Below, piece after piece: positions 1-64,000 of a DNA stretch of 64,000 nucleotides; within the stretch, counting starts at the first letter, position 1; every line of letters begins with the position of its first letter. The notes under the pieces were generated by a model. It had not been told where the DNA came from. It worked only from the letters and a program-made list of their open reading frames with translations, and did not search any database. The stretch is from an uncultured Bacteroidales bacterium (lineage in GTDB: Bacteria > Bacteroidota > Bacteroidia > Bacteroidales > UBA932), in assembly GCA_944325435.1 (NCBI GenBank), contig CALVAC010000009.1:1-64000 (forward strand). Reading direction: 5' to 3'. The position numbers and the translations under genes are program-made.

Positions 1-7
1 GAAGCCA

Positions 8-1597
8 TCAAGCCATTGTTGGAAGCCCTTGAACAAGACTTACTCGGGTAGGGTGACGCATTGTCAAAGTCAGGAAATAACTGTTCCTCCCGGAAGAGTT
101 CTTCGCTGTAATCTTTCCTGAATTGCTGCAAGAAACAATATCCCCGCCCTGAATCATTCCGGCAATTCCTGCTGCCGCCTGTGCATTCTGATTGTCAATG
201 GTAATGGCACCGCTGTTAGAAGAATTCTCGATACGCTCCGAATCCTTTGCCGCCCATCCGGCAATGCCTCCGACAAATATCATCTTGTCAGAAGTTCCGG
301 TCAGATTTATGCTGCCGTTATAGCTGCAGCCAGAAATCCTGCCGTAATTGCTTCCCGCAATTCCTCCTATCCTTACCTCATTCTGGGCAGCCGGGCCTGA
401 CGTAACCGCCGTAACCGGTATAAAATCGACGACATTCTCTATGATACCGTTATTGGTCCCGACAAGACCCGCATTGCCTGCAGTTCCGTTCATGGAAACG
501 GAACTGCTTCCGTCATAGCCGGTCCCGTCCTGCGAACCGAATACCACATTCTTCAGGACACCGGTGATGTTGGAAAATATCACTCCATCGTCCGAAGTCA
601 TGTTATATATTCTGTGACCTTTCCCGTCAAACTGACAGCCGAGTTCAAAAGGAACCCATTCCTTGCCGCTCATGTCAATGTCTGCACCGAGGACGACAAG
701 ATCGTCGGCTGTATATGTTCCGGCAGACTGCGCGAATGCAATCAGTTCGTCAGCCGTATCTATAGTAGTCTTCACCCACTGTACGTCAGCCGTCTCCGAT
801 GTCATATCCATGCTGGAATTCCTGACGAGATCCAATGTTCCTGTCACTTCGACCGAAGCCGTCTGACCGTTGCCTTCATACTCTACCAGGCAACCTTCCG
901 GTAAGGTTGCAGGCACGACGGCAACCCAATAGTCACCGGCACTGAAAACTCCGGTTTCGGAGTCCGATACAAGAGTGACGGATTCTTCCTGTGCACCCTG
1001 GGCTGCCTCCCCTATCTTCACTGTACAGGCTCCGGCAAGATTCGCTTTTGCGACAGAGCTGAATTTCACTGAAGTCACTCCGTCAGGAATGCTGATTTTC
1101 ACCATCGATACGATGTTCCTGAACTGGAAATGGTCTACATCGTCAGCCTTTGCAACCGACACTATGGCATCCGTATCTGAAGTCGATGAGCCTAATTGCT
1201 GTTCTGACGGGACCACGACACTGAAGGTTCCGTCTGCGGCAGGCAAAGTCTCGGATGCGGCGGCATAAGGGAATACGGCATAGAACTCCTCCGCTCCCTC
1301 TGTCACTGCTCCCTCGAATACGGCCATCCCGTTTTCGATTGACCGGATCCTGAATTCGTTCCTGCACGTTCCGTCATATACCGCTATCTTGTCAGACTCC
1401 TCCCAGTTCACTTTTGTTCCGGTAAAAGCAGCTTTGGTAAGTTCGGAAATGCTTGCCGTAAATATCTTTGCCTCAAAGCCTTCAGGGACCTTTTCCTGAT
1501 CCTGTCCTGATGTCGTGCCCTCGGTCATCTCCGCTTTCGTACAGGAAAACAGCGCAGCAGAGACGGCCAACATGCACAATAGTCCAAACGTTTTCAT
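8..1597 (-). CDS. GLUG-repeat surface lipoprotein, probably frameshifted near its 3' end
   Basis: Last visible gene of the SusC/SusD locus. From the ATG at 1597 (a second ATG lies at 1615) it begins with a lipoprotein signal peptide ending in LFSC, Cys19. The first half is beta-rich and unrecognised; the second half carries repeats of the GLUG type with recurring GGIAG and CSNSG motifs spaced about 31 residues apart. GLUG repeats occur in secreted and surface proteins and are probably binding or adhesive modules. The last 20 or so residues before the stop at 8-10 no longer look like the repeat, whereas another minus-strand frame over 1-65 reads SCSRASNNGLM at the expected repeat spacing, so a frame change near 60-90 is likely and the true gene would run past the window edge. 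Substrate unknown. Confidence 0.7.
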   Translation of the reverse strand: MKTFGLLCMLAVSAALFSCTKAEMTEGTTSGQDQEKVPEGFEAKIFTASISELTKAAFTGTKVNWEESDKIAVYDGTCRNEFRIRSIENGMAVFEGAVTEGAEEFYAVFPYAAASETLPAADGTFSVVVPSEQQLGSSTSDTDAIVSVAKADDVDHFQFRNIVSMVKISIPDGVTSVKFSSVAKANLAGACTVKIGEAAQGAQEESVTLVSDSETGVFSAGDYWVAVVPATLPEGCLVEYEGNGQTASVEVTGTLDLVRNSSMDMTSETADVQWVKTTIDTADELIAFAQSAGTYTADDLVVLGADIDMSGKEWVPFELGCQFDGKGHRIYNMTSDDGVIFSNITGVLKNVVFGSQDGTGYDGSSSVSMNGTAGNAGLVGTNNGIIENVVDFIPVTAVTSGPAAQNEVRIGGIAGSNYGRISGCSYNGSINLTGTSDKMIFVGGIAGWAAKDSERIENSSNSGAITIDNQNAQAAAGIAGMIQGGDIVSCSNSGKITAKNSSGRNSYFLTLTMRHPTRVSLVQGLPTMA

Positions 1598-1629
1598 ATT
1601 GATTTTATTTAACAATCTGTAGGTTAGCT

Positions 1630-3684
1630 CTATTTATTGTATTTGAGAGAGATGTGATCCATCCTGACCCTTATGTCACCGGCAGTCAGAATTCTTACTC
1701 TGACAGCTAGGTTGTCCAGGCCGAGACAGGCATCCGGCAATCTGAAATCATAGAATTTATACCCCGGGACATTGGCTTCAGTCTGCCTGCCGCTGTCTGT
1801 GCGGTCTAACTGGGCAAGAACCTTGAAACGTCCGGCTTCAGTCCATGGCCCTGACAGGGATGTCGCATATTCCAACGCGAATTCAGGGAACTGGCCTCCG
1901 GTGTTCATGGACAGCTGGAGAGAAAGCGGCCCGGTATAGCCGGCAGTAGAGATGCCGTCAATGTAGAAATAGGCTTCCGTATTCCCGTCAATGTTCCATG
2001 GCTGTGAATTGAAGGCTCCCCCTGACACCCGGCCGTAATATCCTCCGGACAATGTCCCCCACCAGCCGTCACCGGCATCCGACAGATTGACATCTCCTCG
2101 GAATGAATCCTGATATCCGAGAATATTGGCTGCATAAAACTGCTGGAATCCGGTATTGCCGTTCTTGTTGAATACCACCCCGGCCCGACCGGCAAGCAGC
2201 CCGCCGTCAGGATTGTACTCGTCTTCAGGGAATATCATCGCAGAATCGTGATTGTCAGGATTTTCATATTTCAGATCGCAGTTCCATTCGGCTATGACTT
2301 CCGATACATTGTTCACGGTCTCGTCCATACCGAGATCCTCTTCAGACAAAGGCACGATACAGAGAACGTTCTCGTCTATGTCGAAGTTCGTAAGTTTCAC
2401 TTTCATGACTATCCCTGTGAGGGTGCCGGAGCCTTGAGGCAATGTCTTATGTGCCCATAAAGCATCGGAAGCTGTCAGCATATAGATGCTGTCACCGTCC
2501 TTGTCCCGCACCGGTACCGGATAATACCGGTAAAAGTCAGGGAATCTGCCGATAAAATATTCCGGGTCTTTCTGTTCCTCGTTTCCAGGGTAGCAGGTCT
2601 TGAAATTCGTATATGCACCGGCTGTAAGGGCCATTTCCACATCCGTGAGCGTCACGATATTGAATGTCATGTCATCCGTAAGATCCGCAATCCTCATCTG
2701 CGGAACCGTGAAACCGGAATCCTCGAACTTCAGGATATGGGATACGGTCACATCCTTGAATACCCTGTAGGAATATGCACCCTCCGTCTCTGTTGCGGCT
2801 CTTGTATCCTTGAGAGCAAGCGAAACCCTGTCGTAACGCGTAAAGGCTATAAGTCCTGACGACTCGAACACCACTGTACCGTGCCCTGTCGCACTCTGGA
2901 GGATATATCTGTTCGAAGGCATGTTCGATGATGTTCCTATGCCGGTAATGATACCTTCTATGAACACGTTGTCGGTGACAGTCCCGTCCTGTATCGCAGC
3001 CGCTTCTGAAAAATCTATTTCATCTGCGGAGTTATATATGCTCGGAGCTGCCTGTTCCACCTTTACGATAGCCTCTGCCCTCCTGCCGTTTTCATCATCG
3101 TATGAAAGTTCTATGTAGCCCTGACGCAGGTCGTCGGTTTCATTTTCCGATGCGGTAAATACCAGATGTCCGTCTTCAGTGATGCTTACATTTTTCAACC
3201 AGTCCGCAGATGCTTCCGCCACAATCCCGTCGAAAGGGATATTTGCGGTAAACGAAACCGAATATTCAGCTTCGGCGGCCATTAGTGACATAATCGAGGT
3301 TGACTCGAAGATAATGGCCGGATATGACGAATGCTGTATGACTGTAATTTCCTTTTCAGAAGCCCGGTCGGCAGTAAAGATCCTGATTTTTTCAGAGCGG
3401 ATAGATGCTCCTGCATTCTCGGTTCCTTCTACCATAAAGCTTTTGGTTGAGGCCTTGCCTCCCATCAGGTCGGTCGACATCCAGCCGTTGTCGGTATCGT
3501 ATTCGAGCCTCCACTCCATATTGGCATCCAGCTGTACCTCCACAGGCGAGCCTGCATCCGAAACCAGAATCCTGTCGGAAACCAGTTCCAAAGTTCCGGT
3601 CACCTGCTCATCCTTGTTACAGGATATGACTGACGTCAGTATGACGGCAGCAGCCACTTTAATGATATTTCCTAATTTTTCCAT
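1630..3684 (-). CDS. BACON/DUF5689-like surface lipoprotein of the SusC/D locus
   Basis: 684-residue predicted outer-membrane lipoprotein: signal peptide ending in SVISC with lipidated Cys22. Residues of about 30-120 and 125-215 resemble two Ig-like BACON domains (the pattern of WLKN or WMST segments followed by strands ending in IQHSS and VEQAAP). The middle, about 220-450, resembles the OB-like region of DUF5689 proteins, and the C-terminal 200 residues look like a jelly-roll module. BACON modules usually act as spacers or glycan-binding modules on the Bacteroidota cell surface. The gene lies 5 bases after the metallo-hydrolase gene and 32 bases before the GLUG gene, so it is co-transcribed with them. 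Domain names are my recognition from strand patterns, not a search. It probably binds or holds the imported nutrient; the substrate is unknown. Confidence 0.7.
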   Translation of the reverse strand: MEKLGNIIKVAAAVILTSVISCNKDEQVTGTLELVSDRILVSDAGSPVEVQLDANMEWRLEYDTDNGWMSTDLMGGKASTKSFMVEGTENAGASIRSEKIRIFTADRASEKEITVIQHSSYPAIIFESTSIMSLMAAEAEYSVSFTANIPFDGIVAEASADWLKNVSITEDGHLVFTASENETDDLRQGYIELSYDDENGRRAEAIVKVEQAAPSIYNSADEIDFSEAAAIQDGTVTDNVFIEGIITGIGTSSNMPSNRYILQSATGHGTVVFESSGLIAFTRYDRVSLALKDTRAATETEGAYSYRVFKDVTVSHILKFEDSGFTVPQMRIADLTDDMTFNIVTLTDVEMALTAGAYTNFKTCYPGNEEQKDPEYFIGRFPDFYRYYPVPVRDKDGDSIYMLTASDALWAHKTLPQGSGTLTGIVMKVKLTNFDIDENVLCIVPLSEEDLGMDETVNNVSEVIAEWNCDLKYENPDNHDSAMIFPEDEYNPDGGLLAGRAGVVFNKNGNTGFQQFYAANILGYQDSFRGDVNLSDAGDGWWGTLSGGYYGRVSGGAFNSQPWNIDGNTEAYFYIDGISTAGYTGPLSLQLSMNTGGQFPEFALEYATSLSGPWTEAGRFKVLAQLDRTDSGRQTEANVPGYKFYDFRLPDACLGLDNLAVRVRILTAGDIRVRMDHISLKYNK

Positions 3685-3689
3685 TTCAG

Positions 3690-4919
3690 TTATTTCGATT
3701 GAAGAATGTCTGTCTTGTATATGATTTCGTAGTCGGTGCTGGAGTCGTTGAGAACAAATACCTGCCAGGTATCTCCGCCTTCATAGACGCGGATCATGAT
3801 ATGCCCTGCCGGCTTGATCTTCTCGCCGTTCTCGCCAAGACGTATCCTGTTGTTCTCCACCAGACCGGCAGCGAACACCATACGGTCTCCCGGATACAGA
3901 TCCGTCGAAAGCATCCATCTCAGGGGTTCCGCTTCCGGATGATAGTAGTCCCATACAGGAATGACATATGCCTTTGCCTGCATCTGGCTTACGAAACTGC
4001 TGTGCATGGCATCCTTGTAGGCATGATGGTTGCAGACCACGACATCTGTAGGACCGCAGGCCTTGGCTACGGCATCCTCTGTAAGAGCATTCTTGATATC
4101 TCCTCCGGTATACCAGCTGAAATCCCCGTATGAGATACGGATGGCGCAGCTGAATTCGTTTTCGTCTGTCGTGGATAAAGACATGTGTCTGGTCCCGGTT
4201 CCGGAGCCTGTCCACACATCCAGATTCCCGGCTACGTTCCTGACGGAGAATTCCGGATAAGATGCAGCATCATGTTTCAGAGGGAACTGCGTATCACTGC
4301 CGACTACGAATTTTTCGTTCTGCTTGCCGCTCTCCGATCTGAGGGACATGAACGACCTGTAGTTTCCGAGTCCTCCGTTCGAAGACGATACCTGGTCTGC
4401 TGTCGGATAGTTATAGTCCGGCCAGCCACGGTCCACAACCTTGTCTATATCGACCAGCTCGGCCAGATGGGTAATCCCGTGCAATTTGTAAGACATACCC
4501 GGACGGGATATGGCAGTATTGTCGAACGAGCCTATATGGTCACCGTGGAAATGGGTGATGAATGCATAATCTGTCTTCGTACCCTTTTCCAGCGGCTTTG
4601 AAAAATTCTCTATGTACTGTGCGACCCACTCGGCAGGAGATTTTGAGGCAGAAGGTTTCGGATTCATTATCTCCTGCTGGTAATTGTCTGCCCCGAGATC
4701 GCCCATGTCCACAAGCATGGTCGTACCGTCCGGCATGATCATCCATGCGACATTGCCCCTTCCGGTACTAATCTGATGGATATCCAGCCAGCCTTCCTGC
4801 CAATCCTCTACATATGACTTCTCGATAGTCGGGCCATCAGGCAACGGCTCCACCCTGTTACAGCCGGGAAAGGCTGAGGAAAGCATCAGTATCGTTAAAA
4901 CGACATTCATTTTCTTCAT
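3690..4919 (-). CDS. Secreted metallo-beta-lactamase-fold hydrolase, lipoprotein
   Basis: 409-residue predicted lipoprotein (signal peptide ending in FPGC, Cys20). It carries the MBL-fold metal-binding signature THFHGDH at residues 122-128, a likely further ligand Asp274 in YTGGD, and His298/299 in CNHHAYKD. A preceding MLVDMGD strand (68-74) matches the fold's start, resembling ComEC-type metallo-hydrolases more than glyoxalase II. Family knowledge: such enzymes hydrolyse phosphodiesters, lactones or amides at a two-metal centre. The start codon overlaps the susD stop (ATGA at 4916-4919), so it is translationally coupled to susD. An MBL-fold enzyme in place of a glycosidase in a SusC/D locus is unusual and hints at a non-glycan nutrient such as a phosphodiester. 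The substrate is inference only. Confidence 0.8.
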   Translation of the reverse strand: MKKMNVVLTILMLSSAFPGCNRVEPLPDGPTIEKSYVEDWQEGWLDIHQISTGRGNVAWMIMPDGTTMLVDMGDLGADNYQQEIMNPKPSASKSPAEWVAQYIENFSKPLEKGTKTDYAFITHFHGDHIGSFDNTAISRPGMSYKLHGITHLAELVDIDKVVDRGWPDYNYPTADQVSSSNGGLGNYRSFMSLRSESGKQNEKFVVGSDTQFPLKHDAASYPEFSVRNVAGNLDVWTGSGTGTRHMSLSTTDENEFSCAIRISYGDFSWYTGGDIKNALTEDAVAKACGPTDVVVCNHHAYKDAMHSSFVSQMQAKAYVIPVWDYYHPEAEPLRWMLSTDLYPGDRMVFAAGLVENNRIRLGENGEKIKPAGHIMIRVYEGGDTWQVFVLNDSSTDYEIIYKTDILQSK

Positions 4920-6712
4920 TTGTTTTCAATTTGATAAGTTTGGAAGTAATAGTCTCCGGCTCTATTCGATGTCCGGAACATTGAACAGTCCTGCATCAGC
5001 TGCAGACATCTCGTTCCCTCCATATCCGGATTCTGTTTCAGTTCCACATTGCTTGCCGAGATACTGAGCTGAGGGATAGGGAAAAGCTCGCGATAATGAT
5101 CCGAAGGCTCGTGATTCCACCACCTCTCCGTAGTATAGGCGTTCCAGCGTCTGAGATCCGTTCTTCTGCGACCCTCTCCGAGGAATTCCATCATCCATTC
5201 CTGAAGGAATCTGTATTTGTCCAGATTGGTCTCCGTGCATGGGTCAGGATCGAGACCGCCCTCGAAATTACGCTTGCGGACTTCGTTGATAAGAGAAGCC
5301 GCTCCTCCCTTGTCACCAGCACGGTACTTGCATTCTGCCAGCATATAGTAGATTTCCGCCAGACGGATGACGACATAATCGGGATTGTACCTCAGGTCGA
5401 GACCGCTCCTGTCCGGAACCGGCCTTTTGACCAGACGGACACCGGAATTCTCCTCACCGGTGGTGATATTGGAGGGGAGTTCGCTTGCAGAGGCATATTC
5501 AGTCCCGATTTTCTTGAACTGGGCTACCTGATCCACCAATGTAATGACCTCCCCGGTGTATTCGCGGGCTCCCATACATTTGACTGTCCTGCCGTCGGAA
5601 GTGACCCGCTCCTGCTTGCCGTAAAGGAACATGCCCTCATACTGCTTGTTGCCGAGATAGAGGTAGCCCTTTTTCCTGAGGTCGGCATCGTTGAATCTTG
5701 CGAACGGTGTACCGATATTGAAAGTATAAGGGGTGCCGTCCGGAGCCAGTGACGGCTGGAGATGAGCTCCGTTAGTAGAACCCATGCCGTCCACATCATA
5801 GTAGTCCTTTGCATTATAGTGGTTGAATCTCTCATAGTCCCAGCCGATCTGGTTCATGGAGTACTGTGAGGCACAGCTCCATATCACCTCCTTCGAGAAA
5901 TCGTTGTCAAAGCCGAAAGGAGCATTCCAGGTCTCTTCGAGTTCATACTGACCGTATTTCCCGTCAAGGATATCCTCGCAAAGCTGTGCACATTCATCGA
6001 ATCTGTCTTCACCGATATAGACCTGGGCATTGAAATACAGCCTGGCCAGACAGGTAGCTACGATTCCCTGATTTACCCAGCCTTCCTCCTGCTCTCCGAG
6101 GGTCTTTTTCTTCAGCGATGATTCAGGTGCGATGCCTTCGAGGAACAGATCTTCGATATAGTCGAATGTCTCGCGTGCAGTCGAGCGTGGAACCTCGTCC
6201 AGAGTGTATTCCTTATAAAGAGGCATACCGCCGAAAAAGTCAAGAGCTCTCATGTAGGAATATCCCACCAGCATCTTCAGCTGCAGGATATGGTCGGCCT
6301 TGTCATGCTCGGTAAGGCCGAATGAAGGATAGTCGAGAGCCGAAAGCTCGTCTATCATGGCCAAAGCATAGGAGATACCCTCTCCCATCTGGAAATACAC
6401 ATTATAGATATTGGAATGTTCCGGTGTCCATGTATGCCAGTGGAACTGCCTGTAGACTCCGCCGCTTTCATAATCGGCACCTTTCTGCGTAACACAGAAT
6501 TCGTCAGCCACACATTCCTGCATCATCCATGGATTGAATTCGTGCGTACCTCTCCATTTGGTGTATGGTCTGGCAAGGGCAGCATAGATATTGTCCTTTG
6601 TGGAAAAATACGTATTCTGGGCTATCTCCGAATAATATATCTCGTCGAGATCAGTACATCCCGCAAAGAAGACAGCCGCTCCGAGTAAATATAGCTTTAA
6701 GATGTTTTTCAT
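4916..6712 (-). CDS. susD: SusD/RagB-family nutrient-binding outer-membrane lipoprotein
   Basis: 598 residues with a lipoprotein signal peptide ending in FFAGC (Cys19) followed by the TDLDE segment common in SusD proteins. Helical TPR-like repeats occupy the first half, and the C-terminal region holds the RYNPDYVVIRLAEIYYMLAE-type helix, the KRNFEGG loop and the FLGEGRRRTDLRRW block that mark the SusD/RagB family. SusD proteins form the lid over a SusC channel and bind substrate at the cell surface. The gene starts 14 bases after the frame-corrected susC stop at 6727 and ends overlapping the next gene. The ligand cannot be inferred from the sequence. Confidence 0.93.
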   Translation of the reverse strand: MKNILKLYLLGAAVFFAGCTDLDEIYYSEIAQNTYFSTKDNIYAALARPYTKWRGTHEFNPWMMQECVADEFCVTQKGADYESGGVYRQFHWHTWTPEHSNIYNVYFQMGEGISYALAMIDELSALDYPSFGLTEHDKADHILQLKMLVGYSYMRALDFFGGMPLYKEYTLDEVPRSTARETFDYIEDLFLEGIAPESSLKKKTLGEQEEGWVNQGIVATCLARLYFNAQVYIGEDRFDECAQLCEDILDGKYGQYELEETWNAPFGFDNDFSKEVIWSCASQYSMNQIGWDYERFNHYNAKDYYDVDGMGSTNGAHLQPSLAPDGTPYTFNIGTPFARFNDADLRKKGYLYLGNKQYEGMFLYGKQERVTSDGRTVKCMGAREYTGEVITLVDQVAQFKKIGTEYASASELPSNITTGEENSGVRLVKRPVPDRSGLDLRYNPDYVVIRLAEIYYMLAECKYRAGDKGGAASLINEVRKRNFEGGLDPDPCTETNLDKYRFLQEWMMEFLGEGRRRTDLRRWNAYTTERWWNHEPSDHYRELFPIPQLSISASNVELKQNPDMEGTRCLQLMQDCSMFRTSNRAGDYYFQTYQIENK

Positions 6713-6726
6713 ATTGTTTCCCCGTA

Positions 6727-6880
6727 TTAGAAAGTCAGTTTTACTCCGAATGTGTATCTGCGGGTTTCCGGATAAAGGTCGTTATACCATTCATACCCCG
6801 GGTCGAGACCGTTTATGTTCACTTCGGGGTTCAGTCCGGAATAGCCGGTGATGCAGGCCACGTTCCTGACTGTAAGGTAG
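6727..6880 (-). other. Out-of-frame 3' end of susC
   Basis: This minus-strand segment, read in the frame displaced from the upstream susC reading frame, encodes LTVRNVACITGYSGLNPEV, then GLDPGYEWYND, and ends in RRYTFGVKLTF followed by TAA at 6727-6729. These are the canonical last residues of SusC-family barrels. It has no start of its own and is the continuation of susC after a frameshift. Confidence 0.9.
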
Positions 6881-9800
6881 GTCTATGGCATCGATATACT
6901 TCTGCCATTTCTTCATGTTCAGGGTATATCCAAGACTGATGGCATCTATCTTCAGGAAAGTTCCGTCCTCAAGCCAGTAGTCGCACAGGAGCTTCTCCTG
7001 CTTGATGCCCTCGTTCTTCAGGAAAGCACTTCGCAAGACGTTCTGATTTGACACGTTTGCAAGCCCGTAATACATGTCAATGGTGTTGAACACGTCATAA
7101 TCAAGCCATGCGCGGAGGTTTATGCCGAGAGACAGGTTCTTGTAACGGAACATGTTGTCCCATGAGACGATAAGCTGCGGAATCGCGTTGCCGATGTATC
7201 TCTTGTCGTCATAGGTCTTGTTGTCGGCGAGGATGATATCATTGTTCTTGTCATATATCAGCCATTTGCCGTCCTCGGTGATTCCGGCATACTTCCACAG
7301 GTAATAGCTTCCTATCACCGTACCTTCTTCAAGGCGCCCTCCTGTTCCCGGAGCACCCGGGGCAGGGAAATTCACCCTGTCCTGATAGGAATGGTTGCCC
7401 CACAGGGAAGTGATCTTGGATTTGTTCTGTGAAAATCTCATCGCCGATGTCCACTCGAAATTCTTAGTCTGCACAGGTATGCCGCCTACCTCGAATTCCC
7501 ATCCCCAGTTCTCGAGATTTCCGTAATTCATCACCGTAGAGTCGTACATGGCCGGAGGTGTAGTCACCGTAATGTCATAGATCATTCCGTCAACCCATCG
7601 GTGATACCAGTCGAATTTACCGTAAAGCCTGTTACCGAGAAAGGCATAGTCGATACCGATATTAAGCTCGGCCTTCTCTTCCCAGTGAAGGTCGCTGTTC
7701 ACATTGTTTGCGGGTCCGTAGGACATGATCCAGTCTCCGTTCATAGGCCAATAGGAACCGGAAGCGTAGCGGAACGCAGTCTGTCCTGCTCCGAAACCGC
7801 AGTTACCGGTGACACCGTAGCCGGCACGGATTTTCAGGTCGTCTATCCAGCCTATGCCGTCCATCCAAGGTTCACTGGAGATACGCCAGCCGCCTGACAC
7901 TGCCCAGAAGTTTCCCCAGCGATGGTCCTTTCCGAACTTCGAGGAACCCTCGTGACGAAGACTTGCGGTCACCATATAGCGGCTCTTGTAGCTGTAGTTC
8001 ACACGTCCGAAGAAGGCGATGAGACGGGTCCGGGGATATTTATAGGAATCCATGGAAGCCCTGCCGTCCTTCAGCCAGTCACCTGCACTCATATCCCAGG
8101 CGCCGGTACCGTCTACAGGGAAATTGTAGTTCGTCATATTGAAACTCTCGCTGTTCTCCTCATAAAAACTGTAGCCGAGGACTGCATTCACGGTATGGTC
8201 GTTCGCGAAAACACGGTCGAAGTTAATGGTAGGCTCGACAGATACATTGATGGTCTTGTTGAATTCATGATAGCCCTCACCGTTCCTGCCGTTCTCTATG
8301 GAAGATCTGTGCTGCGAAGAAGTGTAATATGTAGCCTGCATCTGACGGTCCTGCCAGCTGACAGTGGCCTGGGCTGAAAAGCCCAGAGGGAGATTCAGCT
8401 TTACATTGGCATCGGCCAGCAGCCATTTGTCTATCTTGTCGCGCTGCTTGAGCATCACGTCTGCGACAGGGTTGAAATAGTAGTCTCCTCCGATGATGAC
8501 ATTGTACCCTGAAGGATTGTCCTCGTCGTATATAGGCTCGGTAGGGTTCATTTTCATGGCAGCGGCAAAATTGCTGTTCGCTGCCCTCTGGTCGCGGTGA
8601 GCTTCGCGGTACTCGGTATGGACATTTATTTCAAGGAGGTCATCCAGAAGATTGAAGCTCCCGTTTATCCTGCCGGAGTAGTCCTTCCTGTTGTCTCCGA
8701 GCGCTATACCTTTCTGGTCGGAAGCCACGAAAGTGGCATAGACCCGGGCTGCGTGTCCGCCTCCGGAAAGATTCACTATATGACGGTGCGAGAAAGCGCC
8801 TTCATTCAGAAGGGCACCGTACCAGTCATTGTCAGAACCGAGGTCGCTGCCGAGCCCGAAACGCAGGAATTCATCCTTGGTCAGAAGCTCGGGACGGTTC
8901 GACACCTGTTCTGTTGTAAGCTCTGCCGTATAGGACAGACGCATAGGACCTTCATTCGGTTTCTTCGTGGTAATGAGGATGACACCCGCGGCGGCTCTGG
9001 TTCCGTAGATGGCTCCGGCAGATGCATCCTTCAGCACATCGATGGAGAGCACATCCTCGAAGTTGATGGACCTGATATCAGCCCCCGGCACACCGTCCAC
9101 CACTACCAGCGGGGATGCAGCGGCATTGATGGATGCCACACCTCGCAGCTGCATGGATGAAGACGTGTTCGGGCTGGATGTCTCTGTGATGGTCATACCG
9201 GAAATCTTGCCTTTCAGGGCAGTGGCGATGGTCGAGCCTCCCTGGCCTGCCAGCAGGTCTTTCGAAGAAATGGAAGTGATGGAACTGGTCACAGCCTTCT
9301 TCTCCATAGTGCCGTAGCCGACGACCACTATCTCGTCCAGCATATTCATGTCTTCCTGAAGCCGTATGGTTACAGGTGAGGCCGAATCAATTTTCACTTC
9401 CTTGGTGACAAAGCCGAGATAGGAAACGGAAATCCTTGCAGGTGCGCTTGCGTTGATACTCCAGCGCCCGTCCAGGTCAGTGAGGGAATACAGGTTCCCT
9501 TTTCCCACCAGCAGGACTGTCGCACCGGCCAATGGCTCTCCGTTTCCGTCAACGACTTTTCCGCTCAGTCTGCTCCCGTCTGAGTCAGACCCTGCAGCGG
9601 GTTCTTCCTCTGCCCCTCCTGACCCGAACGTAAACGTATTGTCCACACGGGAGTAGTCTAATCCAGTGATTTCGGCGATCCTGTCAAGAATCTGCGTTAA
9701 TGTGACGTTCTCCAGTCTGAGCGTGACTTTTGGAAGATTCCTTACGGCATCTGAATCATAAAGAAAACTGCAGCCGGTAAGCTGTTGAAGCTGTGTCAGG

Positions 9801-9949
9801 ACTTCCGGTAACGGCTTTTCCGTGACATTGATCGAGAGGTCGGTCTCTTTTGTGGAATAGCTACCGGATCCATCCTGCCCCCAGACAGGGGCTGCTGCCA
9901 CCAACAACGGCAGCAAGGCCGATAAAAGCCTGAAAATTCTGTGGTTCAT
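6791..9949 (-). CDS. susC: SusC/RagA-family TonB-dependent transporter with STN domain, 3' frameshift
   Basis: Outer-membrane TonB-dependent channel. Order: signal peptide (1-25), STN domain (about 36-95) that contacts an anti-sigma factor, carboxypeptidase-regulatory-like domain (about 127-205, opening SGKVVDGNGEPLAG), TonB-box region EIVVVGYGT, plug domain, then a beta-barrel to the end. The STN domain fits the adjacent sigma/FecR pair. The open frame stops early at 6791: after KKWQKYIDAIDL the sequence is out of frame. A second frame over 6727-6880 restores a perfect SusC C-terminus ending in GVKLTF with the terminal Phe needed for barrel insertion. One added or two lost bases near 6874-6883 explain this. 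As sequenced, the last strands are missing and the protein would probably not fold. Confidence 0.93.
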   Translation of the reverse strand: MNHRIFRLLSALLPLLVAAAPVWGQDGSGSYSTKETDLSINVTEKPLPEVLTQLQQLTGCSFLYDSDAVRNLPKVTLRLENVTLTQILDRIAEITGLDYSRVDNTFTFGSGGAEEEPAAGSDSDGSRLSGKVVDGNGEPLAGATVLLVGKGNLYSLTDLDGRWSINASAPARISVSYLGFVTKEVKIDSASPVTIRLQEDMNMLDEIVVVGYGTMEKKAVTSSITSISSKDLLAGQGGSTIATALKGKISGMTITETSSPNTSSSMQLRGVASINAAASPLVVVDGVPGADIRSINFEDVLSIDVLKDASAGAIYGTRAAAGVILITTKKPNEGPMRLSYTAELTTEQVSNRPELLTKDEFLRFGLGSDLGSDNDWYGALLNEGAFSHRHIVNLSGGGHAARVYATFVASDQKGIALGDNRKDYSGRINGSFNLLDDLLEINVHTEYREAHRDQRAANSNFAAAMKMNPTEPIYDEDNPSGYNVIIGGDYYFNPVADVMLKQRDKIDKWLLADANVKLNLPLGFSAQATVSWQDRQMQATYYTSSQHRSSIENGRNGEGYHEFNKTINVSVEPTINFDRVFANDHTVNAVLGYSFYEENSESFNMTNYNFPVDGTGAWDMSAGDWLKDGRASMDSYKYPRTRLIAFFGRVNYSYKSRYMVTASLRHEGSSKFGKDHRWGNFWAVSGGWRISSEPWMDGIGWIDDLKIRAGYGVTGNCGFGAGQTAFRYASGSYWPMNGDWIMSYGPANNVNSDLHWEEKAELNIGIDYAFLGNRLYGKFDWYHRWVDGMIYDITVTTPPAMYDSTVMNYGNLENWGWEFEVGGIPVQTKNFEWTSAMRFSQNKSKITSLWGNHSYQDRVNFPAPGAPGTGGRLEEGTVIGSYYLWKYAGITEDGKWLIYDKNNDIILADNKTYDDKRYIGNAIPQLIVSWDNMFRYKNLSLGINLRAWLDYDVFNTIDMYYGLANVSNQNVLRSAFLKNEGIKQEKLLCDYWLEDGTFLKIDAISLGYTLNMKKWQKYIDAIDLPYSQERGLHHRLFRTEPRSEHKRSRPGV

Positions 9950-10115
9950 TTGTCTGATTGTTTGTCGGTTGTTCTGTTCATTAATATTTCAGTTATTCGT
10001 GTTCCCGTTTTTCAGTCTGACATACATTAATAATACAATCGAACAGTCTTTTTCAGGGGGGGCGGAAAAATTAAATTTATGTGAAGAAAAATTTACACAG
10101 CATAAAAAATCTGAA

Positions 10116-10123
10116 TATATTTG
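10116..10123 (+). promoter_or_regulatory. -7 box upstream of the ECF sigma gene
   Basis: TATATTTG matches the Bacteroides -7 consensus TAnnTTTG, 36 bases before the sigma-factor ATG. Only a weak -33 partner (TTTA at 10092-10095, 20-base spacing) is visible, so the promoter may be weak or use another sigma factor. Confidence 0.5.
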
Positions 10124-10159
10124 CGCGGATATGTGCAATATCCTAAATCCTGATAACTG

Positions 10160-10762
10160 ATGTCCACGTTAACTGATACAGAACTTGTAAAACGGCTCGC
10201 AGACGGTGATGAAGAAGCTTTCTGCCAGCTGTATGCCCGTTATTGGAAAAAACTGTTCAGCTTTTGCGGCAAATTTCTGAAGTCGTATGATCTGGCGGAG
10301 AATTACGCGCAGGATATTTTTCTGAAAATATGGGAAAACAGGGAATTCATCGATCCGGAGAAATCCTTTTCGTCTTTTCTTTATACGATCGCCAGAAACA
10401 AGATCCTGAACTATCTCAAGCATATCGCCAGAACGGAATCTCTGAAAGAGAAGTTCATTTCCGACTATTCCTCCACACCTGAATATGCTCAGGAAAGCGG
10501 TGACAGGCTGCTGGAAAAAGATTATCTTGCCATTCTGCATAACGCGATCAGCCGGTTGTCCCCGCGGCAGAGACAGATTTTCTGTATGAGCCGGGACGAA
10601 AATATGTCCCACAAGGAGATAGCAGAACAGCTCGGACTTTCAGTCTATACGGTTTCGGAATATATGTCCGATTCTCTAAAATCCATAAAACGATATGTAT
10701 CCAGGCACTCCGATATCATATTTCCTTTATTGTCAATTATTTTCAATCTGCATCAACTATGA
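10160..10762 (+). CDS. ECF-type RNA polymerase sigma factor
   Basis: 200 residues with the two sigma-70 regions of the extracytoplasmic-function class: region 2 (about 25-92, including DLAENYAQDIFLKIW and the FLYTIARNKILNYL helix) and region 4 (about 130-180, LSPRQRQIFCMSR then the helix-turn-helix MSHKEIAEQLGLSVYTVSEYM). A hydrophobic tail follows region 4. It should direct RNA polymerase to the divergent susC operon when released by the anti-sigma factor, whose start codon overlaps its stop (ATGA). This pairing with an STN-containing SusC is the usual trans-envelope signalling arrangement in Bacteroidota. Confidence 0.93.
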   Translation: MSTLTDTELVKRLADGDEEAFCQLYARYWKKLFSFCGKFLKSYDLAENYAQDIFLKIWENREFIDPEKSFSSFLYTIARNKILNYLKHIARTESLKEKFISDYSSTPEYAQESGDRLLEKDYLAILHNAISRLSPRQRQIFCMSRDENMSHKEIAEQLGLSVYTVSEYMSDSLKSIKRYVSRHSDIIFPLLSIIFNLHQL

Positions 10763-11763
10763 CTGACGAAGCCTTTGTACGTGACCTTGTCATCAAATAT
10801 ATAAACCGTTCCTGCACCAAAGAGGAACTGTCGTGTTTTCTTGATATGGTGAAACAGAATCCGGAATCATTTCCGGAGCTGGATGCTTCTGTGCGCGAGC
10901 AGTGGGAGAAAGAACCGTTGGAGACCATCGATGACGATGCCTATGCCATCTACAGGCAGGAAGCATTGCGGCTTATCCGGAAATCCCGAAAAGGCAGGAA
11001 GTTCTCGAAACGGCAGGTCCCGTTCGGGAGAGCTGCCGCGGTTGCCGCATCTCTGGCGGTCCTGATATCCGGCGGATATTTTATCATATCCGATATGATC
11101 GGGAACAGGGTGGAAAAACAGCTCGCGACGTACGAGCATATCGTGGCCGCTCCCGGACAGATAAGGGAAATTACATTGCCGGACGGGACGGAAGTGACAT
11201 TGAACGTGGCTAGTTCCCTGAAATATAACGCAAGATACGGGAAAGAGAGCCGTGAAGTCTGGCTGGATGGTGAGGCTTTTTTCGATGTGGAAAGCAATGA
11301 GGAATGTCCGTTTTCCATCCATTCCGGAATGCTTGACGTAAACGTGACCGGAACCTCTTTCAATGTCTGCGCCTACCCGGATGACCACTACACTTCAGTA
11401 CTGGTCAAGTCAGGAAAAGTAGGAGTGACATACGGAGATGACGACATCCGGATGAGCCTGCATCCAGACGAGGAGATAGAGATAGACAAGGTCGACAGCT
11501 CGGTTTCGCGGAACACCGTGAAAACCAAGGATACGCTCGCGTGGATGAAAGGCTGTCTTGTGTTCAGGCAGAACACATTGCCGGAAGCCATACGGATCCT
11601 GCACAGATATTATCCCTGCGAGATAGAACTGAGAGACAGCACTTCCAATGTGCGTCTATCCGGTACGCATGACAACAAGTCGATAGAGTCCGTACTCTCA
11701 TCCATCTGTTTTTCAGCAGGGCTGCAATACACGGAAAAGGACGGGCGATACATTATATACTGA
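10759..11763 (+). CDS. FecR-family anti-sigma factor
   Basis: 334 residues. A short cytoplasmic N-terminal domain (1-90) would hold the sigma factor. One transmembrane helix spans about 92-112 (AVAASLAVLISGGYF). A periplasmic FecR domain follows at about 120-225 (ITLPDGTEVTLNVASSLKY, VWLDGEAFFDV, TSFNVCAY), and a C-terminal DUF4974-like domain at about 265-334 (MKGCLVFRQNTLPEAI, LSSICFSAGLQY). The DUF4974 part is expected to contact the STN domain of SusC. Translationally coupled to the sigma gene by a 4-base overlap. Confidence 0.92.
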   Translation: MTDEAFVRDLVIKYINRSCTKEELSCFLDMVKQNPESFPELDASVREQWEKEPLETIDDDAYAIYRQEALRLIRKSRKGRKFSKRQVPFGRAAAVAASLAVLISGGYFIISDMIGNRVEKQLATYEHIVAAPGQIREITLPDGTEVTLNVASSLKYNARYGKESREVWLDGEAFFDVESNEECPFSIHSGMLDVNVTGTSFNVCAYPDDHYTSVLVKSGKVGVTYGDDDIRMSLHPDEEIEIDKVDSSVSRNTVKTKDTLAWMKGCLVFRQNTLPEAIRILHRYYPCEIELRDSTSNVRLSGTHDNKSIESVLSSICFSAGLQYTEKDGRYIIY

Positions 11764-11791
11764 ATTGTCAGTGCGCCATACCTGTTGTCCA

Positions 11792-11820
11792 CATTACCCA
11801 TTACCTCACATTACCTTACC
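11792..11820. repeat. Short tandem CATTACC repeats
   Basis: The heptamer CATTACC occurs at 11792-11798, 11799-11805 and 11809-11815, followed by a partial TTACC. It could be a regulatory-protein binding site or chance. Confidence 0.5.
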
Positions 11821-11857
11821 CCCGATATTGAGGTGAAGTCAGGGAAGGCATACAGAA

Positions 11858-11935
11858 AGAGGAGCTCCCTCCCCAAGGAACTCCTCTTGTATATAAAACG
11901 AACTTAACAAATAGACACGAAAAATTCTTATGTCC
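11858..11935 (-). ncRNA. Candidate small RNA ending in a strong hairpin
   Basis: A near-consensus Bacteroides promoter on the minus strand (11940-11970) should start transcription near 11932-11935. About 45 bases later comes an 11-bp inverted repeat (AGAGGAGTTCC with GAGCTCCTCT, loop TTGGGGAGG) over 11858-11887, followed by TTTCTG. No start codon with a useful frame lies between, so an RNA of about 75-80 nt is the simplest reading. The hairpin could also serve as the fecR terminator on the plus strand, although no T-run follows there. No RNA family recognised. Confidence 0.45.
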
Positions 11936-11939
11936 GCTA

Positions 11940-11970
11940 CAAAGGTAATAGTTTTATATGAATCTCCAAA
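11940..11970 (-). promoter_or_regulatory. Bacteroides-type promoter for the candidate small RNA
   Basis: On the minus strand TTTG (11967-11970) is followed after 19 bases by TACCTTTG (11940-11947), an exact match to TTTG-N19-TAnnTTTG. No protein gene lies downstream on this strand before susC. Confidence 0.65.
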
Positions 11971-12097
11971 GTTTTCATAAAAAATTTTTACAGATTTTTT
12001 CTTTTCCCGTTAATTTTTGCAAGTGTTTTTACAGATATGCTTAACAATTAAGACATTCAGACCCGGACCCGGAGACAGGTCAGCCGCACAGATTCCC

Positions 12098-12128
12098 TTT
12101 GTATTAACGCAAGCTTTTTGTAAATTTG
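12098..12128 (+). promoter_or_regulatory. Promoter of the HTH-cupin/acyl-CoA synthetase operon
   Basis: TTTG (12098-12101), 19-base spacer, TAAATTTG (12121-12128): full match to the Bacteroides housekeeping promoter. The predicted transcript starts near 12135, so the gene start must be the ATG at 12183 rather than the upstream TTG at 12126. Confidence 0.7.
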
Positions 12129-12182
12129 GACATTCTGCGCAATTGGGGGCAGAACAGGTGTCTAACTAACTCTTTACTGACT

Positions 12183-12740
12183 ATGGATAACCAGATCAGA
12201 CAGATAGCCGACAGGCTGAAAGGTTTACGCGATGCGCTCGAGCTCACTACAGATGAAGTAGCAAAGGACTGCGGCCTGACCGTTGAAGAATACAAGGCTA
12301 TGGAGGCCGGAGAATGCGATATGTCGATAAGCGTTCTGCAGCGGATTGCCCACAGATACGGCATAACCCTGGACGAACTCATGTTCGGGGAAGAGCCGAA
12401 GATGAGCGCTTACTTCCTGACCAGGAAAGGCGCCGGTGTGTCAGTGGAAAGGATCAAGGCATACAAATACGAACTGCTCGCATCCGGCTTCAAGGGAAGG
12501 ATAGCCGACCCGTTCATCGTGACAATCGAACCGAAGCCGGAAGACACTCCGCTATACTTCAACACCCATGATGGACAGGAATTCCAGCTTGTGATCGAAG
12601 GCCGCCTGTTTGTGAACCTCAACGGCAAGGAACTTTCGCTATCGCCGGGAGACTCCCTTTATTTCGACTCGAGCATCCCTCACGGACTGAAGGCTCTCGA
12701 CGGGATGCCGGTGAAATTCCTTGCAATGGTAATCCAATAA
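12183..12740 (+). CDS. XRE-family transcriptional regulator with cupin domain
   Basis: 185 residues from ATG 12183. An N-terminal helix-turn-helix of the XRE type (about 5-65: [46 protein letters not shown]) is joined to a C-terminal cupin_2 barrel (about 110-183: [39 protein letters not shown]). Such proteins bind a small ligand in the cupin and act as repressors or activators. It lies 28 bases before an AMP-forming acyl-CoA synthetase, a pairing that suggests control of carboxylic-acid activation. The promoter at 12098-12128 sits after the alternative TTG start, which supports the ATG chosen. Confidence 0.88.
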
Positions 12741-12768
12741 GTTGAAACTGTTTATAAAACGGACTTGT

Positions 12769-14427
12769 ATGATAGAAAGATTTCTGAGCCAGACCAGCTT
12801 CTCCTCACAGGAGGACTTCATAAAGAATTTCCGGATCAATATACCGGAGAATTTCAATTTCGGATATGACATAGTGGACGCATGGGCGGAGGAAGACCCC
12901 GACAAGAAAGCCTTGCTGTGGACCAACGACAAGGGGGAATGCATCCAGTTCACTTTCGGCGACATGAAACGGTACACCGACATGACGGCATCCTGGTTCC
13001 GGAGCCTCGGGATAGGCAAGGGGGATATGGTGATGCTCGTGCTCAAACGGCGCTACGAGTTCTGGTTCTCCATAATCGCCCTGCACAAGATCGGGGCAGT
13101 GGCCATTCCCGCGACACATCTTCTCACGAAGAAAGACATAATATACCGCTGCGAAGCTGCGACAATCAAAATGATAGTGGCTGCCGGGGAGGATGTGATA
13201 CTGAAGCATATCATAGATGCCGCACCTGAATGCCCGAGCCTCAAGACACTTGTAAGCGTAGGACCGGAATGTCCGGAAGGCTTCCTGGATTTCCGCAAAG
13301 GGATTGAGGGAGCCGCACCGTTCACCCGTCCGGACAAGGCGAACACCAACGATGACATAATGTTGATGTATTTCACCTCCGGCACGACCGGAGAGCCGAA
13401 GATGGTGGCACACGACTTCACATATCCTCTCGGACATATCGTGACTGCAAGATACTGGCACAACCTGCACAAGGACAGCCTGCATTTCACTATTGCGGAC
13501 ACAGGCTGGGCCAAGGCTGCATGGGGCAAGATCTACGGACAGATGATAGCCGGAGCCAATATCTTTGTCTATGACCACGAGAAGTTCACCCCTGCCGACA
13601 TCCTCCAGAAGATACATGACTATCATATCACATCTCTCTGCGCCCCGCCTACAATCTACAGGTTCCTGATAAGGGAAGACCTCAGCCGGTATGACCTGTC
13701 TTCACTGGAATACTGCACCACCGCCGGAGAGGCATTGAATTACTCCGTCTACGAGACATTCTTGAAAATCACCGGAATAAGGCTGATGGAAGGCTTCGGC
13801 CAGACAGAAACGACGCTGACACTCGGTACATTCCCGTGGATGGAGCCAAAGCCTGGCAGCATGGGTGTGCCGAATCCGCAATACGAGATAGACCTGATCA
13901 CAGCAGATGGGAGACATGCTGAGGAGGGAGAGCAGGGACAGATAGTGATACGCACGGACAAAGGGAAACCTGTCGGTCTGTTCAAAGAATACTACCGGGA
14001 TGAGGAAAAGACCAGAGAGTCATGGCATGATGGGTATTACCACACGGGAGACCTTGCGTGGAGGGACGAGGATGGCTACTACTGGTTTGTCGGACGTGCA
14101 GACGATGTGATAAAGAGTTCAGGATACCGTATCGGACCTTTTGAAGTGGAAAGCGCCCTGATGACCCATCCTGCAGTCGTAGAATGTGCCATAACAGGCG
14201 TACCCGATGAGATAAGGGGGCAGGTGGTGAAAGCCACCATCATCCTGTCCGCAGAATACAAGGCGAAAGCCGGTCCTGATCTGGTAAAGGAGCTGCAGGA
14301 TCACGTGAAACGGGTGACCGCTCCATACAAATACCCGCGCGTCATAGAATTTGTGGATGAGCTGCCAAAGACCATCAGCGGAAAGATCCGCAGGGTGGAA
14401 ATCCGTAAAAAGGACAGCGGAAAATAG
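12769..14427 (+). CDS. AMP-forming acyl-CoA synthetase (acetyl/medium-chain type)
   Basis: 552 residues from ATG 12769. Adenylate-forming (ANL) enzyme: phosphate loop [15 protein letters not shown]5 motif GFGQTETT, A7-like GYYHTGDLA, hinge [20 protein letters not shown], and the C-terminal catalytic Lys in [10 protein letters not shown]. The overall pattern is that of medium-chain or acetyl-CoA synthetases, activating a carboxylic acid with ATP and CoA to acyl-CoA, AMP and pyrophosphate in the cytoplasm. It follows the cupin regulator by 28 bases and is probably co-transcribed. The exact substrate cannot be read from the sequence. Confidence 0.9.
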
Positions 14428-14447
14428 GCGCATTCAAGGAATTTGTC

Positions 14448-14455
14448 TATATTTG
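14448..14455 (+). promoter_or_regulatory. -7 box upstream of rubredoxin
   Basis: TATATTTG, 35 bases before the rubredoxin ATG, matches the Bacteroides -7 box. No clear TTG element lies 19-21 bases upstream. Confidence 0.4.
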
Positions 14456-14490
14456 AAAATATTTCAATTCACCAGTAAAACAGGAAAGTC

Positions 14491-14655
14491 ATGAAAAAGT
14501 ATGTTTGCAAGATCTGCGGATATGTATATGATCCGGCGGCCGGAGATCCGGACAGCGGAATAGCTCCGGGCACAGCATTCGAGGCCATCCCGGCAGACTG
14601 GGTATGCCCTCTCTGCGGAGTAGGCAAGGAAGACTTCGAAGAAGTGGCAGAATGA
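14491..14655 (+). CDS. Rubredoxin
   Basis: 54-residue complete rubredoxin. The two Cys pairs that bind one iron are present: Cys6 and Cys9 in YVCKICG, and Cys39 and Cys42 in [10 protein letters not shown]. The [10 protein letters not shown] and [14 protein letters not shown] segments are typical of the family. It is a one-electron carrier in the cytoplasm, in anaerobes often serving peroxide or superoxide reduction. It has its own -7 box and is closed by a strong hairpin at 14672-14704, so it is probably monocistronic. No redox partner lies next to it. Confidence 0.96.
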
Positions 14656-14671
14656 CAGTCACTTCAGGAAT

Positions 14672-14704
14672 AAAGGAAGCGGGCCGTTGCGGTCCGCTTC
14701 CTTT
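14672..14704. terminator. Bidirectional terminator between rubredoxin and the long-chain acyl-CoA synthetase
   Basis: A 15-bp stem (AAAGGAAGCGGGCCG with CGGTCCGCTTCCTTT, one G-U pair) around a TTG loop, A-rich on one side and T-rich on the other. It lies between convergent genes and can end both transcripts. Confidence 0.85.
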
Positions 14705-14736
14705 ATGATTATCCAGACACCCTGACCCAAGCCAGG

Positions 14737-16644
14737 CTACAGGCTGGAAAGGTTCTGAGGATTGACGATATCCTTGCCTTCCGGGGTATAGGCAAACTCC
14801 ATCCTGTCCTTGTATGCTTCCTCCACCTTCCCACGCACAATCTTCATGGTGCTGTTCACCATATGGTTCTGCTCCGTGAACGGTTCAGGGAGGACGCACA
14901 CGGCTGCCGGGAGCCACCGTTCAGGGAACGCCCCGTAATTCTTCCCGCCTTTCCTGTAGGAATCCATCTCCTCCTGAAGCCTGCCGAGCATCAGCCTCTT
15001 CGCATCATCGGATGCCGGATCCAGCTGCGGGGCAGTCTCCTTGACATACGCTTTCAAGGCATCCTTGTTCGGCACAAGCAGAGCAATCGTATATGGATCC
15101 TGGCTGTTGTGCAGTACGACCTGGTCGATATACTTCGAGTTCTCCACAAGAGACTCCTCGATACCTTCAGGACTGTATTTTTCTCCATCCGCACTGATAA
15201 GCAGGGACTTGAAACGGCCCACAACATACAGCATCTCGGAATCCCTCATATATCCCATATCTCCTGTGTGCAGCCAGCCATCGACAACAGTCTCCGCCGT
15301 GGCCTTAGGGTTCTTCCAGTACCCGGCCATCACATTCTCTCCCCTGATTACAATCTCTCCTTTCTCACCGTACGGCAGTTCCCTGCCATCCGAATCAAGA
15401 ATCTTTATCTCCATCGGTGACACCACCTTTCCGGAAGAGCCGAGGATATGTTTCGCCGGAGCGTTGGCGGAAATTATAGGAGTGGCCTCCGACAGTCCGT
15501 AACCCTGGTACATCGGAATACCTATCGCATAGTAATATCTCTGCAGGTCGATATCCAGGAGAGCCCCGCCGCCGACAAAGAACTTCATCTTGCCTCCGAG
15601 CCCTTCCCGGACATTCCTGAAGATGAGCCTGTCGAACAGGGACATCAGAGGCTTGCGCCACAGGTTCAGCAGCCCGCCTTTGTTATAGCCTTCCCTGTTG
15701 TACCTTATGGCATTGTCAAGTGCAAACCTGTACAGCTTCTCCACTTTAGGGCCTTTGGCCTTGATACCGCTCTCGATATTCTTCTTGAAATTCTTCGCAA
15801 GGGCAGGGACGGAAAGCATCACAGTAGGCTGCAGCTCCTTGATGCTCATCGGTATGTTACGGAGAGCCTCCATCGGAGTCCTGCCGGGAGGGACTGTCCC
15901 TATGGATGCTCCGTAGGACATCATGGTGTAGAAACCGGCCACGTGGGCGAAGCAATGGTCAAGAGGCAGGATGATGAGCATCCTGTCTTCCGGAGTGACA
16001 CCGATGACAGACTGCGCCTGCTCGACATTGGCCGTGTAGTTCCTGTGGGTCAGGAGAATGCCTTTCGGATCCGCTGTCGTCCCAGATGTGTAGCTGATAT
16101 TGGCATAATCATCCGGTCCTACAGACTGATACCTCTGGATAAAGAGAGGCCTGTTTTCCGCGAGGAACCTGTCTCCCATTTCGATGATTTCCGACATCGG
16201 GATCTCCTTCTCCTGATATTCCGGAAGGTCATCGAACACAATCACTTTCTCTATCGCAGGCAGGTCCCCCAATATCTTCCTTATCTTCGGAAGCTGGGTT
16301 CCGGACACCATTATGTACTTGGAATCCGAGTGCCTGAGACGGAACAGAAGATCGCTGCTTTCCTCCAGCTTTACCGAAAGCGGGACATTGACCGCCCCTG
16401 CATAGAGGATACCGAGCTCCCCGAGAACCCACATATTCCTGCCTTCAGAAAGAAGGGCGACCTTCTCCCCTTTCTGGACCCCGAGAGCCATAAGCCCCGC
16501 TCCTATCCTGTAGGCCTCGCTGCGGGTCTGCTCAAAAGTGGTAGGAATCCATTTCCCCTCCCGCTTTTCCCAGAGAAATGTATTCTGCGCGAATCTGTCT
16601 ACATATTTTTCGACAAATTCGATAATTGTCAACCGTTCTGCCAT
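14737..16644 (-). CDS. fadD: Long-chain fatty-acid-CoA ligase (AMP-forming)
   Basis: 635 residues, cytoplasmic or membrane-associated. ANL-family motifs: SYTSGTTADPKGILLTHRN, QGYGLSEATPII, GWLHTGDMGY and GRFKSLLISADGEKYSPEGIEE. The length and the long C-terminal domain fit the long-chain acyl-CoA synthetases of Bacteroidota, which activate free fatty acids for phospholipid synthesis or degradation. Transcribed on the minus strand after the deoxynucleoside kinase gene (40-base gap), with which it may form an operon. The symbol denotes family membership; chain-length preference is not visible. Confidence 0.9.
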   Translation of the reverse strand: MAERLTIIEFVEKYVDRFAQNTFLWEKREGKWIPTTFEQTRSEAYRIGAGLMALGVQKGEKVALLSEGRNMWVLGELGILYAGAVNVPLSVKLEESSDLLFRLRHSDSKYIMVSGTQLPKIRKILGDLPAIEKVIVFDDLPEYQEKEIPMSEIIEMGDRFLAENRPLFIQRYQSVGPDDYANISYTSGTTADPKGILLTHRNYTANVEQAQSVIGVTPEDRMLIILPLDHCFAHVAGFYTMMSYGASIGTVPPGRTPMEALRNIPMSIKELQPTVMLSVPALAKNFKKNIESGIKAKGPKVEKLYRFALDNAIRYNREGYNKGGLLNLWRKPLMSLFDRLIFRNVREGLGGKMKFFVGGGALLDIDLQRYYYAIGIPMYQGYGLSEATPIISANAPAKHILGSSGKVVSPMEIKILDSDGRELPYGEKGEIVIRGENVMAGYWKNPKATAETVVDGWLHTGDMGYMRDSEMLYVVGRFKSLLISADGEKYSPEGIEESLVENSKYIDQVVLHNSQDPYTIALLVPNKDALKAYVKETAPQLDPASDDAKRLMLGRLQEEMDSYRKGGKNYGAFPERWLPAAVCVLPEPFTEQNHMVNSTMKIVRGKVEEAYKDRMEFAYTPEGKDIVNPQNLSSL

Positions 16645-16684
16645 ATCGTTACCGTTATAGTGTTATCCTGACTGAGTGACAGGC

Positions 16685-17302
16685 CTATCCGTTGAACAGG
16701 CCGAAGAATTCTGCATCTATCTTGTCCGTGACTTTCTGGAAATCCTCCGGACGGTTCTCGAACTTGATGTTGTCCACATCCAGAACCAGCAGACGATGCC
16801 TGTAATCACCGATCCAGCTCTCGTATCTCTCGTTCAGCCCTGTAATGTAGTCTATCCTGATGCTCTTCTCGTAGTCGCGTCCCCTCTTCTGGATCTGGCT
16901 CACCAGATTCGGGATGGACGAACGGAGATATATGAGCAGGTCCGGAGGGTTGACAAGAGACATCATCAGGTCGAACAGATCGGAGTAGTTCTCGAAATCC
17001 CTTGTGCTCATCAGCCCCATCGCATGAAGATTAGGGGCGAAGATACGGGCATCCTCATAGATTGTCCTGTCCTGGATAATGACATCCTTGCTTCTGGAAA
17101 TCTCAACTACATCCTTGAACCTCTTGTTAAGGAAATATATCTGGAGATTGAAAGACCAGCGCTCCATATCTTCATAGAAATCGGCAAGATACGGGTTGAA
17201 ATCAACTGATTCGAATTTCGGGATCCATTTGTAATGCGCTGCAAGCATCTTCGTAAGAGTCGTCTTTCCGCTACCTATGTTTCCCGCAACAGCTATATGC
17301 AT
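16685..17302 (-). CDS. Deoxynucleoside kinase (dGK/dAK/dCK family)
   Basis: 205 residues. P-loop GNIGSGKTTL at 8-17, the DRTIYEDARIFA block corresponding to the ERS-type catalytic motif, a lid segment KRGRDYEKSIRIDY and the TGLNERYESWI helix. The family transfers phosphate from ATP to deoxynucleosides for salvage of DNA precursors. The base preference cannot be fixed from sequence alone; bacterial members of this length usually act on deoxyadenosine, deoxyguanosine or deoxycytidine. A structured leader (17334-17394) precedes it. Confidence 0.88.
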   Translation of the reverse strand: MHIAVAGNIGSGKTTLTKMLAAHYKWIPKFESVDFNPYLADFYEDMERWSFNLQIYFLNKRFKDVVEISRSKDVIIQDRTIYEDARIFAPNLHAMGLMSTRDFENYSDLFDLMMSLVNPPDLLIYLRSSIPNLVSQIQKRGRDYEKSIRIDYITGLNERYESWIGDYRHRLLVLDVDNIKFENRPEDFQKVTDKIDAEFFGLFNG

Positions 17303-17333
17303 AATTATCTGTATTTTAATATAATAATCCTGC

Positions 17334-17394
17334 CCGTGACTTCCAGGCCCCGCCGCTGCCGTCCTGTGCTATGGAATGCCAGGGACTGTCACGG
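17334..17394 (-). other. Inverted repeat in the leader of the deoxynucleoside kinase
   Basis: CCGTGAC (17334-17340) pairs with GTCACGG (17388-17394), and inside it TTCC (17341-17344) pairs with GGAA (17374-17377). The enclosed sequence is much richer in G+C than its A/T-rich flanks. A possible minus-strand -7 box TATTTTTG (17422-17429) would place this hairpin in the 5' leader of the kinase. No riboswitch class recognised. Confidence 0.35.
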
Positions 17395-17451
17395 CACCGG
17401 CAGCATCGGCACGGCAACATACAAAAATAATTAATAATTTGGAAAAATGAC

Positions 17452-17459
17452 TATTTTTG
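17452..17459 (+). promoter_or_regulatory. -7 box upstream of the MBL-fold hydrolase
   Basis: TATTTTTG fits TAnnTTTG and lies 60 bases before the ATG at 17520. The -33 element is not clear. It supports placing the gene start downstream at 17520. Confidence 0.45.
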
Positions 17460-17519
17460 CAGCCATCCTCCTTCCGTGCCCATACATTGACGGAAACGGA
17501 GGTAAAAACGATACAAGAC

Positions 17520-18212
17520 ATGTTACAGATCAAGTGTTTCTATTTCAACCCTTTCCGTGAATGCTGCACTGTCGCTTCCGATGAGTCCGGAGAGGCTGTG
17601 ATAGTGGATCCGGGATGCTACGATGATCAGGAGCTGGATACGGTCACCTCTTATGTCGGCCGGAACGGGTATAAAGTGGTGAAAATCCTGCTTACACACG
17701 GGCATTTCGACCATCTGTTCGGAGTCACTTCGCTTGCAGGCCTCTATGATGTGCCGGTGCTGATGTCTGCTGAGGATATCTCCATAGCGGATAACAGCGG
17801 ATACTTCAGCAAGGTTTTCGGAGTTAAACTGCCTGACACATCATTCACTGCGCCAGCAGAAAAGGGAGGACGGCTTACCGTCATCAAGGATGGAGATATC
17901 ATAGAATGGGGCGCAGGCAGAAAGTGGGAGGTAATAGCCACCCCGGGACACACGCCCGGAGGGGTATGTTTCCTCGACCGTGAGGCGAAGCTCCTTTTCA
18001 GCGGAGACACCCTGTTCGCAGGCTCTATCGGACGTACCGACCAGCCGGGCGGGGACTATGATGTGCTGATGAAAAGCATTTTCGAAAGGCTGATGCCGCT
18101 GGATGGAGACATAGAGGTCATTCCTGGCCACGGTCCCTGTACAAGCATAACGGACGAAAGGACAAAGAACCCGTTCCTGCTGCCATTCAACGAGCCTGCA
18201 GACGAGGAATAG
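17520..18212 (+). CDS. MBL-fold metallo-hydrolase (glyoxalase II/YcbL-like)
   Basis: 230 residues from ATG 17520. Metal ligands of the metallo-beta-lactamase fold are all visible: LTHGHFDHLFG (HxHxDH), TPGHTPGGVCF, FSGDTLFAGSIGRTD and IPGHGP. The length and the SIGRTD block match cytoplasmic YcbL-like hydrolases related to glyoxalase II, which hydrolyse thioesters such as S-lactoylglutathione analogues; the physiological substrate in glutathione-poor Bacteroidota is uncertain. The MFS exporter gene begins 11 bases downstream, so the two are co-transcribed. Confidence 0.88.
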   Translation: MLQIKCFYFNPFRECCTVASDESGEAVIVDPGCYDDQELDTVTSYVGRNGYKVVKILLTHGHFDHLFGVTSLAGLYDVPVLMSAEDISIADNSGYFSKVFGVKLPDTSFTAPAEKGGRLTVIKDGDIIEWGAGRKWEVIATPGHTPGGVCFLDREAKLLFSGDTLFAGSIGRTDQPGGDYDVLMKSIFERLMPLDGDIEVIPGHGPCTSITDERTKNPFLLPFNEPADEE

Positions 18213-18223
18213 GCGGCAGGGCA

Positions 18224-19456
18224 ATGAAACCGGCTATGGATGGCAACAAAGGAATCGCGGCAGTACCCGGCATATCCGGGCAAAATCCATCCCGGAAGAA
18301 CTGGCTTCCGGTAATAGGGCTGATGTTCTCGGCTTTCATTTTCAACACATCGGAATTCATCCCCATAGGTCTCCTGAGCGGAATCGCAGCCGATTTCGGC
18401 ATATCGGAGTCAGCTGCCGGAATGCTGATAACAGTCTACGCGTGGGTCGTGGCAATAGCATCTCTGCCATTGATGCTCGTGTTTGCGAAGACAGAGAACA
18501 AGAGGCTGATGCTCTCAATCGTTGGTCTGTTCGTCATTAGCCACATAGCATCAGGCTTTGCAGCCAACTACAATATGCTGATGATTTCCAGAATGGGCGT
18601 GGCGTGTTCCCACGCGATATTCTGGTCGATAGTGACCCCTCTTGCAGTAAAGGTCGCCCCTGAAGGGAAAGGAGCGACAGCCCTGAGTATGGTTGTCTCT
18701 GGCTCATCGTTCGCGATGATTGTCGGTCTCCCTCTCGGAAGGACAATAGGGCTTCTGGTCGGCTGGAGGACGGCTTTTCTGATCATAGCTGTCATTGCCG
18801 CAGTCATTTTCTGCATTCTGGCGGCCGTGCTGAAGAAAGTCCCGAGCGACAGTTCTTTCTCTCTGCGGAAACTGCCTGCCCTGATCAAATCCCCTGCCCT
18901 GCTCGGAATCTTCCTGCTCACTCTCGTGACTATAACAGGACATTTCACGGCATACAGCTATATCGAGCCGTTCCTGGGACAGGTCTCAGGATTCAGCAAT
19001 ACGGGCATCACCCTTATATTGGCGCTGTTCGGGGTCGTGGGTATCATTGGAAGCATCATCTTCTCAAGGCAGTATGACAGGAATCCCAGACCGTTCCTGC
19101 TGCTGGCTGTCGCCGGACTGTGTCTCTTTCTCCTGCTGCTTCATCCTGCATCATTCAATCCTGTCACAACCGTACTTCTCTGTATCCTCTGGGGATTCGC
19201 CATCAACAGTTTCAACCTCACCTTCCAGACAGAGATCATAAGGAACGCCCCGGACGGGACTTCTGTGGCAATGTCAATATACTCCGGAATCTACAACATC
19301 GGCATCGGGACAGGAGCCCTCATAGGCGGCTCCGTATGTTCAGGCATAGGAATCCCGTACATAGGCTACATCGGCGGAGCCATTGCCCTGGGAGCCACCG
19401 TCTATTTCATCAGGAAACTTCTTCCGGTTCTGTCCGGCAGGCACTCCGGGAAATAA
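18224..19456 (+). CDS. MFS efflux transporter (SotB-like)
   Basis: 410-residue inner-membrane protein with about 12 hydrophobic helices. The NTSEFIPIGLLSGIAADFGIS segment in helix 1 and the MLITVYAWVVAIASLP helix are typical of the drug:H+ antiporter group that includes sugar-efflux protein SotB. It probably exports a sugar or small drug by proton antiport. Its start is 11 bases after the metallo-hydrolase stop, and a long hairpin follows immediately (19457-19488). Confidence 0.85.
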   Translation: MKPAMDGNKGIAAVPGISGQNPSRKNWLPVIGLMFSAFIFNTSEFIPIGLLSGIAADFGISESAAGMLITVYAWVVAIASLPLMLVFAKTENKRLMLSIVGLFVISHIASGFAANYNMLMISRMGVACSHAIFWSIVTPLAVKVAPEGKGATALSMVVSGSSFAMIVGLPLGRTIGLLVGWRTAFLIIAVIAAVIFCILAAVLKKVPSDSSFSLRKLPALIKSPALLGIFLLTLVTITGHFTAYSYIEPFLGQVSGFSNTGITLILALFGVVGIIGSIIFSRQYDRNPRPFLLLAVAGLCLFLLLLHPASFNPVTTVLLCILWGFAINSFNLTFQTEIIRNAPDGTSVAMSIYSGIYNIGIGTGALIGGSVCSGIGIPYIGYIGGAIALGATVYFIRKLLPVLSGRHSGK

Positions 19457-19488
19457 CCGGAGCCGCGACATAGCTGTCACGGCTCCGG
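19457..19488 (+). terminator. Hairpin after the MFS transporter
   Basis: CCGGAGCCG pairs with CGGCTCCGG (9 bp), with an inner GACA/TGTC stem around TAGC. It begins right after the MFS stop codon. No T-run follows on the plus strand. Confidence 0.6.
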
Positions 19489-19510
19489 CCCTGGAAGGGC
19501 TACAGAAAAC

Positions 19511-19545
19511 AAAAAGACAAGGCATCCGTAACGGATAGCCTTGTC
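19511..19545 (-). terminator. Terminator of the rplP-rplQ ribosomal operon
   Basis: On the minus strand GACAAGGCTATCCG pairs with CGGATGCCTTGTC (one bulge) around a TTA loop and is followed by TTTTTGTTTTC. It lies 45 bases beyond the rplQ stop and closes the ribosomal operon. Confidence 0.85.
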
Positions 19546-19589
19546 TCTATGGAAATGCCCTGACTTCTGCAAGAGGACAGGGCAGATCA

Positions 19590-20114
19590 CTACTCTGCCT
19601 TCTGCTCTTCTGCAGACACTGGCTCTTCTGTTGCCGGAGCTGCCTCTTCTGCAGGAGCCTCAGCCTTTGGAGCCTCGGCAGCTGACGATTTCTTGGCGCG
19701 GCTGCGGCGGGTCGTGCTCTTCTTTGCCTCAGGCTTGGACGCAGCAAGAGCCGCCTCATTGAAGTCAACCAGCTCGATAAGAGCCATATCTGCTCCATCA
19801 CCCTGACGGAATCCGGTCTTGAGGACGCGGGTGTATCCGCCCGGACGGTCGGCGATCTTAGGTGCTATCTCGCGGAAAAGCTCTGTGACAGCATATTTGT
19901 TCTTAAGATAGCTGAACACGACACGACGGGAATGGGTCGTATCCTCTTTTGACTTGGTGATAAGAGGTTCAACGTATGATTTCAAAGCCTTCGCCTTGGC
20001 TACAGTCGTCTGTATCCTCTTGTGGAGGATAAGGGAAGTGGCCATATTTGCAAGGAGGGCTTTGCGGTGACCACTCTTGCGTCCAAGGTGGTTGATTGCT
20101 TTATTGTGCCTCAT
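19590..20114 (-). CDS. rplQ: 50S ribosomal protein L17
   Basis: 174 residues. The conserved L17 core fills 1-118 ([61 protein letters not shown]). The remaining 55 or so residues are a low-complexity Lys/Ala/Glu tail of the kind often seen on L17 in Bacteroidota. Last gene of the operon, 2 bases after rpoA, followed by the operon terminator. Confidence 0.97.
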
Positions 20115-20116
20115 AC

Positions 20117-21124
20117 TTATATGTTCTTTTTCTTAGGTTCAATATTATACTTAGTAACATCCATTCCGAACGAAAGCTTCATCTTCTCCACAAGCTGGTC
20201 GATCTCGTTGAGGGACTTGCGGCCGAAATTCCTGAATTTCATCAGTTCCGCCCTGGAATATGACACCAGGTCGGCGAACGTGTCGATATCGGCTGCTTTC
20301 AGGCAGTTGTATGCCCTCACAGAAAGTCCCATATCGGAAAGCTTGGTGAGAAGGAGATGTCTCATCCTGAGTGACTCCTCATCAAGTTCCTTCGAATCAG
20401 ACTCGACTGCACTTTCAAGAGAAAGCTTCTTGTCATCAGTGAACAGCTTGAAGTGGTAGATAAGGATGTTGGCAGCCTCCTGGAGTGCGACATTCGGAGT
20501 TATCGAACCATCCGTCTCAATCTCAAGGTTCAGCTTCTCGTAGTCGGTCTTCTGCTCCACACGCCAGTTCTCCATAGACCAGTTGACATTCACTATAGGT
20601 GTATAGATCGCATCCACCGGAATGGTCCCTATCGGAGTATTCTCATCCCTGTTCTCATCTGCAGGGACAAAACCGCGTCCCTTGCTGATGTTCAGTGTGA
20701 TCTCCAGTTTTACAGCTGTCTCGAGAGAACAGATGTGAAGTTCAGGGTTCAACACCTTGAAAGAAGACAATCCCTTAGAGATGTCTTCAGCAGTAAACTC
20801 CTGCTTACCGCTGATAACGATGTTTGCCACCTCGGAGTCCACAGTGTCCACCATCCTCTTGAACCTTACCTGCTTGAGGTTGAGAATGATGTCCTGCATA
20901 CCCTCGATCACGCCAGGGATTGTCGCGAACTCCTGGTCCACCCCTGAAATCCTGACCGAATTGATAGCAAAACCTTCCAGAGAAGACAATAATATCCTGC
21001 GGAGGGCGTTTCCGATGGTCTGGGCATAGCCAGGCTCCAGCGGCCTGAACTCAAAACGGCCGACCGTATCCGTCCCTTCGAGCATTATCACCTTGTCCGG
21101 CTTCTGAAATGCTAAGATTGCCAT
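20117..21124 (-). CDS. rpoA: DNA-directed RNA polymerase subunit alpha
   Basis: 335 residues. The N-terminal assembly domain (about 1-230; [45 protein letters not shown]) is joined by an acidic linker to the C-terminal DNA- and regulator-binding domain (about 255-320; [19 protein letters not shown]-type helix-hairpin-helix and [16 protein letters not shown]). It dimerises to nucleate polymerase assembly. Located between rpsD and rplQ as in most bacteria. Confidence 0.98.
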
Positions 21125-21150
21125 ATTATTCTTTATTAAGGTGTTAATTA

Positions 21151-21753
21151 TTATTTAGAGTAGAGCTCAACAATCAGCTGCTCGTTGATGTTCTCAGGAA
21201 TCTCCTCCCTTACAGGGACATTGAGATACTTGCCGGTAAGAGATTTGGCATCGAACTCGAGCCATGAGTACTTCGCGGCGGAAGCAACGCTGGCTGCAAT
21301 GGTCTCGAGGCTCTTCGACCTTTCCCTTACTGCAATCACGGCACCCGGTTTCACTATAGCTGACGGTATATTGCAGACTTCACCGTTGAGGGTGATGTGG
21401 CAATGTGTCACAAGCTGACGCGCAGCTGCCCTTGTAGGGGCTATGCCGAGACGGTACACGATATTGTCGAGACGGGACTCCAACAGGAAGATAAGGTTCT
21501 CACCTTTCTGGCCTTTCATGCGGGAAGCCTTCTCGTAGAGATTGCGGAACTGCCTTTCGAGAAGACCGTAGGTATATTTCACCTTCTGTTTCTCTTTCAG
21601 CTGAATTCCGTACTCGGAAGATTTCTTGCGCTTGCGGGCGAGTCCATGCTGTCCCGGAGGGTAGTTCCTCTTTTCGAAGTCCTTGTCCGCCCCGAATATA
21701 GGCTCACCGAATTTACGTGCAATCTTAGTTGTTGGTCCAGTATATCTTGCCAT
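21151..21753 (-). CDS. rpsD: 30S ribosomal protein S4
   Basis: 200 residues with the S4 N-terminal domain ([20 protein letters not shown]) and the S4 RNA-binding fold around [20 protein letters not shown] and [12 protein letters not shown]. It lacks the N-terminal zinc-binding Cys cluster seen in some S4 proteins. Binds 16S rRNA early in 30S assembly; in other bacteria it also represses this operon, and whether it does so here is not visible. Confidence 0.97.
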
Positions 21754-21786
21754 AGTAATCTTTCCTTTATTGCGTTATTACAAAAT

Positions 21787-22179
21787 TTAAACTTTACGAC
21801 GGCCTTTTGGTCTGCAGCCATTGTGTGGCATTGGAGTGACATCTATGATCTCTGTAACCTCGATACCTGCACCATGGATTGTCCTGATAGCTGACTCACG
21901 CCCTGCCCCAGGTCCTTTCACATAGACTTTGACCTTCTTCAGGCCAAGGTCGTATGCTGTCTTGGCAGCCTCTGCAGCTGCAACCTGTGCAGCATACGGG
22001 GTGTTCTTCTTGGAACCCCTGAATCCGCACTTGCCTGCAGATGACCAGCTGATAACCTGTCCTACGCTATTGGTAAGGGAGATTATCACATTGTTGAAGG
22101 TTGATGAAATATGAGCTTCCCCGTATGCGTCAACCTTTACAACTCTCTTCTTGTTTGCTGTTCCTGTTTTCTTTGCCAT
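21787..22179 (-). CDS. rpsK: 30S ribosomal protein S11
   Basis: 130 residues: [40 protein letters not shown] and the C-terminal [18 protein letters not shown] are diagnostic of S11, a platform protein of the small subunit. Lies between rpsM (13-base gap) and rpsD (33-base gap). Confidence 0.98.
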
Positions 22180-22192
22180 AATTCATCATCCG

Positions 22193-22570
22193 TTATTTGG
22201 TTGCTTTCTTCTTGTTGGCAACTGTTTTCTTCTTGCCCTTCCTTGTGCGGGCGTTGTTCTTGGTGCTCTGTCCACGCACCGGGAGACCGAGACGATGGCG
22301 GATTCCTCTGTAGCAACCGATATCCATCAGACGCTTGATGTTCATCTGCACTGCCGAACGAAGCTCTCCCTCGATCTTGTACTGTTCAGCAATCACGCTA
22401 CGGATTCCGGCGATCTGCTCGTCGTTCCACTCTCCGACCTTAGTGTCGAAGTCGATGCCCAGACCTGAAAGGATCTTCCTGGCTGAGCTGCGTCCTATGC
22501 CGAAGATATAGGTAAGACCTATCTCTCCTCTCTTGTTGTTAGGTAAATCAACACCGGCTATTCTTGCCAT
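22193..22570 (-). CDS. rpsM: 30S ribosomal protein S13
   Basis: 125 residues: [20 protein letters not shown], the helix-two-turn-helix [16 protein letters not shown], and the C-terminal [17 protein letters not shown] followed by [12 protein letters not shown]13 sits in the 30S head and contacts the P-site tRNA and the 50S subunit. Follows rpmJ by 31 bases. Confidence 0.98.
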
Positions 22571-22601
22571 AATTATATCTGCTTAATTTGTTAACGACTT
22601 A

Positions 22602-22718
22602 TTATCCCTGGCGCATCTTGAACTTAGGGTTCTTCTTGCAAATCACATAAAGACGGCCTTTACGCTTTACGATCTTGCAGTCTTCACTGCGCTTCTTGAT
22701 GGATGCTTTTACTTTCAT
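22602..22718 (-). CDS. rpmJ: 50S ribosomal protein L36
   Basis: 38 residues, complete: [17 protein letters not shown], then [19 protein letters not shown]. The zinc-binding form of L36 has CxxC and CxxxxH; here only single Cys14 and Cys27 remain, so this is probably the zinc-independent form. Lies 12 bases after infA. Confidence 0.96.
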
Positions 22719-22730
22719 TATCGTAAATTT

Positions 22731-22949
22731 TTATTTGTATCTGAAAGAAATTCTTCCTTTTGTCAAATCATAAGGTGACATTTCCACCTTCACCCTGTCT
22801 CCGGGAAGAATCTTGATATAGTTCATCCTCATCTTTCCTGAGATATGGGCTATGATGACATGCCCGTTTTCCAGTTCTACCTTGAACATTGCATTCGGGA
22901 GAGTCTCGACGATCACCCCTTCCTGTTCGATTGCTGATTGTTTTGGCAT
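22731..22949 (-). CDS. infA: Translation initiation factor IF-1
   Basis: 72 residues from ATG 22949 ([15 protein letters not shown]). A single S1-like OB domain with [20 protein letters not shown] and [20 protein letters not shown], matching IF-1 in length and sequence. It binds the 30S A site during initiation. An apparent longer frame up to 23120 lies inside map and is not used. Confidence 0.97.
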
Positions 22950-22959
22950 AAATATCACT

Positions 22960-23754
22960 TTAAAATTCAACATTCTTTTCGATGAAGTCGAAGGTAGACA
23001 GTATCTCAGGGACGCCTTTACGGACAACAACCGTAAGTTCGTAATGAGCCGACTTCCTGTGGTCAGCAGTGTGCACTTCCCAACCATTTTTTGCCAAGTA
23101 CACATCTTTCCTTCCGGCATTCACCATCGGTTCAATACAGATAGTCATCCCATCGGTCAGCCTTGCACCGTGACCCCGGCGCCCGTAGTTGGGCACACCT
23201 GGATTCTCGTGCATCTTCTGCCCGATTCCGTGGCCTTCCAGTTCGCGGACCACGGAGAACCCGAACGACTCGACATACGACTGCACCGCGTATCCGATAT
23301 CGCCGACCCTGTTCCCGTCAACTGCTTCTGCAATCCCTTTATACAGCGAGGCCTTGGTCACGTCCAGGAGCTTACGGGTCTCCGCATCCACCTCCCCTAC
23401 GGGGAAAGTATAGGCGGAGTCTCCGTTATACCCCTTATATAATGTGCCGCAGTCCACTGACACGACATCGCCTTCCTTGAGCACATAGTCCGATGGGAAC
23501 CCGTGCACGACTATGTCGTTTACAGAAATACAGAGAGCTGCAGGAAAACCTTCATACCCGAGGAAGCTCGGAATAGCTCCGTGGTCACGGATAAAGGTCT
23601 CAGCCACCCTATTCAACTCGAGAGTTGTCACACCTGGAGCGACTGTCTTACCGACCTCTGCCAATGTCTTGGACACGAGAATCGCATTCTCGCGCATCAG
23701 CTCTATCTCTTCCTCTGTCTTTGGTCTTACCATCTTCCTGAAGAACTTCATCAA
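22960..23754 (-). CDS. map: Methionine aminopeptidase, type I
   Basis: Up to 264 residues. Metal ligands of the pita-bread fold are visible: Asp in [19 protein letters not shown] (two Asp), His in [12 protein letters not shown], and two Glu in CIEPMVN and HYELTV. Removes the N-terminal Met from nascent proteins. The likely start is the internal Met at 23733 ([13 protein letters not shown]), because family members begin at that point; the ATG at 23754 is the maximal start and lies 2 bases after secY. Co-transcribed in the ribosomal operon, as in other Bacteroidota. Confidence 0.96.
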
Positions 23755-23756
23755 AA

Positions 23757-25094
23757 CTACATTCCGGAACGTCCTTTCAGACGACCGGTCTTCATCAGTC
23801 CGTCATAATGACGCATCAAAAGATGACTTTCGATCTGCCTGAGAGTATCGAGAACCACGCCGACGAGAATCAGGAGGGAAGTACCTCCGTAGAAGCTCGC
23901 GAACTGGTTGTTGATTCCGAGCAGCATTGCGAATGCCGGCAGAATCGCGATAAGGGCAAGGAAGATAGACCCGGGGAGAGTGACCCTCGACATGATAGAG
24001 TCGAGATACTCCACAGTCTTCTTGCCCGGCTTCACCCCAGGTATGAATCCTCCGTTCTTCTTCATATCCTCCGCCATCATAGTCGGATTGACCGTGACTG
24101 CCGTATAGAAATAAGTGAAGAGCACGACGAGGATTCCGAATATAAGGTTATACCAGAACCCGGTATAATTGCTCAATGTCGCTGCCAGTCCGCGTGTCGC
24201 ATCGAACTGGGAGAATATCAGAGGGAAGAGCATCAGCGCCTGGGCGAAGATGATAGGCATTACGCCTGCCGCATTGACCTTCATCGGAATATACTGGCGC
24301 ACTCCTCCGTACTGCTTGTTGCCCACAATCCTCTTGGCGTACTGCACCGGAACTTTCCGGACACCCTGAACGAGGGCGATTGCAGCCACGAACACAAAGA
24401 ACAGTATGAGGAACTCGACAATCAGGAGAAGAAGACCTCCGGCTGAAGAGCTGAGCTTCTCACCTATCTCGGCTGTAAGCGCATACGGAAGACGGGCAAT
24501 GATACCTACCATAATGATGAGCGATATGCCGTTGCCGATTCCCCTGTCGGTGATGCGCTCTCCGAGCCACATCACGAACATCGTACCGCCGATGAGAATA
24601 ATCGTAGAGACAAGGTTGAACCAGAATGATGGCCATCCGAGCCTGTTGATTGCAAGGAAGGCATCCTCTGGAATCTGGTTGTGCAGGGCAGCCATATACG
24701 CAGGTCCCTGGATACAGAGAATGAGGATGGTCAGATACCTTGTCATCTGGTTCATCTTTCTTCTCCCGCTCTCGCCCTCCATCTGGAGTTTCCTGAAGTA
24801 TGGGACGAACACGCCGAGAAGCTGGATGACAATGGATGCCGAGATATAAGGCATCACACCCAGAGCAAAGATAGAGGCATTGCCGAACGCTCCACCGGAG
24901 AACATGTTGAGAAGACCGACAAGGCCTTCAGAAGCAGTGTCCTGGAGATTGGCGAGCATTGTGGAGTCTATGCCAGGGAGCACTATGAAGCACCCGAGGC
25001 GATAGACGAGAAGCAGGAGGACAGTGTAACCTATCCTCTTGCGCAGCTCCTCTATCTTGAAGATGTTCTTGATTGTCTGGATAAACTTCTTCAT
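23757..25094 (-). CDS. secY: Protein translocase subunit SecY
   Basis: 445-residue inner-membrane protein with ten predicted helices. Diagnostic segments: RIGYTVLLLLVYRLG (helix 1), the plug region after FIVLPGID, GRRKMNQMTRYLTI, GNGISLIIMVGI and NGGFIPGVKPGKKTVEYLD. SecY is the channel of the Sec translocon. Located between rplO and map with 2-base gaps on both sides. Confidence 0.98.
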   Translation of the reverse strand: MKKFIQTIKNIFKIEELRKRIGYTVLLLLVYRLGCFIVLPGIDSTMLANLQDTASEGLVGLLNMFSGGAFGNASIFALGVMPYISASIVIQLLGVFVPYFRKLQMEGESGRRKMNQMTRYLTILILCIQGPAYMAALHNQIPEDAFLAINRLGWPSFWFNLVSTIILIGGTMFVMWLGERITDRGIGNGISLIIMVGIIARLPYALTAEIGEKLSSSAGGLLLLIVEFLILFFVFVAAIALVQGVRKVPVQYAKRIVGNKQYGGVRQYIPMKVNAAGVMPIIFAQALMLFPLIFSQFDATRGLAATLSNYTGFWYNLIFGILVVLFTYFYTAVTVNPTMMAEDMKKNGGFIPGVKPGKKTVEYLDSIMSRVTLPGSIFLALIAILPAFAMLLGINNQFASFYGGTSLLILVGVVLDTLRQIESHLLMRHYDGLMKTGRLKGRSGM

Positions 25095-25096
25095 TT

Positions 25097-25552
25097 TTAT
25101 CTCTGTTCAATTATGACCGTTTTCCCGCCTGCTGCCTCGATCTTCTCCACTGCAGACTTGGAGAATGCGTGCGCAGACACTTCAAGGCCGGCCTTGAGGT
25201 CACCGTTACCGAGAATCTTGACAAGCTCGTTCCTTGAGACATAACCAGCCTCGATGAGAATCTCGATATTGATTGCCGTAAGGTTTGCCTTCTCTGCCAG
25301 CTCCTGGAGAGAGGAGACATTGATTCCTTTGTACTCTACACGGTTACGGTTTGTAAACCCGAACTTAGGAAGTCTCCTCTGGATAGGCATCTGTCCTCCC
25401 TCGAAACCAATCTTGCGGGAATAACCGGAGCGTGCCTGTGCTCCCTTGTGACCACGGGTAGATGTTCCGCCGTGTCCAGAACCTTCGCCACGGCCGATTC
25501 TCTTCTCCCTGCCCTTGGAACCTGCAGCCGGTTTCAAATTATGTAATTTCAT
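25097..25552 (-). CDS. rplO: 50S ribosomal protein L15
   Basis: 151 residues: MKLHNLKPAAGSKGREKRIG, GRGEGSGHGGTSTRGHKGAQARSG-type basic Gly-rich N-terminus, GFEGGQMPIQRRLPKFGF, and a C-terminal L18e/L15 domain ending in EAAGGKTVIIEQR. A late 50S assembly protein. Confidence 0.98.
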   Translation of the reverse strand: MKLHNLKPAAGSKGREKRIGRGEGSGHGGTSTRGHKGAQARSGYSRKIGFEGGQMPIQRRLPKFGFTNRNRVEYKGINVSSLQELAEKANLTAINIEILIEAGYVSRNELVKILGNGDLKAGLEVSAHAFSKSAVEKIEAAGGKTVIIEQR

Positions 25553-25565
25553 CTGTCAGTCCTCC

Positions 25566-25748
25566 TTATTTAGTTTCCTCTACAGTAACAAGATGAAGAA
25601 CCTTTTCCAGCATACCTTTGGTAACCGGATTGAGCTCCACCTCTACAGTCTGGTGCATCCTGTGGATACCGAGAGACTGAAGATTGGCAATCTGCCTCTT
25701 GGTCGCACCGTTCTTGCTCTTTATCTGGGTAATCTTGATCTTTGCCAT
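25566..25748 (-). CDS. rpmD: 50S ribosomal protein L30
   Basis: 60 residues: KIKITQIKSKNGATKRQIAN then LGIHRMHQTVEVELNPVTKG, the bacterial short form of L30. Lies between rpsE (14-base gap) and rplO (13-base gap). Confidence 0.97.
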   Translation of the reverse strand: MAKIKITQIKSKNGATKRQIANLQSLGIHRMHQTVEVELNPVTKGMLEKVLHLVTVEETK

Positions 25749-25762
25749 TTCTGAGTCCTCCT

Positions 25763-26281
25763 TTAACCATTAAACACTCTGCTCATAGGAATACCCCGGA
25801 GACCTGCTACAGTATAGGCATCCCTCATCTCTGCCAGAGCCGCGATAGTGGCCTTGACAAGGTTGTGAGGGTTGGAAGAACCCTTTGACTTCGCAAGCAC
25901 ATTCTGTATTCCCACCGACTCGAAGACAGCACGCATCGCACCTCCTGCCTTCACTCCTGTACCAGGGGCTGCCGGTTTCATGAACACTCTTGCACCGCCG
26001 AACTTGGCTTCCTGCTCGTGAGGAATGGTCTTGTTAAGTACCGGAACCTTGACAAGGTTCTTCTTTGCATCCTCGATTCCCTTGGAAATCGCTGTCGTCA
26101 CCTCATTGGCTTTACCAAGACCATAGCCTACGACTCCGTTCTCGTCGCCAACAACGACAATGGCTGCAAAACTGAAATGCCGTCCACCCTTGGTGACCTT
26201 GGTCACCCTGCGGATAGCCACCAATCTGTCTTTCAGTTCAAGATCAGATGTCTTTACTCTTTTAACATTCGTATTTGCCAT
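25763..26281 (-). CDS. rpsE: 30S ribosomal protein S5
   Basis: 172 residues: double-stranded RNA-binding-like N-terminal domain ([37 protein letters not shown]) and C-terminal S5 domain ([36 protein letters not shown]). Important for decoding accuracy and mRNA unwinding. Confidence 0.98.
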
Positions 26282-26290
26282 AGTCTCTGA

Positions 26291-26653
26291 TTAGAATATG
26301 AGGCCACCCTCGCGGGCAGCATCTGCCAAACTTTTAACTCTTCCGTGATAAAGGTAACCTCCACGGTCAAACGATATGGTAGTGATACCTTTTGCAAGCG
26401 CACGCTCTGCTATAGCCTTTCCCACTATGGCAGCAGCCTCTATGCCGGTCTTGCCTTTGCATGCCTCTGCAAGTCCCTTGTCATTTGAAGCGGCGGCGAC
26501 AAGCGTCATACCCTTTGTGTCATCAATGACCTGGACATAGATCTGCTTGTTGCTCCTGAAAACGACCATCCTCGGCCTCTCAGCAGTACCATTGACGACT
26601 TTGCGGATACGGTAATGGATTCTTTTCCTTCTTTCTATCTTATTCAATGCCAT
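26291..26653 (-). CDS. rplR: 50S ribosomal protein L18
   Basis: 120 residues: [40 protein letters not shown] and the C-terminal [25 protein letters not shown]. Binds 5S rRNA in the central protuberance. Confidence 0.98.
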
Positions 26654-26668
26654 AACTTATCCTCCTAA

Positions 26669-27229
26669 TTATTTAGCACCTGCTGACTTGCCGGCCTTGC
26701 GACGGAGCTGCTCGCCGACGAACTTGATACCCTTGCCCTTGTATGGTTCAGGCTTACGCAGTGAGCGGATCTTCGCAGCGACCTGTCCGATGAGCTGCTT
26801 GTCGTGGCTCCTGAGTATCAGGACAGGATTCTGTCCCTTCTTCACTTCTGCGGCTTCAGCCTTGACTTCTGCAGGAAGCATCATCTGTATGTCATGTGAA
26901 AAACCGAGGGAGAACACAAGGATCTGGCCGTGAACCTCGACACGGTAACCCACTCCGACAAGTTCCTGACGGATCTCGTATCCATCGGACACTCCTACCA
27001 CCATATTGTGTACCAGCGCACGGTAGAGTCCGTGCAGGGAACGGTGCCTCGGAAGATCGGTCGGACGGGTGAACTTGATCTCATTTCCCTCAACGGCGAC
27101 AGTGATGGCTGAATCCACTTTCTGGCTCAGCTCGCCCTTCGGGCCTTTAACCTTGACCACATTGCCCGGAAGCAGCTCTACGCTGACTCCGGCTGGCAGG
27201 TGTACAGGCAATTTACCAATTCTTGACAT
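26669..27229 (-). CDS. rplF: 50S ribosomal protein L6
   Basis: 186 residues with two repeated L6 domains: MSRIGKLPVHLPAGVSVELL, VKGPKGELSQ, HRSLHGLYRALVHNMVVGVS, and RKPEPYKGKGIKFVGEQLRR at the C-terminus. Located near the factor-binding region of the 50S subunit. Confidence 0.98.
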   Translation of the reverse strand: MSRIGKLPVHLPAGVSVELLPGNVVKVKGPKGELSQKVDSAITVAVEGNEIKFTRPTDLPRHRSLHGLYRALVHNMVVGVSDGYEIRQELVGVGYRVEVHGQILVFSLGFSHDIQMMLPAEVKAEAAEVKKGQNPVLILRSHDKQLIGQVAAKIRSLRKPEPYKGKGIKFVGEQLRRKAGKSAGAK

Positions 27230-27247
27230 TATTTCTATTCTTTTATT

Positions 27248-27643
27248 TTAATAAACATAACACAATACCTCTCCCCCTACATGAAGCTCCCTTGCTTCCT
27301 TGTCGGAGAGAATGCCCCTAGAGGTGGAAAGGATAGCTATGCCGAGGCCGTTGAGGACGCGAGGCATGTTCTCCACATCCGTATACTTCCTGAGACCCGG
27401 TTTTGACACGCGCACAATCTTCTTGATGGCAGCCGTCCTGGTCTGCGGATGATACTTCAGAGCGATCTTGATAGTGTTGAACGGAGTACCCTCCTCGATC
27501 TTGTAGGTGAGGATGTACCCTTTCTCGAACAGGATCTTTGTGATGGATTCCTTCATCTTGGACGAAGGGATCTCGACAACTTTCTTTCCCGCCATATAGG
27601 CGTTGCGGATCCTTGTGAGATAATCTGCAATTGGATCAGTCAT
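27248..27643 (-). CDS. rpsH: 30S ribosomal protein S8
   Basis: 131 residues: MTDPIADYLTRIRNAYMAGK, VVEIPSSKMKESITKIL, and the C-terminal NGLGIAILSTSRGILSDKEA. S8 binds 16S rRNA helix 21, and in enterobacteria it represses the spc operon by binding its mRNA. The largest gap inside this operon (81 bases) lies just upstream and holds a stable hairpin. Confidence 0.98.
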   Translation of the reverse strand: MTDPIADYLTRIRNAYMAGKKVVEIPSSKMKESITKILFEKGYILTYKIEEGTPFNTIKIALKYHPQTRTAAIKKIVRVSKPGLRKYTDVENMPRVLNGLGIAILSTSRGILSDKEARELHVGGEVLCYVY

Positions 27644-27665
27644 TGTTCTTTCTTTTTAAGGAACC

Positions 27666-27681
27666 GGCATCCGGAGATGCC
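27666..27681 (-). promoter_or_regulatory. Stem-loop with UCCG tetraloop between rpsN and rpsH
   Basis: On the minus strand GGCATC-TCCG-GATGCC forms a perfect 6-bp stem capped by a UCCG loop, 23 bases before the rpsH start. It lies in the only intergenic gap over 40 bases within the operon. It could be an mRNA stability or protein-binding element; no T-run follows directly. Confidence 0.55.
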
Positions 27682-27724
27682 CGATATCCAATGGTTAATA
27701 AATATAATCGGTAAGATTCATCTT

Positions 27725-27994
27725 TTACCAGCTTGCTTTCTTCACGCCCGGGATGAGACCGTTGCTCGCCATCTCACGGAACTGGATACGGCTGATGCCG
27801 AACATCCTCATATAACCCTTCGGTCTTCCGGTGAGAGAACAGCGGTTATGCAACCTGCATGGGCTTGAATTCTTCGGAAGCTTGTCGAGTGCTGCCCAGT
27901 CTCCCGCTTCCTTGAGGGCTTTCCTCTTGGCAGCATACTTGGCAACCAGTCTTGCGCGCTTTACCTCGCGGGCTTTCATTGATTCCTTTGCCAT
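27725..27994 (-). CDS. rpsN: 30S ribosomal protein S14, zinc-free type
   Basis: 89 residues: [20 protein letters not shown], then the RNA-binding end [20 protein letters not shown] and [11 protein letters not shown]. It lacks the two CxxC pairs of the zinc-binding form and is intermediate in length between that form and the 101-residue enterobacterial one. Confidence 0.97.
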
Positions 27995-28006
27995 CTTGGT
28001 TCTCCT

Positions 28007-28606
28007 TTAGTTATTATGTTTCTTGAAAGGAAGGCCGAATTCGCGGAGAAGCGCATACGCCTCCTCATCGGTCTTTGCTGTAGTTCCGAAAGTTATCTCC
28101 ATTCCGAAAATCTTGGAGATCTTGTCGATGTCAATCTCAGGGAAGATAATCTGCTCCTTGATACCGAGAGTATAGTTGCCTCTTCCATCGAGCTTGTCGG
28201 AGATTCCGTTGAAGTCCCTGATACGCGGGAGGGAGATGCGGATGAGCCTTTCGAGGAACTCGTACATCTTCACACCGCGGAGAGTGACCTTCACTCCGAT
28301 AGGCATACCCTTACGGAGCTTGAAGTTGGAAATGTCTTTCCTTGAAGCTGTAGGGACAGCCTTCTGTCCTGTGATGAGGGTCAGCTCCTGAAGAGCGACA
28401 TCCACCAGTTTCTTGTCGCCAGTAGCATCTCCAATACCCTGGTTGATGGTTATCTTCACAAGCCTCGGAACCTGCATCACTGTAGTATATGAGAATTCCT
28501 TCATCAGCTTCGGGACAATCTCTTCCTTGTAGGCCTTCTTGAGATCCGGAACATATCCGGCCGCTACCGGAGCCTGTGTCTTGGTTGTCTTTGCAGTCTT
28601 TGCCAT
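28007..28606 (-). CDS. rplE: 50S ribosomal protein L5
   Basis: 199 residues. After a Lys/Thr-rich N-terminal extension of about 15 residues comes the L5 core: [39 protein letters not shown] and [19 protein letters not shown]. Binds 5S rRNA. Its ATG shares one base with the rplX stop (TAATG), so the two are translationally coupled. Confidence 0.98.
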
Positions 28607-28923
28607 TATTTGATCTCCTCCCCTGATTTTTTGGCATATCTGATCTTCCTGTCACCTTCGAACCTGTGTCCTATCCTTGTAGGACCGCCCTTCACAGGGT
28701 CTATAAGCTGAAGATTGGAAACATGGATAGTGCCCTCCTGTTTAATGATACCACCCTGAGGATGCTTTGCATTAGGTTTGGTATGCTTGCTTATCATATT
28801 GATGCCCTCGACAATGGCGCGATCCTTTGACGGGATCACCTCAAGGACCTTTCCGGTCTTTCCCTTGTCATTTCCGGCATTGACATAGACGGTATCGCCT
28901 TTTTTGATATGTATCTTTTTCAT
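28606..28923 (-). CDS. rplX: 50S ribosomal protein L24
   Basis: 105 residues with a KOW domain: [38 protein letters not shown], then [20 protein letters not shown]. Initiator of 50S assembly. Overlaps rplE by one base. Confidence 0.98.
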
Positions 28924-28934
28924 AACGCTTGCTT

Positions 28935-29300
28935 TTAGAGGACCTCCGGTGCCAGTGAAACGATTTTCATATAATTCTCACGAAGTTCCCTTGCGACAGG
29001 CCCGAAGATACGGGTCCCGCGGACCTCTCCCTGATTGTTGAGAAGCACACAGGCATTGTCATCGAAACGGATATATGAGCCATCCGGCCTGCGGATCTCT
29101 TTCTTTGTGCGCACTACCACAGCCTTGGACACCGAACCCTTCTTGGCATCACCACCCGGGATAGCGCTCTTCACTGCGACGACTATCTTGTCGCCGACCC
29201 TGGCATAGCGGCGACGGGTTCCTCCGAGCACACGGATGCAAAGAACCTCCTTGGCTCCGCTGTTGTCCGCCACCTGTAAACGTGTTTCCTGCTGTATCAT
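28935..29300 (-). CDS. rplN: 50S ribosomal protein L14
   Basis: 121 residues, the full family length: [59 protein letters not shown] and [20 protein letters not shown]. Forms part of the intersubunit bridges. Confidence 0.98.
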
Positions 29301-29302
29301 TG

Positions 29303-29557
29303 TTATTTGACTTTTTCTACGATTTCAACTAATCTCCACCTCTTGGTCTTGCTGAGCGGACGGGTCTCCATAATGCGTACGGTATCCCCCTCGCTGCACT
29401 CGTTCTTCTCGTCGTGAGCGACGAACTTGGTGGTCTTCTTTACGAATTTCCCGTAGATAGGGTGTTTCTCCTGGGTCTTCACGGCAACCACGACGGACTT
29501 GTCCATCTTGTTGCTGACCACAATCCCTGTTCTTTCTTTTCGAAGATTTCTTTCCAT
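29303..29557 (-). CDS. rpsQ: 30S ribosomal protein S17
   Basis: 84 residues: [23 protein letters not shown] family pattern [20 protein letters not shown] and [20 protein letters not shown]. An OB-fold primary 16S rRNA binder. Lies 2 bases before rplN. Confidence 0.98.
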
Positions 29558-29570
29558 CAGAATGCAAGTT

Positions 29571-29765
29571 TTAATTCTGTTTTTCCTTTTCCGCCAGGAT
29601 TGTCATCATACGCGCGATGTCCCTTCTGGCCTTCCTAATCTTTGATGTATCCTCTAATGGAGAGATAGTGTGGTTTATCTTCATTGTATCGAGCGCAGCC
29701 TTCTCGGCCCCGATACGTTCACGCAGATCTGCGATTGACATTTCGCGTACTTCAGATGCTTTCAT
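29571..29765 (-). CDS. rpmC: 50S ribosomal protein L29
   Basis: 64 residues: [24 protein letters not shown]-like helix [20 protein letters not shown] and [13 protein letters not shown]. Located at the exit-tunnel surface. Lies between rplP (17-base gap) and rpsQ (13-base gap). Confidence 0.97.
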
Positions 29766-29782
29766 TTTCTGACTCCATTAAA

Positions 29783-30202
29783 CTATTCAACATAATCCCT
29801 GCGGACAACGAACTTTGTAGTGACAGGGAGCTTCTGGGCACCGAGACGGAGAGCCTCCTTGGCAACCTCCATAGGAACTCCCTCGGCTTCAATGAGGATA
29901 CGGCCAGGGGTCACAGGGCACACAAATCCCTCCGGGTTACCCTTACCTTTACCCATACGGACCTCAGCAGGCTTCTTGGTGTATGGCTTGTCCGGGAATA
30001 TCCTGATCCAGATCTTTCCTTCACGTTTCATATAACGTACAACTGCCTGACGCGCAGCCTCGATCTGACGACCTGTAAGCCAACAGTTTTCCAAGGTCTT
30101 GATCCCGAAAGAGCCGAACGCGAGCTGGTTGCCCCTCTGGGCCATACCTTTCATGCGGCCTTTCTGCTGCCTTCTGAATTTTGTTTTCTTTGGTTGTAAC
30201 AT
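29783..30202 (-). CDS. rplP: 50S ribosomal protein L16
   Basis: 139 residues: [60 protein letters not shown] and [20 protein letters not shown] are diagnostic of L16, which binds 23S rRNA near the A site. In most bacteria rpsC lies directly upstream in the same operon. Here rplP is the first gene: upstream are only a leader of about 80 bases and a promoter, then an unrelated gene on the other strand. Confidence 0.98.
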
Positions 30203-30284
30203 TGTTCTATCACTTAATGATTAATCCTCTCATCCCCTAAGTCGTTGGGTATCAGCTGGTTGGGCGGACTTTCTCCCAATTCGG
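30203..30284 (-). promoter_or_regulatory. Structured leader of the rplP operon
   Basis: About 82 untranslated bases between the predicted start site and the rplP ATG. On the minus strand TTGGG pairs with CCCAA (two alternative downstream partners are present), and TCCCC near the 5' end can pair with GGGGA further down. Alternative pairings of this kind are typical of ribosomal-protein autoregulatory leaders, but I do not recognise a described class. Confidence 0.4.
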
Positions 30285-30290
30285 GGACTG

Positions 30291-30320
30291 CAAAGATAGT
30301 AAAAATTCCTGAATTGCAAA
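30291..30320 (-). promoter_or_regulatory. Promoter of the rplP-rplQ operon
   Basis: On the minus strand TTTG (30317-30320) is followed after 18 bases by TATCTTTG (30291-30298), a full match to the Bacteroides -33/-7 consensus. It shows that rplP is the first gene of a transcription unit rather than the cut end of the S10 operon. Confidence 0.75.
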
Positions 30321-30446
30321 TCTTTTTCAGAAAATTTATCAATATTTTTGACCAGGTTTTCCGATGGTTAAGATACGGATAATCATATTTTTACAGATAG
30401 TGTTTAAAAATTTATCCGTGCATTTTCGACCGGAACATACAAGGTA

Positions 30447-30478
30447 TTGCCCCATTTGTCCGAAAACAATTATATTTG
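30447..30478 (+). promoter_or_regulatory. Promoter of the DUF4294 gene
   Basis: TTG (30447-30449) and TATATTTG (30471-30478) with a 21-base spacer. The predicted start site falls at about 30485, at or next to the ATG at 30486, so the mRNA may be nearly leaderless. Confidence 0.5.
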
Positions 30479-30485
30479 CAGCGCA

Positions 30486-31220
30486 ATGCGACAGTCAGAG
30501 CACATACGGGACTGCAGGGCCGGCACAGGAGTACCGGCCATACCGTATGCCCTGCTCATCCTGTGCCTCATAACAGTCCTCCACGCGAACTGCCACGCCC
30601 AGCAGAAAGACGGGCGCATCACACCCCGGCAGCATCAGGAAAATGTCATGAAATACACAGTGGAAGGAGCCGACACGGTATATATAGGAGAACTCCCGGC
30701 CGCAAAGGTATACAGCCGGCTACCGAAGCAGAAAGGCAAGGACTGGAGAAGGTATTACAGACTTGTCTATAATTTCAGCAAGGTATATCCGTACGCAAAG
30801 GTCGCCAGACATCTTGTGGAAGAGGCCGACAGCACCATCGCGGCGGACAGGCTCAAAAGAGGGAAGAGGGAAAGATATATCGATTCCGTGCAGAAAGAAC
30901 TGTTCGATGCCTTCGAGGAACCGATGCGGAATCTGACCATAAGCCAGGGGGCGCTGCTTATGAAACTCATCGACCGGGAGGTAGGGAAATCCTCATACCT
31001 TATAATAAAGGACTACAAGAACAGGATGGCAGCCGGCTTCTGGCAGGGCATAGCGAAACTTTTCGGGACAGATCTCAAGGCACCGTACGACCCGGAGGGA
31101 GAAGACAGACAGACCGAAGAACTGGTGAAGATATGGGAAAAAGGGGAGTTCGAGGGACTCTATTTCTCGCTGTTCTGGCAATACCCCACACTTCCGGACA
31201 TCCCGTCGAAATATATGTAG
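30486..31220 (+). CDS. DUF4294 family secreted protein
   Basis: 244 residues from ATG 30486. An upstream TTG in the same frame at 30447 overlaps the promoter and is rejected. A hydrophobic N-terminal signal (AIPYALLILCLITVLHA) indicates export to the periplasm or outer membrane. The rest is a compact domain with WRRYYRLVYNFSKVYPYAK, AQ-rich helices and LLMKLIDREVGKSSYLIIKD, which I recognise as the Bacteroidota-specific DUF4294. No function is known. The last 61 bases overlap the 3' end of the convergent lpxH-like gene. Confidence 0.75.
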   Translation: MRQSEHIRDCRAGTGVPAIPYALLILCLITVLHANCHAQQKDGRITPRQHQENVMKYTVEGADTVYIGELPAAKVYSRLPKQKGKDWRRYYRLVYNFSKVYPYAKVARHLVEEADSTIAADRLKRGKRERYIDSVQKELFDAFEEPMRNLTISQGALLMKLIDREVGKSSYLIIKDYKNRMAAGFWQGIAKLFGTDLKAPYDPEGEDRQTEELVKIWEKGEFEGLYFSLFWQYPTLPDIPSKYM

Positions 31221-31936
31221 TTCGAGCCATCCAGCCAGTCATCCAGGACAAGGAGGCGCGCCCCGGACGGCAGCGGCATGTCCACATGCACGTGATAGTG
31301 GCCGAATATGAAATAGTCTATGTGCCTTGCCGCAGAAAACCCATCCGCAAACCTGTAAAGAGGCTCATCCTCGCCCCTGAACACATATTTCTCGCGGCGT
31401 GCGAGACGGTTGTTGCGAGACCATCCGTTGCCGATGCGGAATGCAATCCACGGATGGAGCATACTGAACAGGAACTGGAGGACGCGGCTGTGGAAAATCC
31501 GGCGCAGGAACAGATATCCCCGCGGTACGGGGCCCAACCCATCCCCATGGCCGAGACAGAATATCCTGCCGCCTATCTCCACGACTGCAGGCTGGACGAG
31601 ACGGTGCATCCCCAGTTCTTCAAAATAGCGGTAGGTCCATACATCGTGGTTGCCCTGGAAGAACCAGACCCGGACCCCTGCTGCCATCAGCTCCTGAAGA
31701 GCCGCGAAGACCCTGCAGTAACCTTTCGGGACTACATCCCTGTATTCATACCAGAAATCGAATATGTCACCGAGCAGATACACGGAATCCGTCTGTCCGG
31801 CATCTATCGACCTTAGAAAGCGGATGAAACGCTCCTCCCTGGCCTGCGGATCCGCCACATCAAGACCGAGGTGCACATCAGCGACGAAATATGTAAACCT
31901 TCTCTCCGCCATACGTATCCCGGATTCTGCATCCAT
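31160..31936 (-). CDS. lpxH: UDP-2,3-diacylglucosamine diphosphatase-like metallophosphoesterase
   Basis: 258 residues (or 250 from the internal ATG at 31912, MAERRFTYF). Calcineurin-type metal motifs in order: VADVHLG, LGDIFDFWYEY, GNHD, LGHGDGLG and FGHYHVHVD. Together with the LARREKYVFRGEDE insert these match LpxH, which removes UMP from UDP-diacylglucosamine in lipid A synthesis at the inner membrane. It is the last gene of the ftsX-DUF3098-uppP unit (15-base gap). Its 3' end overlaps that of the DUF4294 gene by 61 bases. Confidence 0.85.
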   Translation of the reverse strand: MDAESGIRMAERRFTYFVADVHLGLDVADPQAREERFIRFLRSIDAGQTDSVYLLGDIFDFWYEYRDVVPKGYCRVFAALQELMAAGVRVWFFQGNHDVWTYRYFEELGMHRLVQPAVVEIGGRIFCLGHGDGLGPVPRGYLFLRRIFHSRVLQFLFSMLHPWIAFRIGNGWSRNNRLARREKYVFRGEDEPLYRFADGFSAARHIDYFIFGHYHVHVDMPLPSGARLLVLDDWLDGSNYIYFDGMSGSVGYCQNSEK

Positions 31937-31951
31937 CTGAAAAGACGGTCA

Positions 31952-32815
31952 TCACATAAATATGAAAATCAGGATGGCCACAGCCGCACAGTAGATTGCG
32001 AACCAGGACAGTCTTGCCCTCTTCACAAGCGCAATCATGACCCGGCAGGCGAAAAGCCCGGACAGGAAAGCCGCGAGAAATCCCAGAACCAGGGAAAGAG
32101 GGGCGACAGATGAAGCCGTCATCTCCCCTCCCACAAGCTGAAGGAAAGACTCTCCGAGTATAGGTATCATCACCATCAGGAACGAAAACTGCGCCATTAC
32201 ATCCCTCCTCACCCCGCACAGAAGTCCGGTGGAGATGGTAGTGCCGGAACGGGAAAGCCCGGGAACGACAGCCAGAGCCTGCCCCAGCCCGACCACAAAG
32301 GCCTGCCAATAGGAAATGCCGTTCCTGTAGCCTCTCCTCTCCGAAAGGGAAGCGCGCACAGGCCCGGACTCAGAAGGCGCGACCCGGCCAACCCGGCGGG
32401 ACTTTCCGAAAAGGCTGCCCGAAGCCAGGTCCGACAGGAAGAGGAGCACGGCCGTACACATAAGGGCTACACCCACGACAAGAATCGACTGGAAGAGACC
32501 CTCCACGAAATCCTTGAAGAACACTCCGACCACAAACACTGGAATCATCGAGACGCATATCTTCAGCACATAGTCCGTCTCATCGTTGTACCTGAATCTG
32601 AAGACTCCCCGTATCAGGTTCCATAGCTGTTTCCTGAACACCACAATGGTGCTGAGCACCGTAGCCGCATGGACCAGGACCTCGAACACGAGGTCGTCCG
32701 CCGACTCTATCCCAAGCAGCTCCTTGCCTATGATCAGATGCCCGCTGCTGCTGACGGGGAGAAACTCTGTCAGGCCCTGTACGAGCCCCAATATGATTGC
32801 CTCAAACCACTCCAT
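31952..32815 (-). CDS. uppP: Undecaprenyl-diphosphatase UppP (BacA)
   Basis: 287-residue polytopic membrane protein. Both active-site blocks are present: GLTEFLPVSSSGH at about 14-26 and VVPGLSRSGTTISTG in the middle of the protein. It dephosphorylates undecaprenyl pyrophosphate to recycle the lipid carrier for peptidoglycan and other envelope polymers. Lies 24 bases after the DUF3098 gene, a neighbourhood commonly found in Bacteroidota. Confidence 0.96.
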   Translation of the reverse strand: MEWFEAIILGLVQGLTEFLPVSSSGHLIIGKELLGIESADDLVFEVLVHAATVLSTIVVFRKQLWNLIRGVFRFRYNDETDYVLKICVSMIPVFVVGVFFKDFVEGLFQSILVVGVALMCTAVLLFLSDLASGSLFGKSRRVGRVAPSESGPVRASLSERRGYRNGISYWQAFVVGLGQALAVVPGLSRSGTTISTGLLCGVRRDVMAQFSFLMVMIPILGESFLQLVGGEMTASSVAPLSLVLGFLAAFLSGLFACRVMIALVKRARLSWFAIYCAAVAILIFIFM

Positions 32816-32839
32816 TGCATCACACTTATATACTGGAGA

Positions 32840-33067
32840 CTACTTCCCCTCACGGAAGACACCCATTATCGCCACTATCTCTATGACAATCCCCGCGATT
32901 ATCACGAGCGGAGCCGCCACAAGACGCCTGAAATCAAACATCGCATAATTGAAGACCTCGGGGTCGCCGCTTCCGCCTCCTGTCATCAGGATATACCCCG
33001 AAACCATCACGATGAGGCCTGCAAGAAGCATCCTCAGCCCTTTGGGAGTAATCGCCATCTTATCCAT
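32840..33067 (-). CDS. DUF3098 small membrane protein
   Basis: 75 residues with two hydrophobic helices (about 11-29 and 48-69), separated by the GGGSGDPEVFNYAMFDFRRL loop that marks DUF3098. No biochemical role is known. Its position between ftsX (6-base gap) and uppP suggests a part in cell-envelope growth or division. Confidence 0.85.
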   Translation of the reverse strand: MDKMAITPKGLRMLLAGLIVMVSGYILMTGGGSGDPEVFNYAMFDFRRLVAAPLVIIAGIVIEIVAIMGVFREGK

Positions 33068-33073
33068 TGTAAC

Positions 33074-33952
33074 CTATAAATATAATTCATCTTTCTTCAG
33101 TGACACAAGCCGGTTCACGACAAACCAGGTGCTCACCACGCAAATCACCAGTCCGGAAAGCACCACAATGCCCATCACCACCAGAAGGAGGTCCAGCCTG
33201 AAAATCTCGAACAGCTGAGAGAACTCGTTCCTCACGAAAAACAGTATCGCCAGCAGCATGATAATGGACACGATGGCAGCGAACAGCCCCTGGAACACCG
33301 CCTGTACGATAAACGGCCACCGGATGAAAGACCTTGTCGCCCCGACCAGCCTCATCGTATGTATCGTGAACCTGCGGGCATAGACATTGAGCCTGACAGT
33401 GTTGTTTATCAGGACAAACGAGATGAAAAGCAACAGTCCGATAAATACAGCCAGCACCATTGAAATCTTGCTGAGGTTGGCGTTCAGGGCATCCACCAGA
33501 GACCGCTGGTAGACCACCTCATCCACTTCGCTGAAGGCGGACAGTCTCTCCTTCACGACTTCGAGGCTGTCTGCAGACACATATCCCGCCATAAGCTTGA
33601 CATCCACGGAAGCCGGAATCGGGGAAGTCTCGAACACATCGAGAAAATCATCCCCCAGCAGAGCCTTCATCTCCTCTGCACCGCGCTCCTTCGAAATATA
33701 GACGCTGCTGCGTATGAACGGCATCCCATCTATCTTTTTCCTGAATGCCAGGGCATCCATCTCTGAGACATCCGCCTTCAGAAGGACAGACACCTGCATG
33801 TTTTCCTTGAAATAGTCAGAGACCCCGCGGGCGTTGACCAGCAGCAGGCTTGCCACCCCGACCAGCAGCAGCACAAGGCTGATGCTGATCACGGAAGACA
33901 GGTATGCGTTCACCAGCCGTCTGCCTATGATCCTGTTTTCTCCGCTTGCCAT
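33074..33952 (-). CDS. ftsX: Cell-division protein FtsX
   Basis: 292 residues. Topology of FtsX: one N-terminal helix (about 19-40), a periplasmic domain (about 45-165) with QVSVLLKADVSEMDALAFRK and YVSADSLEVVKERL, then three helices with LINNTVRLNVYARRFTIHTM and RLVGATRSFIRWPF before the last two. With FtsE it forms the ABC-type complex that activates septal peptidoglycan hydrolases; ftsE is not in this window. First gene of the minus-strand unit leading to uppP and the lpxH-like gene. Confidence 0.94.
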   Translation of the reverse strand: MASGENRIIGRRLVNAYLSSVISISLVLLLVGVASLLLVNARGVSDYFKENMQVSVLLKADVSEMDALAFRKKIDGMPFIRSSVYISKERGAEEMKALLGDDFLDVFETSPIPASVDVKLMAGYVSADSLEVVKERLSAFSEVDEVVYQRSLVDALNANLSKISMVLAVFIGLLLFISFVLINNTVRLNVYARRFTIHTMRLVGATRSFIRWPFIVQAVFQGLFAAIVSIIMLLAILFFVRNEFSQLFEIFRLDLLLVVMGIVVLSGLVICVVSTWFVVNRLVSLKKDELYL

Positions 33953-33973
33953 ACACTAAACCGTATCAAACGC

Positions 33974-33981
33974 CAAAGATA
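33974..33981 (-). promoter_or_regulatory. -7 box of the ftsX operon
   Basis: TATCTTTG on the minus strand, 21 bases before the ftsX ATG. No well-spaced TTG partner is visible. Confidence 0.4.
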
Positions 33982-34003
33982 GTGAAATATCAAAAATATT
34001 TCT

Positions 34004-34011
34004 TATCTTTG
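34004..34011 (+). promoter_or_regulatory. -7 box of the glycogen-synthase-like gene
   Basis: TATCTTTG on the plus strand, 27 bases before ATG 34039, divergent from the ftsX box and separated from it by 22 bases. It rules out the more upstream in-frame start at 33946. Confidence 0.45.
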
Positions 34012-34038
34012 TTGAGATTTTGTCTTAATTTCAACTGT

Positions 34039-34851
34039 ATGGGAGATTCTGTAAAAAGAGTACTGTTCGTCAATTCGGAGATATTCCCATATCTGTCGGA
34101 GTCCGGAATTTCCTTAATCGGGAGATATCTTCCTCAAGGCATCCAGGAAAGGAAACGGGAGATCAGGTCATTTATGCCGAGGTTCGGCTGCATCAACGAG
34201 AGGAAGAACCAGCTTCACGAGGTCATCCGCCTCTCTGGAATGAACATCATCATAAATGATGTCGACAGGCCGCTTGTAATCAAGGTCGCTTCCATATCGG
34301 CCGCCAGGATGCAGGTCTATTTCATTGACAACGAAGACTATTTCCACAGGAAGCAGGTGTACAGGGATGAAGAGGGCAATTTCTTCGCCGACAACGGGGA
34401 GAGGGCGATATTCTTTGCCAGAGGTGTGCTGGAAACTGTCAAGAAGCTCAGATGGGCACCGGACATCATACACTGCCACGGCTGGATTTCGCATCTGCTG
34501 CCGCTGTACCTGAAAAAATCATACAGGGAAGACCCGATATTCTCCGACAGCAAGGTTGTGCTGTCCCTGTACGATGACATCCCGGCAGAACGGTTCGCAG
34601 ACAATTTCAAGGAACAGATAATGTTCAACGGCATCCGGGAGGATGACCTTGACATACTTTCCGTGCCTGACGGCATAAATCTTGCGAAGCTTGCTGTCCG
34701 GTTCTCGGACGGGGTCATAATGGGAGCCGGGGATATCCCGGCCGAAGTGGCAGCCGAATGCACGGGGATGCCGGTCCTCGGTTATGACGGCGCGGCCATC
34801 GGGAACGGGAGCTATATTGATGATTACAATAATTTTTACAGCCAGATATAA
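34039..34851 (+). CDS. Glycogen/starch synthase-like N-terminal domain protein (GT5 half)
   Basis: 270 residues from ATG 34039. It matches only the N-terminal Rossmann half of glycogen synthase (VLFVNSEIFPYLSES, REIRSFMPRFGCINERKNQL, WAPDIIHCHGWISHLLPLYL). The KxGGL nucleotide-sugar motif expected near the N-terminus is replaced by YLSESGISLIGRY, and the whole C-terminal ADP-glucose-binding half is absent. It is therefore unlikely to be an active synthase alone. Short proteins of this kind occur next to DUF4270 genes in Bacteroidota, as here (the next ATG is 3 bases downstream). Role unknown. Confidence 0.8.
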   Translation: MGDSVKRVLFVNSEIFPYLSESGISLIGRYLPQGIQERKREIRSFMPRFGCINERKNQLHEVIRLSGMNIIINDVDRPLVIKVASISAARMQVYFIDNEDYFHRKQVYRDEEGNFFADNGERAIFFARGVLETVKKLRWAPDIIHCHGWISHLLPLYLKKSYREDPIFSDSKVVLSLYDDIPAERFADNFKEQIMFNGIREDDLDILSVPDGINLAKLAVRFSDGVIMGAGDIPAEVAAECTGMPVLGYDGAAIGNGSYIDDYNNFYSQI

Positions 34852-34854
34852 ACG

Positions 34855-36591
34855 ATGACTTTCGGCATACTGAAGAAAACGGCATTTTTCGGAGCGGCTA
34901 TGATATATGCCGCTTCCTGTGTCTATGTAGATGACAATCTGGGACAGAACTTCATTCCCGGAGACCAGATATATGATGTCGCCCTGGCGGATTTCCCTCT
35001 TGAGGAGATAAGTATGGGCTACTCCGACAGCCTCTCTGCCTACAGTTCATCGAGGATCACCGTAGGTTCGATATGGGACAGCCGGTTCGGGCTTACCACG
35101 CGCAGCAGCGCATTCACCGTCGTGCCGGTGATGGACACCATCGACGTCGGAGACAACCCAAAGGTCATCCAGTTCCATTTCACTGCAGCGAGAGACACCA
35201 CCTCGGTCGAGGATGAGGGCCAGCTGAACATCCTGCAGAACATATATGTCCACAAACTGCACCATGTCCTCGACTCGACCTATCTGTATGCCGTGGACCT
35301 GAATGATGAAATGTTCTCATCAGACCCGGTCATCAGCAAAGGTGTAGTGGTATATGATGGTGGGGATTCCCTCTCGTTCGACTTCTCGGATGAATATGCC
35401 GAAGAAATGGTCAGGCTGTTCCAGGAAGACGCCGACATCCAGCTGGACCTGGAGGAATACCTGAAACGGATGCCGGGAATATATCTGAGGACTGATGCCC
35501 AGAAGGGCGAGGGAGGCCGTATCAACATGTTCGACTGCCCGATAGAGATTTCAGACTCGTACTATGTGACCGGCAACTATGCAGAGCTGAAGATAAGGTC
35601 TGACTATGGTGCGAGGAAGGATGTGGACACATCGTTCCTGTTCTACTTCGGGCCTCAGGAAAGGACGACCACAACATCCCAGTATGCGTTCAACGTATGC
35701 GGCAAGAGCGCGGATGGCTCTCTCCAGCTTACCGAGATTCCGGCAGATGAGAACAGGACAAGGGCGAAACTGTACAGGTCTGTGGATGGGAAGATATACG
35801 TAGAGGGTGGAAGCGGGCTGAAACCGGTAATAAGCGCAAAGGAAATCAAGACTCTGCTGTCCAAGCACCTTGAACAGGAGGGTCTCTCCCCTGAGGAGGT
35901 TATCATCAACAAGGCATCAATCATCCTGCCTTTCGATGAGTTTGCAAACAGCGGGGAATTCAGTTATGACCAGAACTATATGCTTCCGGACATACTGAGC
36001 CCTACCTGCAGGTTCTCATATATGACAGGTATGAAGAACAGCAAGGATGAGAATATCAGGTACGTGACATACGCAGGCCTCACGGATGCCAGCGTGGAAT
36101 CCGAGAACCAGGGAGATGTCAACCTGTCACTGTCGCAATACAACCCGGATGTGAGCCATCATGTTCAGGAGATACTGACCGCGCCGGATGATTCGATTGC
36201 CACCGGCCGCTACGACATCTGGCTGCTGGTGATGGTCAATGAAGTCATCACCACAACGGATGAGAACCAGCAGGAAATGAGTGAATATTACCAGAACCTT
36301 GCATACGCCTCCTATTACAACAACCTCTACGGAGGATACGGGTACGGTTACGGATACGGCTATGGATACGGTTATGACAGCTACTACAGCAATTACTACA
36401 ACTATATGCTGGCCGCACAGTATGCTTCGGCTTCTGCAGTGCAGGAGGAGACCATCACCCAACTGGACAAGGACAGGTTCTACCGCCTTGTCATCAACGG
36501 GCCGGCCGCAGAAGGAGCCGAGGACACCGGCAAGCATCCCGTGCTGTCAGTGGTGTACTCCTACATATCGAAAGACGCAGATTCAGAATGA
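34855..36591 (+). CDS. DUF4270 family outer-membrane lipoprotein
   Basis: 578 residues with a lipoprotein signal ending in YAASC (Cys22). The conserved DUF4270 opening is present (DDNLGQNFIPGDQ, then residues on SYSDSL-type strands and GSIWDSRFGLTTRSSAF). Mostly beta-strand, with an unusual Gly-Tyr repeat at about 494-507 followed by a Tyr/Asn-rich stretch near the C-terminus. Presumably anchored in the outer membrane; the function of the family is unknown. Follows the glycogen-synthase-like gene by 3 bases and is likely co-translated. Confidence 0.85.
   Translation: MTFGILKKTAFFGAAMIYAASCVYVDDNLGQNFIPGDQIYDVALADFPLEEISMGYSDSLSAYSSSRITVGSIWDSRFGLTTRSSAFTVVPVMDTIDVGDNPKVIQFHFTAARDTTSVEDEGQLNILQNIYVHKLHHVLDSTYLYAVDLNDEMFSSDPVISKGVVVYDGGDSLSFDFSDEYAEEMVRLFQEDADIQLDLEEYLKRMPGIYLRTDAQKGEGGRINMFDCPIEISDSYYVTGNYAELKIRSDYGARKDVDTSFLFYFGPQERTTTTSQYAFNVCGKSADGSLQLTEIPADENRTRAKLYRSVDGKIYVEGGSGLKPVISAKEIKTLLSKHLEQEGLSPEEVIINKASIILPFDEFANSGEFSYDQNYMLPDILSPTCRFSYMTGMKNSKDENIRYVTYAGLTDASVESENQGDVNLSLSQYNPDVSHHVQEILTAPDDSIATGRYDIWLLVMVNEVITTTDENQQEMSEYYQNLAYASYYNNLYGGYGYGYGYGYGYGYDSYYSNYYNYMLAAQYASASAVQEETITQLDKDRFYRLVINGPAAEGAEDTGKHPVLSVVYSYISKDADSE
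36334..36375 (+). repeat. Seven tandem GGNTAY hexamers encoding Gly-Tyr
   Basis: Units GGATAC, GGGTAC, GGTTAC, GGATAC, GGCTAT, GGATAC and GGTTAT run without a break inside the DUF4270 gene. All differences are synonymous, so the Gly-Tyr dipeptide is kept while the DNA has drifted. Confidence 0.9.
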
Positions 36592-36625
36592 CATTCCGGG
36601 CAATGGTCCGGAACGGGATATGGGA

Positions 36626-36657
36626 AAAGGGTGCCGACCAATGGTCTGACACCCTTT
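36626..36657. terminator. Bidirectional terminator between DUF4270 and acpP
   Basis: AAAGGGTG pairs with CACCCTTT around an inner GACC/GGTC stem, between convergent genes. On the minus strand TTTTCCC follows; on the plus strand TTTATATTTG. Confidence 0.75.
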
Positions 36658-36680
36658 ATATTTGTCATCTAATGTAACGC

Positions 36681-36920
36681 TTACTGGAGCTTTGACTCGA
36701 TATATTTGATAGCGTCACCGACAGTGGCAATCTTCTCGCCTGCATCCTCATCAGGGATATTGATTCCGAACTCTTTCTCGAATTCCATTATGAGTTCAAC
36801 AGTATCAAGAGAATCTGCACCGAGATCGTTTGTAAAGCTTGCGGACTCCTTGACTTCTGATGCATCAACGCCGAGCTTGTCAACGATAATAGATTTAACT
36901 TTTTCTGCAACTTCTGCCAT
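36681..36920 (-). CDS. acpP: Acyl carrier protein
   Basis: 79 residues. The phosphopantetheine Ser lies in [18 protein letters not shown], and the surrounding helices and length are typical of AcpP. It carries growing acyl chains in fatty acid synthesis. In many Bacteroidota acpP precedes fabF; here it stands alone, with a terminator after it and uvrC upstream on the same strand. Confidence 0.97.
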
Positions 36921-37055
36921 AATCGTAAGGTTTAATTAATAATTGAGGTTATATTTTAATACACAAATAAGTTCTTGCCGTATTGTACGATATGTCTGTT
37001 GTCTTAAAAATCGGGTGCAAAGTAAGTAAAAAAATCCGAAAAATGAAAATTTTAC

Positions 37056-37081
37056 GTAAAAATGCTGCCCGTCAGGGGCAT
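37056..37081 (-). terminator. Likely terminator after uvrC
   Basis: On the minus strand TGCCC-CTGAC-GGGCA is followed by GCATTTTTACG, 10 bases after the uvrC stop. The stem is short, so the call is moderate. The rest of 36921-37090 shows no clear promoter for acpP. Confidence 0.5.
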
Positions 37082-37090
37082 CAGAGGCAC

Positions 37091-38908
37091 TCACGGACGG
37101 TCCGGAACAGTCCGGGAAGCTGTATTCAAAGCTGTATGTATCCTTTCTGCCAACTGGCTCCCTACCATAGTTGACAGGTCCTCTACCGAGGCTGCCGCTA
37201 TCCTCGCCACACTGCCGTAATGGAGAATGAGCCGCTGCTCGGTCTTCTCGCCTACCCCTTTGATGTCCCGGAGAGCCGACCTTATCTGCGCCTTGCTGCG
37301 ACGGTTGCGGTGATGGGTGATACCGAAACGGTGAGCCTCATCCCGGATACGCTGCAGGACTTTCAGGGCCTGGGAATTCCTGTCTATGAACAGCGGATAA
37401 GGGTCCCCCACCCTTATGACCTCCTCCAGACGCTTTGCAAGCCCGACCACGGTAAGCCTTTCTGTAAGACCCAGTTCGGCCAGAGCCTCGTACGCAAACG
37501 CCAGCTGCCCCTTGCCTCCATCAATGACCACCAGCTGAGGCAGGTCATCCGGAGCTTCGGCCAGCATCCTGGAATAGCGCCTGTTCACCACTTCTTTCAT
37601 GGAAGCGTAGTCATTCGCGCCAACCACGGTCTTTATGTTGAAATGCCTGTAGTCTTTTTTGCTCGGGACACCATCCCGGAACACGACACAGCTCGCCACG
37701 GGATTCGTACCCTGTATATTCGAGTTGTCGAAACATTCTATATGCACTGGCAGCATCTCCATCCCGAGAGCGGTCTTCAATTCTTCAAGAACTTTCTGCC
37801 TGAAGTCATCGGGATCCGTATGTTCCCTCTGTTTCAAGGCATTGAACCGCATCTCCTTGGCATTCTTCGCACTCAATTCAAGCAAGGCGAGCTTGTCTCC
37901 CCTGACAGGAATCCGGAACTCTACCCCATCCATCTCGACATCAGGCAGGAAGGGGACAATGACCTCCTTTGACAGGGTGCCGAACTTGGACTGTATTTCG
38001 GAGATGAATGTTGAAAGCACAGCCGCCTGTTCCTCCTCGATATTCATCCTGAATCCCAGATTCAGGGACTGTATCACGGCCCCATCGTGGAGCCTCATGA
38101 AATTGCCGAACGCCTCCCCGGAATCAAAGACAAGGGAAAACACATCCATACTTCCCATAGAAGTGCTCGTTATGAGAGACTTGCCGTAATGCTTCTCTAT
38201 GGACTGCATCTTTTCCTTGTACACAGCCGCCTGCTCGAAATCCATAGCCTCTGCCGCCTTGAGCATCAGATCCCTGTAATGCTGGATCATCTCTCGTCCT
38301 CCGCCTTTCAGAAGCCTTGCTATCTCTTCGATGTTTTCGTTGTATTCCTGTCTTGAAATGCCTCCGACACAGCATCCTCTGCACTTGCCGATATGGAAAT
38401 TGAGACAAGGACGGAACTTGCGGCGGAGTATGGAATCCGATGTGATCCTGTTGCTGCAGGTCCTGAGAGGATAAAGTGTCGAGAACAGCTCCAGGAGATT
38501 GCGGGCATGCATCACACTGCTGTAAGGCCCGAAATAGCGCGAGCCATCCCTGACTATCCTGCGGGTCAGGTACACCTTGGGAAACTCATCCGCACTGATA
38601 CAGATCCACGGATATGTCTTGGAATCCTTGAGCAGGATATTGTATCTGGGCCTGTACTGCTTGATAAGGTTGTTCTCAAGAAGGAGGGCATCCGCCTCTG
38701 TATCAACTACCGAATACTGGGCATCCGCTATTTTCGACACCATAATGGCTGTCTTGCGGGTCAACCTCTCCTTCGGCACAAAATACTGGGCCACCCTCTT
38801 GTGCAGGTCTTTGGCCTTGCCCACATAAATGACATTCCCCTCGGCATCATAATAGCGGTAGACGCCGGGGGAATGAGGGAAGAGTGATATCTTTGTGCGA
38901 ATATCCAT
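37091..38908 (-). CDS. uvrC: Excinuclease ABC subunit C
   Basis: 605 residues. Domains in order: GIY-YIG nuclease (about 10-95; PGVYRYYDAEGNVIYVGKAK), a Cys-containing stretch (CRGCCVGG) before the UVR motif (about 200-235; DFEQAAVYKEKMQSIEKHYG), the RNase H-like UvrC nuclease (CFDNSNIQGTNPVASCVVFR, VVIDGGKGQLAFA, DEAHRFGITHHR), and a C-terminal helix-hairpin-helix. It makes both incisions around a DNA lesion in nucleotide-excision repair with UvrA and UvrB. It starts 29 bases after the thioredoxin-like gene and is probably read from the tandem promoters at 40051-40155. Confidence 0.97.
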   Translation of the reverse strand: MDIRTKISLFPHSPGVYRYYDAEGNVIYVGKAKDLHKRVAQYFVPKERLTRKTAIMVSKIADAQYSVVDTEADALLLENNLIKQYRPRYNILLKDSKTYPWICISADEFPKVYLTRRIVRDGSRYFGPYSSVMHARNLLELFSTLYPLRTCSNRITSDSILRRKFRPCLNFHIGKCRGCCVGGISRQEYNENIEEIARLLKGGGREMIQHYRDLMLKAAEAMDFEQAAVYKEKMQSIEKHYGKSLITSTSMGSMDVFSLVFDSGEAFGNFMRLHDGAVIQSLNLGFRMNIEEEQAAVLSTFISEIQSKFGTLSKEVIVPFLPDVEMDGVEFRIPVRGDKLALLELSAKNAKEMRFNALKQREHTDPDDFRQKVLEELKTALGMEMLPVHIECFDNSNIQGTNPVASCVVFRDGVPSKKDYRHFNIKTVVGANDYASMKEVVNRRYSRMLAEAPDDLPQLVVIDGGKGQLAFAYEALAELGLTERLTVVGLAKRLEEVIRVGDPYPLFIDRNSQALKVLQRIRDEAHRFGITHHRNRRSKAQIRSALRDIKGVGEKTEQRLILHYGSVARIAAASVEDLSTMVGSQLAERIHTALNTASRTVPDRP

Positions 38909-38937
38909 TGTGCGGCGATCCTTCGCTCCGCAGATCC

Positions 38938-40020
38938 CTAACGGATATATTTAGAGATTTCCTGGCCTATCTCATCGCCTCTGAGGTTCCTCTTGAGAAT
39001 GGTCCCATCCGGCCCGAAAAGGATGATATGCGGAATGCCTTCTATACCGTACAGTTCCGTAGGGACCTGGCCGGCATTGATGATCTGCTTCCAGTTCACC
39101 CCGTAGACCTTTGCCGTATCCTTTGTGGCTTCCGGGCGATCCCACACGGCAACGCTCAGGACCTCGAGACCTTTTCTGTGGTACTCGTCATAGACAGCCT
39201 TGATGTTAGGAATCTCAGCCTTGCATGGCCCGCACCATGATGCCCAGAAATCCACAAGGACATACTTGCCCTTGCCTACATAGTCGGAGAACTTCACCGT
39301 CTTCCCGTCCGAGTCCTCCACTGTGAAGTCCTTGAACATCTTGCCTTCAGCCGTCTCTATCCTTGTCTCTATCAGGTTCTTCATGGCAACGATCTCATCG
39401 CTTGCCTGGAGTTCCGGAGACAGGGTGCCGATCAGGGAGTCCACCTGGACATCATCCTCCAGAAGAGCCGCAAGGTTCGAAAGGGCAGCCACCGCAATCA
39501 CATTATCGCTGTTCTGCGACAGCGCTTCCCTTGAGAAATCGATGAACTCCGCAGTGAACCTGTCATAATTCGCAATCATAAGAGAGTCCATGGCCTCGGC
39601 GCTTATGTCTGTCTTAGCCCTTATGTTCTGTACCTCTGTCATGAAATTCTCCTGGATGGACACGGACTTCTCCGAGAATTCCGTGAACCTTGTGTTCACC
39701 GACCCTGAAAAGGCAGACTTCACGGACGGTTCAGCACCGAGGGTGACATCCAGCTTTGTGCCATCAGGGACAAAACGTACCTGATACGGGCCTGCGGAAA
39801 CGGAACCCATCACTGTCGGATCCACAGGAAGCTCGACAGAGAACTTGCCATCCGTCACAGCCAGAAGGGTGTCAATCCCGTGTGACTCTATCACCACATT
39901 GACTTCATCAAGTCCTTCTTCGGAAACAGTTCCGACAAGCCTTGTGGTATCGGAAACGCCGGAGCAGGCAGCCGCGAGCATAGCAGCACCGGCTGCAGCC
40001 ATAATTGTTCTTGTCTTCAT
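38938..40020 (-). CDS. TlpA-like thiol-disulfide oxidoreductase lipoprotein
   Basis: 360 residues from ATG 40020 (longer starts to 40053 exist). Lipoprotein signal ending in AAACS (Cys19), an N-terminal DUF4369-like beta domain (about 20-110), a helical linker, then a thioredoxin/TlpA domain (about 225-360) with the active site FWASWCGPCK and the cis-Pro loop GIPHIILFGPDG. Such proteins reduce or isomerise disulfides on the periplasmic or outer-membrane side. Two tandem promoter modules lie 31-182 bases upstream of its start. Confidence 0.9.
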   Translation of the reverse strand: MKTRTIMAAAGAAMLAAACSGVSDTTRLVGTVSEEGLDEVNVVIESHGIDTLLAVTDGKFSVELPVDPTVMGSVSAGPYQVRFVPDGTKLDVTLGAEPSVKSAFSGSVNTRFTEFSEKSVSIQENFMTEVQNIRAKTDISAEAMDSLMIANYDRFTAEFIDFSREALSQNSDNVIAVAALSNLAALLEDDVQVDSLIGTLSPELQASDEIVAMKNLIETRIETAEGKMFKDFTVEDSDGKTVKFSDYVGKGKYVLVDFWASWCGPCKAEIPNIKAVYDEYHRKGLEVLSVAVWDRPEATKDTAKVYGVNWKQIINAGQVPTELYGIEGIPHIILFGPDGTILKRNLRGDEIGQEISKYIR

Positions 40021-40050
40021 AATCATTTGCTCTGTTTTCAATCCAGACCG

Positions 40051-40082
40051 CAAATATACTCAGAAGCCGAGAGCAGAACAAA
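40051..40082 (-). promoter_or_regulatory. Proximal promoter of tlpA-like/uvrC unit, with palindrome over -33
   Basis: On the minus strand TTTG (40079-40082), 20-base spacer, TATATTTG (40051-40058). The -33 element lies inside the palindrome AACAAATAAATTTGTT (40077-40092). The spacer contains GCTCTCGGCTTCTGAG, shared with the distal copy. Confidence 0.7.
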
Positions 40083-40125
40083 TTTATTTGTTATGCCGAG
40101 GCGTGAACAGTATATATGGCGAAGC

Positions 40126-40155
40126 CAAATATCTCAGAAGCCGAGAGCAATGCAA
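40126..40155 (-). promoter_or_regulatory. Distal promoter-like copy upstream of tlpA-like gene
   Basis: On the minus strand TTG (40153-40155), 19-base spacer, GATATTTG (40126-40133, one mismatch to TAnnTTTG). The -33 element lies inside a different palindrome, TGCAAGTAAACTTGCA (40151-40166). The spacer again holds GCTCTCGGCTTCTGAG. Confidence 0.55.
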
Positions 40156-40218
40156 GTTTACTTGCAATTGCCGAGGCGATACAGTATATGTGGCCGCCCG
40201 GCCAAATATATGAATTTT

Positions 40219-41061
40219 TCAGATTTTCTTGATATTGAACATATATCTGTCTTCCGATGAGCCTTCCTCATCGTAGACTCCGGTCACGAGAATGATGCCG
40301 AGGGGTTCAGCCACAGGCTCTTGGCCATCCTCCACAGTCTCCCGTCCGATCAGGATGACATCACCGACAGAGATATCGCTCACCATATCCAGTTTCTCGG
40401 CACTTGCATAAAGGGCACGCAACTGCCCCCGGGTAATGGTAGAATAATTTATGCCGGACATTCTGGCGAACTTGAGGCCGGTCTTGCTCCTCCATTCCTG
40501 CGGCAGGACATCGCTCTCCTGCTCCTGGTAAAGACAGATATCGATATCCGCCTCCGCGGCAGCCGAAGTGACAAGCGGCTGCACTGTCCTTATACAGAAC
40601 CCATCCGGCTTGCCGGACGCTGGGCTGTACATTGTCACGGATGTCGCCGCCTCTTCAAGCAGTTCATCATCCGGCTTTTCCGTTCTATAGACTTTAATGG
40701 GATATTCTATTCTGCGCGAATAGCCGAGATTGTCCCAGACTTCAAATATCACCTTGACTGACAGGGAATCCGAGGCAATTTCAGGTACATTGTAGAAAAA
40801 TTCCCCCTTATAATGCTTCTGAGCCAGCTCCCTTGTCTCAAGATCAGCATATCCGTTCTCCAGATCAAAAGAAGTTATCTCCAGCCTTGTCAGATAATCA
40901 TTGATTGTCCACGTATTAATGTCGAAATTGACATTGCCTCCGCTGTATGCCGTATATGAGGATGGAGTAATCAATACGACAACTTCGGATGCGTCCTTTT
41001 CAGAGACGCATCCGCAAATTGTCATCAACAACGCTGCAATGATTACAGGGAAATGTCTCAT
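40219..41061 (-). CDS. Uncharacterised lipoprotein with Ig-like N-terminal region
   Basis: 280 residues, not recognised. Signal peptide with a Cys at about 16-18 (LLMTICGC) suggests lipidation. Residues of about 25-125 form strands reminiscent of an Ig-like fold (VVLITPSSYTAYSGGNVNFD, FEVWDNLGYSRRIEYPIKVY). The C-terminal half is mixed and ends in a strand-rich segment (ISVGDVILIGRE, GIILVTGVYDE). Its start overlaps the stop of the previous lipoprotein gene (ATGA at 41058-41061), so it is translationally coupled and the last gene of a three-gene unit. Confidence 0.65.
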   Translation of the reverse strand: MRHFPVIIAALLMTICGCVSEKDASEVVVLITPSSYTAYSGGNVNFDINTWTINDYLTRLEITSFDLENGYADLETRELAQKHYKGEFFYNVPEIASDSLSVKVIFEVWDNLGYSRRIEYPIKVYRTEKPDDELLEEAATSVTMYSPASGKPDGFCIRTVQPLVTSAAAEADIDICLYQEQESDVLPQEWRSKTGLKFARMSGINYSTITRGQLRALYASAEKLDMVSDISVGDVILIGRETVEDGQEPVAEPLGIILVTGVYDEEGSSEDRYMFNIKKI

Positions 41062-41492
41062 TTCAGTCTATATGCCTTTACCTTTGCGGTCACCGTGACA
41101 TCCCCTCCGAGGAACAGGTTTGTCTTCGATTTTGTCTGTCTGGTGACGACATAGTATTCAGCATCAGGGAAATCATCCACCAGTTTGTAGGATGCCCTCT
41201 GCAGGCGGCCATAAAGTTTAAGGTCAACCTTCTTCTGCATTCCGAACCGGACAGATTTCCTCTCCACTCCATCATACGGCTCCCCGTTAAGGTAGTCTAT
41301 CACGGAAATAAAGCCAAGATATGTCCTGTATGAGACACTGATCTCTGTCTCACCAAGATATTCAAGGTCATCCATCGTGATCTCAAGCCGCGTAGAGTCA
41401 GGAGCATACATGCTGTTCCTGGTTATACTGCAGGCCGACAGGCTGATGACAGCCACGGCAGGCAGGATATATCTGTACAGTTTCATGATCAC
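41058..41492 (-). CDS. Uncharacterised small lipoprotein
   Basis: 144 residues, not recognised. Lipoprotein signal ending in SLSAC (Cys21). The mature part is short and strand-rich with basic residues (KKVDLKLYGRLQRASYKLVD, then LGGDVTVTAKVKAYRLK at the C-terminus). It lies 3 bases after the beta-barrel gene and overlaps the next lipoprotein gene by four bases, which points to a joint function at the outer membrane. Confidence 0.65.
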   Translation of the reverse strand: MIMKLYRYILPAVAVISLSACSITRNSMYAPDSTRLEITMDDLEYLGETEISVSYRTYLGFISVIDYLNGEPYDGVERKSVRFGMQKKVDLKLYGRLQRASYKLVDDFPDAEYYVVTRQTKSKTNLFLGGDVTVTAKVKAYRLK

Positions 41493-41495
41493 GGT

Positions 41496-42329
41496 CTATT
41501 TGAAATAATAAGTAAGAGTGAATCTGAACTGACCTCCTATTTCTCCGGTCCTTGCCTTGAGACTGTCATAGTCGACATTTTCACCCGGAAGGTTTTCTAT
41601 TGCAGAGGAATAGTATGTCTGGGTGTCATTTCCTGTCACTTCATTGACAGTCTTGTACTTGACACCCGTATCGAACCTTGAAGACACTCCGAACTCCGCT
41701 CCGAGGGCAAGAGGAAGGTCTGCTATAAATGCCTGGATGCCGATGAATGCACCGATACCTATCACGAATGCCCGTTTTGTGGTAGTGCTGGAGGATATGA
41801 TGGACATGTAGTTCCCTGTCTCGCCGACCATTTCCACCGTACCGGATTCACTCAGGCTGGTGCTGCTGTCCCATCCGATAGGGAGTTCGGCACCTACATA
41901 GACATCAAGGATATTCTTGCTGGAGAAATGCCAGGCCACTCCCGGATAGAACATTGCATTGGAACTGGAGTTTTTGGTGGCTGACGGAAGAGAGAAAGAC
42001 TGCTCATCGACATCCTGGGTATAGGTTCCTTTGAGAGAGGATGATGTCTTGTAAAGTTCAAGGCCTACACGGGCTTCGAACTGGTCAGAGACCATATACT
42101 TGAAATTGATAAGAGGCAGAGCCTGCATCTTGAGCTCCTTGTCAATGATGCCGTTGAACATTTCGCTGGTCGCTCCGAGATAGATACCGAAATCTCCGGC
42201 TTCAGGTCTGTTGCCTGTCCTGATGACTTTGGCTGATGGCTTACCTGTTGTCATCTGCGCAACCGCAGGCAACGCTTGCCCCCCAAGAAGACCAAGGACG
42301 GCAATGAAAAAGGTTAGTTTAGTTTTCAT
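41496..42329 (-). CDS. Outer-membrane beta-barrel protein
   Basis: 277 residues with a Sec signal peptide (cleavage after LPAVAQ). The body alternates amphipathic strands (FGIYLGATSEMF, FEARVGLELYKTS, FYPGVAWHFSSKN, LDVYVGAELPIGW) and ends in FRFTLTYYFK, close to a barrel-insertion signal with an aromatic near the end. This is the porin-like or OmpA-barrel type common in Bacteroidota. First gene of a trio with two lipoproteins; the role is unknown. Confidence 0.75.
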   Translation of the reverse strand: MKTKLTFFIAVLGLLGGQALPAVAQMTTGKPSAKVIRTGNRPEAGDFGIYLGATSEMFNGIIDKELKMQALPLINFKYMVSDQFEARVGLELYKTSSSLKGTYTQDVDEQSFSLPSATKNSSSNAMFYPGVAWHFSSKNILDVYVGAELPIGWDSSTSLSESGTVEMVGETGNYMSIISSSTTTKRAFVIGIGAFIGIQAFIADLPLALGAEFGVSSRFDTGVKYKTVNEVTGNDTQTYYSSAIENLPGENVDYDSLKARTGEIGGQFRFTLTYYFK

Positions 42330-42345
42330 AAAAACATAAAAATGT

Positions 42346-42360
42346 GCCGGACAACCCGGC
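42346..42360 (-). other. Small hairpin in the leader of the beta-barrel gene
   Basis: GCCGG and CCGGC form a 5-bp stem with a 5-base loop, 17 bases before the ATG. It lies in the 5' leader predicted from the -7 box at 42413-42420. Confidence 0.4.
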
Positions 42361-42412
42361 GGATTATAGGAATAAGTTTAATGAATTTTCGCCAAACCTC
42401 CACAAAATTAAC

Positions 42413-42420
42413 AATTTATC
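42413..42420 (-). promoter_or_regulatory. -7 box of the beta-barrel/lipoprotein trio
   Basis: TAATTTTG on the minus strand fits TAnnTTTG. No correctly spaced TTTG is seen. It gives a leader of about 75 bases before the ATG at 42329. Confidence 0.4.
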
Positions 42421-42481
42421 CCGAATACACAAAAAAATTAAATGATTATGCCTGCGGATTCTGCCGGCGAGTATCCGGCTG

Positions 42482-43960
42482 TCATTCTCCGGTATAGGCG
42501 GCTACTGCATTGCGGTACGCTATACGGGCATCCACAAGGGCATCCGCACTCTGCTGAAGTGCAGTCTGTGCTTCGAGCAGTTCGGACACCGGTACAAGTC
42601 CGGCTCGGTAGCGGTCCTCCATCTGACGGACTACGGACTCGGCCGCAGAAACACTCTCCTCAGCCACCTTGGCCTGCTCCCAGCTTACGGTAAGGTCAAG
42701 CCACTGCTGTCTGACCTGCAGCAACAGCTGGGCATCCAGATAGTCCTTCTCGTTCCTTGCCTTCTGCAGCTGGTAATCATACCGTTGCATCTTGCGGGAA
42801 TATTTTCCCCAATCGGTGATAGGTATCTGCAGGGTTGCATACACTGCTCCATTGAAGCGGGCATCGCTGAACATCAAGTCGTTGTATCCGTATGAAACGC
42901 CCACCCCCACTTGCGGCAGGACTTCCCCGAGAACCATACGTCGCTCCATCTGCTTGGCTTTCACCGAAATATCCAGCAGCCGGGACTCCTCCCTGGAAAC
43001 GACAATTTCGCTCTCATCCTTCCAGTAGAAGGATGGCTCCTCCAGCCGCGACAGGTCATCCGCAAATTCAATGCTGTCTATATACGGCAGGGAATCTGCC
43101 CCTATAGTGCTGTACGGAGTGTATTCCACACCTATCGCATTGCACAGGTTCATCTTGGCAAGACGGATACCTCCTTTGAGCCTGGATTGCGTCGCCCGCA
43201 TCTCATTCTGCTTCAGCTGCAGCTGGAGACGGTCTGTCTCAGTGGCAAGGCCGGCATCCACAGCGGCATCCACATCCTTTTCCAGATTATCCAGCATCTT
43301 TCTCACACTCTGCACCGTCTTCATCTTCTCTTCAAGAGACACAACCTGCCAGTAGTCCTTCTCCACCTCCTCGACACTCTTGCGCTGCTGGAGAGAATTC
43401 TGCAGACCCGCAGCCTCGACACCCAACGCGGCAAGGCGGTTCCCATAGACAATCCTGCCTCCGGCAAACACAGGCTGCATGACAGAAACCGTCGCGCTGT
43501 ATCCCTGCTTCATAGTGGAATAGACCGGGTCAATCCCGTATGCCCTGGCGACCTGTTCGACTATGCTGTTGATATTGTTCGCCATGTCGGAATCCCCGAG
43601 AATATCCTTGACACCTATCTCCAGCATCGGGTCGAAAGCATAATATCCGAAAGCGTTGATGGAGACCTTTGGGAAATATTCCGCAAAAGCCTCGCCCTTC
43701 TGGGCTTTGGCTGCAAGGACATCGAGACTTGCATTCCTGACCTTGACATTGTTCTGCAGAGCCAGATTGCGGCAATCCCCTACTGTCAGCACCAGACGGC
43801 CTGCTCCACTGTCTTCCACAGCAGAACTGTCCGGACTCATAGCCACTGTCTGCGACGGGGCACCGGATACAGTCCGGGCCAGACACGGGACGGCAATGCA
43901 CCCGATGCCCAGCACAACGGCGCATACTGCCGATGTGAAATATCTTGCTGTCCTATCCAT
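42482..43960 (-). CDS. TolC-family outer-membrane efflux protein
   Basis: 492 residues with a signal peptide. Two similar halves rich in coiled coil (LTVGDCRNLALQNNVKVRNA in the first, QVRQQWLDLTVSWEQAKVAE and MEDRYRAGLVPVSELLEAQT in the second) define the OEP family. It forms the outer-membrane exit duct of the tripartite pump. Its start overlaps the end of the RND gene by 8 bases. Last gene of the unit. Confidence 0.93.
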   Translation of the reverse strand: MDRTARYFTSAVCAVVLGIGCIAVPCLARTVSGAPSQTVAMSPDSSAVEDSGAGRLVLTVGDCRNLALQNNVKVRNASLDVLAAKAQKGEAFAEYFPKVSINAFGYYAFDPMLEIGVKDILGDSDMANNINSIVEQVARAYGIDPVYSTMKQGYSATVSVMQPVFAGGRIVYGNRLAALGVEAAGLQNSLQQRKSVEEVEKDYWQVVSLEEKMKTVQSVRKMLDNLEKDVDAAVDAGLATETDRLQLQLKQNEMRATQSRLKGGIRLAKMNLCNAIGVEYTPYSTIGADSLPYIDSIEFADDLSRLEEPSFYWKDESEIVVSREESRLLDISVKAKQMERRMVLGEVLPQVGVGVSYGYNDLMFSDARFNGAVYATLQIPITDWGKYSRKMQRYDYQLQKARNEKDYLDAQLLLQVRQQWLDLTVSWEQAKVAEESVSAAESVVRQMEDRYRAGLVPVSELLEAQTALQQSADALVDARIAYRNAVAAYTGE

Positions 43961-46900
43961 TCTCTTTTCCCTCCTCTAAGCGGGCCTGGAGCGGCTCCTC
44001 AATCTTTGAATGTTTGAAAATCTGCCAGTAGGATACCGGCATTATGAACACAATCAGGAAAATAGACAGCATGGTGCCGAAACAGATGACCACTCCCATA
44101 GGCATCCACAGGGCATCTCTGCTGATTATCATCGGGAGCACTCCGAGGGCTGTTGTACAGGATGTCAGAAAGATAGGGCGCATCCTCCTCTTTCCTGACT
44201 CCTCTGCTGCCTCCCTGACAGACATCCCGTGCCGGAACCTCAGCTCTTCAGCATATTCGAACATTATTATACCGTTCCTGACAATGATTCCAACAAGGCT
44301 GATGAGACCGAGCACAGATGTGATGCCGAAATCGAACCCGTAGACCCAAAGTCCGAAAGAAGCCCCGAAAAGGCAGAGCATACTGAGCACTATAGAGAGC
44401 ACTGCCAGGGATATCTTCTTGAAATGGAAAAGCAGGAAGAAGAACAGCACCGCAACCGCACAGATAAAACTCAGCAGAATCTCGGGGATGACTGCATCGT
44501 TCACTCCCGAAAGTCCTCCGTATTCGACAGTGACTCCATCCGGCAGCCCCGGCTCTATATTTTCCTCCACAAATTTCTCTATCCTCCTCATGGCTTCGGG
44601 CTGGCTTCTGCCCATCATCATATCGGCATATACCGTAACAGTCTGCTTGCCTCCCACATGCGGGATTGTTTCAGGTTCCCAGCCCGGAGTGACAGATGCG
44701 ACCTGGCGCAACGGCACGGAAACTCCTGGAACGGCAGTCGATATCATCTGGTTGCCGACCGCATCATAACTCATGCTGTCTGTCACGGCATTGCTGTAGA
44801 GCGTAACCGGAATGCCTTCATCTCCGTTCCATACCGTCGCAATTGTCTGCCCGTTGAATATTCCGGAGAGCGTAAGGGAAAGCAATGTCCTGTTGATGCC
44901 CAGTCTGGCCGCCTCATCCGTATCCATTCCTATCTCTACGGTAGGGATGTATTCATCGAAATCGCTGTGTACCCATTTCATAAGGTCCGTCTGCGCAGCC
45001 ATATATGCACGGAGGGAATCGGAATAGGGCTTCATCTGCTCCACAGTGCCGCCCTTGAAAGTGACAGCGACCGGAGCCGTGACTCCCTGGTAATCCATCT
45101 GTTTGAAACGGATCTGCGCCTCAGGAAACCGGTTCTCGTATCTTGCCCCGTATTCGGCAAGCACCTCTTCTGTCTCCTTGGAAGTCCTGGTGTTGACTAT
45201 GAACTGGGCAAAATCTGCCCCGGGCTGCTTGGGGATATATGTGGCATGGAAACGAGGCGCCCCTGTCCCAATGAAAGCGGTCACTGATTCCACCCTCTCA
45301 TCCGCAAGCAGGACATGCTGGAGAGAATCGCTCACCGCCTTTGTCCTGTCCAGTCCGGAGCCTGCATCCAGATATATCTCCACGGCGAAACAGTCCCTTT
45401 CCGCCATCGGCATCATCTGGATGTTCAGATGCAGGAACATCAGCACTCCGAGGCCCACGGCCACAATCCCGGTCAGTATAGTGATATACGGGTGACGGAA
45501 GCATACGGCCTGCATCCTGTCGTATCCGGACTGAAGCAGGTCGAAGAATCTGTTCTGTATCCGGACAAAACGGCTGTCTCCCGTGGCTCTCGCAGACCTT
45601 ATATATTTCACCTCCAGGGATGGTACGACAGTAACGGCATAGACAAGGGAAGTACCGAGGGAAAAGGCTATGATCCAAGGGAAACTCTTGACGAAATCCC
45701 CGAGATAGCCCGTAATGATGCCTATTATCGGGAAAAACATAAGCCCTATCGCCGATGTCGCAAGCAGCATCGGAGGGAAAAGCTCCTTTGCGCTCGCACA
45801 GGCGGCATCGACCCTGTCCATCCCTCTGCCGAGCTTGTCCATATAGCCATCCATAGTGATGATGGAATCATCCACAATCATCCCGAGCACTACAATCAGT
45901 GCCGCCAAAGTCACTGTGTTCAGGTTCATGCCTGTCAGGAACATTATCCCTATGGCGACAGCCGTGCACACCGGGACTCCTGAACTTGCAATCAGGGCTG
46001 ACCTGACAGGAAACAGAAGGAGCATCACGAAAATCACGACAAGCATGGATATTACGAGATCCCTGAGAAACGACCATACAGAGGTGCCCACGACCTTCGG
46101 CTGGTCAGTGACCTTTGACACCTTGACGCTGTCGGGAAGCGTGGCGCCGAACTCCGCAAGGACATCATCCACTTCTCTGCCGAAGGCTACGATGTTGTTG
46201 TCGGGACGCATCTCGACAGATATTATCAAAGCCGGGTGGCCGTTGTAGTCCACCATGGAAGACGGTTCCCTGTAGCATCTCTCTATTGTCGCGATATCTT
46301 TGAGTCTGATGACATTACCCTGCCTGTCGGCATAGACGATCTTTTCAGCCACCTCTTTCTCGCTGTCCACAAGGCTGCCGACATGTATCGGAGAACTGGC
46401 ATACCCGGTCTCAAACTTCCCGCTGGAGGACATCATCCCGGATGTCTGGTAATCCAGCATCAGCATAGACGGGCTGATCCCGTATGCGGAGAGCCTCTCC
46501 ATATCCAGATGCACGGCTATCTCCTCGCTCTGGCCGCCATATACCGTAGCCTTGGCCAGATCCGGAATCTCATGCAGACGGTCGCACAGATCATCCGCAT
46601 ACTCCTGCAGCTCGGCATAGCTCTTGTCCGTCGACTCAACGACAATCAGTGCGGAAGACACGGAACTGAAATCGTCCAGCACCGCCACGGCCAGCACCCC
46701 GGGAGGCAGCAGCTGTTTCTGCTGGTTGAGGCTGTGCCTTATCTTGGACCATACCTCATCTTTCTTGCTGGCTGGAGAATTCAGTTCAACATAGATATAG
46801 CATATGCCATCCTGTGAATACGAATAGGAGCTCCTGTCCACTTCGGCAAACGAGAACAGCAGATCCTCAAGCGGCTTTGTCAGCTGGGACTCGACCTCCG

Positions 46901-47084
46901 ATGCGGAAGCGCCGGGATAGACTCCCACCACAAGCCCCTCCTTTATCTCGAATGTAGGGAACTCATCCTTGTTGATGGCGGTCAGGCCGTAGATACCGAC
47001 GGCGACCATCAGGAACAGGATAAGATAGACAATCTTCTTGTATTTTATCGTTCCCCTTATGAACTGTCCTTCTCCGCGCATCAC
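43953..47084 (-). CDS. RND-family efflux permease
   Basis: 1043 residues, full length for the AcrB/HAE-1-like group: two repeats of one helix, a large periplasmic loop and five more helices. The proton-relay Asp pair is in the helix with VVLGMIVDDSIITMDGYM. The N-terminus KYKKIVYLILFLMVAVGIYG and GVYPGASASEVESQLTKPLE are typical. It exports drugs, lipids or metabolites using the proton gradient. It lacks the long hydrophilic features of heavy-metal pumps. Start overlaps the fusion-protein stop (ATGA), end overlaps the TolC-like gene. Confidence 0.94.
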   Translation of the reverse strand: MMRGEGQFIRGTIKYKKIVYLILFLMVAVGIYGLTAINKDEFPTFEIKEGLVVGVYPGASASEVESQLTKPLEDLLFSFAEVDRSSYSYSQDGICYIYVELNSPASKKDEVWSKIRHSLNQQKQLLPPGVLAVAVLDDFSSVSSALIVVESTDKSYAELQEYADDLCDRLHEIPDLAKATVYGGQSEEIAVHLDMERLSAYGISPSMLMLDYQTSGMMSSSGKFETGYASSPIHVGSLVDSEKEVAEKIVYADRQGNVIRLKDIATIERCYREPSSMVDYNGHPALIISVEMRPDNNIVAFGREVDDVLAEFGATLPDSVKVSKVTDQPKVVGTSVWSFLRDLVISMLVVIFVMLLLFPVRSALIASSGVPVCTAVAIGIMFLTGMNLNTVTLAALIVVLGMIVDDSIITMDGYMDKLGRGMDRVDAACASAKELFPPMLLATSAIGLMFFPIIGIITGYLGDFVKSFPWIIAFSLGTSLVYAVTVVPSLEVKYIRSARATGDSRFVRIQNRFFDLLQSGYDRMQAVCFRHPYITILTGIVAVGLGVLMFLHLNIQMMPMAERDCFAVEIYLDAGSGLDRTKAVSDSLQHVLLADERVESVTAFIGTGAPRFHATYIPKQPGADFAQFIVNTRTSKETEEVLAEYGARYENRFPEAQIRFKQMDYQGVTAPVAVTFKGGTVEQMKPYSDSLRAYMAAQTDLMKWVHSDFDEYIPTVEIGMDTDEAARLGINRTLLSLTLSGIFNGQTIATVWNGDEGIPVTLYSNAVTDSMSYDAVGNQMISTAVPGVSVPLRQVASVTPGWEPETIPHVGGKQTVTVYADMMMGRSQPEAMRRIEKFVEENIEPGLPDGVTVEYGGLSGVNDAVIPEILLSFICAVAVLFFFLLFHFKKISLAVLSIVLSMLCLFGASFGLWVYGFDFGITSVLGLISLVGIIVRNGIIMFEYAEELRFRHGMSVREAAEESGKRRMRPIFLTSCTTALGVLPMIISRDALWMPMGVVICFGTMLSIFLIVFIMPVSYWQIFKHSKIEEPLQARLEEGKENG

Positions 47085-48136
47085 TCGACAACTTTAACCG
47101 TCATCCCCGAACTGACTTTCTTCGCCCCTTCCACAATCAGAAGATCCCCGCTGGCCAGTCCGGACTCCACAATGACCCCATCACCGGAAAAACCTCCGGT
47201 CTCTATGCTACGCCTCGCCGCCTTGCCATCCCTGACAATCCAGACATAACGCCCATCCATACCGGTCTTGACCGAAGATGCAGGGATAACGATTCCGCTT
47301 CCTGCCGTTCCTGCGCTGACCTTGCACACCATACCGGGCATAAGCCCATCAATCTTCTCATCCGGAATTACCGTACAGGTGTAGCTGTGGGAAAGAGCAG
47401 AAGCCGATACCCCTTTGACAGACACGGTAGCCCGATGGACGGCATCTCCTAAGGCCGGTACCGAGAATGAGACCTTCATCCCGGTCCGGATATCTCCGAT
47501 TTCAGCCTCCGGGACAGGGACACTGATCTCGACTGAAGAGATGTCCATCAGCCTGATCACCGGCTCGGCTATCCCGAGATCGACACCCTCATCCACATAG
47601 ACATCCCCGACCACACCTGCATACGGAGCCCTCATTGTGCAGTCATCCAAAGCCTTCTGCGCAGCCTTTGCAGATGCCTCTGCCTGGGACAGCTGTGTCT
47701 GTATCTCGACCCATTTCACCTCCGCCATGCTGCCGGATTCATAGACGGGTTTCGCCCTCCTGTATCCGTCCCTCGCCTGTTCGAGGGTGGCAGCAGCCAT
47801 ATCCCTCATGCTCGTGACGCTCTGGGAGCTGACGGTCCCTATAACATCCCCCTTGCTCACCTGCTGCCCCTGATGCACATCCAGAGAGACAAGAGTACCG
47901 GCATGACGGCACGAAACCACAGTGGACTTCGATGCCTTGACCGTCCCTATATAAATGCTTGAATATACATTGTCAGAAGACTGCACCGCCACAGCCCTGA
48001 CCGTCACCGGAGACTGTTCCGCTCCGGCAGCCCCCTTGTCCGGCCTGCCGCCGGCACATCCCGCCAGAAGCAGGACAGGGAGCAGCGCCGCCGATATGGA
48101 CACCGGCAGGCACCGGTTGAATGCACCTTTACCCAT
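47081..48136 (-). CDS. Periplasmic membrane-fusion protein of an RND pump, lipoprotein
   Basis: 351 residues, lipobox LLLAGC (Cys27). Barrel-sandwich (lipoyl-like) halves: LDVHQGQQVSKGDVIGTVSS and APYAGVVGDVYVDEGVDLG, an alpha-helical hairpin between them, a beta-barrel region (VSVPVPEAEIGDIRTGMKV-like) and a membrane-proximal end. Links the RND permease to the TolC-like duct. Lies 7 bases after the small lipoprotein gene. Confidence 0.92.
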   Translation of the reverse strand: MGKGAFNRCLPVSISAALLPVLLLAGCAGGRPDKGAAGAEQSPVTVRAVAVQSSDNVYSSIYIGTVKASKSTVVSCRHAGTLVSLDVHQGQQVSKGDVIGTVSSQSVTSMRDMAAATLEQARDGYRRAKPVYESGSMAEVKWVEIQTQLSQAEASAKAAQKALDDCTMRAPYAGVVGDVYVDEGVDLGIAEPVIRLMDISSVEISVPVPEAEIGDIRTGMKVSFSVPALGDAVHRATVSVKGVSASALSHSYTCTVIPDEKIDGLMPGMVCKVSAGTAGSGIVIPASSVKTGMDGRYVWIVRDGKAARRSIETGGFSGDGVIVESGLASGDLLIVEGAKKVSSGMTVKVVE

Positions 48137-48143
48137 ACTCCTG

Positions 48144-48659
48144 TCAGTTTTCTGTCGCCCAGCAGCTGATATCGCTCTCCGCTATCTCATAATCCACGCC
48201 CCGGTATGTGTACGACCCTGTGTATTCAATCCAGAACAGGAGGGCATCGGCATATCTTTCTGCGTACCCGGTCACCGTGACTGTCGCCACCGGAAACGCA
48301 GTCTCGAACACCCCTTCCTCTACGACAGGGATTGTTATCTGCCTTGTGAACGGAGTAATGGTCATCCTCATCCCATCGGCCATGGCATCGAACGTGAGCA
48401 CACTCCCTCCGAGAATGTTCATCGCCACCACCATATCTCCAGATGACCTGTCCCTGGCCACCACATCCATCTGCCCGTTCTCATCCTGCAGGGAATACAC
48501 CACCGGATCCGACAGGTCATCCCCTGCCGGCTTCACGGTGACTGTCCCGCTTGTCTTGAACGTGTAATCTCCCTTGAAACGCGACGGCCCCTCTTTTGTA
48601 CAGGCTGCCGAAAGGAAAACGGCCGCAGCCGCTGCGCATAATGTAAGAATCTTATTCAT
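48144..48659 (-). CDS. Small lipoprotein in the RND efflux operon, unknown function
   Basis: 171 residues. Lipoprotein signal ending in LSAAC (Cys20). The mature part is about 150 residues of alternating strands (FKGDYTFKTSGTVTVKPAGD, DVVARDRSSGDMVVAMNILG, VATVTVTGYAERYADALLFW), suggestive of a small barrel such as the lipocalin/calycin type, though I cannot place it in a family. It sits between tetR (21-base gap) and the fusion protein (7-base gap), so it is expressed with the pump and may be a periplasmic accessory or substrate-binding part. Confidence 0.65.
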   Translation of the reverse strand: MNKILTLCAAAAAVFLSAACTKEGPSRFKGDYTFKTSGTVTVKPAGDDLSDPVVYSLQDENGQMDVVARDRSSGDMVVAMNILGGSVLTFDAMADGMRMTITPFTRQITIPVVEEGVFETAFPVATVTVTGYAERYADALLFWIEYTGSYTYRGVDYEIAESDISCWATEN

Positions 48660-48680
48660 TGCCTTTACTGTGTTATATCC

Positions 48681-49325
48681 CTATCGATTATCCGGTCCAT
48701 GCTCTGGCGGCCTTTGTACTGCACGCCTCGGATTCCGGTATATGAGAATCTCTACCATAGCCTCATAGGTAGATTTCATCGCCTCTTTGTCTTCAGTAAC
48801 GAAAAACTGTATTTCAAGGCCTTTGAGAATATTGATGAGCATCCTTGCAAACATGTCAGGATACACTCTGTCCGTGAACACTCCTTCCTTTATCCCTTTT
48901 TCACCCACATTCCTGAAATACCTGTATTCCCATTCATCAAAACCTTTCCGTATAGACTTCACCACTTGGATGACCTCCCCTGTCGCCTGATGTACAATAC
49001 TGTCTTTCATATAGTTGCTATATACAGGCATATTCAGCATCGTCTCCATCCTCGTCATCAGATACCCGGCCAGACACTCCCCTTCGCCTTCGGTACATTT
49101 CTCCCTCACCTCTTCCAGACTGCCCCTGAGAGTCCGGAACTCATCCTCCATCACGCTCCTGTAGATAGAGAGCTTGCTGTCGAAATGATAATATACGGAG
49201 GCCTTGGCTTTCTGAGCCATCTTGGCTATCTGGTCCACAGATGTCTTCTCATACCCGAAGCGGCTGAAAAGATTTACCGCGGCTGTCTTTATGTTCCCTT
49301 TCACTACTTCAATCTTCGTCATCAT
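48681..49325 (-). CDS. TetR-family transcriptional regulator
   Basis: 214 residues. N-terminal TetR helix-turn-helix (about 8-55: NIKTAAVNLFSRFGYEKTSV, DQIAKMAQKAKASVYYHFDS). The C-terminal ligand-binding domain is all helical. The tail after LIYRNPRR is Pro/Arg-rich and unlike the family, perhaps a frame extension. As first gene of the unit with the lipoprotein, fusion protein, permease and outer-membrane duct, it probably represses its own operon and is released by a pump substrate. Confidence 0.92.
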   Translation of the reverse strand: MMTKIEVVKGNIKTAAVNLFSRFGYEKTSVDQIAKMAQKAKASVYYHFDSKLSIYRSVMEDEFRTLRGSLEEVREKCTEGEGECLAGYLMTRMETMLNMPVYSNYMKDSIVHQATGEVIQVVKSIRKGFDEWEYRYFRNVGEKGIKEGVFTDRVYPDMFARMLINILKGLEIQFFVTEDKEAMKSTYEAMVEILIYRNPRRAVQRPPEHGPDNR

Positions 49326-49422
49326 TATGCTACTTTTCGAACAAGACGGTTCTGCCGTACAAAATATATGCCGTGAGGAGGAATATTGTCAGAATACATC
49401 ACATCCATACAGATTGTCAGCA

Positions 49423-49465
49423 TAAAAAAGGAGACCGGGCAGGAACAAGTCCCTGCCACAGTCTC
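49423..49465 (-). terminator. Terminator after the GH97 gene
   Basis: On the minus strand GGAGAC and GGCAGGG pair with CCTGCCC and GTCTCC, followed by TTTTTTATGC. It lies 25 bases beyond the GH97 stop and separates it from the tetR operon. Confidence 0.88.
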
Positions 49466-49489
49466 CTGTCTGCATCTGAAAATACGGTA

Positions 49490-51451
49490 TTACCGGACAG
49501 GCGTGAACTTCACGACAAATCCCCCTCCAGGAGCAAGATGGACTCCGAGACGGAAAGTATCGTTATCCGCAGCTTTGAGGACATATTCCTCCTTACGGTA
49601 ATCGCTGGCAGCCCGGTGTGCGTTCACTCCATCGGTGAAAATCTCCACATTCCATTCCCCGTCGCCGAGTACCTGCTTCAGGTCTATCTCCATGTCGCGG
49701 GCATTCCAGTCTGTCATTCCTCCGACATACCAGGTGTCGCCTTTCCTTTTGGCAACGGCGACATATTCAGCCACCTTGCCGTCGAGAGGAAGCACCTCGT
49801 CCCATACGGTAGGGACTTCCGATATGAATTCCAGGCACTCCGGCTCACGCAGATAGTTGCTTGGGGAATCGCAGAGCATGGTCAGCGGAGAGTCGAACAC
49901 TATGTATTCCGCCAGCTGGCGGCAGCGTGTGCCCTGGCTCATCGCCTCGCTGTACACCGGACGGTAATTGCCTCTGGATGCGTTGCGCATGGCTCCCTGG
50001 GTATAGTCCATAGGGCCTGCGACCATTCTGACAAACGGTATCGTAACATCGTATGTAACCTGGTCGACATCCTCTCCGGACCATTTCATCTGCTCCAGAC
50101 CGTGCACTCCCTCATAGTTGACTACATTCGGATATGTACGGTCGAGGCCGGCAGGCTTGTAGGTACCGTGGAAATCGACGAGCAGGTGATACTTTGCGGC
50201 AGTCTCGGCAGCACGCCTGTGGAAGTCCACCATTATCTGGTCATCCCTGTCCATGAAGTCGATCTTGAAACCTTTGATTCCCATTTCGGAATAATGGCGG
50301 CACACATTCTCCATATCCCTGTCGAACGCCCAGTAGCCTGCCCAAAGTATAATGCCGACATTGCGCTCGGCTGCGTATGCCACAAGCTCCTCAAGGTCGA
50401 TTTCAGGGACTACCTTCATGAGGTCGGCCGCTCCTGTCTCAGACCAGCCATCATCAAGGATGACATATTCTATCCCGTGCCCGGAAGCGAAATCGATATA
50501 ATACTTATAGGTCTCGTTGTTGACCCCGGTCTTGAAATCGACCCCTGTAAGGTTCCACGCGTTCCACCAGTCCCATGCGACCTTTCCCGGCTTCACCCAG
50601 CTGTAGTCGATATCCTCTGCTGCCGGAGTGGCCAGCCTGTAGGTAAGCCTGTTCGCAAGCAGGTCCTTGTCCTCTTCGCTTACCGCGACTATCCTCCACG
50701 GGAACGATGTGGAGCCATCGTATTTCGCGATATAATCCTCTCTTTCCGTGACAACCATCTGCAGCATTATGTATCCGCCCTGCTCCATCTTCGCAGGATA
50801 CGGTGCGAACACGCCCTCGAGCGATGTGTCCGCATTCCCGTTGTAGAGATACATCCCCGGATAGTTCATAAGATCCGTCTCCATGATACAGAGTTTCATG
50901 CCATTCGAAGCCTCGACAAGGAGAGGGAGGAAGGCAAGACGCGCCTTGTCCCATTCCGATGTCCGGATATGGCTGTAGGTGTTCTCGAAGGAATTGCGGA
51001 ACTGCGACTCGAAGACATCCGAATAGTCCCTCACATACGGCACATACATGGTCTGGTCTTCCGGCAGGGCGAAAGTGGCCTGCTCGGAAACGACCTTGAA
51101 AGGAGTCTTCGACCTGGAAACGAACCTGTATGCCACGCCATTGTCGAATGCCTTGAATATTAGATCGCATTCCTTGAACCTGAACGTCAGGGAGTTGTTG
51201 TCATCCTCACTCCCTTTTGCCGTACGGAACTTTCCCGTACCGTAGACGGTCCCGTCATCGAGGGTCATGGATATTGCGGATGGTTCGAGGAGGCAGGTCT
51301 CTCCATGATAGAGCGACCATGAAATGCCGCTTTCCGCGTTGATCCTAACTGTCAGGTTTCCATCCGGAGATGAAAGCGTGTAGTCTTTCGGCGCTGCCAT
51401 CGCACCGAGCGCGACCGAAATTGCGGCCATCAGAGTCAGTGTTCTTTTCAT
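49490..51451 (-). CDS. Glycoside hydrolase family 97 (alpha-glucosidase/alpha-galactosidase type)
   Basis: 653 residues from ATG 51451 (MKRTLTLMAAISVALG), with a Sec signal peptide cleaved after AMA. N-terminal beta-super-sandwich, a catalytic (beta/alpha)8 barrel from about 270, and a C-terminal beta domain. Key barrel segments: WDWWNAWNLTGVDFKTGVNN, YVILDDGWSE, GIILWAGYW, GIKGFKIDFMDRDDQ and NYEGVHGLEQMKW. From what I recall of the family, an Asp in the KIDF segment marks the retaining members, which include alpha-galactosidases, rather than the inverting SusB type. Periplasmic. Gap of 55 bases after mutS; closed by a strong terminator. Confidence 0.93.
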   Translation of the reverse strand: MKRTLTLMAAISVALGAMAAPKDYTLSSPDGNLTVRINAESGISWSLYHGETCLLEPSAISMTLDDGTVYGTGKFRTAKGSEDDNNSLTFRFKECDLIFKAFDNGVAYRFVSRSKTPFKVVSEQATFALPEDQTMYVPYVRDYSDVFESQFRNSFENTYSHIRTSEWDKARLAFLPLLVEASNGMKLCIMETDLMNYPGMYLYNGNADTSLEGVFAPYPAKMEQGGYIMLQMVVTEREDYIAKYDGSTSFPWRIVAVSEEDKDLLANRLTYRLATPAAEDIDYSWVKPGKVAWDWWNAWNLTGVDFKTGVNNETYKYYIDFASGHGIEYVILDDGWSETGAADLMKVVPEIDLEELVAYAAERNVGIILWAGYWAFDRDMENVCRHYSEMGIKGFKIDFMDRDDQIMVDFHRRAAETAAKYHLLVDFHGTYKPAGLDRTYPNVVNYEGVHGLEQMKWSGEDVDQVTYDVTIPFVRMVAGPMDYTQGAMRNASRGNYRPVYSEAMSQGTRCRQLAEYIVFDSPLTMLCDSPSNYLREPECLEFISEVPTVWDEVLPLDGKVAEYVAVAKRKGDTWYVGGMTDWNARDMEIDLKQVLGDGEWNVEIFTDGVNAHRAASDYRKEEYVLKAADNDTFRLGVHLAPGGGFVVKFTPVR

Positions 51452-51506
51452 AAAAATCATATAAAAGGGTTGATATATTCCGTTCATGTCCTGCGTTTGA
51501 GGAAGG

Positions 51507-54188
51507 CTAACGGCCGATTCCCAGTTTCTCCTTCATCGATCTCAATATGTCAAATGCCTGCAGAGGGGTGAGGTTGTTGATGTCCACATTGACAAGGTCA
51601 TCCCTGAGAGAGGACAGAAGCGGGTCATCCAGCTGGAAGAAAGACAGTTGCAGCGCCCCATCGCTTTCCACACGGCCTTCCTTGACATTGTGCGGTCTGG
51701 TCATCTTTCCCCTGACGGTCCCATTCGATCCATCCCGCCCCGCTCCGGCCTGAGACACGAGATCGCGGATGGAGCCTTCCTCCAGGGACTTGAGGGTCCT
51801 CTCGGCAGACTCTATCACCTGCCGGGGCATACCTGCGAGCCTTGCCACGTGAATACCGAAGCTGTGCGCCACCCCGCCCTCCTTGAGCTTTCGGAGGAAT
51901 ATCACATTCTTTCCGACCTCCTTCACTTCGATATGGTAGTTCTTCACCCTGTCGTAAATGCCCTCAAGATCGTTCAGTTCATGGTAATGGGTGGCAAACA
52001 GGGTCTTCGCCCTCTCACCGTACTCATGGATATATTCCACGATGGCCCTCGCTATGGACATGCCATCGTAAGTGGAGGTACCCCTGCCTATCTCATCAAG
52101 CAGGACAAGTGACCGCGCCGAAATGTTGTGGAGAATCATCGATGTCTCCAGCATCTCCACCATGAATGTGGATTCCCCTCTGGAAATGTTGTCCGATGCG
52201 CCTACACGGGTGAATATCTTGTCGCAGTATCCGATTTCAGCCGATGCCGCAGGGACAAAGGAACCCACCTGCGCCATCAGGACTATCAGGGCAGTCTGGC
52301 GCAGAAGAGCCGATTTTCCTGCCATATTGGGGCCTGTCAGGATAATGATCTGCTGGGTCGTGTTGTCAAGATACACATCATTGGGGACGAACTCCTCCCC
52401 CGGAGGCATCATAGTCTCGATCACGGGATGCCTTCCCGCCTTGATGTCCAGCACATATCCATCATTCATCCCGGGACGGCAGTAGCGGTTCTTCACCGCA
52501 AGCTCCGCAAACCCGGCCAGGACATCCATACGTGCGATGATCCTGCAATTGGACTGGATGACCGGTATGTTCTTCTGTATCTCAGCTACCAGAGCGGCGT
52601 ACAGCTGCGCCTCGAGGACATATATCCGCTCCTCTGCGCCGAGAATCTTAGCCTCGTATTCTTTCAGTTCCTCTGTGATATATCTCTCGGCATTGACAAG
52701 GGTCTGTTTCCTTATCCACTCTGCAGGCACCTTGTCCCTGTGTGCATTGCGCACTTCTATATAATAGCCGAAAACATTGTTGTAGCTTATCTTCAGGGAT
52801 GGGATGCCCGTGCGCTCGCTCTCCCTCTGCTGGATACCGAGAAGTACCTCCTTGCTGTGCGCGGAGATGTCCCGCAGCTCATCCAGCTCGCGGTCGACTC
52901 CGGATGCTATCACCTGCCCTTTCCCGATGGCAGCCGCCGGATCGGAATGCATGGTCTTCTTCAATGTCTCCAGAAGCCCGGTACAGCCATCCAGATGTGA
53001 TATCATGTCATCTATGGCCGCCACTCCGCTGTCCTTGCACAGGGAGGCTATCGGAGCCATCTGGTCAAGTCCGCGGGCAAGCTGCATGACTTCACGCGGG
53101 GAAATCTTTCCCGCCGCAGCCCTCGAGATTATCCTCTCAAGGTCTCCCATATCCCCTATATGTTCCTGAAGTCTCCGCAATGTCTCCCCGTCTCCAGCGA
53201 AACGCTCCACCACATCATACCTTGCATTCAGTTCGGACAGGTCCATGACCGGCATCGACAGCCATGTCCTGAGAAGCCGTGCACCCATAGGAGATGAACA
53301 CCTGTCCATGACATCCACCAGGGCCACGCCATCCTTGCCTACGGTGGAGGAGAAGATTTCGAGGTTGCGGAAAGTGAACCTGTCCATCCACACGAATCCG
53401 TTTTCATCGATACGAGAGATGGAACATATATGTTTCAGTCCCGTATGCTGGGTCTGTTCCAGATATACCAGCAAGGCTCCGGCAGATGTCACCCCGAGAG
53501 GGTACATATCTATCGCGAACCCTTTGAGGGAATCCACACCGAGCTGCTTCCTGAGCTTCTCCACGGCCGAATCATAGACAAAGGCCCACTCCTCGAGGGT
53601 GGACACGTAATAACTGTCCCCGAAACGGTCTTTCACTCCTTTCGCATAGCCTCTCGGGACAAGCAGTTCCTTCGGGGCGAACGAGGACAGGAGGGTCGCT
53701 ATATAGTCTATCGTGCCTTCCGCCACCTGGAAAGTGCCGGTGGAGACATCCAGGAAAGCGGCTCCGCATCTGTCCTTGTCAAAGGTGAGGCCGGCCAGAT
53801 AATTGTGCTCTTTCTGCTCCAGAAGCTGGTCGCTGAACGCGATGCCCGGAGTCACAAGCTCTGTCACACCCCTCTTGACTATCTTCTTGGTAAGTTTCGG
53901 ATCCTCCAGCTGGTCGCAGACAGCCACCTTGTAGCCTGCACGCACCAGTTTAGGGAGGTACATGTCTATGGAATGGTGAGGGAACCCGGCCAGAGGCACA
54001 GATGAGGCCGACCCGTTTGCCCTCTTGGTCAACACAATACCGAGCACCTTGCTTGTAATCAGGGCATCATCCGCAAATGTCTCGTAAAAATCCCCGACAC
54101 GGAAGAGCAGCACAGCCTCCGGATACTGTGCCTTGACGCTGAAATACTGCTTCATCAGCGGGGTCTCTACTATCTTTTCATCTTTCAT
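51507..54188 (-). CDS. mutS: DNA mismatch repair protein MutS
   Basis: 893 residues. N-terminal mismatch-binding motif LLFRVGDFYETF (Phe and Glu that stack and contact the mispair), connector, lever and clamp regions, then the ABC-type ATPase with GPNMAGKSALLRQ (Walker A), LLDEIGRGTSTYDG (Walker B) and FATHYHELNDLEG. The C-terminal DNRLTP-type helix (NNLTPLQAFDILRSMKEKL) supports dimer or tetramer contacts. Recognises mispairs during replication. Divergent from glmS. Confidence 0.98.
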   Translation of the reverse strand: MKDEKIVETPLMKQYFSVKAQYPEAVLLFRVGDFYETFADDALITSKVLGIVLTKRANGSASSVPLAGFPHHSIDMYLPKLVRAGYKVAVCDQLEDPKLTKKIVKRGVTELVTPGIAFSDQLLEQKEHNYLAGLTFDKDRCGAAFLDVSTGTFQVAEGTIDYIATLLSSFAPKELLVPRGYAKGVKDRFGDSYYVSTLEEWAFVYDSAVEKLRKQLGVDSLKGFAIDMYPLGVTSAGALLVYLEQTQHTGLKHICSISRIDENGFVWMDRFTFRNLEIFSSTVGKDGVALVDVMDRCSSPMGARLLRTWLSMPVMDLSELNARYDVVERFAGDGETLRRLQEHIGDMGDLERIISRAAAGKISPREVMQLARGLDQMAPIASLCKDSGVAAIDDMISHLDGCTGLLETLKKTMHSDPAAAIGKGQVIASGVDRELDELRDISAHSKEVLLGIQQRESERTGIPSLKISYNNVFGYYIEVRNAHRDKVPAEWIRKQTLVNAERYITEELKEYEAKILGAEERIYVLEAQLYAALVAEIQKNIPVIQSNCRIIARMDVLAGFAELAVKNRYCRPGMNDGYVLDIKAGRHPVIETMMPPGEEFVPNDVYLDNTTQQIIILTGPNMAGKSALLRQTALIVLMAQVGSFVPAASAEIGYCDKIFTRVGASDNISRGESTFMVEMLETSMILHNISARSLVLLDEIGRGTSTYDGMSIARAIVEYIHEYGERAKTLFATHYHELNDLEGIYDRVKNYHIEVKEVGKNVIFLRKLKEGGVAHSFGIHVARLAGMPRQVIESAERTLKSLEEGSIRDLVSQAGAGRDGSNGTVRGKMTRPHNVKEGRVESDGALQLSFFQLDDPLLSSLRDDLVNVDINNLTPLQAFDILRSMKEKLGIGR

Positions 54189-54264
54189 ACCGATCCGGCG
54201 ATATCATCTTTCACGGGCCGCTGTGGTTTCCAGCGGCTTTTCGGCCCTTGCAAGGGCAACTGCG

Positions 54265-54272
54265 CAAATTTA
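54265..54272 (-). promoter_or_regulatory. -7 box of mutS
   Basis: TAAATTTG on the minus strand, 76 bases before the mutS ATG. No clear -33 partner. Confidence 0.35.
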
Positions 54273-54286
54273 CAACAAATTTTTCT

Positions 54287-54294
54287 TACATTTG
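54287..54294 (+). promoter_or_regulatory. -7 box of the glmS operon
   Basis: TACATTTG on the plus strand, 22 bases before ATG 54317. It rules out an in-frame start at 54248 inside the intergenic region. No clear -33 partner. Confidence 0.45.
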
Positions 54295-54316
54295 GCGGTT
54301 ATTTTATCTAAAAGAC

Positions 54317-56161
54317 ATGTGCGGAATCGTAGGTTATCTCGGGAGCAGGGATGCTGCCTCGCTTCTTCTTAAAGGACTACACAGGCTTGAGTACAGGGGG
54401 TACGACAGTGCCGGCATCGCGCTTGTATCCCCCGCAGGGAAGCTCAATGTTTACAAATGCTGCGGCAAGGTCTCGAACCTTGAAGAATTCCTTGATGGGA
54501 AGGACATCTCGGGCACGACCGGCATAGCACACACGAGATGGGCGACACACGGGGTGCCGGACAACACCAACGCCCACCCCCACCTCTCGCAGTCAGGAAG
54601 ACTGGCCCTTGTACACAACGGCATAATAGAAAACTACAGGATACTGAAAGATGCGCTGACAGAAAGCGGGTTCTCATTCAAGAGCGACACAGACTCGGAA
54701 GTCCTCGTCAACCTGATAGAATACATCCGGGACTCAAGCGGCTGCGACCTGACGGAAGCTGTCAGGCTCGCTCTCAGGAAAGTCATCGGGGCATACGCCA
54801 TCGCCCTCGTGGAAACAGGCAACCCGGACAGGATAATCGCGGCGCGCAAGAGCAGTCCGCTGGTGATAGGGCTCGGGAAGGATGAATATTTCCTCTGCTC
54901 GGATGCAGCATCCATCATTGAATATACCAATGATTTCGTATATGTCAATGATGAGGAGATAGCCATTCTCGAGAGAGGGAAGCAGCTGCGGACCGTCACC
55001 CTTGACAATGAGGAAGGACATATCGACATAAGAAAGCTGGAACTGTCCATATCCCAGCTGGAAAAAGGAGGATACCCGCATTTCATGCTGAAAGAGATAC
55101 ATGAACAGCCGAGAACAATAAACGACTGCATCCGGGGCAGGATCAACCAGGCCACAGGAGAAGTCAGCCTGACAGGGGTGCTCGACAATATGGACAGGTT
55201 TCTCAACGCAAGGAGAATAATATTCGTAGCCTGCGGCACATCCTGGCACGCATCCCTGATAGGCGGATATCTGATCGAGAGCCTGTGCCGGATTCCGGTG
55301 GATGTGGAATATGCCTCGGAATTCAGATACCGCAACCCTGTAATATACAAGGATGACATAGTCGTGGCAGTGTCGCAGTCAGGAGAGACCGCGGACACGC
55401 TGGCCGCGGTAAGCCTTGCCTGCAAGGCCGGTGCATTCGTGTTCGGCATCTGCAACGCCGTCGGCTCATCCATCGCCCGCGCCACCGACTCCGGAGCCTA
55501 TATCCACGTAGGGCCTGAAATCGGGGTTGCATCGACAAAGGCGTTTACGGGACAGGTGACCGTAATGGCTATGATGGCCCTCGTAATCGGACGCAGGAAA
55601 GGGACTGTCAGCAATGAAGACTACGACATCATCTCCCGCGGACTCCTTGAACTCCCGGAAAAGATGAAGGAGGTACTGAAAGTCTCCGAAAGGATAGCCG
55701 ATCTGGCGAAAATCTTCACATACGCCCATAATTTCATCTATCTCGGAAGAGGGTACAATTATCCGACGGCACTTGAGGGAGCATTGAAACTGAAGGAAAT
55801 CTCATACATCCATGCCGAGGGATACCCTGCCGCAGAGATGAAACACGGGGCGATAGCACTGATAGATGCAGAAATGCCTACGGTGGTCATCGCCACCCGG
55901 GATCATACCTACGACAAGACTGTCAGCAACATAGAGGAAATCCGTTCCAGGGGCGGCAGAATCATAGCCATAGTCGAGCAGGGGGATGACAAGGTAAGCA
56001 GGATAGCCGACCACTGCATCGAAGTGCCGCCGGTACCGGAGTGTCTGAGCCCTATCATAGTATCGGTACCGCTCCAGCTGCTGGCATATTACATAGCCGT
56101 CTATAAAGGCCGAGATGTTGACCAGCCGAGGAACCTTGCCAAATCAGTGACCGTAGAATGA
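54317..56161 (+). CDS. glmS: Glutamine-fructose-6-phosphate aminotransferase (isomerizing)
   Basis: 614 residues from ATG 54317. Begins MCGIVGYLGS, where Cys2 is the glutaminase nucleophile. Glutaminase domain with HRLEYRGYDSAGIAL and HTRWATHG; two SIS isomerase domains with VACGTSWHASLIGGYLIES and SQSGETADTLAAVSLAC, and the C-terminal KSVTVE. It makes glucosamine-6-phosphate, the entry to UDP-GlcNAc for peptidoglycan and lipid A. The glycosyltransferase start overlaps its stop (ATGA at 56158-56161). No glmS ribozyme is present in the short leader. Confidence 0.98.
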   Translation: MCGIVGYLGSRDAASLLLKGLHRLEYRGYDSAGIALVSPAGKLNVYKCCGKVSNLEEFLDGKDISGTTGIAHTRWATHGVPDNTNAHPHLSQSGRLALVHNGIIENYRILKDALTESGFSFKSDTDSEVLVNLIEYIRDSSGCDLTEAVRLALRKVIGAYAIALVETGNPDRIIAARKSSPLVIGLGKDEYFLCSDAASIIEYTNDFVYVNDEEIAILERGKQLRTVTLDNEEGHIDIRKLELSISQLEKGGYPHFMLKEIHEQPRTINDCIRGRINQATGEVSLTGVLDNMDRFLNARRIIFVACGTSWHASLIGGYLIESLCRIPVDVEYASEFRYRNPVIYKDDIVVAVSQSGETADTLAAVSLACKAGAFVFGICNAVGSSIARATDSGAYIHVGPEIGVASTKAFTGQVTVMAMMALVIGRRKGTVSNEDYDIISRGLLELPEKMKEVLKVSERIADLAKIFTYAHNFIYLGRGYNYPTALEGALKLKEISYIHAEGYPAAEMKHGAIALIDAEMPTVVIATRDHTYDKTVSNIEEIRSRGGRIIAIVEQGDDKVSRIADHCIEVPPVPECLSPIIVSVPLQLLAYYIAVYKGRDVDQPRNLAKSVTVE

Positions 56162-57480
56162 AAAGGGCCCTAATCATATCATACTACTGGCCTCCTGCCG
56201 GAGGGTCCGGAGTGCAGAGATGGGTGAAATTCGCCAAATATCTGCCGTCCGAAGGATGGCAGCCTGTCATCTACACCCCATCCGATCCGGAAATGCTTGC
56301 AGTGGACAGGACCCTGGCGGACGAGATACCGCAGGAAGCGGAAGTCATCAGACGGCACATCTTCGAGCCGTACGGCATATACCGCAGACTACTCGGGAAA
56401 AAATCCGCCTCGGATGGAGGCAGCGATGAGGTCAATCCGGTCAACTTCCAGGACAAGACCTTGATGCAGAAGATAATGCTCGCCATCAGGGCTAACTTTT
56501 TCATACCTGACCCGAGATGTTTCTGGATATGCCCATCAGTCCGTTTCCTGAAGAAATATCTGAAACGGCATCCTGTGGACATAGTCATCAGCACCGGGCC
56601 GCCGCATTCTATGCATCTCATAGCAATGAAGGTCGCGAAGGCGACCGGACTCCCGTGGATAGCCGATTTCCGCGACCCGTGGACCGGAATGTTCTACTTC
56701 AAGCATCTGCCGCTATGCCGACCGGCCGCAAAGCTTCACAGGCATCTCGAAAAGGAAGTCCTTGACAGGGCAACCGCCATTGTGGCCGTATCCCCTCTCG
56801 TACAGAAGGAATTCCAGGAAATGACAGGCACCAGGGTCGAGCTCATCACCAACGGATATGACGAGAGCGACTTCAACGACACTGTAGTAGAACAGGATGG
56901 ATATTTCAACATAACCCACACCGGGCTGTTCGCCGCAGACGGGAATCCAGAGATGCTATGGAAGGTACTTGCAGACAAATGCAGGGCCGACCAGGAATTC
57001 AGGCAGATGCTCAGGATAAGGCTCGCGGGCAAGACGGACAAGGCCATCCTCGAGTCGATAGAGTCCGCAGGGCTGGGCAGTCATCTTCGCGACAACGGAT
57101 ACCAGCCTCACTCCGTGGCGGTCAAGGAGCAGAAGAGCGCATCCATGCTGCTCCTGCCGCTGCGCAAAGAGCCGGAATACAAGGCTGTCCTGCCAGGGAA
57201 GCTGTTTGAATACCTTGCATCTGCTAGACCTGTCCTCGGGATAGGTCAGACAGATGGGGCAATGGCAATGATACTGAAAGAGACAGGAGCCGGGACAGTC
57301 GCCGAATGGGATGACTATGCAGCCATCTCCGGTTTTATCGACAGATGCTGGGACCAGTTCAAGTCAGATGCGACAGATGTCCCGGAGATGGACATTTCCG
57401 GATATTCACGACGCAATCTTACAGCAAGGATGGCAGAACTGATGGATGAACTGACAAACAACGACAGAAATGAAATATAA
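56158..57480 (+). CDS. GT4-family glycosyltransferase
   Basis: 440 residues. The N-terminal half begins RALIISYYWPPAGGSGVQRW, the usual opening of GT4 glycosyltransferases with a Gly-rich acceptor loop, followed by DIVISTGPPHSMHLIAMKVA and WIADFRDPW. The C-terminal half contains the donor-binding region PGKLFEYLASARPVLGIGQT, in which the Glu of KLFEYLA is the expected catalytic residue. Adds a sugar to an unknown acceptor. Located between glmS (4-base overlap) and the YfhO-like gene (11-base overlap), which suggests a lipid-linked or protein glycan as product. Confidence 0.88.
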   Translation: MKRALIISYYWPPAGGSGVQRWVKFAKYLPSEGWQPVIYTPSDPEMLAVDRTLADEIPQEAEVIRRHIFEPYGIYRRLLGKKSASDGGSDEVNPVNFQDKTLMQKIMLAIRANFFIPDPRCFWICPSVRFLKKYLKRHPVDIVISTGPPHSMHLIAMKVAKATGLPWIADFRDPWTGMFYFKHLPLCRPAAKLHRHLEKEVLDRATAIVAVSPLVQKEFQEMTGTRVELITNGYDESDFNDTVVEQDGYFNITHTGLFAADGNPEMLWKVLADKCRADQEFRQMLRIRLAGKTDKAILESIESAGLGSHLRDNGYQPHSVAVKEQKSASMLLLPLRKEPEYKAVLPGKLFEYLASARPVLGIGQTDGAMAMILKETGAGTVAEWDDYAAISGFIDRCWDQFKSDATDVPEMDISGYSRRNLTARMAELMDELTNNDRNEI

Positions 57481-60163
57481 CAGCAAGATTCTCAAGGAAA
57501 TATTCCTGTATCTCGGCATTGCGGCGGTTTTCCTCGTACTGGCATACGGGTTCGTGCCGGATGTCCTGTCCGGCAAAGTTCTCAACCAGTCCGACACATC
57601 CGCTTGGAAAGGGATGACCAACGAAATGTCCACGCACAACTCCGCACATCCGGATGACAAGACACTGTGGACCAACTCGATGTTCGGAGGAATGCCGACG
57701 GTCTCGATGTATGATGAGTTCCGTGGAGACTGGACAAATCCTATCTACAAGACCCTGATGACGGGGGCCAGGCCGGCAAACTTCCTGTTCATATCGCTGA
57801 TAGGAGGATTCCTGCTTATGCTTGCGTTCGGGGTGGACAGGTTCCTGGCCATCGCAGGTGCCATTGCCATCACTTTCTGCTCCTATAACCTGCAGATAAT
57901 CCAGGTGGGGCACAATACCAAAATGCAGGCAATCGCCTTCATGCCGTGGGTGCTGGCCGGACTGATATTCACATACAGAAGTGCAATGGCCGGACTGTCG
58001 GAAAGGAAAGGCTCCGATACGGGAAAGGCTGCCGGTCCAGCGCGGGAGACCGGCTGGAAAAGCTGGCTGCCGAAGACAGTCCTCGGCTCGGTGCTTTTCT
58101 CCATCGCCCTCAGTTTCCAGATAAAGGCCAACCATCCGCAGATAACATACTATCTCGCAATCATCATATTCCTTTATGCAGCAGTCTATCTTGTATGTAT
58201 CTGCGCAAAGGCAGAGAGACGGCCTGCACTCGGAAGGTTCTTCGCGACCTCCGTACTGCTTCTCGTGGTAGGAGGTATCGGGATAGCCACCAACCTCAAC
58301 AAGCTGATACCTACATACCGATACGCCGAGCACTCTATGCGCGGAGGGTCGGAACTGTCACCCGACTCCGAGACCCACAATGATGAGGGTCTGGACCTCG
58401 GCTATGCGACGGCGTGGTCATACGGGATAGAGGAGACTCCGAACCTGCTGATCCCCGACTTCAACGGAGGGGCATCTTCGGGGGAGCTGAAAGGGCGCAG
58501 TTCAGAGACATACAGGCTTCTGCAGAGAGCCGGGCAGACAGGGCTGGACCAGATAATGAAGTCACTTCCTCTCTACTGGGGGCCACAGCCTTTCACCGCA
58601 GGCCCGATGTATATGGGAGCAATCACTATCTTCCTTTTCGTTCTCGGTCTGTGCCTGTACCGCGGGAAAGAGAAATGGTGGCTGCTCATCGCCACGGTCC
58701 TCGCCATCCTGCTTGCATGGGGAAGCCATCTGATGTGGTTCACGAAACTGTGGTTCGAATATGCTCCGCTATATGACAAATTCAGGACAGTGTCCATGGC
58801 TCTTGTCATCCTGCAGGTCACATTGCCGATACTCGGCTTCGTTGTTCTGGACAGGATACTGAAATATGAATACGATATGAGGCAGGTGCTCAAGGGCATA
58901 TCCATTGCCTTTGCCGTGACGGCAGGGTTCTGCTTCGTCTTCATCCTGTTCCCCGGCCTGGCCGGAGACTTCAGGGGCGCGGGCGATGCCGGGATGCCTG
59001 ACATGCTTTCGGATGCGCTCGCGGAAGACCGCCGGGGACTTTTAGTTTCGGATGCAAGACGGTCGTTCCTGCTTATCGCCGTTACAGTCGCACTGCTTGC
59101 CTATCTTTTCATGTCCAAGAAAATGACTCCGGCAGCAAGGAAGAATATCGCCGCAGGAGCAATCTGTCTGATGGTACTTTTCGACCTGTGGGGAGTAGGC
59201 AAGAGATACCTCAACAGTGACCATTTCGTCACCAGAAGGGACTTCAACGGTCAGTTTGCCCAGAGGCCTGTGGACAAGATGATACTCGAAGACACAGACC
59301 TGGACTACAGGGTTCTCGACATAAGTGTCAATACATTCAACGATGCCTTCCCGAGCTACTGGCACCGTTGCATCGGAGGATACAGCCCTGCCAAACTTCA
59401 GAGATATCAGGATCTTATAGACCGGTATATCGCTCCTGAAATCAACGAAGCCATCTCGGTTGTCAACGGACAGCAGACCATCCGGGAGATTGAGGAAAAC
59501 CTGCCATACCTTCCGGCCATCTCCATGCTGAACGGCAAATATATCATTGTAGGAGAAGATTATGCCCCGGTTGTGAACAGACACGCATTCGGGAATGTAT
59601 GGTTCGTGGACAGCCTTGTCCGGGCGGAGACCCCGGATGATGAGATCGCTGCCATCGGAGAGGTGGATCTGCACACGACGGCAGTGATAGGGGATGACTT
59701 CGGCTGGGCGCAGGAAAGTTTCCCTGCCTGCTCCATTGCCGCCGGAGAAGACATCAACGGATATTATCCTGAACAGGCCGGAGAAACTGCTGCAGACGGG
59801 GACTTCATCGAAATGACACACTACGCCCCGAACGAGCTGCGATACAGCTACCGCACAGGCAGGGACAGGGCAGTAATATTCAGCGAAATCTACTACCCTT
59901 CTGGCTGGACGCTCACATGGACAGCGGCCGCACGGACCGGATCTGGCGGAGAACCCGCGGCATCAGAACTGCCTCTGTTCCGTGCAGACTGGCTTCTGAG
60001 GGGAGCCATCCTCCCTGCCGGAGAGGGGGAACTCGTAATGCGGTTCGACCCTCCATCCTACAGGACAGGGGAAGTCCTCTCGAGAGCATCATCCATCACC
60101 CTGCTACTCCTGCTCGTCCTCTCCGCCGGAGGACTTGCCCTGACAGAAAGGAAACAAGACTGA
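57470..60163 (+). CDS. YfhO-family polytopic membrane protein
   Basis: 897 residues with about a dozen hydrophobic helices in the first 560 residues, followed by a large extracytoplasmic domain and a final helix at about 870-888. Early features: NQSDTSAWKGMTNEM after helix 1 and FGGMPTVSMYDEFRGDW. YfhO proteins resemble GT-C glycosyltransferases using polyprenyl-linked sugars; in Gram-positive bacteria a member glycosylates teichoic acid, while the role in Bacteroidota is untested. Overlaps the GT4 gene by 11 bases. Confidence 0.8.
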   Translation: MKYNSKILKEIFLYLGIAAVFLVLAYGFVPDVLSGKVLNQSDTSAWKGMTNEMSTHNSAHPDDKTLWTNSMFGGMPTVSMYDEFRGDWTNPIYKTLMTGARPANFLFISLIGGFLLMLAFGVDRFLAIAGAIAITFCSYNLQIIQVGHNTKMQAIAFMPWVLAGLIFTYRSAMAGLSERKGSDTGKAAGPARETGWKSWLPKTVLGSVLFSIALSFQIKANHPQITYYLAIIIFLYAAVYLVCICAKAERRPALGRFFATSVLLLVVGGIGIATNLNKLIPTYRYAEHSMRGGSELSPDSETHNDEGLDLGYATAWSYGIEETPNLLIPDFNGGASSGELKGRSSETYRLLQRAGQTGLDQIMKSLPLYWGPQPFTAGPMYMGAITIFLFVLGLCLYRGKEKWWLLIATVLAILLAWGSHLMWFTKLWFEYAPLYDKFRTVSMALVILQVTLPILGFVVLDRILKYEYDMRQVLKGISIAFAVTAGFCFVFILFPGLAGDFRGAGDAGMPDMLSDALAEDRRGLLVSDARRSFLLIAVTVALLAYLFMSKKMTPAARKNIAAGAICLMVLFDLWGVGKRYLNSDHFVTRRDFNGQFAQRPVDKMILEDTDLDYRVLDISVNTFNDAFPSYWHRCIGGYSPAKLQRYQDLIDRYIAPEINEAISVVNGQQTIREIEENLPYLPAISMLNGKYIIVGEDYAPVVNRHAFGNVWFVDSLVRAETPDDEIAAIGEVDLHTTAVIGDDFGWAQESFPACSIAAGEDINGYYPEQAGETAADGDFIEMTHYAPNELRYSYRTGRDRAVIFSEIYYPSGWTLTWTAAARTGSGGEPAASELPLFRADWLLRGAILPAGEGELVMRFDPPSYRTGEVLSRASSITLLLLLVLSAGGLALTERKQD

Positions 60164-60179
60164 CAGACAGCTGCACACC

Positions 60180-61265
60180 ATGCCTGTATCACGGACCATC
60201 ACAGCGGTTTTCATTCTGTCAGCCATACTCTGCGGCTGCCAGCGTCAGATGTGCCCGACAGGATTCGATATGGAGACAATCCTGTCAGAACAGAGGGACG
60301 GATATGTCTGCAGCCTCATCGGATTCAATGTCGGGGATGGGGAAAGGGTCCGCGGATACCTGCTCGTTCCGGATACGGCCTCCCCGGACAGCAAAGCACC
60401 TGCTGTCGTACTTCTCCATGACCACGGAGCCAGATTCGACATCGGGAAAGAGAAACTTGTCAGGCCGCTGGCCCAGAAGCATATTGTCCGGTCGGCAGAG
60501 CAATGGGCAGACAGATACTTCGACGGGGTATTTTTCGGCGACTTCCTCGCATCGGAAGGATTCACCGTCATCGTGGCCGATGCCATATATTGGGGAGAGA
60601 GGTCATCTCCTGAAGCACAGGAATGGTCAAGACTCTCTTTCGGGAACGGTGCCGATATGGCGACAGAAAATCCGGATTGCCGGAAACACCGGATACGCGA
60701 ACTGAAACAGGAAGTCTATGAAGGGCAGAGAGAAATATATGCAAACTATGAAAAGGCAGGGCGCTGCTGGGCAGAAAAGATTCTGGAGGATGACATCGCC
60801 ACGGCAGAACTGGTCGCGTCATTACCCTTTGTGGACACTTCCAGGATATATGCAGCCGGATTCTCGATGGGAGCCCACAGATGCTGGCTGCTGAGCGCAT
60901 TCAGCGACAGGATCAGACGCGGAGCCGCAGTATGCTGGATGACAGAAAAGGCTTCGTACGCCAGTGACAACGCATCCGATCTCTCGATGCGGATCCCGGC
61001 AATGCGTGACACTATGGACTTTCCCGACATAGCCCGGCTGACAAAACCGAAACCGATGCTGTTCATCAGCGGGGAAGATGACCACCTGTTCCCTGAAGAA
61101 TCTGTCAGAAAAGCATTCTCCCGGATGCAGGCAATTTATTCAGACTGTACTCCCGGCACACTCGTCACCCGTTTCGTCCCTGGAGGCCACCATTGCGGCA
61201 AGGCCGTACAGGACAGCATATTGCATTTCTTCATATCAGGAGATGTCGTGTCTGAAGAACAATAA
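60180..61265 (+). CDS. Alpha/beta-hydrolase lipoprotein (dienelactone hydrolase/acetyl esterase type)
   Basis: 361 residues. Lipoprotein signal with Cys20 (LSAILCGC). Catalytic triad candidates: Ser229 in AAGFSMGAHR (GxSxG), Asp300/301 in FISGEDDHLF and His337/338 in VPGGHHCG. A long insertion (about 85-200) covers the region before the nucleophile. Family members cleave carboxylic esters; in Bacteroidota often acetyl groups on surface glycans. It lies 16 bases after the YfhO-like gene and probably belongs to the same operon. Substrate unknown. Confidence 0.82.
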   Translation: MPVSRTITAVFILSAILCGCQRQMCPTGFDMETILSEQRDGYVCSLIGFNVGDGERVRGYLLVPDTASPDSKAPAVVLLHDHGARFDIGKEKLVRPLAQKHIVRSAEQWADRYFDGVFFGDFLASEGFTVIVADAIYWGERSSPEAQEWSRLSFGNGADMATENPDCRKHRIRELKQEVYEGQREIYANYEKAGRCWAEKILEDDIATAELVASLPFVDTSRIYAAGFSMGAHRCWLLSAFSDRIRRGAAVCWMTEKASYASDNASDLSMRIPAMRDTMDFPDIARLTKPKPMLFISGEDDHLFPEESVRKAFSRMQAIYSDCTPGTLVTRFVPGGHHCGKAVQDSILHFFISGDVVSEEQ

Positions 61266-61282
61266 TATCAAAAACAGGAATC

Positions 61283-64000
61283 TTACCGGGACAGACGGAT
61301 TGCCGGCAGCACGACTTTGAGTTCCCTGTCCATACCATCGCCTTTCCACCAGACTATGAAGTTGACCCATGCTTCCGAAAGCGAATATCCATTGCCGATG
61401 AATCCTGCAAGTCTGTCCCTGAACCGGCTCGAAAACTTCAGTACAGTCCTGCCGTCCCGGTCACAACATCCGTGTTCATCAGCAGACAGGCTGTCTCCGC
61501 TCATGAGTCCCGATATCACATTCTGCCTCCACGCAAAATCATTCAACCATACATCTTTCAGGCTCAGAAGCAATGTCCTTTCGGCTGACGGCTCATATTG
61601 TCTTGTATCATTTCCTCTTTCAAGGCCTTTCATAGTGAACCTGTCAAGGAAAGATGAATTCAGGTGCACTGAAAGAGCATCTTTAACCCGTGTCATGGCG
61701 ACATACAACAGCCGTTTGTCATTGTCGTCTCTTTGAGGAAAATTCTCAAGCATGATGAAAACGGCATCGAATTCTTTCCCTTTTGCCTTATGCATTGTGG
61801 AGACAGTCACAGAGGCTGTACTTTCACCGGCAAAATCCTCCAGCACAGATTCCTTTACGAAAATCTCGAAGTCAGTCTTGTATTTTGTCCTGGGATTTAT
61901 GGCTTCGAATGCCCGTACAAGGTTGTGACAGAACTCCAGGTTGACGCTTCTGCCGAATGCGGAATAAAGGGCAGCCTTGGCTCTCTCCCAGTCATCCCTG
62001 CTTATGACAGCGCCTTCATCCCGGAGATGCAGCCTGTCCATGAAATACCGGATTTCCTCAAGTGCGGAAAGATTGAACCCGTCATTCGACTGGATCAGTC
62101 TTGCCGGAATTCTCCGCTCTATGAGAAGATTCTGTATTTCAAGAGCTTCATCGTTGGTCCTGGTCAGAACAGCAACAGAACCGGAGTTACCGCCCTGCAT
62201 AAGATACCGGATCACAGAGTCCGCCACCGGCGACGCAAGATTACTGCCTGTATAACGGACAAGTCCCAATCTGCCTGGCTCTTTCCTGACAGGAACAATA
62301 TCATATTCTTTCAGCCTGCGGCTTATAGTGGCTGCATACAGATTGGAGAATCCGACAAGGTTGTGCGCACTTCGGAAATTCTCCACCAGTTCATATTTGA
62401 CAGCCTCATCTTTACCGGCCAGATCCTCCATATATCTGGAATCCGAACCCCTGAATGCATAGATGTTCTGATCATCATCTCCTACTGCAATTACCCTCAT
62501 GTCCTCATTGACAGACATCAGAGCCTTGACCAGATTATATTCATCCTCATCCATGTCCTGGGCTTCATCTATCACCAGAACGGTCTTGGTTATCCGGCTT
62601 ATATCCACCTCTTTGGCATTGATTTTCCCGACAGCCTGACTGACAATTTTTTCCGCCTTGTCTACGCTTCCTATTCTTCCGAGAAGATCGAAACAATAGG
62701 AATGGAATGTCTTTATCTCGACAAATGCGGCAGCATTGCCTATCAGGGCATACAGCCGTTGCTTGAACTCTGTTGCCGCAGCCCTGGAGAAAGTCAACAT
62801 CAGAAGCTGCTCGTGCTTGACATCCTCCAGCAGCAGAAGCGATGCCAACTTGTGAACCAGCACCCTAGTCTTTCCGCTTCCCGGCCCTGCGGCAACCACT
62901 ATGATCCGGCTCCTGTTATCTTTGATTATATTCAGTTGCGCAGCCGACAGTTCTCCGAAAATCTGCCGGAACTTGGAAGGGGTCATGTTCCTCGAAATCT
63001 CCGCCTTGCGGCCTTTGAAATATTTCTCGAGAAAAAACGGATAGCCCATCTGGAAATAATCCTCGACAAACTGCAGAGCCCCCTTATAGTCATCTATCAT
63101 CTTCCTGGCATACTCTCCGACTATATGTATCTGTTGCATTCTGTTCTCGTAAAACCTGCCCAGATTCCTGTATTCCTCCAGCCTGTACTTTTTCCTGTTG
63201 TCAGTCTCCAGACGCTCCAGTCTCATGCTGTTGTATATGACAAGGAAACCGCCCTCTATCCTGACTGCCCCTATACGGGAAAGATAGAACAGGGCATCTT
63301 CCACATCATCGCAGGAAACATTCCCTGAAAAAGCCGTCACGGAATTTTCGTATGCATCCTTAATTGCCACAACCGAAAACTCCACGAGGATTTCTCCTGA
63401 ATCGGAGGCCTGCCTGTCCCCGGCTATACCATAAAGATAATCAATGATAAACCCTGACAAGTCCTGTCTCTGTCTGATCTTTTCAGAAAAGATACTCTTC
63501 CTGACAACACACTGCACGGGGACCTGATTTCTGGATGCCGACATCCTCTTTTTCTGTATCCAGCCCTTTATCGCCCAGAAATTGAGCATGGTCATTATCC
63601 TGCTGACATTCACATCGTCTACACCTTTTTCCGTCGCCCTCTCATTCAGTTCTTTCAGGTCAAATATGCTGCCGCTCTCATCAAGGTATGGATACAGGAA
63701 ATTCTCGATCTCATTGAACAGTTTCAATATCCGTTTCGACTTGTGTTCCGTATCGCTCCTGTATATATAGGCCGTGATATCTTTAGAATCGGCAAGTATC
63801 TTCTCTTCCCTGAGAATATTTATCGTATGTATGACATCTTCTTTGGATATGCCGAGCCTGTCGCTTATATAATCTATTCTGGATTCCCCATCATCTTTCG
63901 CCCACTGTCTGCTTCTGCTCGATATCAGACTTTTTATTATCCGGATTGCACGCACCTTGCCATCACTGTCGAATCTTGCCGATGCGTTGATCCTGTCGAC
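61283..64000 (-). CDS. UvrD/Rep-type superfamily 1 DNA helicase, 5' end beyond the window
   Basis: At least 905 residues, open at the window edge. A GTG at 63955 could be read as a start, but the frame continues upstream without a stop (DRINASARFDSDGKV) and looks like coding sequence, so the true start lies outside. N-terminal visible part: winged-helix-like segments (SDRLGISKEDVIHTINILRE) and a helical region. From about residue 345 of the GTG-based numbering come SF1 motifs: AAGPGSGKTRVLVHK (I), VLVIDEAQDMDEDE (II), AVGDDDQNIYAFRGS (III), LVENFRS (IV), VSTMHKAKGKEFDAVF (V) and YVAMTRVKDAL (VI). In some Bacteroidota a UvrD part of this kind is the rear half of a RecQ-UvrD fusion; the missing 5' end could hold the RecQ part. 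Confidence 0.9.
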   Translation of the reverse strand, partial: VDRINASARFDSDGKVRAIRIIKSLISSRSRQWAKDDGESRIDYISDRLGISKEDVIHTINILREEKILADSKDITAYIYRSDTEHKSKRILKLFNEIENFLYPYLDESGSIFDLKELNERATEKGVDDVNVSRIMTMLNFWAIKGWIQKKRMSASRNQVPVQCVVRKSIFSEKIRQRQDLSGFIIDYLYGIAGDRQASDSGEILVEFSVVAIKDAYENSVTAFSGNVSCDDVEDALFYLSRIGAVRIEGGFLVIYNSMRLERLETDNRKKYRLEEYRNLGRFYENRMQQIHIVGEYARKMIDDYKGALQFVEDYFQMGYPFFLEKYFKGRKAEISRNMTPSKFRQIFGELSAAQLNIIKDNRSRIIVVAAGPGSGKTRVLVHKLASLLLLEDVKHEQLLMLTFSRAAATEFKQRLYALIGNAAAFVEIKTFHSYCFDLLGRIGSVDKAEKIVSQAVGKINAKEVDISRITKTVLVIDEAQDMDEDEYNLVKALMSVNEDMRVIAVGDDDQNIYAFRGSDSRYMEDLAGKDEAVKYELVENFRSAHNLVGFSNLYAATISRRLKEYDIVPVRKEPGRLGLVRYTGSNLASPVADSVIRYLMQGGNSGSVAVLTRTNDEALEIQNLLIERRIPARLIQSNDGFNLSALEEIRYFMDRLHLRDEGAVISRDDWERAKAALYSAFGRSVNLEFCHNLVRAFEAINPRTKYKTDFEIFVKESVLEDFAGESTASVTVSTMHKAKGKEFDAVFIMLENFPQRDDNDKRLLYVAMTRVKDALSVHLNSSFLDRFTMKGLERGNDTRQYEPSAERTLLLSLKDVWLNDFAWRQNVISGLMSGDSLSADEHGCCDRDGRTVLKFSSRFRDRLAGFIGNGYSLSEAWVNFIVWWKGDGMDRELKVVLPAIRLSR

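What the first reader, a model, noticed from the sequence alone, without database searches (positions are those of the whole stretch)
40051..40210. Tandem palindromic promoter modules with compensatory changes
Two 75-77 bp copies each hold a -7 box, the shared spacer GCTCTCGGCTTCTGAG, and a 16-base palindrome over the -33 element. The palindromes differ (AACAAATAAATTTGTT against TGCAAGTAAACTTGCA) but each is exactly self-complementary, so the arms changed together. That implies selection for the symmetry, either as a dimeric regulator site or as a hairpin. A third -7-like box at 40203-40210 hints at an expandable array. Similar GCTCTCGGCTT promoters exist in Bacteroidales as far as I recall, so this may be a mobile or repeated promoter family.
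Basis: partly seen in the sequence, partly recalled or inferred. Interest (0 to 1): 0.65.

Follow-up and report, generated by a model that had tools for sequence, protein, structure and literature searches.

The report
Mobile hairpin that inserts into promoters
A 75-letter folded DNA element, present in many copies in this gut bacterium and its relatives, repeatedly inserts at the exact start-signal box of gene promoters and appears to supply a replacement upstream half, so that it could rewire genes without silencing them; no such family was found in the databases and papers searched here.

Summary
The window (minus strand) holds two tandem units of 74 and 77 bp that end at a -7 box about 30 bp before the start codon of a thioredoxin-like lipoprotein gene. 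Each unit is a nested hairpin whose inner stem differs in sequence between copies but stays paired. It belongs to a repeat family: 16 full modules in this Cryptobacteroides genome (control 0), 6-27 in 17 other congeners, and relatives in Alistipes, Prevotella, Barnesiella and Muribaculum. Arms covary strongly with almost no G-U intermediates, which favours a DNA hairpin over an RNA.

The key result is comparative. In a near-identical species pair, three promoters differ by a clean 75-76-bp insertion whose right edge is exactly the native TATATTTG -7 box; a fourth differs by one extra unit. Between this genome and its nearest relative, 12 of 13 promoters with an array in one species lack it in the other but keep a -7-type box. 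The units carry TTTG/CTTG exactly 20 nt before the box, which 13 of 15 empty promoters lack. So this is a mobile, promoter-homing element that builds head-to-tail arrays. Mobility and targeting are well supported; promoter output is inferred and the mobilising enzyme is unknown (a Y1/RAYT transposase is not supported).

The parts
40051..40058 (-). intact -7 box TATATTTG: the inferred native promoter box and insertion target
   Evidence: the nearest relative G181 has TATCTTTGCGG at the orthologous gene without the element
40059..40132 (-). proximal unit (74 bp), ATATTTGGCTTCGCC...GGCTTCTGAG
   Evidence: family alignment
40079..40082 (-). -33 element TTTG, 20 nt before the -7 box
40064..40074 (-). 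conserved GCTCTCGGCTT, proximal
40077..40092 (-). inner palindrome AACAAATAAATTTGTT, proximal (7-bp arms, AA centre)
40094..40100 (-). conserved CTCGGCA, proximal
40110..40115 (-). B* (ATATAC), 5' side of the outer stem, complementary to the -7 box region
40117..40127 (-). small hairpin TGGCTTCGCCA, proximal
40133..40209 (-). distal unit (77 bp), ATATTTGGCCGGGCGGCC...GGCTTCTGAG
40126..40132 (-). internal box ATATTTG at the unit junction, lacking the first T of TAnnTTTG
40138..40148 (-). conserved GCTCTCGGCTT, distal
40151..40166 (-). inner palindrome TGCAAGTAAACTTGCA, distal (7-bp arms, AA centre)
40169..40175 (-). conserved CTCGGCA, distal
40184..40189 (-). B* (ATATAC), distal
40191..40204 (-). 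small hairpin TGGCCGGGCGGCCA, distal
40203..40210 (-). left (outer) box TATATTTG bounding the array
38938..40020 (-). downstream gene: AhpC/TSA thioredoxin-like (TlpA-type) lipoprotein, ATG at 40020 (alternative ATG 40026)

Best explanation
Each unit is a copy of a non-autonomous mobile DNA element of about 75 bp. It inserts immediately 5' of the -7 box (TAnnTTTG) of ordinary housekeeping-sigma promoters, always in the same orientation. The insertion pushes the native upstream region 75 bp away, but the element's 3' half supplies TTTG or CTTG exactly 20 nt before the native -7 box, so the promoter stays complete (inferred to be active). Because a target box is left at the gene-proximal end, further copies insert there and build head-to-tail arrays; the older, internal boxes then decay. 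The unit folds as DNA into an outer stem (B* with the -7 box), an internal loop of conserved CTCGGC and TCTCGGCTT, and an inner stem whose sequence is free but whose pairing is kept, most likely because a still unidentified recombinase or transposase recognises the folded single strand. Shown: family, covariation, insertion sites, spacing, box decay. Inferred: promoter output, hairpin recognition, the enzyme.
For: Clean filled/empty sites in the near-identical pair G278/G315: net inserts of 75, 76 and 75 bp, right flank resuming exactly at TATATTTG. At PrmA one species has one unit and the other two, the extra unit differing in sequence, so it is not simple slippage. Between this genome and G181, 12 of 13 array loci lack the element in the other species yet keep a TAnnTTTG-type box upstream of the start, at the same spacing with homologous flanks in several (RecJ, NfeD, TrpS). 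-33 TTTG (62) or CTTG (28) at exactly 20 nt in 90 of 96 such units; only 2 of 15 empty promoters have TTTG 18-22 nt upstream. Intact box in 90 of 109 terminal but 18 of 68 internal positions. Inner-stem covariation: 38 and 25 doubly changed cells against shuffled means of 12.5 and 6.5, 0 of 500 shuffles reaching the score, and only 5 and 0 singly changed standard pairs; arm swaps agree. Type-1 units face a gene start in 70 of 96 arrays even with a crude ORF caller.
Against: No mobilising enzyme was found. The left junction is not clean: 1-3 nt next to the box changed in all three filled sites, so an exact 8-bp target duplication is not proven. Precise loss in G315 instead of gain in G278 is not formally excluded. 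Outer-stem covariation is significant only outside the Cryptobacteroides types, where the sequence is almost fixed. Promoter activity was not measured. Other subfamilies (type 2, Prevotella type) do not carry a recognisable -7 box and sit in other contexts.
Confidence: 0.75

Rival explanations
1. No dedicated enzyme: the promoter halves spread by gene conversion, template switching or illegitimate recombination between promoters that share TATATTTG, helped by the hairpin, and arrays grow by unequal exchange.
For: Donor-like GCG replaces the native AAC left of the box at GPDH. Half units that consist only of the 3' arm, spacer and -7 box exist. No Y1 transposase in this genome. Several arrays sit at contig ends, as near-identical repeats would.
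Against: Net inserts of nearly constant length (75, 76, 75 bp) with both flanks kept look like insertion of a defined unit. The shared homology is only about 8 bp. Strong maintenance of the arms in 141 distinct inner sequences suggests that something recognises the fold.
Confidence: 0.3
2. REP or REPIN family mobilised by a RAYT/IS200-IS605 (Y1) transposase.
For: Short imperfect palindromes in intergenic regions; a 5' foot sequence complementary to the end box resembles IS608 guide/cleavage pairing (resemblance recalled from general knowledge).
Against: PF01797 is absent from this genome and from 15 of the 18 genomes with at least 6 copies, although present in 219 of 300 genomes of the genus. 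The GTAG or CGTC tag that marks REPs (PMC3733652) is absent from the window units.
Confidence: 0.06
3. The palindromes are binding sites of a dimeric regulator and the array is an operator region.
For: Symmetric sites overlapping the -33 element.
Against: Arm sequence and length vary freely (141 distinct inner segments) while only complementarity is kept; downstream genes are unrelated housekeeping genes.
Confidence: 0.04
4. The unit acts as a structured RNA (leader, riboswitch-like or processing signal).
For: Folds well as RNA (z -3.9 and -5.1). Type-2 and Prevotella-type copies lie in transcribed-looking positions, some just before tRNA genes.
Against: Type-1 units lie upstream of the -7 box and so outside the transcript of the terminal promoter. 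No Rfam match. Almost no G-U intermediates among compensated pairs.
Confidence: 0.08

Closest known systems
REP/REPIN elements and RAYT transposases (PMC3733652)
   Same: Small intergenic palindromic repeats that spread without coding capacity; can form arrays
   Different: No GTAG/CGTC tag, no associated Y1 gene, insertion precisely at -7 boxes, carries a promoter half, head-to-tail arrays of 75 bp
Correia elements of Neisseria (general knowledge, not tested)
   Same: Short non-autonomous repeats that carry promoter sequence and lie upstream of genes
   Different: Correia elements have 26-bp terminal inverted repeats and TA duplications and are not known to home on the promoter box
IS200/IS605 transposon ends (general knowledge)
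   Same: Hairpin with a 5' foot sequence that base-pairs with the sequence at the element's end and target
   Different: No Y1 transposase found; 75-bp unit with one main hairpin; sequence at both ends is a promoter box
Integron attC sites (general knowledge)
   Same: Recognition through folded structure with covarying stems; repeated insertion at one place gives head-to-tail arrays
   Different: No cassette genes, no attC core consensus noticed, integrase not searched
Bacteroides sigma-ABfr promoters (PMC7366714)
   Same: -7 TAnnTTTG and -33 TTTG
   Different: Here the -33 half is brought in by a repeated, inserting unit

Membership tests
sigma-ABfr-type Bacteroidales promoter | -7 box TAnnTTTG | tested here: met
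   window 40051-40058; 90 of 109 terminal positions
sigma-ABfr-type Bacteroidales promoter | TTTG near -33 | tested here: met
   TTTG in 62 and CTTG in 28 of 96 units at exactly 20 nt
sigma-ABfr-type Bacteroidales promoter | transcript start about 7 nt downstream | not testable with these tools
   no transcript data
REP/REPIN (RAYT) | GTAG or CGTC tag at one end of the palindrome (PMC3733652) | tested here: not met
   absent from both window units
REP/REPIN (RAYT) | Y1 transposase (PF01797) in the genome | tested here: not met
   0 in this genome; 3 of 18 element-rich congeners
MITE / non-autonomous mobile element | filled and empty sites at orthologous loci | tested here: met
   three clean pairs in G278/G315
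MITE / non-autonomous mobile element | terminal inverted repeats | tested here: not met
   unit ends ATATTTGG and CTGAG/CTGCG are not inverted repeats; the paired outer stem lies inside and includes the target box
MITE / non-autonomous mobile element | target-site duplication | tested here: inconclusive
   TATATTTG at both ends in two filled sites and ATATTTG/TATATTTG in the third, but 1-3 nt at the left junction differ from the empty site
MITE / non-autonomous mobile element | a parent transposase sharing the ends | not tested
   only PF01797 was searched
Known structured RNA | match to an Rfam family | tested here: not met
Integron attC | IntI-type integrase and attC core | not tested
   no genome search left; considered only by analogy

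The most novel reading that the evidence does not exclude
A mobile element that homes on promoters while they are being melted: a single-stranded hairpin unit, guided by a foot sequence (B*) complementary to the -7 box, is integrated into the strand that RNA polymerase opens at the -7 element, and it carries its own -33 half so that the host promoter survives. This would be a bacterial counterpart of promoter-targeting elements known from eukaryotes.
Probability: 0.2. Interest if true: 0.92.

Novelty: new variant of a known kind. Interest (0 to 1): 0.72.

Why it matters
If right, a large group of uncultured gut bacteria carries a mobile element that specifically swaps the upstream half of core promoters. 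That would be a ready source of expression variation in housekeeping genes between close species. It also shows how a parasite can insert in the most sensitive part of a gene without destroying it. The empty and filled promoter pairs listed here can be put on reporters directly, and the search for the enzyme is now well defined.

Tried and rejected
RAYT/Y1 transposase as mobiliser: rejected by absence here and in 15 of 18 carriers. Known RNA family: none. Plasmid copies: none. Viral contigs: a few contigs carry other-type copies, none of the type ending in CTNNGTATATTTG. Paper search for the motif strings gave only unrelated hits. Exact GCTCTCGGCTT matches in most other congeners turned out to be coding coincidences, so counts rely on the full module. 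The ValS locus in the G000/G181 pair was too diverged to place the left junction. A regulator site was considered and rejected because the arms are free in sequence.

Full report
Check of the observation. On the minus strand the window reads left box TATATTTG, distal unit (77 bp), proximal unit (74 bp), -7 box TATATTTG, then about 30 nt to the ATG of an AhpC/TSA thioredoxin-like lipoprotein gene. The palindromes are two perfectly complementary 7-nt arms around AA, and the distal unit's box has lost the first T of TAnnTTTG. In the genome (G000, 2.76 Mb, 98% complete) GCTCTCGGCTTC occurs 20 times against 1 for the reversed control; the full module CTCGGCA-N12-26-GCTCTCGGC occurs 16 times against 0. 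Copies are single or in arrays of two or three at 74-80 bp, nearly all pointing at a gene start.

Family and range. A scan of one genome per species finds the same module in Bacteroidales named Cryptobacteroides, Alistipes, Prevotella, Muribaculum, Barnesiella, Xylanibacter and Paludibacteraceae, while hits in other phyla are coding coincidences without palindromes. In that genus 18 of 300 genomes hold 6-27 copies and most hold none. In a sample of 393 Bacteroidales genomes 8 of 206 genera have a match to the exact pattern, a few of which are coding coincidences. No Rfam family matches and no paper held contains the motif in this sense.

Structure. Both strands of the proximal unit fold as DNA and RNA into an outer stem (ATATAC with GTATAT of the -7 box), GCC-GGC, GCA-TGC and the inner stem, plus a separate small hairpin (z -3.2 to -5.1). 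Inner-arm complementarity of 139 distinct segments is 0.66, against 0.47 (sd 0.012) when 3' arms are swapped between equal-length elements. Pair counts on two gap-free alignments show 91% and 92% of cells paired, 38 and 25 cells changed on both sides (shuffled means 12.5 and 6.5), 0 of 500 shuffles reaching the covariation score, and only 5 and 0 cells changed on one side. The scarcity of G-U steps argues for pairing at the DNA level (inference). The outer stem covaries among the non-Cryptobacteroides types (5.57 against 3.98, sd 0.14: AAGATAC, AAGATAG, ATATAAG, CGTTTTC and others with their complements) but is nearly fixed within type 1. The small hairpin also keeps its pairing (2.4 against 1.7).

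Promoter anatomy. In type-1 units with an intact box, TTTG (62) or CTTG (28) lies exactly 20 nt before TAnnTTTG in 90 of 96 cases, although arm sequences vary. This matches the -33/-7 promoter of Bacteroides (PMC7366714). The terminal box is intact in 90 of 109 positions, the internal boxes in only 18 of 68, mostly through loss of one base. Even with a crude ORF caller, 70 of 96 type-1 arrays face a start codon within 160 bp.

Orthologous promoters. The nearest available species (G181; the window gene is 79% identical at protein level) carries about 15 copies, but elsewhere. At seven loci with arrays in G000 (TlpA-like, ValS, DUF2723, M3 peptidase, RecJ, CdaA, DUF1573), G181 has no intact element, with a decayed half unit at CdaA; at six loci with arrays in G181 (NfeD, NIF-like, TM2, TrpS, GNAT, LolD), G000 has none. 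In each the element-free species has a TAnnTTTG-type box upstream of the start. In several it is at the same spacing in homologous sequence: RecJ TATATTTGCAGACTATG against TATATTTGCAGAATATG; NfeD TATATTTGTCCCTATG against TATATTTGTCCTTATG.

Filled and empty sites. The pair G278/G315 (flanks 90-99% identical) resolves the event. Fucosidase: empty ATTATCTC-TATATTTG-AAATC, filled ATTATCTT-TATATTTG-[element]-TATATTTG-AAATC, net 75 bp. GPDH: CAGTTTAAC-TATATTTG-TATCC becomes CAGTTTGCG-TATATTTG-[element]-TATATTTG-TATCC, net 76 bp. Third locus: AAGGCG-TATATTTG-TAACC becomes AAGGCTC-ATATTTG-[element]-TATATTTG-TAACC, net 75 bp. The right flank always resumes at the box, and the left flank changes by 1-3 nt. 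At PrmA one species has one unit and the other two, with sequence differences between the units. This explains head-to-tail arrays as repeated insertion at the gene-proximal box. Among 15 empty promoters only 2 have TTTG 18-22 nt before the box, so the element would supply a -33 that most targets lack.

Mechanism and what is missing. The unit behaves as a non-autonomous mobile element aimed at -7 boxes that replaces the -33 half. The enzyme is unknown. Y1 transposases are absent from this genome and from 15 of 18 carriers although present in 219 of 300 congeners. Either another recombinase reads the folded strand, or recombination between promoters spreads the unit. The complementarity of B* to the box resembles guide/cleavage pairing in IS200/IS605 elements, and the -7 box is the part of a promoter that polymerase melts; both are analogies, not tests.

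Other types. Type 2 (end box GTTTATTTTA) lies mostly in reverse orientation right after stop codons and before the next start, and Prevotella-type copies lie before tRNA genes. The conserved hairpin thus serves several insertion contexts, and -7 targeting is shown only for type 1.

Limits. All genomes compared are draft assemblies, largely from metagenomes. Presence/absence rests on single genomes per species. Gain is favoured over precise loss because most of the genus lacks the element, but was not proven. No expression data were available.

Noticed in passing
L282, L301, L305, L278, L329, L334 and others: A second subfamily (type 2) with the same hairpin core but end box GTTTATTTTA (TAAAATAAAC on the other strand), mostly in reverse orientation directly after stop codons and 20-60 bp before the next start codon; several subfamilies coexist in one genome (G102, G251, G284).
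   Followed up: partly
L092, L119, L207, L210: Hairpin copies of the Prevotella type directly upstream of tRNA genes.
   Followed up: no
L455, L282, L368: Another repeat in Cryptobacteroides with ends like TTAACGTCAGT...ACTGACGTTAA, also upstream of genes; a type-2 hairpin directly abuts it in L282.
   Followed up: no
L438, L440, L444 (IMGVR_UViG_3300021255_004723, 42 kb): Three copies of a related hairpin with box CGATATTTG on one contig classed as viral.
   Followed up: no
L107, L117, L284 and related copies: In some copies the inner palindrome is turned round (central TT instead of AA), as if the hairpin had been flipped.
   Followed up: no
L085, L128, L145, L150: Some Prevotella-type copies seem to lie inside open reading frames, which recalls Rickettsia palindromic elements; not checked for in-frame insertion.
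   Followed up: no
L014 (G000) and L318 (G278): The intergenic region between ValS and a DUF3467-like gene carries the element in both species but facing opposite genes, suggesting independent insertions.
   Followed up: partly
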